This document shows, one piece after another, positions 1 to 53,875 of a stretch of DNA of 53,875 nucleotides; the stretch's first letter is position 1, and each line of letters opens with the position of its first letter. A program made the position numbers and the translations under genes. The notes under the pieces are model-generated. The model was not told where the DNA came from and ran no database searches. It was given only the letters and a program-made list of their open reading frames with translations. The DNA lies in assembly GCA_030432925.1 (NCBI GenBank), contig JAUILT010000007.1, positions 1 through 53,875 on the forward strand, in the 5' to 3' direction. This DNA is from Bdellovibrionia bacterium. GTDB taxonomy: Bacteria > Bdellovibrionota > Bdellovibrionia > Bdellovibrionales > UBA1609.

Positions 1-1
1 A

Positions 2-865
2 AAGCAGTATATGGCCTACATCAAAGCCATGAAGCAACTAGATCTAGAAGTGGCTGGGGAGTTTGTGGCCATGGCAGCCACTTTGATTCAGATCAAAAGT
101 CGAATGTTGCTTCCTACGTACAATGAGGATGGGGAGATTATTGAAGAAGAAGATCCTCGCAAAGAGCTGGTGAATAAACTTTTAGAATACCAAAAATTCA
201 AAGAGGCGGCTGAGCAGCTTTATGAACGTCCACTTTTAGGAAGGGATATTTGGTTACGAGGTAAGCGTGAGTCTGTGGATATGGAAGACGATGGTGAGGT
301 GATCGTTGAAGAAGATAATGCTCTTTTTGCATTGATCTCCTGTTACAGAACTGTTGTAAAAAATATGAAAAAATCAGTTCATAAAGTGGGGACAGAGCTT
401 CAGAGTATTGCTGAGAGGGTTCTTGAGATCAAGCAATCTCTTGTAGTGGGTGTGAGGATTCGTTTTAGTGAGTTGATGGGGCAAACAGGGTCCAAAAGAG
501 ACCAGGCCCTAGTGACATTTTTGTCCTTATTGGAATTAGCTAAAATGGGATTTGTGTCTTTGTTTCAGGCCGATTCTTATTCAGAAATTCATATTGAATC
601 TAAAAAAATGATTGAAGGTGACGCCATCTCCCGAGTTGAGGATTATGAAAGTCATGCTGATGACGAGATCTTGCAGGTGTCATTTGAAGAGGAAGGGCTC
701 TCGCAGGAAGAGGAGTTGGAAGATTACGTAGAGGCGGCCACAGACGAGGAGATTGCGGCAGAGGTGGCCCTATTGGGTGATGAAAAAGGCAGTGAGTCTG
801 TAGAACATAGAGCATCAGAACTCTCGGAGAGGGATCCAAACACAGATCCAGAACCGATGATTTGA
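2..865 (+). CDS. scpA: Segregation and condensation protein A (5'-partial at window edge)
   Basis: Frame is open to the window start (KQY-MAYIKAMKQLDLEVAGEFVAMAATLIQIKSRMLLP is typical ScpA); followed directly by scpB. Acidic C-terminal tail. Confidence 0.9.
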   Translation, partial: KQYMAYIKAMKQLDLEVAGEFVAMAATLIQIKSRMLLPTYNEDGEIIEEEDPRKELVNKLLEYQKFKEAAEQLYERPLLGRDIWLRGKRESVDMEDDGEVIVEEDNALFALISCYRTVVKNMKKSVHKVGTELQSIAERVLEIKQSLVVGVRIRFSELMGQTGSKRDQALVTFLSLLELAKMGFVSLFQADSYSEIHIESKKMIEGDAISRVEDYESHADDEILQVSFEEEGLSQEEELEDYVEAATDEEIAAEVALLGDEKGSESVEHRASELSERDPNTDPEPMI

Positions 866-880
866 GTCGAAGAATCAGGA

Positions 881-2170
881 GTGTCTATTATGACGAAGAA
901 TGATCACGAAATTCAGGAAGAAGGGTTGGAAGTTCAAGAAGAGCTGGAATCCAGCGTCACAGAAGAGCTTGAAGAAGCTCTTGAGGTCTCCGTTGATGGG
1001 ACAGAGCTGGAAGCTTTTGAGTCCGCAGAAATTGAAGAGACAGAGTTCGTCGAGTCAGAGCGCATTCAGTCTATTGTGGAGAGTGTTTTGTTTGCTACAG
1101 AGAAGCCTCAGAGCCTGTCTGTGATCAAACAGGCCTTTAAAGGAACATCTGTGAAAACCAAAGAAATTCGTGAGGCTATTCAGCAGTTAATGATTGATTA
1201 TGCCAGTGGCACTCGTGGATTCACTCTGGAAGAGGTGAATGGCGGTTATCAAATGCGGACCAAGGTAGATAATATGGAATACTTGAAGCGTATGGTAAAG
1301 GCCCGACCCTTCAAGTTATCTGGACCCGCTTTGGAGGTGATGTCTATAGTCGCTTACAAGCAGCCTATCATTAAAGCCCAGATCGACGAAATCCGTGGAG
1401 TGGAGTCGGGTCACTTGCTCAGAGCCCTGATGGAAAAGTCACTGGTTGCTTTCGCTGGAAAGTCTGAATTTCCTGGTAAACCCATGCTTTATCAGACCAC
1501 TCGAAAGTTTCTGGAGATCTTTGGACTTCGTAACCTGAAGGAGCTTCCGAGTCTTTCTGAAATTGATGAATTGATTCCCGAAGGAATTGGTGAAGAAGAG
1601 GAAAAAGAATCTTTGGGTGATATTACTCAGAATATGTCTGAAGAGGTCAAAGATGACTCCTACTCTGAAGGAGAGGAGGAGTTGATGAAGATCACCGAGC
1701 AGTTGTCTGACATCAGTACTAGTTCTGAGTTTTTTGAGCAAGAAAAGGCCCGAGCTAAGGCTAGACGGGATGCAGAAAGAGCTCAGGATATTCGCGATGC
1801 CCTAGAGGTGGATGAAGAGGTTTCCACTCGAGATAAAAATTGGTTGGAACGCTACAACCAGCAATTGGCGGAAAAAGCTGATAAGGGTGAAGAGGAACCT
1901 GCCGCTGAGGCCACGGCAAAGTCTGAGGAAGTTATTTTAGAAGATACTGAGATTGTGACTGCTGCTGTGGAAGAAGATAGCGGTGATTCAAAAGTTGAAG
2001 AACTGGATTCTGCAGAGCTTGTGGCCACAGATGTGGTCGGTGAGCCAGAGTCTGACCTTGACACTGCGGTTAAGAGGTTTGATCGGGAAGAGGAAGAGTC
2101 TAAAGAGGGGTTTGTTGGTGATGTCGATATAGCCCGGTTGAAATCTGATATGGATGTTTTTGAAGAGTAG
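881..2170 (+). CDS. scpB: Segregation and condensation protein B with long acidic N- and C-terminal extensions
   Basis: Core IQSIVESVLFATEKPQSLSVIKQAF...ALEVMSIVAYKQPIIKAQIDEIRGV is ScpB winged-helix; scpA-scpB order. Confidence 0.9.
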   Translation: MSIMTKNDHEIQEEGLEVQEELESSVTEELEEALEVSVDGTELEAFESAEIEETEFVESERIQSIVESVLFATEKPQSLSVIKQAFKGTSVKTKEIREAIQQLMIDYASGTRGFTLEEVNGGYQMRTKVDNMEYLKRMVKARPFKLSGPALEVMSIVAYKQPIIKAQIDEIRGVESGHLLRALMEKSLVAFAGKSEFPGKPMLYQTTRKFLEIFGLRNLKELPSLSEIDELIPEGIGEEEEKESLGDITQNMSEEVKDDSYSEGEEELMKITEQLSDISTSSEFFEQEKARAKARRDAERAQDIRDALEVDEEVSTRDKNWLERYNQQLAEKADKGEEEPAAEATAKSEEVILEDTEIVTAAVEEDSGDSKVEELDSAELVATDVVGEPESDLDTAVKRFDREEEESKEGFVGDVDIARLKSDMDVFEE

Positions 2171-2735
2171 TTTTTGGCTCAAAGGCCTGCTTTCATTATT
2201 TTTACTGTATCATTACAGTGCCAGTCTGATTTTACCTAATCAGAGAAGCTACATTGAGCAGCACTTTGGTTTTTTGTTTTATCCCTACTCCAGTACATTA
2301 GGGTTGAACACTCCATGGCAGTTCTTCTCACCCAATCCGTCTAGGAATGTATGGTATGAGTATGAAGTTGTTTACGATCACAACGACGTTGGGGGTGAGC
2401 AAAAAAAAATAGAAGACGGCAGCATGATTTATCGATGGCCACCAGGCTCTGAAAAATCCAATATGTTGCTGCCCAACCATATGAGGTTGGTTTATCACTC
2501 CCGGTTTTCCACGTCGTCAGAAGAAAGAAAACTTTTATTTTTTGCCAACTATTTTTGCCGAAAGCATAAAGGGGCTCAGGCCATCAGCCTGAAAACCTAT
2601 GCCGAAGAGCCGCCAACTCTGGAGAAGCTGGCCATTGATGGCCGAAATATTGAAGAGCTAAAAAATATCAGAGAGTGGCCGGCAGAGATGTATGACTGTG
2701 ATCAGGCTCTGGAGCCAATAGAAAGAGGCCAATAA
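2154..2735 (+). CDS. Hypothetical protein with N-terminal TM segment, paired with HTTM-domain gene
   Basis: ORF overlaps the scpB end and abuts the next ORF; hydrophobic N-terminus, WQFFSPNPSRN motif. Confidence 0.7.
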   Translation: MFLKSSFWLKGLLSLFLLYHYSASLILPNQRSYIEQHFGFLFYPYSSTLGLNTPWQFFSPNPSRNVWYEYEVVYDHNDVGGEQKKIEDGSMIYRWPPGSEKSNMLLPNHMRLVYHSRFSTSSEERKLLFFANYFCRKHKGAQAISLKTYAEEPPTLEKLAIDGRNIEELKNIREWPAEMYDCDQALEPIERGQ

Positions 2736-3620
2736 ATGCTGATTCGTCTTTGGAAAGCCTGGGAAATATTTTGGTTTGGCGAAATGGATGGTTACCCGTT
2801 GGGGGTTTTTCGTGCGGTCTTTGCCGGAATTTTGTTTATTATGTACAGCATTCGGGGGCTTGAGTTCCAGCTGTTATTTTCTAACGAGGGACTGATGCCT
2901 TTTGACAGGGCTCAGTTATTTGCACCAGAGACTTATCAGCCACTGTTTTATTGGTTTCCAGAAAGCAACTCTCTTTTAGCCCTATGTTACGTACTATTTC
3001 TTGTGTTACTTTTGGCTCTTTCATTGGGACTGATAGGCCGGAGGCTGTGCTGGCTGGTTTTGTTTTTTCACTTGATGTTTTTTCAACGCAATTACATGAC
3101 TATTTATGGAGCTGACTTGATCAGCAACTTTTTTTTATTGGCCCTGTGCTTTACCAACGCCCATCGGTACTTTAGTTTGCGTCATTGGTTGTTCCCCCAG
3201 TGGAATAGGCCTGAGTCGTCACCGTTGGATACCATGGGTGTGCGCATGATTCAGGTGCAGTTGTGTATCATTTATGGTTTCACTGGTCTTGAAAAAATGA
3301 AGGGCAACGAGTGGTGGGAGGGCACGGCCGTGTGGGCTGTGCTGACAAATGCCCAGCTGAATTTTATGGACTTTAGCTTCTTTCATTATTTTCCGGTGGT
3401 GGTTGTGGTGATGACTTGGGCGACACTCTTGTTTGAAGTGTATTTTCCAGTGGTGATTTGGTTTCAGGGCTTGAGAAAATACTGGTTGAGCATTGGTTTT
3501 TTATTTCACTTGGGTGCGGCTGTATTTATGAGCCTACCTTTTTTCTCCACCATTATGGTTTCATCCTACCTTGTGTTTATGAATAGAAGGCAGATTCAGG
3601 GACCATTAGGCATAAAATAA
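2736..3620 (+). CDS. HTTM-domain (vitamin K-dependent gamma-carboxylase-like) membrane protein
   Basis: Multi-TM protein; GLEFQLLFSNEGLMPFD, RNYMTIYGADLISNFFLL and YGFTGLEKMKGNEWWEGTAVW resemble HTTM-family proteins. Confidence 0.7.
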   Translation: MLIRLWKAWEIFWFGEMDGYPLGVFRAVFAGILFIMYSIRGLEFQLLFSNEGLMPFDRAQLFAPETYQPLFYWFPESNSLLALCYVLFLVLLLALSLGLIGRRLCWLVLFFHLMFFQRNYMTIYGADLISNFFLLALCFTNAHRYFSLRHWLFPQWNRPESSPLDTMGVRMIQVQLCIIYGFTGLEKMKGNEWWEGTAVWAVLTNAQLNFMDFSFFHYFPVVVVVMTWATLLFEVYFPVVIWFQGLRKYWLSIGFLFHLGAAVFMSLPFFSTIMVSSYLVFMNRRQIQGPLGIK

Positions 3621-3657
3621 AACCACTGAACATGTCTCTATCCCTCATGGATTATGA

Positions 3658-3824
3658 CTAGTGTCGTAACCAATAAAATTTTTCACCCCCAGCGCAGGAA
3701 TTTTTGAGCAAATTCAATGCGAGACGACGAAGGACTGGCCAGAAGCCAATTCGAGGAGGAGCAAATTGGAGTTGCTTAAAAATAACCAGCTGGGGGTGAA
3801 AAATTTTATTGGTTACGACACTAG
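3658..3824. mobile_element. MITE-like element with 36-bp perfect terminal inverted repeats
   Basis: ctagtgtcgtaaccaataaaatttttcacccccagc (3658-3693) is exactly reverse-complementary to 3789-3824; 95-bp interior without a convincing ORF. Confidence 0.65.
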
Positions 3825-5368
3825 CAATGAAGTTTTTCAAAAATGGTCTCAGCCACACGGATTCCGTCACAGGCAGCACTAGTAATTCCTCCTGCATAAC
3901 CAGCCCCTTCTCCTGTGGGATACAGGCCAGGATGAGAAACACTCTCTAGAGTATTGGAGTTTCTGGTGATTCTCAAAGGGCAAGAGGTTCTGGACTCCAC
4001 CCCAAAAAATTCGGCCTCATGACTGATAAACCCTTTCATTCGGCGGTCAAAAACCTCAAGGGCCTCAACTAAGTGGCTGTGAATGGAGCTATTGAACAGT
4101 CGGTCTAAACGGGTGGCGACACCGCCAGAGGGGGATGAGCCTTTGCTTACTTCCCCCGGTCTTTTATGAATAAAATCTATCACTCGTTGTTTGGGGAGCT
4201 GTTTATTGCCACCTGCTTTTTGAACAGCTTGATACCCTGCTACTTCCAATGAATTTCTGAATTTCAAGCCTGCAAATACATCATCAGAGCCAAAGCTACC
4301 TTCATGATCAAGACTCACTACAATGGCAGAGTTGGCATATTTTGAACTGCGATTGAAGTTGCTCATGCCGTTACTGACAACCTGTCCCTCTTTGGTGCCA
4401 CTAGAAAGAACATAGCCCCCGGGACACATGCAGAACGAATAAACCCCTGTGCTTGTTGCCGTATTGTGATGGGTCAATCGGTAGTTGGCGGCACCTAGCT
4501 TGGGGTGTTCGGCATATTCGCGGTACTGGATTTTATTAATAGCTGATTGGGGGTGTTCAATTCGAAGTCCCATAGCAAAGGACTTGCCCTCCATAAAAAC
4601 TCCACGCCGGTGTAGGGTTTTAAAAATATCATCAGCAGAATGGCCGCAGGCCAGAACCAAGTGATCTCCATAGAACTCCTTTCCGGTGTGGGTTTTTAAT
4701 CCTGTAACCTGACCAGAGGTATCAAATAAAAAATCCTCTACGGTTGTATCAAAGTGGAGCTTGGCCCCATGACGAATGAGGTATTGACGTAGCTTTGGAA
4801 TCAGTCGACGGATTTTATCGGATCCCACGTGGGGGTTGGAGAGATAAAGAATTTCTTCAGGGGCTCCAAACTTAACAAGTCGATGTAATACGTAAGGGAT
4901 ATAGGGGCTTTTGATTCGGGTGATCAGCTTTCCATCAGAGTACAGGCCGGCCCCACCCTCGCCAAAGCCCACATTGTTTTTTTCATTGAGTTCTCCATAG
5001 CGCCAAAAGCGATTGATTTTAAAAATGCGTTTTTCTGCAATAGATCCTTGTTCAAACACTTCACAGGAAACTCCTCTTTCCACAAGGCGGAGAGCTGCAA
5101 ATAAACCGGCGGGGCCGGCGCCAACAATCAACACCGGCTTTTTGGGAGGTGTGGAAAGGGTTTCTAGTGGAAGATCCTTAGGGGGTACAGGCTCATTGGG
5201 GCCATAGACCTCCACAGAATAGACAAAATGGGGAGGGCTTTGCTTTTTCCTGGCATCGATGGATTTTTTCAAGACATGGAAATGAGAATAATCAGGCATC
5301 ATCCATGAAATCTTTTCTTCAAGGTCTTCATCGAGCCCAATTTTTAGGTCATTCCATATTTTTGACAT
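3821..5368 (-). CDS. FAD-dependent dehydrogenase/oxidoreductase (COG2509-like)
   Basis: PVLIVGAGPAGLFAALRLVERGVSCEVFEQG dinucleotide-binding motif; C-terminal YPTGEGAGYAGGITSAACDGIRVAE. Stop codon lies in the right arm of the inverted repeat. Confidence 0.85.
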   Translation of the reverse strand: MSKIWNDLKIGLDEDLEEKISWMMPDYSHFHVLKKSIDARKKQSPPHFVYSVEVYGPNEPVPPKDLPLETLSTPPKKPVLIVGAGPAGLFAALRLVERGVSCEVFEQGSIAEKRIFKINRFWRYGELNEKNNVGFGEGGAGLYSDGKLITRIKSPYIPYVLHRLVKFGAPEEILYLSNPHVGSDKIRRLIPKLRQYLIRHGAKLHFDTTVEDFLFDTSGQVTGLKTHTGKEFYGDHLVLACGHSADDIFKTLHRRGVFMEGKSFAMGLRIEHPQSAINKIQYREYAEHPKLGAANYRLTHHNTATSTGVYSFCMCPGGYVLSSGTKEGQVVSNGMSNFNRSSKYANSAIVVSLDHEGSFGSDDVFAGLKFRNSLEVAGYQAVQKAGGNKQLPKQRVIDFIHKRPGEVSKGSSPSGGVATRLDRLFNSSIHSHLVEALEVFDRRMKGFISHEAEFFGVESRTSCPLRITRNSNTLESVSHPGLYPTGEGAGYAGGITSAACDGIRVAETIFEKLHC

Positions 5369-5427
5369 CGCGAAGAGGGTATCAGAGGGTTGCCTACGGT
5401 GTCATTATCTGTTCATATGTTCCAGTT

Positions 5428-6252
5428 ATGCAGTCTGTATTGTTTTTTCTTGTTCGTTTGAGTCCTAAAAATTGGTTGTCCCGGCAGTGGGGGCGGATGG
5501 CCATGCTTAAGCAACCCAGGTGGCTGGTGAGGCCTCTCATGCAATGGTTTGCCGGATACTATCAGTTGAGGTTGGATGAGGCCGCTTTGGAGTTTGGTGC
5601 CTTTGAGAGCCTGGATGAAATGTTCACTCGTGAATTAAAGCCGGGACTTCGTCCCATACAGGGAGACTTGATTCATCCAGCAGACTCAAAAATTGCTCAA
5701 GTGGGGCTTGTGTCAGAGGGGCAAATTCTTCAGGTCAAGGGGTGGACTTACTCAGTGGGAGAGTTGATTGGGGAGGGGCAGCAAGCTGCAGAGTTTGAAC
5801 AGGGCACTTTTGTTACATATTATCTTTGTCCTACAGACTATCATAGAGTGCACTCGCCAGTTGATGGCCGTCTGGTTCGGGTCCGCCATATTCCAGGAAC
5901 ACTTTGGCCCGTTAATCCGTACAGTGTGGAGCATGTTAAAAACTTATTTGCCATCAACGAGCGAGTCATCTTTGAACTAGAAACAGCTTATGGTGTTGTT
6001 ATTGTTGTTATGGTGGGGGCCACCAACGTGGGAAAAATCAGTATTTCTACAGGGCCTGATTGGGTGTCTAACTGTGGAAATATTCATACAGTACGGGAGA
6101 AAGCTCTGGAAGAGCCTTTGGAGATTGAAGCGGGTCAAGAGCTGGGAATCTTTCATTTGGGGAGTACTGTAGTGGTCTTGTACCCTAGGGAGGTAGAGGT
6201 TAAAAATGCCTCTCTTGGCACCGATGTCCTAATGGGTCAACCACTTCGCTAG
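5428..6252 (+). CDS. psd: Phosphatidylserine decarboxylase proenzyme
   Basis: DYHRVHSPVDGRL and LGST autocleavage motif (FHLGSTVVVLYP). Start taken at MQSVLFF; the ORF track extends further upstream. Confidence 0.88.
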   Translation: MQSVLFFLVRLSPKNWLSRQWGRMAMLKQPRWLVRPLMQWFAGYYQLRLDEAALEFGAFESLDEMFTRELKPGLRPIQGDLIHPADSKIAQVGLVSEGQILQVKGWTYSVGELIGEGQQAAEFEQGTFVTYYLCPTDYHRVHSPVDGRLVRVRHIPGTLWPVNPYSVEHVKNLFAINERVIFELETAYGVVIVVMVGATNVGKISISTGPDWVSNCGNIHTVREKALEEPLEIEAGQELGIFHLGSTVVVLYPREVEVKNASLGTDVLMGQPLR

Positions 6253-6264
6253 CAGGCCTGCTAG

Positions 6265-6501
6265 CTAGGACTCGCCGTCATTTCCTATGGCTTCGACGGG
6301 GCAGGCTTCCATGGCCTCACGGCAAAGGTCTTCTTCGTCCTCGGAGCGAGGTTGAGTGGTAACAAAGGCATGGCCGTCATCTTCATCCATTGAAAAATTG
6401 TCAGGAGCTGCTAGGACACAGGCATCACAGGCAATACATTCGTCATCAACGTAATACTTGCCCTCCACATTCTCCGGGTATTTGTTTTCTTTGGTCGCCA
6501 T
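6265..6501 (-). CDS. 4Fe-4S ferredoxin
   Basis: YVDDECIACDACVLAAPDNF...CREAMEACPVEAI Cys pattern. Confidence 0.88.
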   Translation of the reverse strand: MATKENKYPENVEGKYYVDDECIACDACVLAAPDNFSMDEDDGHAFVTTQPRSEDEEDLCREAMEACPVEAIGNDGES

Positions 6502-6647
6502 GGCACAATCCTATATACGCTTTTAATATACCTATATTGGCTGAAAGAAATCAACCGATAAAAAGCGCTGGCAAAGTATATCCAAAAAAACCAAAAAATG
6601 CTAAGAAGCTGTGGACTCTTCAAACAGCTTCTAAAGGTTTTATCACT

Positions 6648-8237
6648 ATGAATCATACACTGACTTTTTCGCAGCAAGTAGATCGTCGTCGGACTTTTGC
6701 CATAATTTCCCACCCGGATGCAGGTAAAACCACAATCACTGAGAAAATTCTTTGGCAGGGTGGAGTGATCCGTGAGGCAGGTGAGGTCAAGGGCAAGTCA
6801 GGCACCAAAAAAGCCATGTCTGACTGGATGTCTTTAGAGCAAGAAAGAGGAGTGTCCATCACTTCCTCGGTCATGCAGTTTGAGTTTGAGGGGTTGGTTG
6901 TGAACCTTTTGGATACCCCTGGGCACAAAGATTTTGGTGAAGACACCTATCGAACCCTGATCGCTGCCGACAGTGCAGCCATGTTGATCGACGCTGCCAA
7001 AGGGGTAGAAAAGCAAACCAGAAAACTTTATGAAGTTTGTCAGATGCGTAACATACCTATCTTCACCTTTGCCAATAAAATGGATAGAGAGGGGAAGGAT
7101 CCTCTGGCATTGATTGATGATGTGGAGAGCACTCTGAAGATTAAATGTTATCCTGTGACTTGGCCCATTGGGATGGGAGATCGCTTTCAAGGTCTTTATC
7201 ATAGGCTGAAAAATCAGGTGTATTTGTTTGAGCGAGGGCGTGTTGAACCAGAGATAAAAGATGTTTCTAATTGGGAGGATTCAGCTATTCAACCATTTCT
7301 GAGAGAGGATAACTACGAGAAGTTCATGGAGGAAATGGAGCTTTTAGAAATTGCCATAGGGCCCTTTGAGCAGCAGGAGTTTCTGGCTGGCAAAGTCTCT
7401 CCCATGACCTTTGGATCCGCTAAATATAATTGGGGCGTGGATCTATTTATGGATCTTTTTGCTGAGCACAGCCCAAGGCCACAGGTGCGCCAGGCGGAAG
7501 AGGGAGAGGTGGATCCAAAAGATAAAAAATTCTCTGCCTTTGCATTTAAAGTGCAAGCCAACATGGATAAAAGACACAGGGATAGAGTTGCTTTTTTTAG
7601 AATTTGTTCTGGTAAATTTGAGCGAGGCATGAAGGTTAAACATATGCGATTGGGGAGGGACATACGACTGTCTTATGCCAATCAGTTTATGGCCGGGGAC
7701 AGGGAGACTGTAGAAGAGGCCTATCCTGGAGATATTCTGGGGGTGATTGACACTGGAAATATTAAAATTGGGGATACTATTACAGATGGTAAATCCCTTC
7801 ATTTTGATGCTATCCCTCGGTTTTCTCCTGAGATTTTTGGCAGGTTAAGCATCAAGGACCCACTGAAACGCAAGCAACTTCAAAAAGGGGTTCAGCAACT
7901 GGCCGAAGAGGGGACAATCCAGTTGTTTTATGACCCTGTTGTGGGAAAGCAGGACCCCGTTGTAGGCGTTGTGGGGGAGCTTCAATTCGATGTATTATTG
8001 CACCGCCTCAATGAGGAATATAAGTTGGATGCCAAGTTAGAGCGAATGTCTTTTTCAGTAGCCCGATGGCCCATTACGGAAGAGGGTGAGAGGCCTAAGG
8101 GCGCGATCAATGGCAATGCCAGAATATTTATTGATGAAGATGAAAACCCTGTGGTCTTGTTGGAGCAGGAGTGGGATCTCAACTGGCTGCAACGAGAGAA
8201 CCCGGGCATGCAATTTAATATCACTGCGTCCCTTTGA
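6648..8237 (+). CDS. prfC: Peptide chain release factor 3
   Basis: Translational GTPase motifs FAIISHPDAGKTTITEKIL, DTPGHKDFGEDTYRTL, ANKMDREGKDP; RF-3 C-terminal domain. Start at MNHTLTFSQQ. Confidence 0.93.
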   Translation: MNHTLTFSQQVDRRRTFAIISHPDAGKTTITEKILWQGGVIREAGEVKGKSGTKKAMSDWMSLEQERGVSITSSVMQFEFEGLVVNLLDTPGHKDFGEDTYRTLIAADSAAMLIDAAKGVEKQTRKLYEVCQMRNIPIFTFANKMDREGKDPLALIDDVESTLKIKCYPVTWPIGMGDRFQGLYHRLKNQVYLFERGRVEPEIKDVSNWEDSAIQPFLREDNYEKFMEEMELLEIAIGPFEQQEFLAGKVSPMTFGSAKYNWGVDLFMDLFAEHSPRPQVRQAEEGEVDPKDKKFSAFAFKVQANMDKRHRDRVAFFRICSGKFERGMKVKHMRLGRDIRLSYANQFMAGDRETVEEAYPGDILGVIDTGNIKIGDTITDGKSLHFDAIPRFSPEIFGRLSIKDPLKRKQLQKGVQQLAEEGTIQLFYDPVVGKQDPVVGVVGELQFDVLLHRLNEEYKLDAKLERMSFSVARWPITEEGERPKGAINGNARIFIDEDENPVVLLEQEWDLNWLQRENPGMQFNITASL

Positions 8238-8307
8238 CTCTTCTAAAATTTGCATTACTCTTGATGAATAAAAAAGTCATTCAAAATGAAAAAGGCAGAA
8301 GGACGCA

Positions 8308-9474
8308 GTGATGATGAAAAGGTTAGTGGTTGTTTTTGCAGTAGTAGGGTTTGGTCTCTTGACGGGTTGTGAGAGTGGACCCAAAAAGGCGGAGAAGTCT
8401 GTGTCCTGGTCGGAGAGCATGCAGGGCCTGTCTCAGGAGGTCAAGGATGTTCTTCCTTTCGTGTACTCCCGGCAAACCAGTTATACGGCTAAGGAGGTTG
8501 AGTCTACTCGTACAAAATTACAAAGCTTCGCCAGGGTCGCTCATAAAATCAGCCCTGAAATGGGTCAACCTTTTTTGGGGGATGACCCCATGGTTAAATT
8601 TTCTCTGGAAAAAATGAGTCAGGATGTGAGTCGGGCGGATAAGGCTTTATCCATGGGGCAGGTGCGCTATTCAAAAGGGGTTATGAAAACCGTTATGGGT
8701 CACTGTTTCCGCTGCCACTCAGTAACAGATGTGGGCTCTAAAGCTCATTGGCAGGTGGGGCGTTTTACAGGACTGTCTTTATCTCCGCTAGAAAAAACAG
8801 AACTTCTTGTAGCCACCCGTAAATATGATGATGCCAAAAAACTTTTAGAAAGCTCTTTGTTGAACGCAGATTATATTCAAAATCAGCCCTTCGATTATGA
8901 GGCTGCTCTTAAGCGTTACCTAGTATTGACCGTCCGTTTAAAGCCCGATCCAAACCGGGCCTCAGAGACTTTTCGTAAAGTTTTAGACATGAGAGCTTTG
9001 CCCTATTACCTCAGTCAAAAGGTGGAGCATTGGAAAAAGAGCCTTGATTTTTGGGGTCAAGACAAACAAAAGATCAATCCCAGCTTGAATGGGGCCAAAA
9101 AAATGGTGCGAAAGGCTCGAGGTTCACAGAGTTTTGAAAAAGATCATGTGGCTGACGTGGAGTTTCTGAGGGCTACCAGCATGCTGCACAATCTGTTGAT
9201 GACAAAGACGCCTTCGACCACTAAAGCCCAGATCTTCTATATGCTGGGGGAGGTTTATGAGGTTCTTGATGAGCTGGGTTACTGGGGGCTTCATGAGACC
9301 TATTACGAAAGTTGTATTAGGGAGACTCCTAAGACCCAGATGTCCAGTCGCTGTTTCCGACGTCTACAAGAGAGCATCTACTTGGGGTACTCAGGAAGTA
9401 GTGGTGTGCATATTCCACCGGAAGAGATGAGCCGACTGAACTCTCTGAGAGCTATGGCTTTGCCGGAGAAGTAG
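8308..9474 (+). CDS. Lipoprotein with a single CxxCH (cytochrome c-like) heme motif
   Basis: Lipobox LLTGC; MGHCFRCHSV motif. Confidence 0.7.
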   Translation: MMMKRLVVVFAVVGFGLLTGCESGPKKAEKSVSWSESMQGLSQEVKDVLPFVYSRQTSYTAKEVESTRTKLQSFARVAHKISPEMGQPFLGDDPMVKFSLEKMSQDVSRADKALSMGQVRYSKGVMKTVMGHCFRCHSVTDVGSKAHWQVGRFTGLSLSPLEKTELLVATRKYDDAKKLLESSLLNADYIQNQPFDYEAALKRYLVLTVRLKPDPNRASETFRKVLDMRALPYYLSQKVEHWKKSLDFWGQDKQKINPSLNGAKKMVRKARGSQSFEKDHVADVEFLRATSMLHNLLMTKTPSTTKAQIFYMLGEVYEVLDELGYWGLHETYYESCIRETPKTQMSSRCFRRLQESIYLGYSGSSGVHIPPEEMSRLNSLRAMALPEK

Positions 9475-9476
9475 GA

Positions 9477-9938
9477 TTGTCCACAAAGCATCCCTCTACA
9501 ATCATTGGATGGCGTGAATGGGTTTCAATTCCAGACCTTAGTCGCCATCCTATTAAAGTCAAAGTGGATACAGGGGCACGAACCTCAGCGCTTCATGCGG
9601 AAAATGTAGTTATCCGTAAAAAGGGGCGTAGGCAGGTTGTTGAGTTCACAATTTTGCCCCACCAGGAGACTCGCAAGGATCGGGTGACTTGTGTTGCCGA
9701 ACTTATTGAGATGAGACATGTAAAATCTTCTACTGGCCATGTGACTCAAAGACCTGTTGTCGTGGTTGAAATTCAGTTGGGTGGTAGGAAGTGGCCCATT
9801 GAATTGACCCTGGTCAATCGTGATATTATGGGGTTTCGAATGTTATTGGGACGTCAAGCTCTATGTGATGAAGGGTTTTTGGTGGATCCTGGAGCCTCAT
9901 TTCTGCAGGAGCGGAAATACTCAAGAAAGGTGAATTGA
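9477..9938 (+). CDS. RimK-associated retropepsin-like / putative ATP-dependent zinc protease family (COG4067-like)
   Basis: IKVKVDTGARTSALHAENV aspartic-protease-like motif; TTG start; directly upstream of a rimK-like gene. Confidence 0.85.
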   Translation: MSTKHPSTIIGWREWVSIPDLSRHPIKVKVDTGARTSALHAENVVIRKKGRRQVVEFTILPHQETRKDRVTCVAELIEMRHVKSSTGHVTQRPVVVVEIQLGGRKWPIELTLVNRDIMGFRMLLGRQALCDEGFLVDPGASFLQERKYSRKVN

Positions 9939-9941
9939 ACT

Positions 9942-10850
9942 GTGAAAATTGTGATTTTGTCTAGAGATGCAAGCCTGTACTCAACGGGTCGATTGAGAGA
10001 GGCCGCTGAAGCTCGTGAACACGAAGTGCAGATTGTCGACCCTCTTTACTGCTACATGGACATTACCAGTCATCGTCCCAAGATTTATTATAAAAACAAA
10101 GAGTTAGAGAATGTGGGAGCAGTGATTCCTCGGATTGGCGCTTCGATTACTTTTTACGGGAATGCGGTTCTCAGGCAGTTTGAAATGATGGGATGTTATT
10201 GTTTGAATGAGTCAGTGGCTATTGCGAGATCCAGAGACAAACTTAGGGCTCATCAGATTCTTTCCCGTAAAGGTATTGGTATGCCCGTTACGGGATTTGC
10301 CCACTCAACCCTCATGACCAACGAGTTGATTGAACTTGTTGGGGGAGCCCCACTTGTGATTAAGCTTTTAGAGGGAACTCAAGGTAAAGGTGTGGTGTTG
10401 GCTGAAACCAAAAAAGCAGCTGAATCTGTAATTGATGCTTTTAGGAATTTGAATGCTTATTTTTTGGTGCAGGAGTTTATTAAGGAAGCGGCAGGAAGTG
10501 ATATCCGGTGTCTGGTGATCGGAGATAAAGTGGTGGCCTCTATGATCCGCAAGGCTAAAGAGGGGGAGTTTCGTTCTAACTTACACAGGGGTGGTATTGC
10601 CGAAAAAATTAAACTCACTCCCGAAGAGAGAAAAACAGCCACTCGGGCAGCCAAAGCCATGGGCTTGGGAGTGGCTGGAGTAGATATTCTTAGATCTAAT
10701 CACGGTCCTCTGGTGATGGAAGTCAATTCCTCGCCAGGTTTGGAAGGAATTGAAAAGGCCACAGAAAAACCTGTAGCCGACATGATTATTCATCACTTAG
10801 AGAAATTTGCTAGGCCCATGTCTTCTAATAGGACGCGAGGGCGGGGATAA
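9942..10850 (+). CDS. rimK: RimK-family ATP-grasp ligase
   Basis: ATP-grasp features: [72 protein letters not shown] start. Confidence 0.9.
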
Positions 10851-10854
10851 CTCA

Positions 10855-11877
10855 ATGAATCTGGATCTTCAATTGCTCAAGCCAGGTGCAGTTCGCAATT
10901 TAAAAGTGAATGTTGGAAGGCTTTATGATTTTACAGACATCAACCTGAATATTCGTGTTCTCAGAGGTAAAAGTGAGGGACCCACCTTATTTGTGACTGC
11001 AGCTATTCATGGTGATGAAATCAATGGTATTGAAATTATTAGGCGTTTGTTTCAGCAAAAAGAATTAAAAAAACTCAAAGGAACATTGATCACCGTACCT
11101 ATTGTTAATATTTATGGATTCAACACTCGTTCTAGGTATTTACCAGACCGTAGAGATCTCAATAGGTGTTTTCCTGGTTCTCCCAATGGTTCATTAGCTG
11201 CAAGACTTGCGGATACAATTATGAAATCAGTTGTAGAGCATTCCACTTATGGAATTGACTTACATACTGGGGCGGTTCATCGTTCTAATCTTCCTCAGGT
11301 TCGAGCCCAATTGGATGACCCCAAAACTATGGAATTGGCTCAACACTTTGGGGTGCCCGTGATTCTCAATTCCAACTACCGGGATGGAAGCCTTCGGCAG
11401 GCTGCTGCTGAAAAAGGAGTGCCTACACTTTTGTTTGAAGGTGGTGAGGCTCTCAGGTTTGATGAAAAGATCATACGAATTGGTGTTCGCGGAATCTTGT
11501 CCGTGATGAAAAATACAGGAATGATTGAGCCTGACAAAAAAAATAAGGCTACCAATATCGGAGATTCTTATGTAGCTAAAAATAGCTTTTGGATGAGAGC
11601 TTCAGAGAGCGGGGTGGTCAAAAAAATCAAAAAACTGGGGGCCCATGTTCAACAGGGGGATCTATTGGCTATGATTGCCAGCCCTTATGGAAACTCCCGT
11701 GTGGCACTGAGAACACCTCATGCCGGTATTGTCATTGGAAGTTCACAGTTGCCTCTGGTGAATCGTGGAGATGCTCTCTACCATGTGGCCACATTTGATG
11801 AAAACGTAGATGATGTCTGGGAGACTTTGGAATCCTATGAAGATGGTTTCCAAGAAGGTTATCGCCCTATATTTTAA
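10855..11877 (+). CDS. Succinylglutamate desuccinylase/aspartoacylase family protein
   Basis: FVTAAIHGDEINGIEIIRRL zinc-binding motif and GIDLHTG; follows rimK. Confidence 0.88.
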   Translation: MNLDLQLLKPGAVRNLKVNVGRLYDFTDINLNIRVLRGKSEGPTLFVTAAIHGDEINGIEIIRRLFQQKELKKLKGTLITVPIVNIYGFNTRSRYLPDRRDLNRCFPGSPNGSLAARLADTIMKSVVEHSTYGIDLHTGAVHRSNLPQVRAQLDDPKTMELAQHFGVPVILNSNYRDGSLRQAAAEKGVPTLLFEGGEALRFDEKIIRIGVRGILSVMKNTGMIEPDKKNKATNIGDSYVAKNSFWMRASESGVVKKIKKLGAHVQQGDLLAMIASPYGNSRVALRTPHAGIVIGSSQLPLVNRGDALYHVATFDENVDDVWETLESYEDGFQEGYRPIF

Positions 11878-11905
11878 AACTGCTTTACTTGAAAGGGTCT
11901 GAGTA

Positions 11906-12862
11906 TTGAAAGTCCTAAGCAACACCGAAGTTTTTGAAAAACTATCAGGTATTCAGAGGTCCACTAATTACTTTGTCATGTATTCCTCGATCTTTGAAGG
12001 GGTAGTGACGGAGCCTGCACTTATGCTAGTCCCAGTGGATGACCACATGGTGCACCGGGGAGATGCAGTTTTCGAGGCTTTTCGCTATAGATATGGAGCT
12101 TATTACGATGTGGATTCCCACCTGTCTCGAATGCGTCGTTCGGCAGCGTCTATTGAATTGGATGTGCCCGTCACAGATGAGGCCATAAAGAATATCCTGA
12201 AGAAAATGGCGGCCTATATACCTGATGACTCTTGCCTGGTGCGCTTGTTTGTTTCACGGGGGCCAGGTGGCTTTACAACCAATCCGTATGAAACTACAGG
12301 CAGTCAGATTTATATTATTCTTACTGAAGCCAGATCTCTCTCTGAATCTTCTTATAAGTCAGGAGTGACTGCCATGACCTCAAAGATTTCCATAAAAAAC
12401 GAGCCTTGGCATCAAATCAAAAGCTGTAATTACCTTCCCAATGTTCTCATGAAAAAAGAAGCCAAAGATGCCGGTGTGGATTTTTCTCTTTCTCTATCCT
12501 CTGACGGATATGTGGCGGAGGGGTCCACAGAGAACGTAGCCTTTGTTTTTGAGGGAAAGTTGACTTTGCCTTCTTATGATTATTCCCTGAGAGGCACTAC
12601 TCTAGAGCGAGTGAAGGCCTTGGCTAGTAAAAATCTGCATAGGTGTCACCTCAGAGGAGTAGAAGAAAACCATATTTATTTGGATAAGGCTTTTGAATGT
12701 GAAGAGATGTTTTTTATTGGAACCACTCTGGAAGTACTTCCAGTGACTCAGCTAAATAAAAAAATCGTAGGAGGCGGAAAACAAGGGCCTGTGGCAAAGG
12801 CTTTGAGGGAGCTTCTTCAAGAAGACATGCGAACAAACTCTCTATTTCGTCTGGAGCCCTAG
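11906..12862 (+). CDS. Aminotransferase class IV (BCAT / aminodeoxychorismate lyase-like)
   Basis: HRGDAVFEAFRYRYGAYYDVDSHLSRMRRSA, SCNYLPNVLMKKEAKDAGVDFSL, VAEGSTENVAFV. Confidence 0.85.
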   Translation: MKVLSNTEVFEKLSGIQRSTNYFVMYSSIFEGVVTEPALMLVPVDDHMVHRGDAVFEAFRYRYGAYYDVDSHLSRMRRSAASIELDVPVTDEAIKNILKKMAAYIPDDSCLVRLFVSRGPGGFTTNPYETTGSQIYIILTEARSLSESSYKSGVTAMTSKISIKNEPWHQIKSCNYLPNVLMKKEAKDAGVDFSLSLSSDGYVAEGSTENVAFVFEGKLTLPSYDYSLRGTTLERVKALASKNLHRCHLRGVEENHIYLDKAFECEEMFFIGTTLEVLPVTQLNKKIVGGGKQGPVAKALRELLQEDMRTNSLFRLEP

Positions 12863-12875
12863 ATTCATGATTTCT

Positions 12876-13286
12876 TTAGAGCTGTCGGTCGATCAGTTGA
12901 TTATCAAACTGAAAGGGCATGAGTTCTTTGAAGAATACGGTCCTCTGTATTCCGTTCAGGTTGCATAGGTGGACAGGTGTCTCAGCATTACAAAATTCAC
13001 TCATGACTTGAAGACAAAGTCCGCAAGGGGAATCGTGATTTTTTGCGTCGGTGACCAGTGCCAGCTCCTTAACTTTGCTCCCAGGGAATTCACTGATAGC
13101 TTTGACAATGGCTGTTCTTTCAGCACAGATGGTAGCGCCAAAACTGAGATTTTCAATATTGCATCCAGAAAAAATTCGATCGGATTTATCGGTCACTAAT
13201 GCTGCTCCTACTAGAAATTGAGAGTAAGGAGCATGGGCATTTTTTCTAGCGATCAAGGCTTCTTGATAAAGATTTTCTGGGCTCAT
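12876..13286 (-). CDS. cdd: Cytidine deaminase
   Basis: APYSQFLVGAAL, GCNIENLSFGATICAERTAIVKA, PCGLCLQVMSEF zinc-binding motifs. Confidence 0.92.
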   Translation of the reverse strand: MSPENLYQEALIARKNAHAPYSQFLVGAALVTDKSDRIFSGCNIENLSFGATICAERTAIVKAISEFPGSKVKELALVTDAKNHDSPCGLCLQVMSEFCNAETPVHLCNLNGIQRTVFFKELMPFQFDNQLIDRQL

Positions 13287-13306
13287 TAAATCTCCTATGG
13301 GAAGTA

Positions 13307-13672
13307 TTAACTTCCTGTTTTATAGCGACCCCAATCCAGGTTTTTGAGAGCAGCAAGGCACCATTGGTAGTGAGAGCGATAATCTCCATTGACTGTTTTG
13401 GTAATGTATTGGTGCATCTGATTCTCAGCTTCAGATTGAATGCGCTTTAGGTCTATTTCTGAAAAGAGTTTCACATTCAAGTAGCCTAAAAAAACAATAA
13501 AATCTGACGAGTTGATTTTCAGGATTTTAGTTTTCAATTTTGGGCTCAAAATAATATAATCATGATGATCTTCAAACTCATTCACAGCCGTTTGAATGAT
13601 GTCAGAAATATGATCAGGAATTGGAAGTTTGAGATCATAGTAATCAATAATAGGGGTAGATCTTTTTGCCAT
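13307..13672 (-). CDS. Hypothetical protein
   Basis: 121-aa ORF on the same strand as flanking genes. Confidence 0.55.
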   Translation of the reverse strand: MAKRSTPIIDYYDLKLPIPDHISDIIQTAVNEFEDHHDYIILSPKLKTKILKINSSDFIVFLGYLNVKLFSEIDLKRIQSEAENQMHQYITKTVNGDYRSHYQWCLAALKNLDWGRYKTGS

Positions 13673-13739
13673 GCTCCAATTATCCTAAAAAAGTAAGAGG
13701 AATCAAGAAAAAAGCGGGAATGGCGACTGTATGAGGTCC

Positions 13740-14027
13740 TTAAAGAGCAATCAAGCCTTTTATAGTGGAGGCTTTTTCATAAATTGCTAGTACAAGATCG
13801 CTGGACTCCACACGGTAAGTGATCGTAAGGCTCAGGTAATTTCCTTTGTTTGAAGGGCGAATAGCAGGCTCATTATCAGGAAAAAGCGCCCGAACTTCTT
13901 CTTCTTTATCTCTTGGAATAATAAATTTAAAGATATACTCACAAGGAAACTCATACTGGCTTTCAAGAAGCTCTTTTTGCTTTTTAAATTTTTTTTCATA
14001 GTCTACGGGGTATTCATTTTTAGCCAT
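13740..14027 (-). CDS. DUF493 (YbeD-like) family protein
   Basis: YEFPCEYIFKFIIPRDKEEEVRALF...YLSLTITYRVESSDLVLAIYEKASTIKGLIAL matches DUF493 style; start at MAKNEYP. Confidence 0.65.
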   Translation of the reverse strand: MAKNEYPVDYEKKFKKQKELLESQYEFPCEYIFKFIIPRDKEEEVRALFPDNEPAIRPSNKGNYLSLTITYRVESSDLVLAIYEKASTIKGLIAL

Positions 14028-14556
14028 CACTCCTCCGTCTGCCTCTGGCATTCTTTACATTATTTTGATAAGCAATATCGCCGTAGAGGTCTTTGGCTTT
14101 TTTGTTGTAGGCCAGTGCAGCCTGTTTTTCATCTTCAAAATAACCAATGGTACGGGTTTGTCCTTTAATATCAATATGGGCTCTCCATTTTTTTCGACTT
14201 TTCTCCCATGCGACTCCTTTAAAAGGGGAGGAGCAGGTAGATTTTCTTTTTGGAAGCATAATTTGACGCTCTTTCATACTGCAGATAATAAGATTTTCTC
14301 TTCGGTAGTCAAGAATCTCCCGACTGCGCCTAGGGTATACAAACTTTCCTTTAGGAGGTTTCATAATAAATCGCCCCAGAGTGACTTGCTTGTACCCATT
14401 ATCTGTTTTAAGGTTTGTTACAGCCTGTCGTTTTCCAGAATTTCTTTGTTGAATCATGTACCACTTGTGTTTTCGAGCAGAGTCAAAATCCTGAGTGTCA
14501 ATTTTAACTTTTTCACCATTTTCTAGTTTTAAAAACCGCCAACTTCGTTCACTCAA
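14020..14556 (-). CDS. AP2-domain protein with degenerate HNH-like region
   Basis: C-terminal SPFKGVAWEKSRKKWRAHIDIKGQTRTIGYFEDEKQAALAYNKKAKDLYGDIAYQN is AP2-like; preceding region has LDYRRENLIICS as in HNH-AP2 nucleases. Confidence 0.75.
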   Translation of the reverse strand: MSERSWRFLKLENGEKVKIDTQDFDSARKHKWYMIQQRNSGKRQAVTNLKTDNGYKQVTLGRFIMKPPKGKFVYPRRSREILDYRRENLIICSMKERQIMLPKRKSTCSSPFKGVAWEKSRKKWRAHIDIKGQTRTIGYFEDEKQAALAYNKKAKDLYGDIAYQNNVKNARGRRRSDG

Positions 14557-14643
14557 AATATGCCCCTTTCTAACGAATTATTGATAGTATCTGATTTTTT
14601 TCTAGATTTGAACGATCATCCTTTTGTGAATGGATAATAGCCC

Positions 14644-15273
14644 CTAATAGTCTTGGTGAATCTGGCGAGCCTTTAAAATTTTAGGCCGAATATAAAGCAG
14701 ATAAATAAATAGCCCGGTGAATGCACCTCCCAGGTGAGCTCCATGCCCAATGGGTAAGCCATGGCCTTGGGATTGCTCATAGAGTCCCCACAGGTCTAGA
14801 CCAATAAATAAAAAGGCCCCAAAAATGGCAGGGAGTGGAAGGATTCCAAGGAGTAAGATTTTTTCTTTGGGAAAGCACAAAGAAAAAATCAATATAATTC
14901 CAGCTATAGCCCCAGAGGCTCCAAGTGCCGGAAGTGCAGGGTCCTCCATAAAATAAAAAGAGGTTAAAGCATGTGAAAATGAACCCATCAGGCCTGCTAA
15001 AATATAAAAACATGCAAAGCGATAGTGGCCGAGAAAAGATTCAAGGAAACTACCAAAACTCCAAAGGACATACATGTTGATAAAAAAGTGGAGTAACATA
15101 TTGTGAGAGTATATAGATGTCAATAAAGTCCAGAATCGACCTTGAGTCAGAGCCTCATAGCTGACGAGAAAGTGCTCAGGCATAAAGGACTTGGTTTCAG
15201 TGAATTGCCAGCACATAAAAACGATTGAACAGAGAGCAATAGTGAATCTGACAAAATGGGGTTTTCTTTTCAT
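14644..15273 (-). CDS. Rhomboid-family intramembrane serine protease
   Basis: LGASGAIAGI (GxSx) and GHGAHLGGAFTGLFIYLL catalytic His region; 6 TM segments. Confidence 0.88.
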   Translation of the reverse strand: MKRKPHFVRFTIALCSIVFMCWQFTETKSFMPEHFLVSYEALTQGRFWTLLTSIYSHNMLLHFFINMYVLWSFGSFLESFLGHYRFACFYILAGLMGSFSHALTSFYFMEDPALPALGASGAIAGIILIFSLCFPKEKILLLGILPLPAIFGAFLFIGLDLWGLYEQSQGHGLPIGHGAHLGGAFTGLFIYLLYIRPKILKARQIHQDY

Positions 15274-15405
15274 ATCAAAGCCTCGTTAAATCTAATGATA
15301 TGGTTAAATCCAGTAGAACTTCAACAGGACAAAAGGGAAGGCAAAGCCACCAAATCTAACGAATTCGCTGACGACAAGGCAAGTTCTCCGTTAAGATGGT
15401 ACTGC

Positions 15406-16437
15406 ATGGCTAAATTGGATGAATTATTTAATCTTATGGTGAAGGAAGGAGCTTCTGACCTCCATATCTCTTCAGGTTATTCTCCCTACTTTAGAATGAA
15501 TAGTCATATGTTAAAGTTGAATTTAGCTCCATTGAGTCCTGAGAAGGCTTTGAAGTATATCACAGAAACTATGTCTCAAACTCATTACGAAAGGTTCAAG
15601 AAAACTTTGGAGCTGGACTGGAGTTATCGGATACCAGGGGTAGGGCGGTTTCGAGCGAACGCTTTTTGGCAAGAAAATGGCGCAGGTGCCGTTTATAGAT
15701 CTATTCCAGAAAAAATTAAAAGTCTCACCGAGTTGGGACTGCCTGAATCCTTGAAAGCGCTGACCGAACACCATAAGGGGCTTGTGCTGGTTACTGGCCC
15801 AACAGGATCAGGAAAATCCACCACTTTGGCATCGCTGATTCATTACATTAATGTGACTAAGAAAAAGCATATTATTACTATTGAAGATCCTATTGAGTAT
15901 CTTCACAAAGGTGTGAATTGTCTAATCAATCAAAGAGAGGTGGAAAGACATACATCTTCTTTTGCAAGGGCTCTAAGGGCGGCGCTTAGAGAAGATCCAG
16001 ATGTGATTTTGGTAGGTGAACTTCGAGATTTGGAAACAATGTCGCTGGCCATGATGGCCGCAGAGACGGGGCATTTAGTTTTTGCTACACTACATACGAA
16101 TTCAGCGGCCAAATCTATTCATAGAATTGTCTCCTCTTTTCCGTCAGAGCAGCAAAATCAGACTCGAACAATGCTTTCTGAAAGCTTGGTAGGAGTCGTG
16201 GCGCAAACTCTATTGCCGACATATCACAATGATGGGATGGTTCCGGGAGTTGAGTATCTGATAGCCACTTCGGCCGTTAGAAATCTGATTCGTGAGGATA
16301 AAATTTTTCAAATTCCCACAGTGATACAAACTTCAGCCAAATTGGGAATGATCTCGTTTAAGAAATCAGTTCAAGAGCTGGCCGAATCTGAGACAATTTC
16401 ACCAGAGGTGGCTGAAACCTACATGAAAGAGCTGTAG
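15406..16437 (+). CDS. pilT: Type IV pilus retraction ATPase PilT
   Basis: Walker A LVTGPTGSGKSTTLASLI, IEDPIEYLH, ALREDPDVILVGELRDLETMSLAMMAAETGHLVFATLHTNSA. Start at MAKLDELFN. Confidence 0.92.
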   Translation: MAKLDELFNLMVKEGASDLHISSGYSPYFRMNSHMLKLNLAPLSPEKALKYITETMSQTHYERFKKTLELDWSYRIPGVGRFRANAFWQENGAGAVYRSIPEKIKSLTELGLPESLKALTEHHKGLVLVTGPTGSGKSTTLASLIHYINVTKKKHIITIEDPIEYLHKGVNCLINQREVERHTSSFARALRAALREDPDVILVGELRDLETMSLAMMAAETGHLVFATLHTNSAAKSIHRIVSSFPSEQQNQTRTMLSESLVGVVAQTLLPTYHNDGMVPGVEYLIATSAVRNLIREDKIFQIPTVIQTSAKLGMISFKKSVQELAESETISPEVAETYMKEL

Positions 16438-16545
16438 GTTACGGGCTCTTCGTCCAGTTTCATTTTGTAAACATTCAATTTTCCTTAGTAATCCTACAAA
16501 AAACTCCGAAAAAAGAGTGCATACTACGAGCAAGGACAAATAATT

Positions 16546-18150
16546 TTGGATATCAGACAAATGGCACAAATTCAGTGGATTGTTGAAGTTCGTGGTGAGC
16601 GTCATGGGCCTTACACCACTCAGACTATTGTTCACCGCTTAATGCGTAAAGAACTAAAAGTGATTCACCGGGTTTCTGAAACTGGCGATGGTTGGGTGGC
16701 CATTTGTAATGAGCCGGTCTTTGAGCAATACATCCACCTACTCATTGAGCAGATGGCTCGTCAGGTAGCTCAGGGATCTATTGCCAAGTTGGAAGAAGAG
16801 GATGACGCCACTGTTGTCAGTAATGACATTGGTGAGCTTTCTGGTGTATTCAATATGAATGCTATTAAACAAGGAATTTCAGAACAGCTTTCTCACGCAA
16901 AAGAATTGCAGCAAGCGTCGACCAATTTAACAATCTTGAGAAGTCTCCTTTCTGATATTCGAATCAAAAGAAAAGTTATTATTGTTGCCAATGACAAAGC
17001 CCCTAGTGAGGATGATGAAATTCATCCTGATGATAAAGATGAGTATGTTTTAACTTCTAGAAATTTTTCTGACTATGTTTCGGGTGGGTCTTCAAAGTTT
17101 TTGGCTACCCTGTTTATTTTATCTATATTTACTTTTCTTGGAATTCAGTGGAAAGAAAAAAGAGAAGAGGAAGAAAGGTTAGCTCTTCAAAAATCTCAGC
17201 AAGAAGCCATGGTGAAGAGCAAGTACTCTGGAAAATTGGGCAATGAGAATGAAGTTATGAAAATGAATACTGCAGATTTGCTGGATATGGCCAATTCAAT
17301 GCTGGGCACTCAAAAAAATATCATGGAGTGGACATTGGTTGAATCTGCAAAAAATGGCATGTTGATGACAGTGGGCTCCAGTCGTCCTGATAATTACAGA
17401 GAGCAAAAAGATGTATTTCAGGCATTGAACAAGAAGGCTTATGAGTATCTCCTGAGTGGAGAATTGATGAAGGCTGAAGAGTTTTTATTAAAAAGTTTGG
17501 CTCTTTACTCTGAAGATAAACATGTAGCTATTTTACTTTTAACAGAAACAGCACTACTTTTTAATCAGGCAGACTCCTCGTCTCTTTCTAAAATTCGACT
17601 GCGAGAGATAGTCAATATTATCAGGCAATATAGGGACTCTAATGAAAAAGCCTCAACAAAACTTTATGTTGCCGAAATGGCAGTGTTTCATGCATTGGAA
17701 GATAGAGAAAATCTAAAAACTGTTGTTAAACATTTTTTAAAGCAGCACCCTCGTGATGAAAAAGAAGAGGCCACTGTTGGGTACCTTCAAAAGGCCAGCT
17801 GGACAGGTTTATTGCCCCATTGTATTAATGTTTATAGCTCAGAAAATACAGACGCTAATTTTAGCGCTATGTTGGCGGGCTGTCTTGTCAGAACGTCCAG
17901 TGCTCAAAAGGCAGAACCTTACATTTACTATGCTTATAAGAAAAATCCTAGTAATGATGCTATTAAGGATCTGTTGGGGTGGGTGTATCTGGATATAGGA
18001 CAATACGAGAAAGCTAAAAAACTATTGTGGGACCCAACGATTCCCTCATTTAAAGTGAGCACCTATTTAACCTACTCGCGCATTGAGTTTTGTAAAGTTC
18101 GCAATAAAGATCCTTTATGTAGTGGACGTGGAACAGCTTCGGATAAGTAG
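16546..18150 (+). CDS. Membrane protein with N-terminal GYF_2-like domain, central TM and TPR-like C-terminus
   Basis: IQWIVEVRGERHGPYTTQTIVHRLMRKELKV; one TM (FLATLFILSIFTFLGIQW); helical repeat C-term. TTG start or ATG at 16561. Confidence 0.6.
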   Translation: MDIRQMAQIQWIVEVRGERHGPYTTQTIVHRLMRKELKVIHRVSETGDGWVAICNEPVFEQYIHLLIEQMARQVAQGSIAKLEEEDDATVVSNDIGELSGVFNMNAIKQGISEQLSHAKELQQASTNLTILRSLLSDIRIKRKVIIVANDKAPSEDDEIHPDDKDEYVLTSRNFSDYVSGGSSKFLATLFILSIFTFLGIQWKEKREEEERLALQKSQQEAMVKSKYSGKLGNENEVMKMNTADLLDMANSMLGTQKNIMEWTLVESAKNGMLMTVGSSRPDNYREQKDVFQALNKKAYEYLLSGELMKAEEFLLKSLALYSEDKHVAILLLTETALLFNQADSSSLSKIRLREIVNIIRQYRDSNEKASTKLYVAEMAVFHALEDRENLKTVVKHFLKQHPRDEKEEATVGYLQKASWTGLLPHCINVYSSENTDANFSAMLAGCLVRTSSAQKAEPYIYYAYKKNPSNDAIKDLLGWVYLDIGQYEKAKKLLWDPTIPSFKVSTYLTYSRIEFCKVRNKDPLCSGRGTASDK

Positions 18151-18218
18151 TGTCCAAGCACGGCTCAGATATGAAGCCAGTGTCAGCTTCGTAGCAGGTG
18201 GTATTTTTGAGACAGCTT

Positions 18219-18764
18219 CTAGTTATATCGAGTTTGACATTGATTGGCAGCATACTTCATAGGAATTGAATAGCTTTTTCCCTGAATTCGCAAACTTAAA
18301 TGAATTTCTACTTCTCTGAATGTATAATCAAAGATTTCCTGCGTGACAATAGATGTTATCAGGTGAGCTGAATCAATTGTAAGATTTCCCGCAGTCTTTT
18401 TTTCGTTGGTGAAGCAAGAAAGCTTCCAGTCTCCATACTCTTTACACTTTTCTTTATTAAAGGTTAGAGAAAATCGAGAGCCAAGTTTTGTTAGAACACT
18501 CCCTTGATCTTTTAAATAGTCCAAATCGTAGGGGGTGATAATTCCACTATGAATGGGCATATAGTGGACGCCATTGTGGTGAAGTACGGTCAATTCAATT
18601 GTCTTACCTTGGCCCTCAGATATAAATGAGGTTGTTAAAGGTTCTGTGAAACACTGCCAGTCTGCTGCATATGCTAACGTAGATTTAAAAAAAATTGTCA
18701 AAGCAATAAGAAGAGTATGAGCCGAAAAAAACATGAGAACCTTTCTGAAAAATTCAAACTGCAC
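18219..18764 (-). CDS. Secreted hypothetical protein
   Basis: N-terminal signal peptide (LLIALTIFFKSTLAYAADWQC). Confidence 0.65.
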   Translation of the reverse strand: MQFEFFRKVLMFFSAHTLLIALTIFFKSTLAYAADWQCFTEPLTTSFISEGQGKTIELTVLHHNGVHYMPIHSGIITPYDLDYLKDQGSVLTKLGSRFSLTFNKEKCKEYGDWKLSCFTNEKKTAGNLTIDSAHLITSIVTQEIFDYTFREVEIHLSLRIQGKSYSIPMKYAANQCQTRYN

Positions 18765-18785
18765 CAGTATAAACCTTCTAGGTTT

Positions 18786-19211
18786 TTAATCCCAACGAGA
18801 AGGGCGTTTTCTGGACTTTTTTAAATCAGCGCGATGCTTTTTATTATCAAGCCGTTTTTTCTTTTGAGGTTTTGGTATTTTGGTTTTTTTTCGCGCCTTA
18901 ATAGGCTGGAGTGCCTTTGAGAGAAGCTGCTGGAGCTTCTCTAGACAGTCTTGCTTATTTCTTTCTAAGGAGCGAAAACGGTCTGAGCTTATTTTGATTT
19001 CCCCTTGGGAGTTGATTCGAGACCCCAGTCGTAGGGTTGCCAGGTCTTTTTGGTGCAGATTGAGGCTAACAGAGTGTTCAAGGTTCCAGGTTAACACCGC
19101 TTTTGTATTAGAAGTATTGACATGCTGCCCTCCAGGGCCAGAACTTTTCACACTCTGGTAGGTCAATTCAGAGACTTTTAGTTGAATATAAGATGACTTA
19201 TCCTGTCTCAT
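18786..19211 (-). CDS. arfB: Alternative ribosome-rescue factor ArfB / peptidyl-tRNA hydrolase (GGQ)
   Basis: SSGPGGQHVNTSNTKAVLTWNL GGQ motif and basic C-terminal tail KARKKTKIPKPQKKKRLDNKKHRADLKKSRKRP. Confidence 0.9.
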   Translation of the reverse strand: MRQDKSSYIQLKVSELTYQSVKSSGPGGQHVNTSNTKAVLTWNLEHSVSLNLHQKDLATLRLGSRINSQGEIKISSDRFRSLERNKQDCLEKLQQLLSKALQPIKARKKTKIPKPQKKKRLDNKKHRADLKKSRKRPSRWD

Positions 19212-19470
19212 AGTGAGACAAGTTTTACATGGAGTCGAGGCTGTGACAAGATCTAGGATGTATTAAGTTTTAACAGTTGACCAACCTGTGAACAGAATAA
19301 TTTTATGAGGTCAAAAATTCAAGTGCTTGAAAGTGATGGAGATTGCATAAAAGTCATTGGAAAGGTCGGGTTTTCCTAAGGGAGTTTTCAACCTGATATT
19401 TAGAGGGGCAGGAACTCCCAAGTAAAATCTTGAAGGAGATTTTGATCACAGGGAAAGGGATTGGATAACC

Positions 19471-20379
19471 ATGATAAAATTATTTAAAAATTTATCTTTA
19501 TTTTTTGCGTTTGTATTGGCTTCTGCCCTGATAATAACCTTCAATCACTGTTCGAATGCTAGATTTACCCAAGTGGAGGCTATTTCACAAAGTGATATAG
19601 ATGATTTAGTTGAAGGAATTAGCAACGGAGAACTAGAAGTAGATGAGGAGGAGCTTCCCAATTGTACAGTTGTTGATCCAGATGTTCCATTAGCCTGCTT
19701 GGTTTTCAAGGATTCTTTTGAAAGAAAAAATATTGTAGACCATGATGATTTTCATTGGGAAACAGTCTTGATGGATAACTCTGACAACACTAGTAATGTA
19801 GATGTTGAAATTGAGCATAAGGAATTTCTTGGAGATGCTGCTAAAGGAGAAAATGCAATTTTATTTCGCGGTCGAGAAGGAAAGAGTTCAGATCATGAGG
19901 TGTTCTTAGTTTCATCTCCATTTGATCTTTCTGGTTACTCCTATTTAGTTGTTCAGTATAAATATGTTCCTATTGGTCTTGAGGATTTTATTAAGCTGAC
20001 AGCCAGTGGTATTGAAACAGTGGAAGGGCCGCGAGTCGATTTTTGTGTGGGAACAAATTATGATTGTGGCCTCACAGAGGAGCCCGGACGCCACAAAAGG
20101 TTGAGAGATCCTGATAACTGGAGTTCTTACTTTCCAGGTTATGTATCAGGTCAGGATTATAATATCAGAGCGTTCCCTAAAGATGGTTGGATAATGCATC
20201 AGGTTTTATTATCTATTGGTGATTTGCCTGAAAATCGAAGATCAGAAGTTGTTTTTAAAATTTCAGTGGCTTTGGATGAGGGGTTTTATGGTAATGATCG
20301 TCATCGAGATATGGAAGATGGCGTGATCCTAGACGATGTAGTTTTTGCAGCTATCAAAGTGGAGAGTACAACTCAATAA
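19471..20379 (+). CDS. Secreted/possible lipoprotein, paralogous to C-terminus of the 24370-27000 product
   Basis: Hydrophobic N-terminus ending ITFNHCSN; C-terminal domain DSFER...VYLVS/FLVSSPFDLS...DGVILDDVVFAAI aligns with downstream gene. Confidence 0.7.
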   Translation: MIKLFKNLSLFFAFVLASALIITFNHCSNARFTQVEAISQSDIDDLVEGISNGELEVDEEELPNCTVVDPDVPLACLVFKDSFERKNIVDHDDFHWETVLMDNSDNTSNVDVEIEHKEFLGDAAKGENAILFRGREGKSSDHEVFLVSSPFDLSGYSYLVVQYKYVPIGLEDFIKLTASGIETVEGPRVDFCVGTNYDCGLTEEPGRHKRLRDPDNWSSYFPGYVSGQDYNIRAFPKDGWIMHQVLLSIGDLPENRRSEVVFKISVALDEGFYGNDRHRDMEDGVILDDVVFAAIKVESTTQ

Positions 20380-20390
20380 TAATTGTAGCT

Positions 20391-21758
20391 TTATGAAACT
20401 TTCTCATCTTTTTTGTCAGTTGACCGAGATTCAACAGCTTTTTTCAAAATAATATGAAATTCACTAGAGTTATCTTTTGAAAGGTAAACATCACCTCCCA
20501 TATCTTCGATCAGCTTTTTACATATGCTTAACCCCAGACCTGTGCCTTGTTCAGGGTCTTTGGTGGAAAAATAAGGGGCAAATATTTTATTTTGAATATC
20601 TTTGGGGACACCTGGACCAGAGTCTCTGACCTTTAAAATACAATTTTTGTCACTGACGTCCATTTCTATGTGAATTTCACGATTTTCAAGAGGCTCTACG
20701 GCGTGAATGGAATTATTAACAATATTCAAAAGTACTTGAAGTAATCCACTGTGTTTTCCCTGAATCATAACTGGACGGATTTTATGTAGATGTAGTTCAA
20801 TTCCTTTGACTCGCATTTTCTCTCCAGCCAGTCCAATGACTTCTTGAATCACTTTTCTTAAATTTACAATTGTTTGGGGTTCTTCGCTGGATCTTCTAGA
20901 AAATCCTTTGAGGTTATCAATAATTTCGGTAATCCTATGAACAGTTGAGTAGACGGCATCATAATGTTTTTCAACTCCTTTACGTCCCATTTTTTTTTCC
21001 AAAATTTCGACATTCCCTTTGATAATAGTCAATGGATTGTTGATCTCATGAGCAATATTGCCAGCCATTTCTCCCAGGCTAGCCATTTTCTCCAGATGAT
21101 GAGTCATGGCTTTTTGCTCTTTGAGCTCTTCTTCTAAGGCAATCATTTTACTGAGTTTTTGTATATGGTTCTCTCGTTCTCTAATAAGTTCAAACTGGTA
21201 GTCAAATTGGTGGACATTTTGTTTAGCTGTAATAAATACGAATACTCCATAGACTCCAAAAGCAATGACATTAAACCAAGCAATAGGATCTTGAAAAAAC
21301 TGAACAATGGCAGCTGTGCCCATGATTCCAAATATCAAAGCATTGGAGCAGACTCTAGAAGAAGATGTTCGACTGATACCTCCAGATAATATTGCTAAAA
21401 GAAACAAATAGGTGATATAGACAGTTCCAGATGTGGAACCGCTTTCTGCTAAAAATAAAATTCCAGTGGTTGCAGAGCCGTGTAAAAAAAGTGCTCCAGC
21501 GTAAAGGAGTTCGTGTTGAATGCGAAAGGTTTTTGATTGATTAATGAGGTTTTTGTACCAAACAATCAATCCTGCCCGTAGAGACAGGGTTAAATAGCTG
21601 ATAGTCATCCAAGTTACGAAGTAGAGATTAATAACTTCTATATAAGGAAATACCAGTAATAGAATACCTACACCAGAAAGTAGAAGCGACGAAGGCTGCT
21701 TCTTGCAAAGGAGTTGGATTTTTGCACTTTGAAGGTCATTGATCATAAATAATCTCAA
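20391..21758 (-). CDS. Membrane-bound sensor histidine kinase
   Basis: Multi-TM N-term; H-box MASLGEMAGNIAHEINNPLTIIKGN; N/G boxes NIVNNSIHAV, VRDSGPGVP, GTGLGLSICKKLIEDMGG. Confidence 0.92.
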   Translation of the reverse strand: MRLFMINDLQSAKIQLLCKKQPSSLLLSGVGILLLVFPYIEVINLYFVTWMTISYLTLSLRAGLIVWYKNLINQSKTFRIQHELLYAGALFLHGSATTGILFLAESGSTSGTVYITYLFLLAILSGGISRTSSSRVCSNALIFGIMGTAAIVQFFQDPIAWFNVIAFGVYGVFVFITAKQNVHQFDYQFELIRERENHIQKLSKMIALEEELKEQKAMTHHLEKMASLGEMAGNIAHEINNPLTIIKGNVEILEKKMGRKGVEKHYDAVYSTVHRITEIIDNLKGFSRRSSEEPQTIVNLRKVIQEVIGLAGEKMRVKGIELHLHKIRPVMIQGKHSGLLQVLLNIVNNSIHAVEPLENREIHIEMDVSDKNCILKVRDSGPGVPKDIQNKIFAPYFSTKDPEQGTGLGLSICKKLIEDMGGDVYLSKDNSSEFHIILKKAVESRSTDKKDEKVS

Positions 21759-22047
21759 CTACTTATCGGATTTTATCAGCTTCAAATGACTGATCTTAGG
21801 TCCTGTCTTTTCAAAGTCTGAATTTCTCTACAAAGATGTAGTGGTCATACCTTTGATTTCATCTCAAAATCAGCTTATTTTTTACCTGAAGTTTTCACAA
21901 CTTTTCACATAATTTTGAGTGAATAATCTTCAATAGATTATTTTTTCTTCAAACCAAGGTAGATTTTTTATAATTCTTTGCGCCAAAGACCTCCTCTCAA
22001 TGGGGAGGGGAGGAAGCAAAACAACTAAAAATATATAGGAGAGTTTT

Positions 22048-22518
22048 ATGAAAGCATTACTAAGTGCTCTTGTTCTGGCAGGCCTTTTTGGTACAGCAGC
22101 TGCTCACGCTAAAGTAGAGATGTCTGGATGTGTAATGAAGGACATGTACGTAAAATCTGTCAATGTTTTATTAATTAAAAAGGGAACTGGAACAGCCACA
22201 ATTAAGTGCGATGGCGATGGCCCTAGCGCAATGATGACTCGCCAGGTGTCTATTGACATCTCTGGTGTTGGCATTGGATTAGGTGCTTTTGAGTTTTATG
22301 GCGCCGACATTCAGTTGGGAATTAATAACCCTTATGACATTGAAGGCCAATACGTAGTTGCTAATGTAGATGCAGCCCTAGGCTTGGGGGCCGGAGCGAA
22401 CATTGGTCTTCGTGCTTATGAAAAAGGTGGCTTGAGCTTTAAAATTGGTGTTCAAGGTGGTCAAGGTGCTGGAGCAGGATTGGCTCTATCAACTTGGACA
22501 TTCACTGTTGTTGAGTAA
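22048..22518 (+). CDS. Small secreted Gly/Ala-rich hypothetical protein
   Basis: Signal peptide MKALLSALVLAGLFGTAAAHA; strong RBS (tataggagag) and a downstream intrinsic terminator. Confidence 0.75.
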   Translation: MKALLSALVLAGLFGTAAAHAKVEMSGCVMKDMYVKSVNVLLIKKGTGTATIKCDGDGPSAMMTRQVSIDISGVGIGLGAFEFYGADIQLGINNPYDIEGQYVVANVDAALGLGAGANIGLRAYEKGGLSFKIGVQGGQGAGAGLALSTWTFTVVE

Positions 22519-22550
22519 CTACATATATTACTCGTAAGATTTTTAATGGG

Positions 22551-22577
22551 AAGGCCCTCTTTTGAGAGGGCCTTTTT
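22551..22577 (+). terminator. Rho-independent terminator
   Basis: aaggccctct-tttg-agagggcctt stem-loop followed by a short T tract, 32 nt after the upstream stop codon. Confidence 0.85.
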
Positions 22578-22647
22578 GACACCACAATAAACTCTTTTAT
22601 AGAAACTTTTTGTTTTATTCTGTTATACCGACCTGGTTTGAATTCTC

Positions 22648-22684
22648 CGATATCATATCGCATTTGTGCTTATAGTATAAGCAC
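22648..22684. promoter_or_regulatory. Two adjacent palindromes (candidate operator pair)
   Basis: cgatat-c-atatcg (22648-22660) and gtgcttata-g-tataagcac (22666-22684), both perfect, upstream of the repeat-protein gene. Confidence 0.35.
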
Positions 22685-22781
22685 TCTAGAGGCATTTTGA
22701 CACCGATAAATTTGGCAAGGGTTTTGCTCATACGCTGAGAATCCACTTTAGGATAAGCTCTATAAACTGATTGGGGGGAAA

Positions 22782-24095
22782 ATGATAGAAGGAGAGCGCA
22801 CGAGTTCACACTGGTATACACAAGTTTTAATATTTATTCTTGCAGCAAGCTTTGCTGTGCCAACATTTGCACAGCCAAATCTGCCGAGCAAGAGTCAGGA
22901 ACAGGCAGAGCTTCAGGTGCAAAACCGAGGTGATCGAAAGGTTCGGCGGCGTCAGAAAAAAGAACAGCCTCAAAGGCGCAAAAAACAGCCACGAGCTGAG
23001 CAGCCGCGCCGCAAGAAGGAAAAGCAACAACGGGCTGAACAGCCGCGCCGCAAGAAGGAAAAGCAACAACGGGCTGAGCAGCAGCACCGTAAGAAGGAAA
23101 AGCAACAGCGAGCTGAACAGCAGCGCCGTAAGAAGGAAAAGCAACAGCGAGCTGAACAGCAGCGCCGTAAGAAGGAAAAGCAACAACGGGCTGAGCAGCA
23201 GCGCCGCAAGAAGGAAAAGCAACAACGGGCTGAGCAGCAGCGCCGCAAGAAGGAAAAACAACAACGAGCTGAGCAGCAGCGCCGCAAGAAGGAAAAACAA
23301 CAACGAGCTGAGCAGCAGCGCCGTGAAGCACGTGAAAAGGAACGGCGTAAAAGAAAGAGTAAAGAAGAGTACGAAGCTCGGAGGCGCAGAAAAGAAGAGC
23401 AGCAAAGTCACCGTCGTATGAGAGAGCGTCAAAAGGCCAAAAAAGATCGCCGCCGTGTTGAAAGAGGTGAGCATTGGAAGAAGCAACGAGAAAATCACCG
23501 CAAGGTATGGGAAGGGCGTAGACATTGGCGTGAAAGGTGGAAAGGGCATAAAAGACGACATCAGCATCCACGTCGTTACTACAGCAAGAGTCACTGGTAT
23601 AGAAACTATCTTTATTGGTGGCATAGATATTGGCTTGAAAGACCCATTAGAGTTTACTTGCCACAAAAACCAATTGTTATTGATAGACCTTGGCCTGACC
23701 CTGTTAGAGAAAAGGATAATACTTGGACATTTTCTGAAATTCTTCAAGCTGCTGAGGCCATGGAGCAACATACAGTGAAGCTTTATGAGGAGGCTGAGGT
23801 TATTTTTGATCAACGTAGTGATTGGAATGACAGAGCCATATCCAGCCTTTATGATTTAGCTGAGTCAACAATAGCCTATAACCAGGCTTTGAATGACAAG
23901 CCTCCTTACTTGGAAGAGACCATTCAGGAGTTGATGGAGCTATCTCAAGCTTTTGATGATGCCAAAATTTATATAGTTGATGAGCGAATGCCGTCGGAGC
24001 TTACAGAGAACTTTGATTTTGCGGAATACTACAAAGATGAACTGCTTTGGAACTATCGGCAGAAGTTGGGCGATGATGAATGGGTGCGTCCTTGA
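22782..24095 (+). CDS. Secreted protein with KEKQQRAEQQRR tandem repeats and a conserved-looking C-terminal domain
   Basis: Signal-like N-terminus (FILAASFAVPTFAQP), 13-aa repeats, non-repetitive 190-aa C-term; followed by a terminator. Confidence 0.75.
   Translation: MIEGERTSSHWYTQVLIFILAASFAVPTFAQPNLPSKSQEQAELQVQNRGDRKVRRRQKKEQPQRRKKQPRAEQPRRKKEKQQRAEQPRRKKEKQQRAEQQHRKKEKQQRAEQQRRKKEKQQRAEQQRRKKEKQQRAEQQRRKKEKQQRAEQQRRKKEKQQRAEQQRRKKEKQQRAEQQRREAREKERRKRKSKEEYEARRRRKEEQQSHRRMRERQKAKKDRRRVERGEHWKKQRENHRKVWEGRRHWRERWKGHKRRHQHPRRYYSKSHWYRNYLYWWHRYWLERPIRVYLPQKPIVIDRPWPDPVREKDNTWTFSEILQAAEAMEQHTVKLYEEAEVIFDQRSDWNDRAISSLYDLAESTIAYNQALNDKPPYLEETIQELMELSQAFDDAKIYIVDERMPSELTENFDFAEYYKDELLWNYRQKLGDDEWVRP
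22978..23325 (+). repeat. 39-nt tandem repeat (8 near-perfect copies plus a degenerate one)
   Basis: Unit cgccgcaagaaggaaaagcaacaacgggctgagcagcag (RRKKEKQQRAEQQ) repeated in register. Confidence 0.93.
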
Positions 24096-24108
24096 TTTTT
24101 AGTTACAA

Positions 24109-24138
24109 AAAAGGCTTCGGAGCAGTCCGAAGCCTTTT
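24109..24138 (+). terminator. Rho-independent terminator
   Basis: aaaaggcttcgga-gcag-tccgaagcctttt perfect 13-bp stem. Confidence 0.85.
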
Positions 24139-24369
24139 GAGTGCTTGCTCCATTATGACATGTTCTTTTTAAGCCCAATGAGGTTGTTAAACTTTTATAC
24201 AAGCTTTGATAACTTGACACTCGGGTGTGCCACCTTAAGTTGTTTGCAACTATAAGTCTTTGAATTTTCAGTTCAATCTCCTATGTATCAAGATGATAAA
24301 GGCCCCCTGATTGCAACGCCACTGAAGAGTCGTTGTTTAAATTGAGTGGAGATATTTAGGGGGAATATT

Positions 24370-27000
24370 ATGGCGTTTGTAAAAACCTTTAATAACGGAC
24401 CGGGAATTATTGGTACCACCCTCTTTGCAGTAGTGTTCTTTTTTCAGAACTGTTCCAATGTGGAGTTTTCCTCTAAAGAGAGTCCCAACTCTAAAAAAGA
24501 GACTTCCATGAATCTTGATACGCCATTGGTTTCCATTACAAATCCAAAAGTAGTAATTAACGACGGAGATGCATATACCAATGCGCAAGGTATTTCTGTT
24601 CAGGCATCTGCGGACAATGCTACTGAGGTTTATCTTACAGAGGCTTTTACTTGTGATCAGGAGGGGGAGTGGTATCCATTAAACAAACAGAGTATCCAAA
24701 GGAATCTGAGAGCCTTAAATGATAAGGTTATTATTTACGCCCGATTTCGCAACGCTGAAGGCGTGGAGAGTGAGTGTGTTTCAGATGCCATTACTCATGA
24801 CAATATAGCTCCAGAAGTGGAAATTCTAGGGAGTGTAGGGGCTAATGAAATCACCTCTAAAAGTGATTTTGATTTTTCTTTTGATATTTTAGAGCAAGGT
24901 TCAGGAGTGGGATTGATGAATTGCCAGTTGGCGGATCAGATCTTGCCCTGCCTTTCACTAGATCATCTTTTTGTATCAGAGATTCATCCTGGAGATAAAA
25001 ATCTTCAGATTGAAGTTATTGACAGAGCTGGTAATAAAGGGCGGGCTCACCTTCCTTGGAAAGTTGTGGCAGAATTGGGCGCGGCAGGAATTTCTATCAA
25101 TGAAGGAGCACTCTATACAAAAAACAATGTTGTTAAATTAGGTTTAATAGCAGAGAATGCTACAGCCATGAGAGTGTCCGAAGATTCTGAATGTAAAAAC
25201 GGAGACATTCAACCTTTTCAGGCTCATCGAGATTATGTTCTTAAAAAAAGTAATGATAGCAATATAGTATATGCCCAGTTTTATAATGAAGCCGAAGATC
25301 AAACAGCCTGTTTATCGGCGTCCATTCTTCATGATAGTTTGCCACCGGAATTAGATGTCACAGGTGCCCCTAAAATGGGTGATAAAATCCATGATTCCTT
25401 TGACTTTACAGTAGCGGCCAAGGATGTAGGGTCGGGATTAAAAGCTATGCGGTGTCTATTGAACGATGTAGATATCCAGTGTGATAATGGGATTCCCCAT
25501 AATGTGACTCTTAATGATGAAGGTGTCTATACTCTAAAGGCTACTGCTTTGGATAACGTAGATAATGAAACGGTGTTTGAGGCTTCATTTGAATATTTAA
25601 AATCTATTGGACATATTGCTATTCGTATTAATCGTGGAGATGCTTACACCAATCACCCTACGGGAGCTGTTCAATTACAGTTAGAAGCCATCAATGCTAA
25701 AGAAATGTATATCACAAACCAAGAAAATTGTTCGTCTGGTGGCATATGGGAGACCTACGATACAAAAAAAGACTGGATATTATCTCGGTTGAACTCAGGT
25801 TCGGTTTCCGTATTCGTGAAATACAGAAATACATCTGCTTGGGTGTCTGAGTGTATATCTGCCAGTATTATTCATGACAGTATTCCCTACGATATAGAGT
25901 ATGTTGATGGGCCAGTCACTTTACCTTCTGGGAAGCCTGCGGAGTTAAAATACGTTGTCAAAGAGGGTGGTTTGGCTTTAGATCCATCTGATGTTGTGGA
26001 GTTGAAAGGCTGTGAACTCGTTGCTGAAGGAGGAGAGGCAGAGGCTTTATCTTGCCCAGAAGTGGGTAAAGTTCCTTTGGAGGGATTGGGTCAAGGAAAT
26101 TACACTGTGTATGTAACTGTGGCAGATGCAGCAAAAAATGAAACCCAAAAAAGCCATCAATTTCGTGTTCAAGAAGAAACTCCTAAGTGTGACGATCCTC
26201 TTTTAGCTGACTATAAATATGTGGGAGAGTGCCTGGCTTTAGTAGACTCTTTTGAAAGAGATATTGTCACAGGGGGAGATCAGTTCAGCTGGACATCTGT
26301 TATTGATGATGTAGCTCGTACAGATAACCACAATGTTCAGGCCAATATTTTTGCTAATGGTGAATATGGTTTTGGGGAGGCTGCAGATAAAAATAGAGCT
26401 GTTTATGTCACTGGTCGATTAGGAGGATCTGTGCATGATGTATACCTAGTCTCTGTTCCTCTCAATCTTTCTAAATTTGACAAGTTGAAGATTGATTTTA
26501 ACTATCTGCCTATTCACTTAGAAAAATGGAGTTATAAGAGCCAAGAGGGTATTGAATTTATTCGATTGGATATATGTAGCTCTTCTATGAGTGATTGTGG
26601 TGTTGGAGAGTCCAGTAACGCCAGCGGCCTGAAGAGTTCTCATTGGCAACCTATTTTCACTCAAAAAGGCTATGAAAGCGGACATGTATCTGAAAATTTA
26701 GATGATTTTGAAAGGGGAACTTCTAATACAGGTCGCAATCACACTAAAAACACCTGGCTACAAGGGTCAGCTACGGTGGATTTAAATTCTAGTCAGGTGA
26801 TGGATAAGTCCCGAGTGGTCTTTCGAATTACTGTGAAACTTGATGAAGGTTTCGAAGAAGAGGAGTGGATTTCTGGTCAAAAGGTCCCGGATTTTAACTC
26901 TGACCTCAAGGATGGAGTGGGCCTAGATAATGTAAAAGCCACTGCTATTCAAAATCAACCTGAAGCTAATAATAATGAGCTGGCAGGAACATTTCAGTAG
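24370..27000 (+). CDS. Large secreted/possible lipoprotein with three internal Ig-like repeats and a paralogous C-terminal domain
   Basis: FFFQNCSN N-terminus; three ~100-aa repeats (INDGDAYTN / INEGALYTK / INRGDAYTN ... HD); C-term matches the 19471-20379 product. RBS gggg before ATG at 24370. Confidence 0.75.
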   Translation: MAFVKTFNNGPGIIGTTLFAVVFFFQNCSNVEFSSKESPNSKKETSMNLDTPLVSITNPKVVINDGDAYTNAQGISVQASADNATEVYLTEAFTCDQEGEWYPLNKQSIQRNLRALNDKVIIYARFRNAEGVESECVSDAITHDNIAPEVEILGSVGANEITSKSDFDFSFDILEQGSGVGLMNCQLADQILPCLSLDHLFVSEIHPGDKNLQIEVIDRAGNKGRAHLPWKVVAELGAAGISINEGALYTKNNVVKLGLIAENATAMRVSEDSECKNGDIQPFQAHRDYVLKKSNDSNIVYAQFYNEAEDQTACLSASILHDSLPPELDVTGAPKMGDKIHDSFDFTVAAKDVGSGLKAMRCLLNDVDIQCDNGIPHNVTLNDEGVYTLKATALDNVDNETVFEASFEYLKSIGHIAIRINRGDAYTNHPTGAVQLQLEAINAKEMYITNQENCSSGGIWETYDTKKDWILSRLNSGSVSVFVKYRNTSAWVSECISASIIHDSIPYDIEYVDGPVTLPSGKPAELKYVVKEGGLALDPSDVVELKGCELVAEGGEAEALSCPEVGKVPLEGLGQGNYTVYVTVADAAKNETQKSHQFRVQEETPKCDDPLLADYKYVGECLALVDSFERDIVTGGDQFSWTSVIDDVARTDNHNVQANIFANGEYGFGEAADKNRAVYVTGRLGGSVHDVYLVSVPLNLSKFDKLKIDFNYLPIHLEKWSYKSQEGIEFIRLDICSSSMSDCGVGESSNASGLKSSHWQPIFTQKGYESGHVSENLDDFERGTSNTGRNHTKNTWLQGSATVDLNSSQVMDKSRVVFRITVKLDEGFEEEEWISGQKVPDFNSDLKDGVGLDNVKATAIQNQPEANNNELAGTFQ

Positions 27001-27527
27001 TTGGATGTGTTTTTAACAAATTGTAGATAGTACTTTAGCTCAGCCATACTTTCTCGAATATCGTCTAGGGCGCGATGATTGGTTTCTTTCTCAAAAGTAA
27101 TATCATAAAAGTTGTTAAATACCAGTTTCCAACTGGTGACATCCAACTGTCTGTAGTGCAAGAGTTCTGAGAACTTTTTAAAATAGCAGTTTAAAAACAA
27201 ACGATCCTGACCAATGGTATTTCCACACAGGATGGCACGGTTCTCGTTGCGATCAAACCATTGCTCACAAAACTCTATAAGTTCCTCCTCTACTCTGGAG
27301 GGCTTTTTGCCATTGGAAATCTCTGCAAGAAGTCCGGAATTTTCATGGTGGGTTTGGTTCCATTCGTCCATGTTATCCAGGTATTCTTGGGGCTGATTGA
27401 TAACGGTGTGGTAAGTGCCGAGCTCATTCATGTTTAAATCAGTAACGATAGCCGCAACTTCGATGATAACTTCTTGGTCTACGTCTAATCCAGTCATCTC
27501 CAAATCCATCCATAGCATGTGTTTCAT
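26994..27527 (-). CDS. orn: Oligoribonuclease
   Basis: MLWMDLEMTGLDVDQEVIIEVAAIVTD exonuclease I motif; HRALDDIRESMAELKYY exo III. Confidence 0.93.
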   Translation of the reverse strand: MKHMLWMDLEMTGLDVDQEVIIEVAAIVTDLNMNELGTYHTVINQPQEYLDNMDEWNQTHHENSGLLAEISNGKKPSRVEEELIEFCEQWFDRNENRAILCGNTIGQDRLFLNCYFKKFSELLHYRQLDVTSWKLVFNNFYDITFEKETNHRALDDIRESMAELKYYLQFVKNTSNY

Positions 27528-27529
27528 AT

Positions 27530-28384
27530 TCAGTAGTTAATCACGTTACGGGATTTGAGTGGTTGCACAGGACGTGAGTTGTTGCTGTAAACTTTGCGAA
27601 AGGCAATGATCTGGTCGCGAGAAACTTCTACGGGCGTATTTAGAACATGCCAACGAACTCCTTCTGTACAGGGAGGAGTGGTGAGTGAGCCCACATAAAA
27701 GTAATAAGTCATGCGGTTGGGGATAAGGTCTTTGGCGTTAACCAATAGGTTTGGAATGAGGCGGTCTTGGTATTTTTTTGCAGGAATATGATTCCATATT
27801 TTTTCAATAAAAGGGTTGGAGCGTCCTTCGATCAGAAAAATTCCTATGATTGAAATTTGCCCTAGTTCATTTTTGTGAACTAAATGAGCCTCCATGGGAA
27901 GTTGGTTTCCGGAGAGAGTGTGTTCGCTGGATGTGTGAAAATGGAGATTGACCAGTTCAAACTGTTTACCTCCAAAGTAACCGTTACTTCCAGGAGGAAA
28001 TTGAACCACAATGGAATGTCCATTGTCAGAGATCTGCAAAGGGGCATCTTTATAGTCAAATTCAATTTTTCGAGTATTGACTTGAGGTTGACTCCATTTG
28101 AGATTGATGGGTGATTGTAGCTCTCCGGATTCACATATTTTGTAATTGTCTGAGAGTTGAGCCCATATGTTAGGTCCATTTTCCTTTTCATATCCCCAAT
28201 CACTGTCATAGGGGTGAACGCCCTTTGCTTCTATCTTGGCCTCAGGTTCTAGTGCTTTTGGAGTCTTCTCCTTGATTTCTACTTTGGGGGTGGCTGGTGG
28301 AGTATCCTTATCTTTGGTAGAGCCACAAGCAGTTAAAAGAGTGACGATGAGCGAAGCAGCGATGAGATAAATGGGATAATTCAT
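27530..28384 (-). CDS. Alpha-type carbonic anhydrase, lipoprotein
   Basis: Lipobox LLTACG; QSPINL, NLHFHTSSEHTLSG, MEAHLVHKN zinc His, YVGSLTTPPCTEGVRWHVL. Confidence 0.92.
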   Translation of the reverse strand: MNYPIYLIAASLIVTLLTACGSTKDKDTPPATPKVEIKEKTPKALEPEAKIEAKGVHPYDSDWGYEKENGPNIWAQLSDNYKICESGELQSPINLKWSQPQVNTRKIEFDYKDAPLQISDNGHSIVVQFPPGSNGYFGGKQFELVNLHFHTSSEHTLSGNQLPMEAHLVHKNELGQISIIGIFLIEGRSNPFIEKIWNHIPAKKYQDRLIPNLLVNAKDLIPNRMTYYFYVGSLTTPPCTEGVRWHVLNTPVEVSRDQIIAFRKVYSNNSRPVQPLKSRNVINY

Positions 28385-28636
28385 GATGAGCTCCCCTTTT
28401 TTTAGAAGTTTCCAGTATTCTAAGGTGAAAACATAAAGTTAGCAAACAAACCGAAAATTGTAACTCCCTCCACCCGGACTCGACTAAAGACAAGGTCGCC
28501 TGTAAACCCTCACCCCTCTTTTGTTTCCAAGAATCATCGGAAATAGAGAAGAATTGTTGAGACGTTTTACTTGACCGTATGCGAGGGCTTTTCAACAATG
28601 ATCGGTATAAAGTTTGTCAGATATTCGGGAGAGCCC

Positions 28637-30400
28637 ATGGAGCAGGATAAAGGCCAAATCAGGTTTGGTGATTTCGTACGTGAACTTAATGTCAGCCAGC
28701 AGCAAATCAGTTTTAACGATCTAGCGGGCAAGCCTAGAGAAGGTGTTGTGACTCAACCACAAAAGCTGGAAGTCTCTGGTAAGGACATCTACAGAATTCT
28801 AGCCCCTTACACCAGTATTCGTTTTATGGATCAGGCTAAGGCCGTTGTACCGTTGGCTATTTATCTGATGTTGTTTCAAATATTCATTTTACGTCAGGGT
28901 GTGGCTGATGCCCTTATAATTTGCGGTGGATTGATGGCTGTAATGGTGGGGTTGATGCTCTTTATGGAAGGACTGAAGTTGGGGTTGATGCCCTTTGGGG
29001 AAACCATAGGTAATATTCTTCCGGTCAAATCTCCACTACCCATCGTCTTATTTATTGCTTTTCTTCTGGGGATTGGAGTTACCTTGGCAGAGCCGGCCAT
29101 TGGGGCCCTTCAGGAGGCTGGCAAAATTGTGGATCCCGAAAAAGCTCCCTACCTATGGTCTTTGCTCAATCAACACACCTCGAAGTTGGTAACAGTAGTG
29201 GGGATTGGCGTGGGTTGTGCGGCCGTTCTTGGCACTTTGCGATTTGTCTATAATTGGTCTTTGAAACCCATGATCTATGCAGCTTTGTCCCCATTGCTGC
29301 TATTGACGGCCTATGTGGCGCTGACTGATCTTGAGTTGGCAAAAATCATTGGACTAGCCTGGGACTGTGGAGCAGTGACCACTGGTCCGGTGACAGTTCC
29401 TTTAGTTTTGTCACTTGGTATTGGAGTGGCCTCTGCTGTGGGAAAAGGGGAGTCCTCTTTGAGTGGATTTGGAATTGTGACACTGGCATCATTATTTCCA
29501 ATTATTGGAGTGATGTGTTTGGGAATCTGGCTATCGAGTGCCGTAACTCCTCAGGAAATTATCGCTGCTGCCCAAGCCATGGGTGGTTCCACCCTTGAAC
29601 CTACTTGGCATGAGCAGACACCTTGGGTTGAAGTAATTCTGGCTGTCCGAGCCATCGTGCCACTCGTGATTTTTCTTTATTTGGTGATGAAAGTCATTTT
29701 GAGAGAAAAGGTTCGCAATGCCTTTATTATCAGTTATGGAATTTTACTGGCCGTTGTGGGTATGGGAGTTTTTAATGTGGGGTTGACTTATGGGCTTGGG
29801 ATGCTGGGAAACCAATCAGGATCACTAGTTCCTGCGGCTTTTGCCACTATTGATGCTGTTCCAGAATCTCCCTTATATTGGTATGGAATCGGTCTTTTTA
29901 TTGCCTTGGCCTTTGCTTACTTTTTAGGATTTGGATCTACAATGGCAGAGCCTGCATTGAACGCTCTTGGAATGACCGTGCAAAATCTGACTAACGGAGC
30001 TTTTAAGAAGTCTCTGTTAATGTATGCGGTGTCTTTTGGTGTGGCTGCTGGAATTGCGATAGGTGTGGCAAAATTGATTTTTAACCTACCTCTCGCTTGG
30101 ATGTTGATCCCCGGTTATATACTGTTGTTACTATTAACCTGGCTATCGACAGAGGAGTTTGTCAATGTGGCCTGGGACTCAGCAGGTGTGACCACGGGGC
30201 CCGTCACTGTGCCACTGGTTTTGGCAATGGGCCTTGGTTTTGCTAATGCCACAGGAGCTATTGAGGGCTTTGGAATTCTCTCTATGGCTTCACTGTGTCC
30301 GATTATGTCTGTTTTGATTACGGGTCTTGTTGTTCAGCACAAGGCCAATAAGAAAAAAGCTGCGGTAGAAAATGGAGCCGCTCAACCACAACCTGCTTAA
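28637..30400 (+). CDS. Tandem DUF1538 membrane protein (putative transporter)
   Basis: Two homologous multi-TM halves (GVTLAEPAIGALQEAG / GSTMAEPALNALGMTV; WDCGAVTTGPVTVPLVLSLGIGVA / WDSAGVTTGPVTVPLVLAMGLGFA). Confidence 0.8.
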   Translation: MEQDKGQIRFGDFVRELNVSQQQISFNDLAGKPREGVVTQPQKLEVSGKDIYRILAPYTSIRFMDQAKAVVPLAIYLMLFQIFILRQGVADALIICGGLMAVMVGLMLFMEGLKLGLMPFGETIGNILPVKSPLPIVLFIAFLLGIGVTLAEPAIGALQEAGKIVDPEKAPYLWSLLNQHTSKLVTVVGIGVGCAAVLGTLRFVYNWSLKPMIYAALSPLLLLTAYVALTDLELAKIIGLAWDCGAVTTGPVTVPLVLSLGIGVASAVGKGESSLSGFGIVTLASLFPIIGVMCLGIWLSSAVTPQEIIAAAQAMGGSTLEPTWHEQTPWVEVILAVRAIVPLVIFLYLVMKVILREKVRNAFIISYGILLAVVGMGVFNVGLTYGLGMLGNQSGSLVPAAFATIDAVPESPLYWYGIGLFIALAFAYFLGFGSTMAEPALNALGMTVQNLTNGAFKKSLLMYAVSFGVAAGIAIGVAKLIFNLPLAWMLIPGYILLLLLTWLSTEEFVNVAWDSAGVTTGPVTVPLVLAMGLGFANATGAIEGFGILSMASLCPIMSVLITGLVVQHKANKKKAAVENGAAQPQPA

Positions 30401-30418
30401 ACTCAAAGGAGAATAAAA

Positions 30419-30790
30419 GTGGCCAGTCGTAATTTTACAGTTTTAACAGATGCTACTTTGATTACATGTATTGTCGAAAAGGGTCAGGCTGATCATATTG
30501 TCAAGGCAGCACGTGATGCTGGGGCTCAAGGGGCCACAGTGTTCTATGCGCGGGGATCTGGAATCAGAGAGCGCCTTGGAATTTTGGGTGTGGCCGTTGA
30601 GGTAGAAAAGGAAATTATCAATATTGTTGTTTCCAATGAGCAGGCAGATTTTGTGGTGGAAAAAATGTACCTGGCCGGGCAACTGGATACTCCAGGAAAA
30701 GGTTTTATTTACACAACTCAACTGGACAAGGCCGCGACATACATTCCCCCACAGGTGGTGGAAAAAATCGCCCAACAATCCAACGCTTAA
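30419..30790 (+). CDS. P-II-like regulatory protein
   Basis: ITCIVEKGQADHIVKAARDAGAQGATVFYARGSGIRERLGILGV...EKEIINIVV; GTG start; immediately downstream of DUF1538. Confidence 0.8.
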   Translation: MASRNFTVLTDATLITCIVEKGQADHIVKAARDAGAQGATVFYARGSGIRERLGILGVAVEVEKEIINIVVSNEQADFVVEKMYLAGQLDTPGKGFIYTTQLDKAATYIPPQVVEKIAQQSNA

Positions 30791-30805
30791 AGTAAGGTTT
30801 TTATT

Positions 30806-31150
30806 ATGAATAAAATCAACGAATGCAAACTCATCACCTGTGTTCTCCCCAAAGGAAAGGCTATTCCACTTTTGGAGGCTCTGGCCGAAAAAGGGGTTCG
30901 AACGGCTAATTTTGCCTATGCTCGTGGGTCTGATATTGCTGATGTGGCCAAAGGCTCCAAGATTCTAGCCACGGAAGATGAAAAAGAGATTGTCACTATT
31001 GTGGCTGAATCGGTCCAGGTTGGAGAGGAGCTTTTTGACTTTGCCTTTGAAAGGGCCGAAATCCATCAGAGGGGTGGTGGGCTCATCTATATGACCTCTC
31101 TCGGCTTTTCAACACCTTACAAGGTGGAGGGAATGCAGGAGGAGGGGTAG
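30806..31150 (+). CDS. Second P-II-like regulatory protein
   Basis: LITCVLPKGKAIPLLEALAEKGVRTANFAYARGSD...EKEIVTIVA; similar architecture to the preceding ORF. Confidence 0.75.
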   Translation: MNKINECKLITCVLPKGKAIPLLEALAEKGVRTANFAYARGSDIADVAKGSKILATEDEKEIVTIVAESVQVGEELFDFAFERAEIHQRGGGLIYMTSLGFSTPYKVEGMQEEG

Positions 31151-31293
31151 TATAATATCTTGATGATGAACCTGCCCTTTTGCACCCAAAATAAGACTAA
31201 GATCTCCAGTTGAATAAAGCCTTCTTTTGCTCAAAAGACGATGGTAATGTACCTCTGTTTTTACGCACCTGACGGAAAAATGAGGGCTTTTTC

Positions 31294-32076
31294 ATGCTGA
31301 ATATTGATTTGACTGGTCACAGAGCTTTTGTATGCGGAGCATCAAAAGGAATTGGTGCAGCCACAGCCAAGGCTTTTGCTGATTGCGGAGCCCGTGTCAC
31401 TTTGGCTGCCCGAAGTCTTGCAGAGCTCAAACAGATCTGTGAACAATTGCCAGGGGATGGGCACCAGGTCCTGGAGCTGGACCTTGCCAAAACCGAATCT
31501 ATTGAGAAACTTCTCATCTCAACAGAGATTAAAACGGACCCCTACACCATCTTGGTTTGCAATGCTGGTGGCCCCAAGGCCGGTGCATTGGCAGAGGCCC
31601 GTCTAGATTCCTTTGCTGATGGGTTTCAGACTCACGTTCTGGCCAATCAAACATTAGTACAGACTCTGCTACCAGGAATGATCTCTAAAAAGTATGGTCG
31701 GGTGATCAATATCATTTCGACATCTGTGAAAGTGCCCATTCCCAACCTTGGAGTTTCCAATACCATTCGTGGTGCTGTGGCTAGTTGGGCCAAGTCACTG
31801 GCGAATGAGCTGGGGCCTTTTGGAATCACTGTTAACAATGTGTTGCCGGGATTTACTGAAACCAGTCGATTGGAGGCTCTGGTGGAGGCTGCAGGAAAGC
31901 GCCTTGGAAAATCAGAAGACGAGGTGATTGCTCTATGGAAAGGGAGTGTGCCTGCAAGACGGTTTGCCCAACCGGAGGAAACGGCAGTGGCTATTAGTTT
32001 TTTGGCATCCCCCCTGGCATCTTACATTAACGGAATCAACTTGCCGGTGGACGGCGGTAGAACAGGAACGTTATGA
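31294..32076 (+). CDS. SDR-family oxidoreductase
   Basis: AFVCGASKGIGAATAKAFADCGARVTLAAR, NAGG, TSxx...SNTIRGAVASWAKSLANELGPFGITVNNVLPG. Confidence 0.9.
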   Translation: MLNIDLTGHRAFVCGASKGIGAATAKAFADCGARVTLAARSLAELKQICEQLPGDGHQVLELDLAKTESIEKLLISTEIKTDPYTILVCNAGGPKAGALAEARLDSFADGFQTHVLANQTLVQTLLPGMISKKYGRVINIISTSVKVPIPNLGVSNTIRGAVASWAKSLANELGPFGITVNNVLPGFTETSRLEALVEAAGKRLGKSEDEVIALWKGSVPARRFAQPEETAVAISFLASPLASYINGINLPVDGGRTGTL

Positions 32077-33269
32077 AATATGATATCTTTCTGTCCATCT
32101 GCCAATTGGAAGTGGATGGCTATAAGCCCAGCGAGAAAACCATGTTCCAGAACTTTTTTGATCAGGTGGAGCTGGCAGATGAGTTGGGGTTTGGCACAGC
32201 TTGGGTGGCAGAAACTCACCTGTCCACACAGACACAAAAAGAAAATAAAAAACCCGTGGTTCCCCACTTTAATGGTGAGATTGGTCTGAATACGGATATC
32301 TTGCAACTGGCACATAAGGTATTTGCTCGGACACAAAATATTCATATGGGTTCTGCCATTAAAAATATTCTCTGTAATGGTGGTCCTATGGCCCACGCTG
32401 AAGCGATCAGAACATTTTTGAGTTTGCACGGATTGGATAAGTCTGAACGTCGGCGGTTGAACATTGGCTTTGCTTCGGGGCGTTTTGAGTTCTCTAATCG
32501 CCCCTATGGAGTGGTTCCAAGAAATGCTGTCGAAGAGCAGGCTTGGCCTGTGGTGAAGGGCAAGATTCTTTCTCAGGCCACTGAGATATTCTTGAGATTT
32601 CTTAAAGGCGAGAGGTTTTCTAGCCAGCAACTTAAAACCCTTACGTTGACTGAAGCCGATTTTAGAAAACCAGAAGATTGGATGAGTGTGGTGGAAGTCT
32701 ACGGTCAAGATGCCGAGGAAGTTCCGCTCAAGAATTTTTATCATTTTGAAAAAGTGGGTGTGATCCCTTTTGAGGCTCCATTAGACCTTCTGGATCTTAC
32801 TCTAGGAACCCATGATGCCAAAATTCAAAAGATGGCCAATGAAATCCTGCCAGTGGGTGTGTTCAACTTAAGTATCACGCCTCCTGAAATTATTGAAGCT
32901 ACCCACGAACGCATGCAAAAAGAGTATCATCCAGATGGTGGAACCTGGCAGCGTTGGATGATGCCAAGAACTGCCATGATTTTTATGGACGAAAACCCTG
33001 AAAAAGCCAGGCAGTTGGCCACGAGTGCTTGGGAAAACTACTGGAAGGCCATGGAGGGGACTATTGACAATGAAAAGGTGGAAAAAGCCGTCCACAATGC
33101 ACTGGTTGGAAGCCCAAAAGAGGTGATTGAGCAGATCCGGTCCAAGTATCATCCGGAGGACCGTTTGATGTTGTGGTTTGATTTTAACAATCATGATAAC
33201 AGGGCAGTGCAGAACTCCATGCGGATGTTTATGGAAAAGGTTTTGCCTCAGTTGGAGGAGGGAAAATGA
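32073..33269 (+). CDS. LLM-class (luciferase-like) flavin-dependent monooxygenase
   Basis: EKTMFQNFFDQVELADELGFGTAWVAETHLS; RRRLNIGFASGRFEF; overlaps the SDR stop by 4 nt. Confidence 0.85.
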   Translation: MKYDIFLSICQLEVDGYKPSEKTMFQNFFDQVELADELGFGTAWVAETHLSTQTQKENKKPVVPHFNGEIGLNTDILQLAHKVFARTQNIHMGSAIKNILCNGGPMAHAEAIRTFLSLHGLDKSERRRLNIGFASGRFEFSNRPYGVVPRNAVEEQAWPVVKGKILSQATEIFLRFLKGERFSSQQLKTLTLTEADFRKPEDWMSVVEVYGQDAEEVPLKNFYHFEKVGVIPFEAPLDLLDLTLGTHDAKIQKMANEILPVGVFNLSITPPEIIEATHERMQKEYHPDGGTWQRWMMPRTAMIFMDENPEKARQLATSAWENYWKAMEGTIDNEKVEKAVHNALVGSPKEVIEQIRSKYHPEDRLMLWFDFNNHDNRAVQNSMRMFMEKVLPQLEEGK

Positions 33270-33652
33270 GATTGATTTTAGTAGTTCCACTGATGTTGTT
33301 GGTAGGTTGCTCAGTCATTGAAAAAAAAGAAACCCAGCTACAAATTCGGTCTACAGTTTATAAAAACAATCAGAAGTGGAGTTATTGCTATAAAAAAGCT
33401 CTGAGCGAAAATGCTGACCTTGAAGGGGAGCTGGATCTGCAGTGGGATGTTTCTTACAGTTCGGGCCAGGAACAGGTTCAGAATGTCTTCATTAACAGAG
33501 CCAATATCCGCAGCAAAACTCTGGTGGACTGCATGAAAAAGGCTGTGGCTACAATGAGGTTCAACCTTCCTGAGCGCAATGAGAAGAAGGTGTACCGAGT
33601 GAGTTACCCCTTTGTCTTTGATGCCAGCAAGCGTGGAACTTTGAAGAGATAG
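33266..33652 (+). CDS. Lipoprotein, AgmX/PglI C-terminal-like
   Basis: Lipobox MLLVGCS; WSYCYKKAL...GELDLQWDVSYSSGQEQVQNVFINRANI...LVDCMKKAVATMRFNLP pattern. Confidence 0.65.
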   Translation: MRLILVVPLMLLVGCSVIEKKETQLQIRSTVYKNNQKWSYCYKKALSENADLEGELDLQWDVSYSSGQEQVQNVFINRANIRSKTLVDCMKKAVATMRFNLPERNEKKVYRVSYPFVFDASKRGTLKR

Positions 33653-33656
33653 TGTT

Positions 33657-35099
33657 ATGGAAAAACTGCTGAATTTTATCAATGGAGAATATGCCGAACC
33701 TTCCAGTGGACAGTTTTTGGACAACTACAACCCTTCTACCGGTGAAGTGGACTCATTGGTGGCGGATTCCAATGAGATGGATATGATTCTTGCCATCCAG
33801 GCGGCAAATAAGGCCTTTGACAGATGGAAAAAACGACCCTTGAAAGAGCGGGTGGATTATCTGTTTAAAATCTCCGAACTGATTGAAAAGAATGCCGACG
33901 CATTGGCTGAGGCGGAGAGCCGGGATCAGGGGAAGCCTGTTTCCCTGGCCAAAAAAGTAGATATCCCTAGAGCGGCATTGAACTTCCGGTTTTTTGCAGG
34001 CGAAATTTTGCACCATAAAGAGGTGTCCACTGATGTAGACGGAAAACTTTTGAACTATACGCTCCGGCAACCGTTGGGCGTGGCAGGGTTGATCTCGCCA
34101 TGGAACTTGCCGCTATATCTTTTGACCTGGAAAATCGCACCGGCTTTGGCCTGTGGAAACACAGCTGTATGTAAGCCGTCAGAATTCACCTCTAGAACGG
34201 CTTCCATGCTGGGTGAGATTTTTAATGAGGCCGGGCTACCTCCAGGTGTTTGCAATATTGTCCTTGGTCGTGGTGAAACCGCCGGTCAGACCTTGGTGTC
34301 TCATCCAGGTGTGCCTTTGATCTCCTTTACAGGGGGGACAGCAACCGGTGAGAAGATTCTCAAAAGTACGGCCGCTCATTTTAAAAAGGTCAGTTTGGAA
34401 CTCGGTGGAAAAAATGCCACGATTATTCTTAAAGATGCAGACCTTAAAAAAACCATTCCTGGAGTGATCAATGCTAGTTTTTTGAATCAGGGAGAGGTGT
34501 GTCTGTGTGGAGAGAAGATCTTGGTGCAGGAAGAACTCTATGATGAGTTTGTGGAGAAATTTGTTGAGGCCACAAAAGCCATCAAGGTAGGTGATCCTAA
34601 GGATATCAAGACCTTTATGGGGCCTTTGGTTTCTAAACAGCACTATGACAAGGTCACCGGTATGATTGAAATGGCTAAAAATGATCAGGGGAAAATTCTT
34701 GTGGGTGGGGATCGACCGGATCTTCCCGATGACCTGAAGAAGGGTTACTTTTTGAATCCTACCGTTATCACAGATATTTCCAATTGTTCGGAACTGCATC
34801 AAACTGAAGTGTTTGGTCCGGTAGTGACGATTCAGCCCTTCAAATACAGTGCAGATGCGGCCAAGTGGGCCAATAACAGCGAGTATGGTTTGTCGGCAAG
34901 TATTTGGACAGAGAGTCTGACGAAGGCTCATAAACTGGCCCAATCACTGGATGTGGGGACGGTGTGGATCAACACCTGGCTCAATCGGGACTTGCGGGTG
35001 CCTTTTGGCGGCTTCAAGCACTCTGGTCAGGGGCGGGAGGGTGGAGAGCATTCCATTGATTTTTTCACAGAACAAAAAACAGTGAGTTTACAGCTTTAA
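33657..35099 (+). CDS. Aldehyde dehydrogenase, ALDH8A1/2-aminomuconic-semialdehyde dehydrogenase-like
   Basis: NPSTGEV, AGLISPWNLPLYLLTWKIAPALACGNTAVCKPSE, SLELGGKNATII, NQGEVCLCGEKI catalytic Cys. Confidence 0.9.
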   Translation: MEKLLNFINGEYAEPSSGQFLDNYNPSTGEVDSLVADSNEMDMILAIQAANKAFDRWKKRPLKERVDYLFKISELIEKNADALAEAESRDQGKPVSLAKKVDIPRAALNFRFFAGEILHHKEVSTDVDGKLLNYTLRQPLGVAGLISPWNLPLYLLTWKIAPALACGNTAVCKPSEFTSRTASMLGEIFNEAGLPPGVCNIVLGRGETAGQTLVSHPGVPLISFTGGTATGEKILKSTAAHFKKVSLELGGKNATIILKDADLKKTIPGVINASFLNQGEVCLCGEKILVQEELYDEFVEKFVEATKAIKVGDPKDIKTFMGPLVSKQHYDKVTGMIEMAKNDQGKILVGGDRPDLPDDLKKGYFLNPTVITDISNCSELHQTEVFGPVVTIQPFKYSADAAKWANNSEYGLSASIWTESLTKAHKLAQSLDVGTVWINTWLNRDLRVPFGGFKHSGQGREGGEHSIDFFTEQKTVSLQL

Positions 35100-35115
35100 A
35101 AGGAGCAAATAAGCT

Positions 35116-36018
35116 ATGGTGAAAAAGGGAAAGATCGTCGCAGGATGTCTGGCGCCACACCCACCGCATCTTGTGTATGCGGAGAATCCAGAACAAAATG
35201 AACCCACGGCGGAATGCGGTTGGGAGACTTTGCGGTGGGGCTATGAGCGTTTGAGAAAAAGTCTTGCTAAAAAGGATTACGATGTTTTGATTGTGCATTC
35301 TCCTCACTGGCGCACACAGATGGGGACTCATTTTCTGGGTGTTGAAAAGTTCAAGAGTCTGTCTGTGGATCCCATTTTTCCTAATCTTTTTCGTTATCAT
35401 TATGACCTGACAGTAGACGTTCCTTTGGCTGAGGCCATTCATGATGAAGCTAAAAGTTTGGGGCTGGTCACAGAAATGATGCGCAACTCGGACTATCGGG
35501 TGGACTACGGTACCATTGTCAGCTGTCATATGACCAATCCGGATTGGGATAAGCCCATTGTGGGGATTTCTTCCAACGGGGGAGCCCGTTATTTCAATAT
35601 GGATGTCATGCAGGCGACCATGATGAAGCTGGGACAGGCAACCAAAAAAGCTGTGGAAGCGAGTGGCAAGAGAGCCGTTTTACTCTCCAGTAACTCCCTG
35701 TCTCACAGACATTTTGTGGTGGAGAGTCCCGTTGTAGAGGATATGTCATTGGAGCATATCAACAATCACAATCAATACCTATGGGATATGCGCATAATTG
35801 ATTTGTTTCGTACCGGAAAGTGTCAGGAAGTCATGGATATCATGTCCGACTTTACAGAGCAGGCCACCGCAGAAACTGATGGAGGGTCTTTGTCCTGGAT
35901 GCTGAGTGCTTTGGGTATTCCTGACTATCCGGCGACATTGCATGGTTATGGAACTGTGATTGGTACGGGCAATGCGGTGATGGAGTGGGATCCAGTGAGT
36001 CGGGGAGCGAACGCATGA
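35116..36018 (+). CDS. Class III extradiol (LigB-family) dioxygenase, probable catalytic (beta-like) subunit
   Basis: CLAPHPPHLVYAENP and VHSPHW metal-ligand motifs; AETDGGSLSWMLSALG. Confidence 0.85.
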   Translation: MVKKGKIVAGCLAPHPPHLVYAENPEQNEPTAECGWETLRWGYERLRKSLAKKDYDVLIVHSPHWRTQMGTHFLGVEKFKSLSVDPIFPNLFRYHYDLTVDVPLAEAIHDEAKSLGLVTEMMRNSDYRVDYGTIVSCHMTNPDWDKPIVGISSNGGARYFNMDVMQATMMKLGQATKKAVEASGKRAVLLSSNSLSHRHFVVESPVVEDMSLEHINNHNQYLWDMRIIDLFRTGKCQEVMDIMSDFTEQATAETDGGSLSWMLSALGIPDYPATLHGYGTVIGTGNAVMEWDPVSRGANA

Positions 36019-37022
36019 GTGAAGATGAAAAAGTTCAAAATACAGACAATGATGTTCGACAAGACCTTGTGGTCAAAGGTTATGTTCTTCCGGGATTGCC
36101 TCACTTACTTTTAACGCCTGAGAAAAATCCCGGATGGCAGAAATTGAAAAGGGCCTTTGATAAAGTACGAGAAGATTTGGAAAGCTCTGATGCGGAAATC
36201 CTGATTCTTTACTCCACCTATTGGTCCAGTATTATTGGTCATCAGATTCAGGCCCGTCCGGAGCCGGAGTGGGTGCATGTGGATGATCAGTTCCATGCAT
36301 TGGGATCCATTCCTTATAAGTTCAAAATGGATACCGCTTTTGCGGGAGTTCTAAAAACTGCTTGTGAGGAGCGTGGGCTGAAAGCTCGAACCATTGACTA
36401 CCATGGCTTCCCCATAGATACGGGATCCATTGTGGTTCTAAAGTTGATCAATCCAGGCAACCGTTTACCTGTTGTGATTGTGTCCTCCAATATTTATTCT
36501 GATCGTGCAGAGACCATTGTGTATGGAAAGGCCGTCCGCGACGCCCTTGAAAAGACCGGAAAAAAAGCGGCGGTGGTCTCCATCAGTAGTCTTTCCAACC
36601 GGCTTCACACTGAGCCCGTGGCCCCTGAAGATGATCATATCCATTCTAAAAAAGATCAGGAGTGGAATCTAAAGTTTCTGGAGTTTTTGGGTGAAGGGCG
36701 CCTAGAGGATGTCTCTCAGCTGTCTCGGCAGTTTCACCGTGAAGCACGAATTCCCAAAGTCACCAACTTCAAACCGTTTTGGTGGTTGTCGGCTGTGATG
36801 GGTCAGAACAACCTTTATAAGGGTGAGGTCTACGAGTATCAGCCGGTTTATGGAACCGGAGCTGCCATAGTGGGGCTAACCCCGGCCGCCAAGGCTGCAA
36901 GGGACCTTGAGTTTGATGAGGATGATCCGGACAAATACTCAGGAGAGCGCAATGTACTGGGATCCAATCAGGACATGAATGACAATACTTCAGAAAGCCC
37001 CTTCAATGGAGCCGGTCTATGA
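36015..37022 (+). CDS. Class III extradiol dioxygenase-like, probable non-catalytic (alpha-like) subunit
   Basis: Homologous layout (LPGLPHLLLTPEKNPGW) but ILYSTYW replaces HSPHW; start at MSEDEK overlaps the preceding stop. Confidence 0.8.
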   Translation: MSEDEKVQNTDNDVRQDLVVKGYVLPGLPHLLLTPEKNPGWQKLKRAFDKVREDLESSDAEILILYSTYWSSIIGHQIQARPEPEWVHVDDQFHALGSIPYKFKMDTAFAGVLKTACEERGLKARTIDYHGFPIDTGSIVVLKLINPGNRLPVVIVSSNIYSDRAETIVYGKAVRDALEKTGKKAAVVSISSLSNRLHTEPVAPEDDHIHSKKDQEWNLKFLEFLGEGRLEDVSQLSRQFHREARIPKVTNFKPFWWLSAVMGQNNLYKGEVYEYQPVYGTGAAIVGLTPAAKAARDLEFDEDDPDKYSGERNVLGSNQDMNDNTSESPFNGAGL

Positions 37023-38113
37023 AGCAGGGCTTTGACGAAAAAGATGTTTACCCCTCCAGCCCTTTTGGGGAGAAGGAGAAAAATATTCCCACAGGTAGGG
37101 ATGTGGAGTGGGAGCCATTGGTGGATTATCGGCGTAACGGAGTTAGTGAAAACACCATTCATGGAGCTATAGCCTGGTATTCTGGTGATCAGAAAATTCA
37201 TTCCTTTGGAGGAAATGTTCTTTGTTACGGGCGTTCCATGATGAAGCCCCTTTATATCAAAGTCTTTGCCGATGAACTAAAGAACACAACCGACTGGAAG
37301 CAAAAGGCCATATCCGTGGCCTCTCACAATGGTATGGCGGAACATGTGGATGCGGCTCAAGCTCTGTTGGCTGAGTCCGAGTGGGGGTTGATGCAGACAC
37401 CTCTAGATTTGCCATTGGTCCAGTTTGGAAGGCAGGTGAGGCGCCCTCGCAGATGGTACAACAACTCCAGTGGTCATCATGCAGCCATATTGAAAGGCTG
37501 TAAGCTCAAAGGCTGGAATCGGGCTGGTTATACATTGCCATCCCATCAGGTGTTCAAAGAGTACATGAAAGTGGTCCGCAGGTATGTCGGCAGTGATTTT
37601 GAGCCATTGAAAATTGCACGGGATGGTGACGGCCTTCCCACAGTGGCTATGACGGTGAATGAGTTAGGACATTGTTACGCAGGTCTTGCGAAGAACCGAA
37701 ATGAAGATTGGATTTGGGAAGCCATGGTCAAAGAACCAGATCTGGTGGGTGGATTCAACCGCTTGGACACTACTATTATCAAATCCTGTGAAGGCAAGGT
37801 GATTGCCAAAGAGGGCGCAGATGGTCTTCTTGGAATGGCTATTGATCACCCAGATTTTCCTGAAGGCTTGGGTGTGGTGATCAAGATTGCCCACGGTTGG
37901 AACCCCCAGGCGACATGGTATGTAGCAAGGGGCATTTTAGGTGCTTTGGGTTTTGACCTTAGGAACCCTTATCCACTCAAACGACAAAAAGCTTTTTTGG
38001 TGCCAGGTATTGTACCTAAAAACTATCTTGTTCAATTAGAGCAGATCCCCACTTGGGATGAGTGGGATCCAGATCATGACCGTTGGTACTTTGGAGATGA
38101 TAATGAAATTTGA
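37019..38113 (+). CDS. L-asparaginase II family protein (COG4448-like)
   Basis: RNGVSENTIHGAIAW...GRSMMKPLYIKVF...ASHNGMAEHVDAAQALL...NNSSGHHAAILKGCK...PSHQVFKEYM. Confidence 0.8.
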   Translation: MKQGFDEKDVYPSSPFGEKEKNIPTGRDVEWEPLVDYRRNGVSENTIHGAIAWYSGDQKIHSFGGNVLCYGRSMMKPLYIKVFADELKNTTDWKQKAISVASHNGMAEHVDAAQALLAESEWGLMQTPLDLPLVQFGRQVRRPRRWYNNSSGHHAAILKGCKLKGWNRAGYTLPSHQVFKEYMKVVRRYVGSDFEPLKIARDGDGLPTVAMTVNELGHCYAGLAKNRNEDWIWEAMVKEPDLVGGFNRLDTTIIKSCEGKVIAKEGADGLLGMAIDHPDFPEGLGVVIKIAHGWNPQATWYVARGILGALGFDLRNPYPLKRQKAFLVPGIVPKNYLVQLEQIPTWDEWDPDHDRWYFGDDNEI

Positions 38114-38513
38114 AACAGAAAAAGCCCCGCCACCAGTAGGCCCGTACCCTCACGCAAGGCGTGTGGGAAATCTTATCTTTGTCAGTGGCATGGGCCCTAG
38201 AAAGCCAGATACCCATAAAATTCCAGGAACCTTCACTGATGCCGAAGGCAATGTGGTGGCTCATGACATTGAAGTGCAAACAGAAAGCACTATAGAGAAT
38301 ATTAAGCTGGTTCTTGAGGAGGCTGGAGCCTCATTAGAAAACGTTGTGGATGTCACTTGTTTTCTAACAAATATGAAGGATGACTTTAAGAAGTTTAATA
38401 AGGTCTATGGTCGTTATTTCGAAAATATTGGCCCCACCAGAACTACGGTGGAGGTGAAATCTCTGCCCACGCCGATCTGTGTAGAACTCAAGTGTATTGC
38501 TTGGGTGGATTAA
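38103..38513 (+). CDS. RidA-family protein, 2-aminomuconate deaminase (AmnD)-like
   Basis: APPPVGPYPHARRVGNLIFVSGMGPR...VDVTCFLTNMKDDFKKFNKVYGRYF...PTRTTVEVKSLPTPICVELKCIA. Confidence 0.88.
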   Translation: MKFETEKAPPPVGPYPHARRVGNLIFVSGMGPRKPDTHKIPGTFTDAEGNVVAHDIEVQTESTIENIKLVLEEAGASLENVVDVTCFLTNMKDDFKKFNKVYGRYFENIGPTRTTVEVKSLPTPICVELKCIAWVD

Positions 38514-38527
38514 AAAAATAACGTGAT

Positions 38528-39451
38528 TTACAAAAAATTTTGAATCACTCGCTCCATACAGGCTCTGGTAAGATTGACTTCAAATGGGTATTCTACCTCA
38601 TCTGGATTGAATTCTACCATCTCAAGAGAGACTAACTGTTGGGTGGATTTGATATAACTGGCCATATCCATAACTTGATTCAAAGTCATTCCATCTTTGA
38701 CAGGGACTCCCGTGGCAGGAGCATACCTGGGATCTAGGCAGTCAATATCAAAGCTGACATGAAGTGGGTGCTCTCCTTCGGGGTTCAAGTACTGACAGGC
38801 CTCTTCAATGACCTTGTGCATTCCCTGTTGTTTGACCTGTTCAGAGGTATAGTAACGGATTCCGTAGTTATTCATGATTTTTTCTTCACCCCAATCCAGG
38901 TCACGCACACCTATATAGACGATGTCTGAAGGGTTCAAGCAGGGGTGGAACCATTCCCAACTGGGGCGTTTTTGCAAAGGAAATAATCCTAATAGGGCGG
39001 CCACGGGCATGCCATGTAAGTTGCCGGTGGGAGAGGTTTTGGGAGTATTGATATCTCCATGGGCATCTACCCAAAGCACTTTTAAGTTGGGGTAGTGGTA
39101 TTTGAGGGCCGGCAGTGTTCCTAATGACATGCTGTGGTCTCCTCCGAGAATCAAAGTTTGTCTCTGAGTTTGAACAATTTTTTTGGTTTTTTTAAATAGC
39201 CGCTGATAGGGGTTTGAAGAGCCCTTTAAAAAGGGCAGTGAACTTTCTGAACCCTGATAGCATTTGATATCAAAGAATTTGGGAGACAGGTTTTGAATCA
39301 AGTTTCCATTAAGAAGCGTGGTGGGCCCTTTGGCCACTCCGGGCTTTTGTTGTCCTTGATGGATATCAGCAGTGATAATACTCAATTCACTGAGGCCATA
39401 CCCGGTCTGGGTAAAGAATTCCCCCAGATTCAGTTGTGAGTTTTTTTGCAT
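38528..39451 (-). CDS. rocF: Arginase / ureohydrolase
   Basis: LILGGDHSMSLGTLPAL, VLWVDAHGDINTPKTSPTGNLHGMP, SFDIDCLDPRYAPATGVPVKDGMT. Confidence 0.9.
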   Translation of the reverse strand: MQKNSQLNLGEFFTQTGYGLSELSIITADIHQGQQKPGVAKGPTTLLNGNLIQNLSPKFFDIKCYQGSESSLPFLKGSSNPYQRLFKKTKKIVQTQRQTLILGGDHSMSLGTLPALKYHYPNLKVLWVDAHGDINTPKTSPTGNLHGMPVAALLGLFPLQKRPSWEWFHPCLNPSDIVYIGVRDLDWGEEKIMNNYGIRYYTSEQVKQQGMHKVIEEACQYLNPEGEHPLHVSFDIDCLDPRYAPATGVPVKDGMTLNQVMDMASYIKSTQQLVSLEMVEFNPDEVEYPFEVNLTRACMERVIQNFL

Positions 39452-39466
39452 TCTTCCTCCTGCTTA

Positions 39467-40261
39467 TTATATAAAACTTTGGATCGGCTGATAGACCCTT
39501 GAGACAGCTTTATGGCTATCTGTGGCCAAGTCCTCTACGCTGATCGACTCTTTCACTGTTATTTCATTCAAGACGGTGATCTCCATCATCACCTTTTTGT
39601 GTAGGGCTAGACTCCACAGATGAGGGAGAAAGCTCATGTCTCCATACCAGAACACCCTATCTCGGTTACTTAGGGTGATCTTTTCGCCATCTATGCTCCT
39701 GTAGTTAATGCATAAGGGCAGTACCTTCTTACCACTTTGGACAGCTGCATTGTAAAGAGGTCTACGGAATCTCAAAACACTTTCTCCATTAGTACTAGTG
39801 GCTTCAGGGAAGATGGTGACATTAACACCTTGAGAGAGGGCTTTTGTAATGTCTTTGACTTCTTGACCTAGGTTTCTTTTACTCCGTCTTTCCACAAACA
39901 GACATCCAGCCGCTTTGCAAATGTGGCCCAGAATGGGCGTATCTCTAATCTCTACTGAAGTTACAAAACTGGTAGGTACTTTGGCCGCGAGTGCAAGAAT
40001 GTCTGTATAAGAGAGATGATTGCTGACAATCAGGTGATTGTCGTTGGGGTTTACTTGGCCTTTCCACTGAACTTCAATGCCCAGAATTTTCAGTCCAAGA
40101 GCTCCATAATAGGAAATCATTTTGTTGCCAGATCGAATCAATGACCATTTTTCACGAATCAAAAAACCCATTAAAAATGATAAGAGCAATAATGTTCCTA
40201 TAGAAAAGAAAACAAGGAACACTTTAAAGCTAGCAGTCAATACTCTCCAGAAGTATTCCAT
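39467..40261 (-). CDS. 1-acyl-sn-glycerol-3-phosphate acyltransferase family (PlsC/OlsA-like)
   Basis: VSNHLSYTDILAL (NHxxxxD) and IFPEATSTNGESVLRFRRPLY. Confidence 0.88.
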   Translation of the reverse strand: MEYFWRVLTASFKVFLVFFSIGTLLLLSFLMGFLIREKWSLIRSGNKMISYYGALGLKILGIEVQWKGQVNPNDNHLIVSNHLSYTDILALAAKVPTSFVTSVEIRDTPILGHICKAAGCLFVERRSKRNLGQEVKDITKALSQGVNVTIFPEATSTNGESVLRFRRPLYNAAVQSGKKVLPLCINYRSIDGEKITLSNRDRVFWYGDMSFLPHLWSLALHKKVMMEITVLNEITVKESISVEDLATDSHKAVSRVYQPIQSFI

Positions 40262-41028
40262 TAAAAGTACCTAGCTCTGTATTTTTTGTTCATGGTCGTC
40301 AAATCCAAAGCAGTGAAGACGTCAGAGCAGCGAAAGGGCTCATCAAATGCTGGACCGCCAAGAACCTTAGCTCCCGCCTGGATGTAAGACATCAGTAGAG
40401 GGGGAAGCACTTTTTGAATACTCTCAGGAGTCATTAATTGGGCATCATATCTGATTTGGCCAGCTGAGTACTGGGGACGCACGGCTATATCATAGCTCAA
40501 GTCCAAGTGTCCTTGACGATCCAGTTCTCGCATCACCTCATGGGCCAGGTGGGAATTCATGGTGTCTACACTGGCGCAGCCAAACATATACTTGGCATCC
40601 ACGAGAGTGGCAAACCGTGCCAGTCCTTTCCAGATCAAGGCAATGGTGGCTCCGTTTCTGTGGTGGGGGTCAATACAGGCGCGACCCAATTCAATTTTAA
40701 TTCCTGGCTCCATTAAAAACTTGTCAATGGTGAATTCGTTCTCTGAGTAAAAATCCGTGGTAAAGCGGGAACACATAATGCGGTAAGTGCCCACAATTTT
40801 TCCTGATGCTTGGTGTTTTAGTATAATATGATCACCTAGAAGATCATATTTGTCGAAGTCATACATTTCAAAGTTATCATGGAGGAGCCCCTCAGAATAA
40901 AAAATTTTTTTTCTTAGACGTAGGACTTCTTTTAACTCAAACGGTGAGTCCACTGTTTTAATACAGTACTTTTTCACCGGTATTTCAAATCGAACTTTAG
41001 GTTGAAACCTTCGTAACTTCAGGTCCAC
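40261..41028 (-). CDS. GNAT-like N-acyltransferase (OlsB / acyl-ACP:ornithine acyltransferase-like)
   Basis: VLRLRKKIFYSEG...GKIVGTYRIM...ELGRACIDPHHRNGATIALIWKGLARF...LPPLLMSYIQAGAKVLGGPAFDEPFRCSDVF. Confidence 0.82.
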   Translation of the reverse strand: MDLKLRRFQPKVRFEIPVKKYCIKTVDSPFELKEVLRLRKKIFYSEGLLHDNFEMYDFDKYDLLGDHIILKHQASGKIVGTYRIMCSRFTTDFYSENEFTIDKFLMEPGIKIELGRACIDPHHRNGATIALIWKGLARFATLVDAKYMFGCASVDTMNSHLAHEVMRELDRQGHLDLSYDIAVRPQYSAGQIRYDAQLMTPESIQKVLPPLLMSYIQAGAKVLGGPAFDEPFRCSDVFTALDLTTMNKKYRARYF

Positions 41029-41047
41029 CCATCGGTTTTTAATACCT

Positions 41048-41791
41048 TTAACAAATGGCGGTTTGGCTACTGGTAGGGCTGTAATATTTTGTGGTTCGAT
41101 GGCTTGCTCCTTGGTAAAAAATAAAATCTAGATTTTGTGTTTTTATGGAATCAAGAATACACTCAGGGCTTTTTCTTGAGTGGGCAATTGTCTTCCAAGC
41201 CTTCATCTGGGAAATACTGTGCAAGTCACTATTGGCTAACAGTGGCAGACCACTGACAGCCACTTCTTCAAACCAGTGAGGGCCACTGGCGACCTCCCAG
41301 GCATCAAAACTGTCCATGAAGAGGTCTTTTCTGTCCCAAAGGTAGTAGGTTTGAGACTCCATTTTTCGGGTAGAAACGGGGTGTGCTGCCACTGAAATGG
41401 CATTCATATCTTTTATATTTTTAAGAAGAGAAGGAATATTTTGGTCAGGGTCTATGTACTGATCAATACCCAATACCAGTATGTGAGCTGAATCATGATG
41501 ATTGAAGGAATTTTTGGTGATTTCTATACCTGGAATAACCACCATGTCGTAAAGTTTTCGAGCTCTCTTTGCTTCGTATTTGATTGCGTTCATGTAGCTG
41601 TCGAAAGTACTCCGAGTGAGCGTTCTTTCTAAAAGAAAGGCCGCTTTACCTAAAAACGTTTTACTTTCACAAAGGTGGTCTGTGATGGCTATGGCGTCAA
41701 AGCCAGCAGCTCCGTAACAGTCGATCACCTCTCTTAATGAGTGGTGGCCATCGCTGAAGCGGCTGTGAATATGAAAATCACACAGTAACAT
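41048..41791 (-). CDS. PHP-domain metal-dependent hydrolase
   Basis: CDFHIHSRFSDGHHSLREVIDCYGAAGFDAIAITDH; VAAHPVS; LLANSDLHSI. Confidence 0.88.
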   Translation of the reverse strand: MLLCDFHIHSRFSDGHHSLREVIDCYGAAGFDAIAITDHLCESKTFLGKAAFLLERTLTRSTFDSYMNAIKYEAKRARKLYDMVVIPGIEITKNSFNHHDSAHILVLGIDQYIDPDQNIPSLLKNIKDMNAISVAAHPVSTRKMESQTYYLWDRKDLFMDSFDAWEVASGPHWFEEVAVSGLPLLANSDLHSISQMKAWKTIAHSRKSPECILDSIKTQNLDFIFYQGASHRTTKYYSPTSSQTAIC

Positions 41792-42025
41792 CTCACCTCT
41801 ATTTCTACCATGACTGTTAAAAAGCCGTGTCAGTGTTCTGTCAGGAGCCCGTCAGGAATGTGAAGGCTAATGGGTTTTTTTGAGACAATTCTGCCCAATT
41901 TTCATACAGAGACAATGAGGTGTCCCGGTCTGGGAAATTATGATTTTTTTTTCACGAACATTCACTGAAGCTCGGCTTTTGTCGATAAGACTTGTGTCCA
42001 ACAAAGTATAAAAGGGGATAAAGCC

Positions 42026-44542
42026 GTGGCACGTTTGATGAGAAGTACAGGCATTTTAATACTGGGTCTTTTAATATCCAGTTGCACCAGGAGTGTGGAA
42101 AAAGCAGAAAGCGTTCGGCTGGATTTGAGTTCCTTTACAAAAAGTGGTCTCAACGCTCAAAGCACTTCCACTTTGGAAATTAATTTTATCGCTGTAAATG
42201 TAACTGTGGATGGTGTCCTTAAGGCATCTTGTAAATTAGATCCAGAAATCAGTAATTTTTGGTCTGGAGGGTGTTTAGCTCATCCAGATTTTCCGGGAGA
42301 CCCTACAGCAGGGGTGGAGTTTCCTGATGTACCTATTGGTTCTGCTTTGATTCAGGTATTGCTTGTTGGCGAAGAGCCAGAGTCTTCTACTGGTGGAGCC
42401 AGCTCGACAAATGAAGAAGGGGGAGGTGAGGTTTTTAAGTATGGAGAAGGCACAGCGGCATTATCTAATGGCAACAATCCCGTAATGATTACTGTCAAGG
42501 CTGCTGAAACTACTGAGGATAGGGAGGGTTTTGTAGCTGGCCGTTATGGCAGTACGTATACAGGCCGAGTGGCTCTTCAATATGTACCTGATAGTGGAAA
42601 CCCCATGACTGTATTTTATTTAGATATGTTTGCCGGGTGGTTTGAGATCTTTCTTTTAGATGGCGTGCCCTTACAGTATAAACTTGTCGATGATCCTGAA
42701 GGGCGAACTTTATTTGGTGGCAAAGTGGCCATTGATTCTCCACAATGGCATGGTGGAGAATCATCGATTTTAAATTTTTCTCATGAAACTGTATATTTCT
42801 CTGATGGTGACTCACAGGGTGGAGAGTTTGGTGCTCTTGGGTATTGGACTGAAGATGGTGTTCCTGACACTTCATCTAGCGTTTGCCGAGATAATACTGC
42901 AGTCTTCTCGGATCATCAGTACACAGATATGTATGGAGTGAACACATTAAGTTGGCCTAATGATTTTGCTGTATCAGGGGGCTCAGGAACTTGTACTTTA
43001 GCATTTCCCTTAGTGGACTCCAGCCTAATGAGAATTGGTGGTGATTTAATTCTGAATAGCGATGGTGGAGATAATCCCTTATTTCGTGGCCCATTTCGTA
43101 CTTTTCTGACTCCTCAAGGGGAGCCTGATTTAATGTACTCTTATGCGTCTGGAACTGAGCTGACAGTTCAGTGGCAGTACCTTCCTGATGTGGGAGCTGC
43201 TTCTGAGTTAAAAGGTGTGAGTGTATTTTACTCAAATACCTATGCTGGGGATATTTCTCGAGAATTTGAAGGAGCCGAGGGACTGAATTGTCACAGGTTA
43301 GAAGTAGACCCTCAATTTGCCGGACATTTTGAGCGCCATGATGTTTTTGGAAGTGTTGAGTCTGTGACTTTTGATGCAGGGATCGAAATGGCAAACAAAG
43401 GAATTGTTCTCGCCTGCCCCCGCCGATCCGACGAGGAGCTGGGACGGGATCGCTACTTTAATACAGCTATTGGTGGGGGCGTTTATCGAGCCCCTGCGAC
43501 TCAATTGAAAATTCAGGGGTTGGCCGGGACTCCTTATCCTCATATCAATCAAAACGTTTGTACGGCTCTTGAGATTGTGGGGTTAGATGACAATGATTTA
43601 AAAGGAGAACTCAATTCGGATGATGGTTATTACACGGTGTCCTTGAGTGCTGCTCAAGGAAATTTTTATGGGAGTGATCCTTCTTGTGTTTCTTTTGACA
43701 ACACTCTGAACTTAGAAAATGGTTATGACTTTATTTATTATAAATCCACGATAACTGGGCCTGCAGGAATTGGTGTGCACACGCATCCCTCTGAGTCCAA
43801 TATTCTATCTTCAGGTTATATGAACGTGAATGTGACAACGATCTCGGCTGCAGATGGAATGCTCCTTTATGGTTTGGATGACATCTGGTCAACTCAGTGT
43901 ATCCCTTATTTGTTTGCTATTGTGGATGCAGATCTTGTTCCTACAACTTATGGCTCTGATTTTGACGTCACCCTGACATCGGATCAAGCCGGAGGAACCT
44001 TTTGGGCGGATTACGACAGTTACTGCCAGTCCTCAAGTTTTAATTCTAGTACGGTTTACTCTGGGGGCTCTTACGGAGTTCTTAATTATAAACCAGGTGG
44101 AGTCGTATCGGGCTCTATAACTGTTGCTATTTCGACTTCACAAGGGGAGTTGAGTAACGAAGATACGTTTGAGGTTGAGGTATCTCGTCCGCCTAATGCC
44201 AGTTATATGAGACTGGAAACCATGGGCCCTTACTATGGGTCATCCACCTGTCATTCTATGCATATTACTACATATATTCCGGGAGATGGGGGTCAGTCGC
44301 CAAAAGTTTATCCGGAAAATACAATGACTTATAACATGAGCGCCTCAGGGCCAGGAACCATGACTTTTTATACTGACTCTGGTTGTACAACAGCAACGTC
44401 AAGTTTTTCACAATCCAGCACTCAGGCAGAGGTTCCTGTGTATTTTAAAGTGGATAGTACAGGGAGTTATAGCGTGAATGCTTTAGAGCCTAATGTGGGG
44501 GGTGAATTTAATTTTAACACGAATATATCTGTCAGCCCATGA
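42026..44542 (+). CDS. Large secreted lipoprotein, function unknown
   Basis: LLISSCTRS lipobox-like N-term; 838 aa, beta-rich low-charge sequence. Confidence 0.7.
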   Translation: MARLMRSTGILILGLLISSCTRSVEKAESVRLDLSSFTKSGLNAQSTSTLEINFIAVNVTVDGVLKASCKLDPEISNFWSGGCLAHPDFPGDPTAGVEFPDVPIGSALIQVLLVGEEPESSTGGASSTNEEGGGEVFKYGEGTAALSNGNNPVMITVKAAETTEDREGFVAGRYGSTYTGRVALQYVPDSGNPMTVFYLDMFAGWFEIFLLDGVPLQYKLVDDPEGRTLFGGKVAIDSPQWHGGESSILNFSHETVYFSDGDSQGGEFGALGYWTEDGVPDTSSSVCRDNTAVFSDHQYTDMYGVNTLSWPNDFAVSGGSGTCTLAFPLVDSSLMRIGGDLILNSDGGDNPLFRGPFRTFLTPQGEPDLMYSYASGTELTVQWQYLPDVGAASELKGVSVFYSNTYAGDISREFEGAEGLNCHRLEVDPQFAGHFERHDVFGSVESVTFDAGIEMANKGIVLACPRRSDEELGRDRYFNTAIGGGVYRAPATQLKIQGLAGTPYPHINQNVCTALEIVGLDDNDLKGELNSDDGYYTVSLSAAQGNFYGSDPSCVSFDNTLNLENGYDFIYYKSTITGPAGIGVHTHPSESNILSSGYMNVNVTTISAADGMLLYGLDDIWSTQCIPYLFAIVDADLVPTTYGSDFDVTLTSDQAGGTFWADYDSYCQSSSFNSSTVYSGGSYGVLNYKPGGVVSGSITVAISTSQGELSNEDTFEVEVSRPPNASYMRLETMGPYYGSSTCHSMHITTYIPGDGGQSPKVYPENTMTYNMSASGPGTMTFYTDSGCTTATSSFSQSSTQAEVPVYFKVDSTGSYSVNALEPNVGGEFNFNTNISVSP

Positions 44543-44550
44543 TAGGATTA

Positions 44551-45279
44551 TCACCCAGCTTTTTTCTTCACCCACTCCTTAAAGGTGGCGTTAAGGTCCT
44601 TGATCTCACAGTATGTGACAATGTAGTTTTGCATTTTTCGTTCTACACTTAGGCGTAACAAGTTGGTGAGATCACATTTTTTGGAGAGCATTTCAGCCAG
44701 AGCCTGTGAGGCTTTGTATTTAAAAACAGCATCATTATAACTGTTTGTATTCAGCGGATGGACAAGAGCTGTGGTGACGTCGTCAGGTAGCTTCTGTTGA
44801 GCTAACCACTTGTAATCCACCTTTTTCTTTTTGGCTAGGTGGTTGGCTAGGCCCTCCTCCAGCCACTTAGGAATGGCGCCCTTATATTTTTGATAGACAA
44901 TGACGTGCACGAGTTCGTGGGAGAAGACTTGATCAAAGTTGTCATTGGTGACTTTGGGTCCTAAGTGAATGGTGGAACCCTTAGAGTTACTGACGGTGAC
45001 AGCTGTGACAAATGGCCCCAGAGAGTGAGCTTTTGTAAAGGCATCGACGTCTTTATAAAAATACACAGGGACTCTGCGAATGGACCACTCCAGATCTCTT
45101 TGAATGCGGCGGATGGATTTTTCCGCTCGATTGCGCTTTAACCAGTTAGGGGCGTTGTAAATATAAGCAGCATTGGTCTCAAGACGCTCAGGAGTGGCGG
45201 CGGCCTTCAGAGGGGGGAGCAAAAACATCAGGGCGAGGCTCAGAGCGCAGTAAATAGGTGCTAGAGGTTGATGACCCAT
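44551..45279 (-). CDS. Secreted peptidase MA-like metalloprotease
   Basis: FSHELVHVIVYQ...PKWLEEGLANHLA (HExxH plus downstream Glu), N-terminal signal. Confidence 0.8.
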   Translation of the reverse strand: MGHQPLAPIYCALSLALMFLLPPLKAAATPERLETNAAYIYNAPNWLKRNRAEKSIRRIQRDLEWSIRRVPVYFYKDVDAFTKAHSLGPFVTAVTVSNSKGSTIHLGPKVTNDNFDQVFSHELVHVIVYQKYKGAIPKWLEEGLANHLAKKKKVDYKWLAQQKLPDDVTTALVHPLNTNSYNDAVFKYKASQALAEMLSKKCDLTNLLRLSVERKMQNYIVTYCEIKDLNATFKEWVKKKAG

Positions 45280-45396
45280 GGGAATCTCCTTTTTATCTTT
45301 CTGCGTCAGTAGGAAACGTCGGTTCAGCTTGCTTTTCTATTCTGATTCGATATCTTTTCATGGATTTCATCATCTTTCAAAGGGGGAGAGAGCAAA

Positions 45397-45840
45397 ATGT
45401 TTTTAATTATTGTATCTTTATTGGTTTCTTATTCGGCGAACGCTTTTGAGGGGCAACCTAAAGAAATCATGATTATGCCTCATTTCGCGTCAAAAATAGC
45501 AATGACTTTTGCGGACTTAAAAGTCTCTGATCTTAAGCAAGATAAGTTCACTTGCCGTCAAAGTCACTGTGATGTTCTGGCCACGGTGGAGGCCGATGTG
45601 ATGGCTGAAGTGGGTGATGTTCAGTGGCGCGCCAAATATGCTCGAGTGACAGTAGGGCGTGATGGACAATTTCAAACCCCCATTCAGTCCAGTGCTATCA
45701 TCTTTGAGGAAGTAGAAACCGGTAATCGTTTGACGATGGCCATTCGCGAAAATGATGCTGAGAATCGATCATTGTGTTTTGGCAAAGTGGGCAACAACGG
45801 CCGTAATTGCACAAGTTATAAAGTAATGAGCAATTACTGA
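45397..45840 (+). CDS. Secreted hypothetical protein
   Basis: Signal peptide MFLIIVSLLVSYSANAFEG. Confidence 0.6.
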   Translation: MFLIIVSLLVSYSANAFEGQPKEIMIMPHFASKIAMTFADLKVSDLKQDKFTCRQSHCDVLATVEADVMAEVGDVQWRAKYARVTVGRDGQFQTPIQSSAIIFEEVETGNRLTMAIRENDAENRSLCFGKVGNNGRNCTSYKVMSNY

Positions 45841-45893
45841 TTGAGATACCAGAATATTCAAAGAGGGGGCGGAGACCCGCAAACGCTGAGCTC

Positions 45894-48800
45894 ATGAGCC
45901 TGGACATTATCTTTTTATCCTATAACGAAACCAATGCTGATGAAAATTGGCAAGCTCTTAAGGCTCGGTTCCCCTTTGCCAAACGAGTTCATGGCATTAA
46001 GGGTTTAGCTTGTGCCCATAAAGCCGCTGCAGAGGCCAGTGACACAGAGTTTTTCTTTGTGGTGGATGGAGATAATCGTATTTTACCGGAGTTTGAGTTT
46101 TCCACGCAGAATTTAATCCTGAAACCTGACACAATTTATGTCTGGCGTTGTCAAAACCCTGTCAATGGTCTTACCTATGGTTATGGAGCTGTAAAGCTTT
46201 ACAATAAACGACTTTTACAAAAGCGTTATGAAGGTCGGTTTGTGGATCTCGCCTCTTCGGTGACCGAAAAGTACTGTATTGTGGATAAGGTCGCTTCTGA
46301 AACACATTTTTATTGTACACCTGAAGAGGCCTGGAGAGGTGGATTTAGAGAGTGTGCGAAGCTGGCATCGCAAAAAATTCATCGGCAAAAAAATGATGAG
46401 ACATTGGAGCGTTTGAACATTTGGTGTGAAAGGGCCCCTCGCTATGTGCCTAATAGCCAATGGGCTCTTTTAGGAGCTCGTCAGGGGCGGGACTTTGGTA
46501 AGACGGTATTGATTGGCAAGGGTGATTTGAAGAGTATCAATGATTTTCATTGGCTTCATACAAGATTTATCGAGGTATTTCGTGAGAATCATAGATTTAT
46601 TTCTGTAGTGATCCCCACCCATAATAGGCATAAGGACCTATTGAGATTGTTAAAAAGTCTTAAGGCTCAGTCTCTTGAGACGTCTTTTTTTGAAGTTTTA
46701 GTTATTAGTAATTTTCAAGATTCCGAGTTGGAACATAAAATTTTTGTGCAGCAATATCCTTTTCATGTCCAAATAGAAAGTGTGGGAAAGCTGGGTGTGA
46801 ATAGTGCTCGGAACTTGGGACTTGAAAGGGCTCGTGGTGAGATCGTATTTTTTTTAGACGATGACTGTGAGTTGATTGACAATGATCATTTAAAAAAGCT
46901 GAGAAGTCAGCATTTATATTATGAGAATGCTCTTGCTATTGGTGGTGGATATGAAGTTCCTGAAGGTACAAATTATATTTCTAGGGTTTATCATTATCTG
47001 GCCAGTTTTTGGTTTGATGCCCAATCTCGGCAAAGCTCCCAGGCCCTCAACCTATTGGGTGGCAATGTTTCTTATAAACTCTCCAAACTGAAACAGTATC
47101 ATCTTAAGTTTGATGATAGTATTGTGTTTGGGGGGGCTGAGAGTGAGTTTCACACCCGACTCATTGCAAAGGGGTTTGAATTAAGAAACACCAGCCCCAG
47201 TGTTCGACATCATTTAAAAATGGGGTTAAAGAGTTTTTACCGTAAAGCCTTTATGCAGGGAATGGGGGCCGAGAAGATCGCCGGTGATCGAGGTAAAAAA
47301 AAGGCTGATCATGGGAGCCCTCGGGGAACTTTGAAATATATTTTTATGCGCTATCATTATGACCGAGTTTTTAACAAAGGTCGAATATTTGCTCGTAAAA
47401 ATCCTGCACCCTTTGAAAACCTACCCTATCAAAATGAGGGTTGGCGACTGTTTTTTCAAAATTCGGTATTGGCCGCCTTCTTTTTGCCCTACGGGCTGGT
47501 GATGAAGGGGTTTTGGTTTTTATATCAAATGATTTATGTGAATGTGGTGGTGCAAACATTTTGGCTGGGTTACAAGAGCTGTTTGATCTCCTGGGGATTT
47601 TTAAAGCGCATGGGTATTTTCACGTATTGGCGGGGAGTCAAACTGCGGGAGCTTGTGAAAAGTCATATGAGCAAAATATATTGGAGGGGTTATCATCACT
47701 CCTTAAAGGTTCGTGGACATATAAAACGTCAATGTATCTTTATTTACTGGAAAATTTATCCAGTCAGTAGCTATTTAAAAGGGCAGTGGAAAAAATACTC
47801 TATAAAAACCTATTGGTTTTTGTATTATATGAAAAAGCAGTTTTATAAAGATATGCAAAAGAAATTGCAGCTTTGGTATTTTGGAGTTGATACCAACAAC
47901 TTGCCAAGAAGTTTCAAGTTAGCTGACAGTCCCAGCATGTATCTTCCTGTGAGTGGGCAGTGCACGTCTTCTTGTAGTTACTGCCCTCAACTAAAAGCGC
48001 GCTGGAACCTTAAGGGGTCCATTCCTAAGCCTGAGATCTCGCAGCTGAGCGCTATGGGTTATAATAGTGTCACATACCCATGTAATTTCTTATCACTGGA
48101 GCTGTCAGAACAAGAAGAGTGGAGCCGTCAATATCAATCTCTTGGTCAGGAAATTGTCATTAACCCAGATTTCGTGGATCCTGGAAAAAAGGCCTCTGTT
48201 CAGAAAATTATGAACTCCCTTGAGAATCTGGGTGACATTAAAGTGTTACTATTATTTCGTCATGGACGAGTGTTTCATTTATTGAGACAAGCTTTGAAGT
48301 CTTCAAGAATATCCTATCGCATATTATTTGTATTTGATGTCAGTGGAGATCCCAAAAAACTGTATCAGTCTCTTCCCATAGATGATTGGGGACGGATTCA
48401 GTTTCTTAATTCTTCGTCTCAGTCTCCTGAGGTGACAGATGATCGCAATCGAAAATTAGCACCTAAAGTAGGGCGAGCCATTAAGCAGTTTCAATGGAAA
48501 GATCAGAGTTTTTGGCCACAGACGAGTCATGTGCATTACCCGTTTTTGGTCAGCGAAGACTCTAAGGCGGCTGTTTGGGTTTATGGAACTATCAGTTGGC
48601 AATCTTCTGCTGTAGAAACGATGTTTGAAATCCCCAAGTATTCGATAGTGGTGCCTGTGCGTTATCAGATTGATCACGCTTGTAAGGTTCTGACTAACTT
48701 AGCTCATCAGCAGTATGACAGTCATGACTTTGAAATTCTATTTGTGGATGATGGTAATGACGAGGAATTAGCAGTATCCATTGAGCAGGCCTGGAAGGAC

Positions 48801-49556
48801 ATTGGAGAGCCTCCTTTGAACATACGGGTTGTTCGTTATCCAAGAGATACAGAAATGGGGTATGATACTAATTATCGGGCTGGACAGGCTCGAAATATGG
48901 GTCTGCGTTTTGCCAAAGGAGAGCGGTTGTTGTTTGTGGATTCTGATATTTTGATTGCGCCAGATCTTTTTCAAAGACTCGATAAGAGCCTCACTGATAA
49001 TATGATTATTCAGTTTCCGAGATACATGTTAACAGAAGATGCAACCAGAAGTTTTTCAAATTATGAATCCATAAAAATGAATCAGCACACGTACCCTCAA
49101 AGTGAGTACTGGGAGGAGTTCAAAAAAACTGATAGATGGATGAATTTAAAGAATTATTGGAAATACACTTGCACCTACGGATTGTGTTTGACCCGGAAAA
49201 CTCTTTCAACGACGGGCCCTTTTCGCGCCGATTTTATATTCTACGGATTTGAGGATGTGGACTTAGGGTATAGGTTATTTCAACGAGGAGGGGAGTTCTT
49301 ACTTCTGAAGTCACCAGTATATCATTTATACCCCGATCAGAATCACTCATTTCATTTTGATAAAGAGAAACGCTATCAGGCCCTGTCGCGATCGGCGTCT
49401 ATTTTTTTTCAGAGAAATATGGATTTAAATTTTTATTTTGATCTCAAAGGTTTTCTCAACCGCCCTTGGCATATTCGTCTGAGAAAACCCTATTATACAT
49501 TTAGGTATCATGCCCGAAAAAAGTTGCCCATGATTTTTGGCTCCCCTGAGGCATGA
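45894..49556 (+). CDS. Multidomain glycosyltransferase (GT-A/GT2-type domains) with embedded radical-SAM-like CxxxCxxC segment
   Basis: FFFVVDGDNRI; ISVVIPTHNRHKDLLRLLKSL...FFLDDDCEL; CTSSCSYC; YSIVVPVRYQIDHACKVLTNL...LLFVDSDILIAPD...GFEDVDLGYRLFQRGG. Confidence 0.85.
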   Translation: MSLDIIFLSYNETNADENWQALKARFPFAKRVHGIKGLACAHKAAAEASDTEFFFVVDGDNRILPEFEFSTQNLILKPDTIYVWRCQNPVNGLTYGYGAVKLYNKRLLQKRYEGRFVDLASSVTEKYCIVDKVASETHFYCTPEEAWRGGFRECAKLASQKIHRQKNDETLERLNIWCERAPRYVPNSQWALLGARQGRDFGKTVLIGKGDLKSINDFHWLHTRFIEVFRENHRFISVVIPTHNRHKDLLRLLKSLKAQSLETSFFEVLVISNFQDSELEHKIFVQQYPFHVQIESVGKLGVNSARNLGLERARGEIVFFLDDDCELIDNDHLKKLRSQHLYYENALAIGGGYEVPEGTNYISRVYHYLASFWFDAQSRQSSQALNLLGGNVSYKLSKLKQYHLKFDDSIVFGGAESEFHTRLIAKGFELRNTSPSVRHHLKMGLKSFYRKAFMQGMGAEKIAGDRGKKKADHGSPRGTLKYIFMRYHYDRVFNKGRIFARKNPAPFENLPYQNEGWRLFFQNSVLAAFFLPYGLVMKGFWFLYQMIYVNVVVQTFWLGYKSCLISWGFLKRMGIFTYWRGVKLRELVKSHMSKIYWRGYHHSLKVRGHIKRQCIFIYWKIYPVSSYLKGQWKKYSIKTYWFLYYMKKQFYKDMQKKLQLWYFGVDTNNLPRSFKLADSPSMYLPVSGQCTSSCSYCPQLKARWNLKGSIPKPEISQLSAMGYNSVTYPCNFLSLELSEQEEWSRQYQSLGQEIVINPDFVDPGKKASVQKIMNSLENLGDIKVLLLFRHGRVFHLLRQALKSSRISYRILFVFDVSGDPKKLYQSLPIDDWGRIQFLNSSSQSPEVTDDRNRKLAPKVGRAIKQFQWKDQSFWPQTSHVHYPFLVSEDSKAAVWVYGTISWQSSAVETMFEIPKYSIVVPVRYQIDHACKVLTNLAHQQYDSHDFEILFVDDGNDEELAVSIEQAWKDIGEPPLNIRVVRYPRDTEMGYDTNYRAGQARNMGLRFAKGERLLFVDSDILIAPDLFQRLDKSLTDNMIIQFPRYMLTEDATRSFSNYESIKMNQHTYPQSEYWEEFKKTDRWMNLKNYWKYTCTYGLCLTRKTLSTTGPFRADFIFYGFEDVDLGYRLFQRGGEFLLLKSPVYHLYPDQNHSFHFDKEKRYQALSRSASIFFQRNMDLNFYFDLKGFLNRPWHIRLRKPYYTFRYHARKKLPMIFGSPEA

Positions 49557-49639
49557 ACCTTAGACCTTTGTCGCAATTCCACTGTCAAATATTCAGTCAA
49601 CCCCATATTTGTCCGAGAAAACAAAAAAAGGGGTATGCT

Positions 49640-50182
49640 ATGATTAAAAAAATCGTATTCACTTTGATGGCTGTGACATTTGTGGCTTCTTGTGCAACTC
49701 ATCCAGAAGTGGGAGAGGACAACAAGCAGAACCGGCCGGAAAACATAGATTCAGAGATCACATTTGAGGGTGCCAGTAGTGCGGATGAGGATCCGTTCTT
49801 TAGTGAACCCATTGAAAGTGTGTCACCTCAGACAGCAGAAGAGGTCAACTTGCCAGAACCAACTCCAGAGCCTGCGGACTCTATGGAGCCTACTTTTGCT
49901 GATCAGTCAGCTCCTGAAGAGGAGTATGAAGAGCCGGAGTCAGAACCCGTGGATGCATCTTCTCAGCCTGTGACTTATAAAAAACCGGCATCTGTTCATG
50001 TCTCTGATGCTATGAGAACTCCTGGATCTGACTGTTCTTTGAGATCTTCACCGGGAACTGATGGTAAGCGTTTAGGTGTTGCTAAAAAAGGTCGAAAGAT
50101 TTGGACAGAAAATCATGATACTGGATGGTTTAAAGTTTATCGTAAAAAAGGGCATGCGTTTGTCAGTAAAAGCTGCTTTTGA
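49640..50182 (+). CDS. Lipoprotein with C-terminal SH3-like domain
   Basis: Lipobox FVASCA; acidic/Pro linker; DCSLRSSPGTDGKRLGVAKKGRKIWTENHDTGWFKVYRKKGHAFVSKSCF. Confidence 0.7.
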   Translation: MIKKIVFTLMAVTFVASCATHPEVGEDNKQNRPENIDSEITFEGASSADEDPFFSEPIESVSPQTAEEVNLPEPTPEPADSMEPTFADQSAPEEEYEEPESEPVDASSQPVTYKKPASVHVSDAMRTPGSDCSLRSSPGTDGKRLGVAKKGRKIWTENHDTGWFKVYRKKGHAFVSKSCF

Positions 50183-50223
50183 AAAATTTTATGTTTGGTT
50201 TAAATACTGACCTGGAATGGTGA

Positions 50224-50808
50224 TTAAATCTGTTGGTGAGTCCAGGTCTTTGCTTGATCGAGTGTCCATTGGTCCTCAACATCTGTGCCGTCTGTTTGCC
50301 GGGCGTTGCCACATCCACAGATGGTGAAAGTATCAGGATTGCCATTGGCCCAGGTGCAAAGGGCAGCACTCCACAGGTCACAGGGAGAGCCAGTCATTTC
50401 TCGACAGGGAAAGCCGGTGCTTGAGGCAACTCCACAATATCCCGCACCAGGGCTAGAGTTAACCTGAACTCCCTGGTTTCCAGCACTGACTCCGGCCCCA
50501 ATATAATTGTTGGGGGAGGTGGGAGCCGTGGAGCCAACGTTGATTCCAAATCCCAATCGGTAGTAAAGATCTCCATTAACCGCAACACCTAAGTTTCTCC
50601 AATCGCCAAAATACTGGTTCCACTCTGAGTGAAAATTCCTCATTCCCGTGTAAAGAACATTCATGTGGGATTTGGCTTGATTTTGACGGGCCTTGAATAT
50701 CATATTGCGAAAACTCGTCACTCCAATAGAGGCGAGAATCCCAACAATGGTGACAACCACCATTAATTCAATAAGAGTAAAGCCCATATGGTCCCATCGT
50801 GATTTCAC
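50224..50808 (-). CDS. Type IV pilin-like protein
   Basis: Prepilin cleavage/hydrophobic motif MGFTLIELMVVVTIVGILASIGV; Cys-rich C-terminus. Confidence 0.88.
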   Translation of the reverse strand: MKSRWDHMGFTLIELMVVVTIVGILASIGVTSFRNMIFKARQNQAKSHMNVLYTGMRNFHSEWNQYFGDWRNLGVAVNGDLYYRLGFGINVGSTAPTSPNNYIGAGVSAGNQGVQVNSSPGAGYCGVASSTGFPCREMTGSPCDLWSAALCTWANGNPDTFTICGCGNARQTDGTDVEDQWTLDQAKTWTHQQI

Positions 50809-51118
50809 ACTTCCAATTGTATCACAGGCCTTCGGTCATTAGATACTCCACAGGTCATTAAAAGGTTATAGACTTAAAGCCTGGTAATGAGAGTAAAAAT
50901 GGGCCATGTACCAAATTGAGTCATAACTCCGTGGATCGCACCCTTTCGACGTTACGCGGCATTGATTTGGAGAAAAATGCTCTGTTCATTTCTGCAAACA
51001 TATGGTCTAAGGGGTTCGTTAGTTACCCAAGTGGTGACTCGCACTGTACAAATTAAATGGTTATTGGGTTTCATTCGTTGAGGGCCAATAACGACTATTC
51101 AAAATTTATGGAGGTGGA

Positions 51119-51607
51119 ATGAAACAAATTATTCAAACCATAATTATGGCTCATTTTGTATTTTCTGTGAACGCATATGCACAAAATATTTCTTCTGATT
51201 TTAAGCTTGATAAAAAAGCACCCAACTCTGAAGGCTGTTTTAGCGAACTGACACTTTCTTATGATGAGACGGATAAGGTTCTTCAGTTTTCAAAAGCATT
51301 CGGTGATGGATCTTCGATTATTTATTCTGACTATTACTTTACTCAAATCAACGATCCAAAGTTTGCATCTTATTACTATGGAGCTACGGGAGCCTCATAC
51401 AGTTCTTGGGAAGAAAATCAGTTCACTAAGAGCAGTAATAATATTTTTGCATTTAAGTCTTTAGTGCAGCATAGAGGCTTTGGTTCAAACGGGTTGATTC
51501 GGGAGTTTCAACTCCTATTGAACGGCGAAGAAATGTACTTTTCGGATGTAATAACTATTTCCAACCCGGATTCACAAATAGAATGCTATTATCGTAAGAG
51601 TTATTAA
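51119..51607 (+). CDS. Secreted hypothetical protein
   Basis: Signal peptide (MAHFVFSVNAYAQ), RBS ggaggtgga upstream. Confidence 0.65.
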   Translation: MKQIIQTIIMAHFVFSVNAYAQNISSDFKLDKKAPNSEGCFSELTLSYDETDKVLQFSKAFGDGSSIIYSDYYFTQINDPKFASYYYGATGASYSSWEENQFTKSSNNIFAFKSLVQHRGFGSNGLIREFQLLLNGEEMYFSDVITISNPDSQIECYYRKSY

Positions 51608-51795
51608 ATCTCAGCTCTTGGGCTTGGGAGAGAAGAGAGTCAGTGTCATCTAGTCCCAGTATCTCAGATTTTTATTGGGGTATTGGGGTCTAGCAGGTCT
51701 ATTTTCATCCTTTTTTAGCTTTGTAGCGATATCCACTGGAATCCCAGAGGCTACTTCACGATCTTTTTCTAGGCAATACGGAGCTCTTACTTTCT

Positions 51796-51823
51796 TTTGA
51801 TAGTATCATATGATACTATCAAA
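51796..51823. promoter_or_regulatory. 28-bp perfect palindrome, candidate operator
   Basis: tttgatagtatcat|atgatactatcaaa, ending 2 nt before the fic ATG. Confidence 0.7.
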
Positions 51824-51825
51824 GC

Positions 51826-52818
51826 ATGAAGCCTCCATATAATATTACCAATAAAATCATAAACTTAATAGCCAAAATCACTGAGGAGCTGGGAAAAATC
51901 GAGGGGAATAAATGGGTTTCACCTGGGCCCAAGTTAAGAAAACAAAATAGGATTAAAACCATTCAGGCCACATTGGCCATCGAAGGAGGTACTTTAACTA
52001 TAGATCAGATTACGGCAGTCCTTGAAGGTAAAAAAGTTTTTGGATCTAAAGAAGAGATTATTGAAGTTCAAAATGCAATTGAGCTTTATGAGGGTTTACT
52101 TTCTTATAAGCCCTACTTAGTGAAAGACTTTCTTCGGGCCCATAAAAAGCTGATGGCAAAGCTTGTTGAATCAAATGGAGTGTTTCGAGATAAAAATGTA
52201 GGAGTACTAAAGGGGAGTAAAGTTTCTCATGTGGCTCCTAAGCCAAGATTAGTTCCTGAACTTATCGAAAACCTTTTTAAGTGGGCCAAGTCTGAAAAAG
52301 AACTCCATTCACTTATTAAGTCTTGTATTCTTCACTATGAAATTGAATTCATTCATCCCTTTGAAGATGGCAACGGGCGAATGGGAAGATTTTGGCAGAC
52401 TGTAGTGCTTGCAGGATATGATCCTATCTTTGCTTATCTACCAATTGAGTCCTTAATAAAAGATAATCAAAAAAAATATTATAATACTTTAGAGAAATGC
52501 GACAGAGCAGGAAACTGCACTGAGTTTATAGAATTTACTTTAAATTTAATTTTAAAGTCATTAAAAGAGTTTTCAGAAAATCTCTCTGGCCTAGTTGTGG
52601 ATTCATCTGGGCGGCTTGAGAAGGCAAAGAGTTTCTTTGGAGATAAGCGCTTTTCTCGAAAAGACTATATAACTTATTTTAAGAATATTTCCTCGGCGAC
52701 AGCAAGTCGGGATTTAAAACAAGGTGTTAGTGATGAAATTCTTAAAAAAGAAGGAAAAGCTAATCAGACAAAATATCGATTTAAGAGCATCGAGACGAAA
52801 TATTGCACGGGAAACTAA
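51826..52818 (+). CDS. fic: Fic-domain protein with N-terminal inhibitory motif and C-terminal wHTH-like region
   Basis: HPFEDGNGRMGR Fic motif; TLAIEGG ((S/T)xxxE(G/N)-type inhibitory motif); C-term FSRKDYITYFKNISSATASRDLKQ wHTH-like. Confidence 0.9.
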   Translation: MKPPYNITNKIINLIAKITEELGKIEGNKWVSPGPKLRKQNRIKTIQATLAIEGGTLTIDQITAVLEGKKVFGSKEEIIEVQNAIELYEGLLSYKPYLVKDFLRAHKKLMAKLVESNGVFRDKNVGVLKGSKVSHVAPKPRLVPELIENLFKWAKSEKELHSLIKSCILHYEIEFIHPFEDGNGRMGRFWQTVVLAGYDPIFAYLPIESLIKDNQKKYYNTLEKCDRAGNCTEFIEFTLNLILKSLKEFSENLSGLVVDSSGRLEKAKSFFGDKRFSRKDYITYFKNISSATASRDLKQGVSDEILKKEGKANQTKYRFKSIETKYCTGN

Positions 52819-52869
52819 TTTTTTAAAATTCAGCCGCACGAAATCTAAGACCAGAGACTACTACATTAA

Positions 52870-53175
52870 TTAAAGGCACTCATATTCAACTTCTGCAATC
52901 GCTGACATCGGCGGGTTTGGTGATGAAATAGAATACTCTATAGATCTAACTTCAAAGTTCTCTCCTCCACAAAGATCGACAACTTCAGAGAGGGCATCTT
53001 TTAGAGCCTCAAGCTCGGCACTTTTTTGACCAATAATATTGGCAACTTTAGAATGCGTTAAAAAATAACTAGCTTCACCTACCGCTATTTCTTCATTAGC
53101 CAAGGCTGAGTTCGATAAAAATAAACCAGTACCACAAATATATACTATTAAAAATTTTTTCATTTTCTTCTCCAA
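52870..53175 (-). CDS. Small secreted hypothetical protein
   Basis: Signal peptide MKKFLIVYICGTGLFLSNSALA. Confidence 0.6.
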   Translation of the reverse strand: MEKKMKKFLIVYICGTGLFLSNSALANEEIAVGEASYFLTHSKVANIIGQKSAELEALKDALSEVVDLCGGENFEVRSIEYSISSPNPPMSAIAEVEYECL

Positions 53176-53499
53176 AAGTTTGTAAAGTTCAAAACTTTGT
53201 CTCTAGAAGAGAATTAACTCAATTTATATATAAATAGAAATAGAAAAATTAGTTTTTTGTGATAGTTAATTTTTATGCTTAAAAAATAAAAGAGTCCTAT
53301 CTAGACCAACTGTATATAAACCCCAATTATTCTCAGTACGGAAAACAAATGTCTAAAGCCCCAGATTGCTCAAATAAACGGAGACTTAGCTGACCAAACA
53401 ACATTTTTCTGAGTAATAGTCTGTACTTTCATGAAATCATTCATGATTCAAGTCCCATCCCCGAAGCTAGTCAAATCACCATCTGGAGATTCAAAAGTT

Positions 53500-53875
53500 C
53501 TATATTTCCATACTTGGAAAGTCTTGCTTTATACCGATCCGGTTTGAATTTGCCCCTTTCATTTGGTTGTGAGCTGAGCATAGGATTTGGAGATTTTCTG
53601 GCTCAGCACCTCCGCCCCTCGCGACGGGAATGCAATGATCAACTTGTAGAAAATGGGTGGATTCACAACCTGGGAACTCACATTTGTCCTTGGATTTCTG
53701 CAATAGATGGTTTCTTAATCTTTGGCTCACAAAACGAGGGTTCTTGGACTTGGATTTCTTAAAGTCGACGTTTTCAAAACGTTTGAGTTCTTTATCAATC
53801 ATTTGTTCTAGCAAATCGTTGAAATTTCCCTGATGACTTTTCAGCATCTTAAGTCTTTCCAGCTTTTTATTTTGT
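53500..53875 (-). CDS. HNH endonuclease-domain protein (N-terminal part lies beyond the window)
   Basis: CEFPGCESTHFLQVDHCIPVARGGGAEPENLQILCSAHNQMKG HNH motif; frame is open through the window end upstream of the first Met. Confidence 0.85.
   Translation of the reverse strand, partial: QNKKLERLKMLKSHQGNFNDLLEQMIDKELKRFENVDFKKSKSKNPRFVSQRLRNHLLQKSKDKCEFPGCESTHFLQVDHCIPVARGGGAEPENLQILCSAHNQMKGANSNRIGIKQDFPSMEI

Follow-up and report, generated by a model that had tools for sequence, protein, structure and literature searches.

A three-glycosyltransferase chain from Bdellovibrionia with a cysteine domain of likely radical SAM ancestry

Domain layout of a 1,220-residue protein

The window analyzed here is the whole 53,875-nucleotide stretch of DNA from a Bdellovibrionia bacterium (GenBank assembly GCA_030432925.1, contig JAUILT010000007.1, positions 1 to 53,875). 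An open reading frame (ORF) on its forward strand, with an ATG start (45894 to 49556), encodes a 1,220-residue protein that combines three GT-A-type domains with a cysteine domain. Translation and Pfam searches confirmed that this ORF and its domains are real, and the architecture of the original prediction, three glycosyltransferase (GT) domains in one chain surrounding a CX3CX2C segment, was borne out. Downstream lies a lipoprotein-like ORF with an SH3 domain (49553 to 50182); read from its first ATG, it overlaps the GT stop codon by 4 bases, and the true start is more likely one of its later ATG codons, where a lipoprotein signal begins the product.

The N-terminal domain (N-domain; residues 1 to 231, nucleotides 45894 to 46586), with VDGDN at residues 57 to 61, is GT-A-like by its modeled fold, albeit divergent. 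Pfam and PDB sequence-profile searches returned no match for it, and hhalign against GT2 profiles found nothing (P 0.78). An AF2 model built from 37 sequences (the window's and 36 viral ones) has a pLDDT of 92.3 and a pTM of 0.88, and nucleotide-sugar GT-A enzymes make up its Foldseek matches at E ≤ 0.001 (E 4e-5 to 1e-3). These matches include ThuS/SunS, WrtF, TarP, and a PBCV-1 enzyme, and the TM-scores are modest (query TM-score of 0.37 to 0.46 among the best matches). The GT-A-like N terminus that had been read from the letters alone is thus backed by AF2 and Foldseek without any sequence-profile recognition. Stand-alone homologues of the N-domain, 47 to 55% identical, occur in genus- and family-level relatives.

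Two GT2 domains had also been proposed, and both are matched by Pfam profiles above the curated cutoffs, with DxD and acidic catalytic motifs in place. The first (GT1; residues 235 to 500, nucleotides 46596 to 47393) matches PF00535 at residues 237 to 396 (119.9 bits, E 1.3e-34) and carries a DxD-like FLDDDCE and the acid motif GGAESE. The second (residues 909 to 1195, nucleotides 48618 to 49478) matches PF10111 at residues 918 to 1168 (62.7 bits, E 5e-17), carries FVDSDIL (DxD) and GFEDVD (acid motif), and resembles the N-terminal GT of chondroitin polymerase (phmmer to 2z86, 7.7e-11).

A linker of ∼20-residue aromatic/basic repeats of the "YWKIY...K" type (residues 515 to 680, nucleotides 47436 to 47933) follows GT1, as judged from composition and from [YF]W at positions 540, 556, 578, 596, 618, and 640. 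It is rich in Trp, Tyr, Lys, and Arg: aromatic residues make up 24% of it, Lys and Arg 16%, and Asp and Glu 3%. Except for one stretch near residue 525, its hydropathy lies under the level of transmembrane helices, which suggests that the aromatic repeats may contact the membrane at its surface. Longer aromatic repeat arrays are found in relatives; one of these (L210:9632-12190) has a long array of 18-residue repeats of the type LHLWKYSPVRLKHW. The C-terminal motif PxRKIYYFxxYQxxKR is common to several relatives.

The cysteine domain and the radical SAM superfamily

Residues 682 to 905 (nucleotides 47937 to 48608), delimited by family alignment and hhalign, form a domain of ∼225 residues that resembles radical SAM (rSAM) proteins. 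It contains the predicted CX3CX2C motif (Cys690, Cys694, and Cys697; nucleotides 47961 to 47984), which is evident in the translation and conserved in the genus, and the predicted absence of a GGE motif was confirmed. The PVSGQ...CPQ stretch quoted for this region is present at 47946 to 47990, 5 nucleotides away from the start coordinate given earlier. Shuffling the protein yielded CX3CX2C in 52 of 20,000 cases (0.26%). Before the second GT2 domain, the segment has just one more cysteine, Cys730, which lies in a Pro-Cys-Asn sequence (Pro729-Cys730-Asn731; nucleotides 48078 to 48086) that family and profile alignments place at the rSAM GGE position. Neither this cysteine nor the aromatic repeats were part of the original prediction.

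Profile searches detected the cysteine domain in 28 of the 141 genomes searched in the order and 35 of the 369 searched in the phylum; it is full length in most of these 35 genomes, which span several families. In nearly all members, a GT2 domain belonging to a single subfamily follows, and a few members continue into a region without a GT2-profile match. In three loci (L206:7266-8414, L211:2717-4984, and L213:8734-11076), a four-cysteine domain and such a GT2-profile-negative region are followed by aromatic, basic helices. The window's own genome has a second cysteine-domain GT2 protein (L063:9325-11055, contig C139, 577 residues), which also carries CX3CX2C and Pro-Cys-Asn. In a 1,351-residue relative (L049:8343-12395), the cysteine-domain/GT2 unit occurs twice in succession, and its second copy is the more degenerate. 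Searches with the GT2-containing alignment recovered 80 GT2 relatives from many phyla among genome contigs, and GT2s only among viral contigs, with no convincing cysteine domain in either set.

No Pfam or NCBIfam profile scores above threshold for the cysteine domain, and no match of a cysteine-domain profile is significant at database scale. PF04055 does not match the window domain, and the best-scoring relative (L218) reaches 14.2 bits against a gathering cutoff of 29.5. The single NCBIfam match of the window segment (TIGR04038, E 0.055 in a library of 18,950) is in register at CX3CX2C. So are the weak rSAM matches of L218 (PF04055 positions 3 to 72), L053 (CofG), and L164 (STM4011). A PDB profile search with the cysteine-bearing members gave nothing significant, and several of its weak matches are rSAM proteins aligned at the motif. 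When these members were compared by hhalign with 31 canonical rSAM proteins from the genomes examined, the two profiles were collinear over 149 columns, motif over motif and Pro-Cys-Asn over GGE (P 0.0025, at a probability of only 12%); among 25 column shuffles, the lowest P was 0.081, and the reversed profile gave 0.31. Cysteine-less members alone showed no similarity to rSAM (P 0.16); cysteine-less and cysteine-bearing members clearly belong to one family (E 1e-38).

Averaged propensities predict alternating strands and helices; an AF2 model from the single sequence (pLDDT of 35) is unusable for reading the fold. The domain shares with the radical SAM superfamily (PF04055) the CX3CX2C motif, the likely order of strands and helices, and the length of the core; with that length it is not the "mini" module that had been suggested. 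It differs in having a fourth cysteine instead of GGE, in falling under all family thresholds, and in lacking the motif in most relatives. The alternative that had been offered, a degenerate or relic rSAM scaffold, is supported, and an rSAM ancestry, with a putative rSAM-type fold, is likely.

The domain might instead be unrelated to rSAM, an alpha/beta accessory domain whose four-cysteine zinc or Fe-S knuckle reads CX3CX2C by chance. The lack of a significant profile match and the absence of the motif in most members would fit this explanation, as would the weak contacts of the all-member profile with unrelated TIM-barrel chains such as 4F2hc. Against it stand the collinear alignment, which extends ∼150 columns past the motif and brings Pro-Cys-Asn over GGE, and the agreement in register among the weak rSAM matches of four members. 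We regard a chance resemblance as rather unlikely.

The four cysteines and their evolution

CX3CX2C is present in 17 of 43 family members and absent in the other 26 (at most 25 when L052, a relative cut at a contig end, is left out). All 17 motif-bearing members have a fourth cysteine: 12 have Pro-Cys, found in none of the 26 members without the motif, and in the other 5 the additional cysteine lies just after the motif, within eight residues of it. Only 1 of 48 canonical rSAM proteins has a cysteine that close to the motif. The association between the motif and the fourth cysteine gives a P of 4e-7 in a Fisher test that ignores kinship; over well-supported branches, only 2 to 3 of 4 independent pairs change together, and none change oppositely. 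On a GT2 tree built without the truncated L052, the motif changes 7 times (bootstrap range, 6 to 8); counting only the well-supported branches, as few as 2 changes are required. As far as the sequences tell, there were probably several losses or gains of the metal site, with the domain itself retained throughout.

Conservation of the cysteines, which had been named as a check on the prediction, holds within the genus and is patchy across the family. Among the three species of the window's genus, all four cysteines are invariant and belong to the 49 invariant positions of 219 (P 0.0023 if these positions were distributed at random). Between the window's genome and G008, identity is 33% for the cysteine domain, 57% for the second GT2 domain, and 79% for a canonical rSAM neighbor. 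A decaying, functionless domain beside GT domains that alone matter would be expected to diverge fast and to change its metal motif repeatedly, as this one has. However, the domain is still full length in most of the genomes that have it, across several families, and its four cysteines do not vary among congeners, which makes decay improbable.

GGE orients the amino and carboxyl groups of SAM in SkfB (PMC6231123). A fourth protein ligand that blocks or regulates SAM occurs in several rSAM enzymes, namely, Glu273 in TsrM, Tyr115 in Mmp10, and Cys62 in NifB (PMC8992657, PMC9692996). NifB, TsrM, and Mmp10 thus resemble the window domain in that a protein residue can occupy the iron site of SAM; these three are working, SAM-using enzymes, whereas the window domain has lost GGE and is partnered with a glycosyltransferase. 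By analogy, Cys730 could be a displaceable plug like Cys62 of NifB in a working rSAM enzyme that modifies the sugar or acceptor of the flanking GT domains. The existence of plug ligands in NifB and Mmp10 speaks for such an enzyme, as do the bona fide rSAM enzymes encoded beside relatives and the invariance in the genus of some 45 residues besides the four cysteines, themselves invariant. We nevertheless consider it very improbable: there is no GGE, the domain diverges far faster than the canonical rSAM neighbor, the motif is missing in more than half of the relatives, and the PF04055 threshold is not reached. We likewise give little credence to a single chain that would build a glycan and edit it by radical chemistry, in which Cys730 would cap the resting cluster and, much as proposed for NifB and Mmp10, would step aside on binding of the glycan substrate so that SAM could bind without GGE. 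Radical SAM chemistry in this chain, as originally envisaged, is not supported: the domain has Pro-Cys-Asn in place of GGE, diverges fast, and is not recognized by Pfam, and most relatives retain it without the cysteines. Active radical chemistry by the cysteine domain is unlikely.

Gene neighborhood and a proposed role in glycan assembly

The window protein is a fusion of three genes that are neighbors in relatives. In at least 21 loci, the cysteine-domain GT2 gene has a GT1 gene as its neighbor, in many cases in divergent orientation. Canonical and twitch-type rSAM genes are present as well in many of the loci, and an N-domain gene in a few. In G008, GT1, linker, cysteine domain, and GT2 are fused (L039) in the same order as in the window, and the N-domain gene is separate; the copy in G009 ends at the contig end. 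The GT1-to-GT2 fusion occurs in two genomes, that of the window and that of one congener, and just a single assembly shows the fusion to the N-domain.

Viral contigs contain many members of the N-domain family: 102 relatives were confirmed and 80 loci kept. Of these 80 loci, 47 have a GGE-bearing rSAM gene close to the N-domain gene, compared with 0 of 45 viral GT2 loci; many of the loci are near-copies, so that the counts are not independent. One rSAM subfamily near viral N-domain genes reads CNYSCSYCWPYA, and the same sequence is found in bacterial relatives of the window. The viral N-domain genes (L295-L374) often have an rSAM gene of canonical or twitch type nearby, and the N-domain is sometimes fused to an rSAM protein (L355).

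Multiple GT domains in one chain have precedents. Chondroitin polymerase K4CP (2z86), to which the second GT2 domain is matched, has two GT-A domains per chain; unlike the window protein, it is not known to have a cysteine domain, N-domain, or aromatic repeats (structure described in PMC7826918). Chlorovirus PBCV-1 A111/114R also joins three glycosyltransferase domains in one chain (PMC7826918); it has no rSAM-like module, and its domains are of families other than those of the window protein. By analogy with two-domain K4CP and three-domain A111/114R (PMC7826918), we favor successive sugar transfer, in which the two active GT2 domains and the divergent GT-A domain would act one after another. 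The protein would then be an enzyme of glycan assembly at the membrane surface, held to the membrane by its aromatic repeats.

For the cysteine domain, our preferred reading, in which we place somewhat more trust than doubt, is an accessory module derived from rSAM and independent of SAM, attached to a pair of GTs that would assemble a glycan. The domain would descend from the partial barrel of an rSAM protein in which radical SAM chemistry has ceased. GGE, the holder of the SAM amino group, would have become Pro-Cys-Asn, and Cys730 would join Cys690, Cys694, and Cys697 in a four-cysteine site binding either a fully ligated [4Fe-4S] cluster or zinc. Such a module may serve its GT2 partner in a structural or stabilizing, docking, or regulatory (redox-sensitive) capacity. 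A structural, docking, or regulatory role would explain why many relatives drop the cysteines yet keep the domain.

Degenerate rSAM families have presumably been recognized before, as the name of the NCBIfam pseudo-SAM/SPASM family TIGR04347 implies. TIGR04347 is a different family from the window domain, and here it gave only a weak match to a neighboring rSAM protein. Our literature searches found no description of an rSAM-glycosyltransferase fusion with such an architecture. If our reading is right, the cysteine domain represents a family that lacks annotation and is tied to glycan synthesis, and in it glycosyltransferases have co-opted an rSAM scaffold as an accessory domain. The association of N-domain and rSAM genes in viral contigs points to a broader connection of radical enzymes with glycan assembly. 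In the cysteine-domain family, forms with a four-cysteine site would coexist with others that grade into domains having no metal at all, offering a natural series for how the open iron site of rSAM proteins closes and is then lost.
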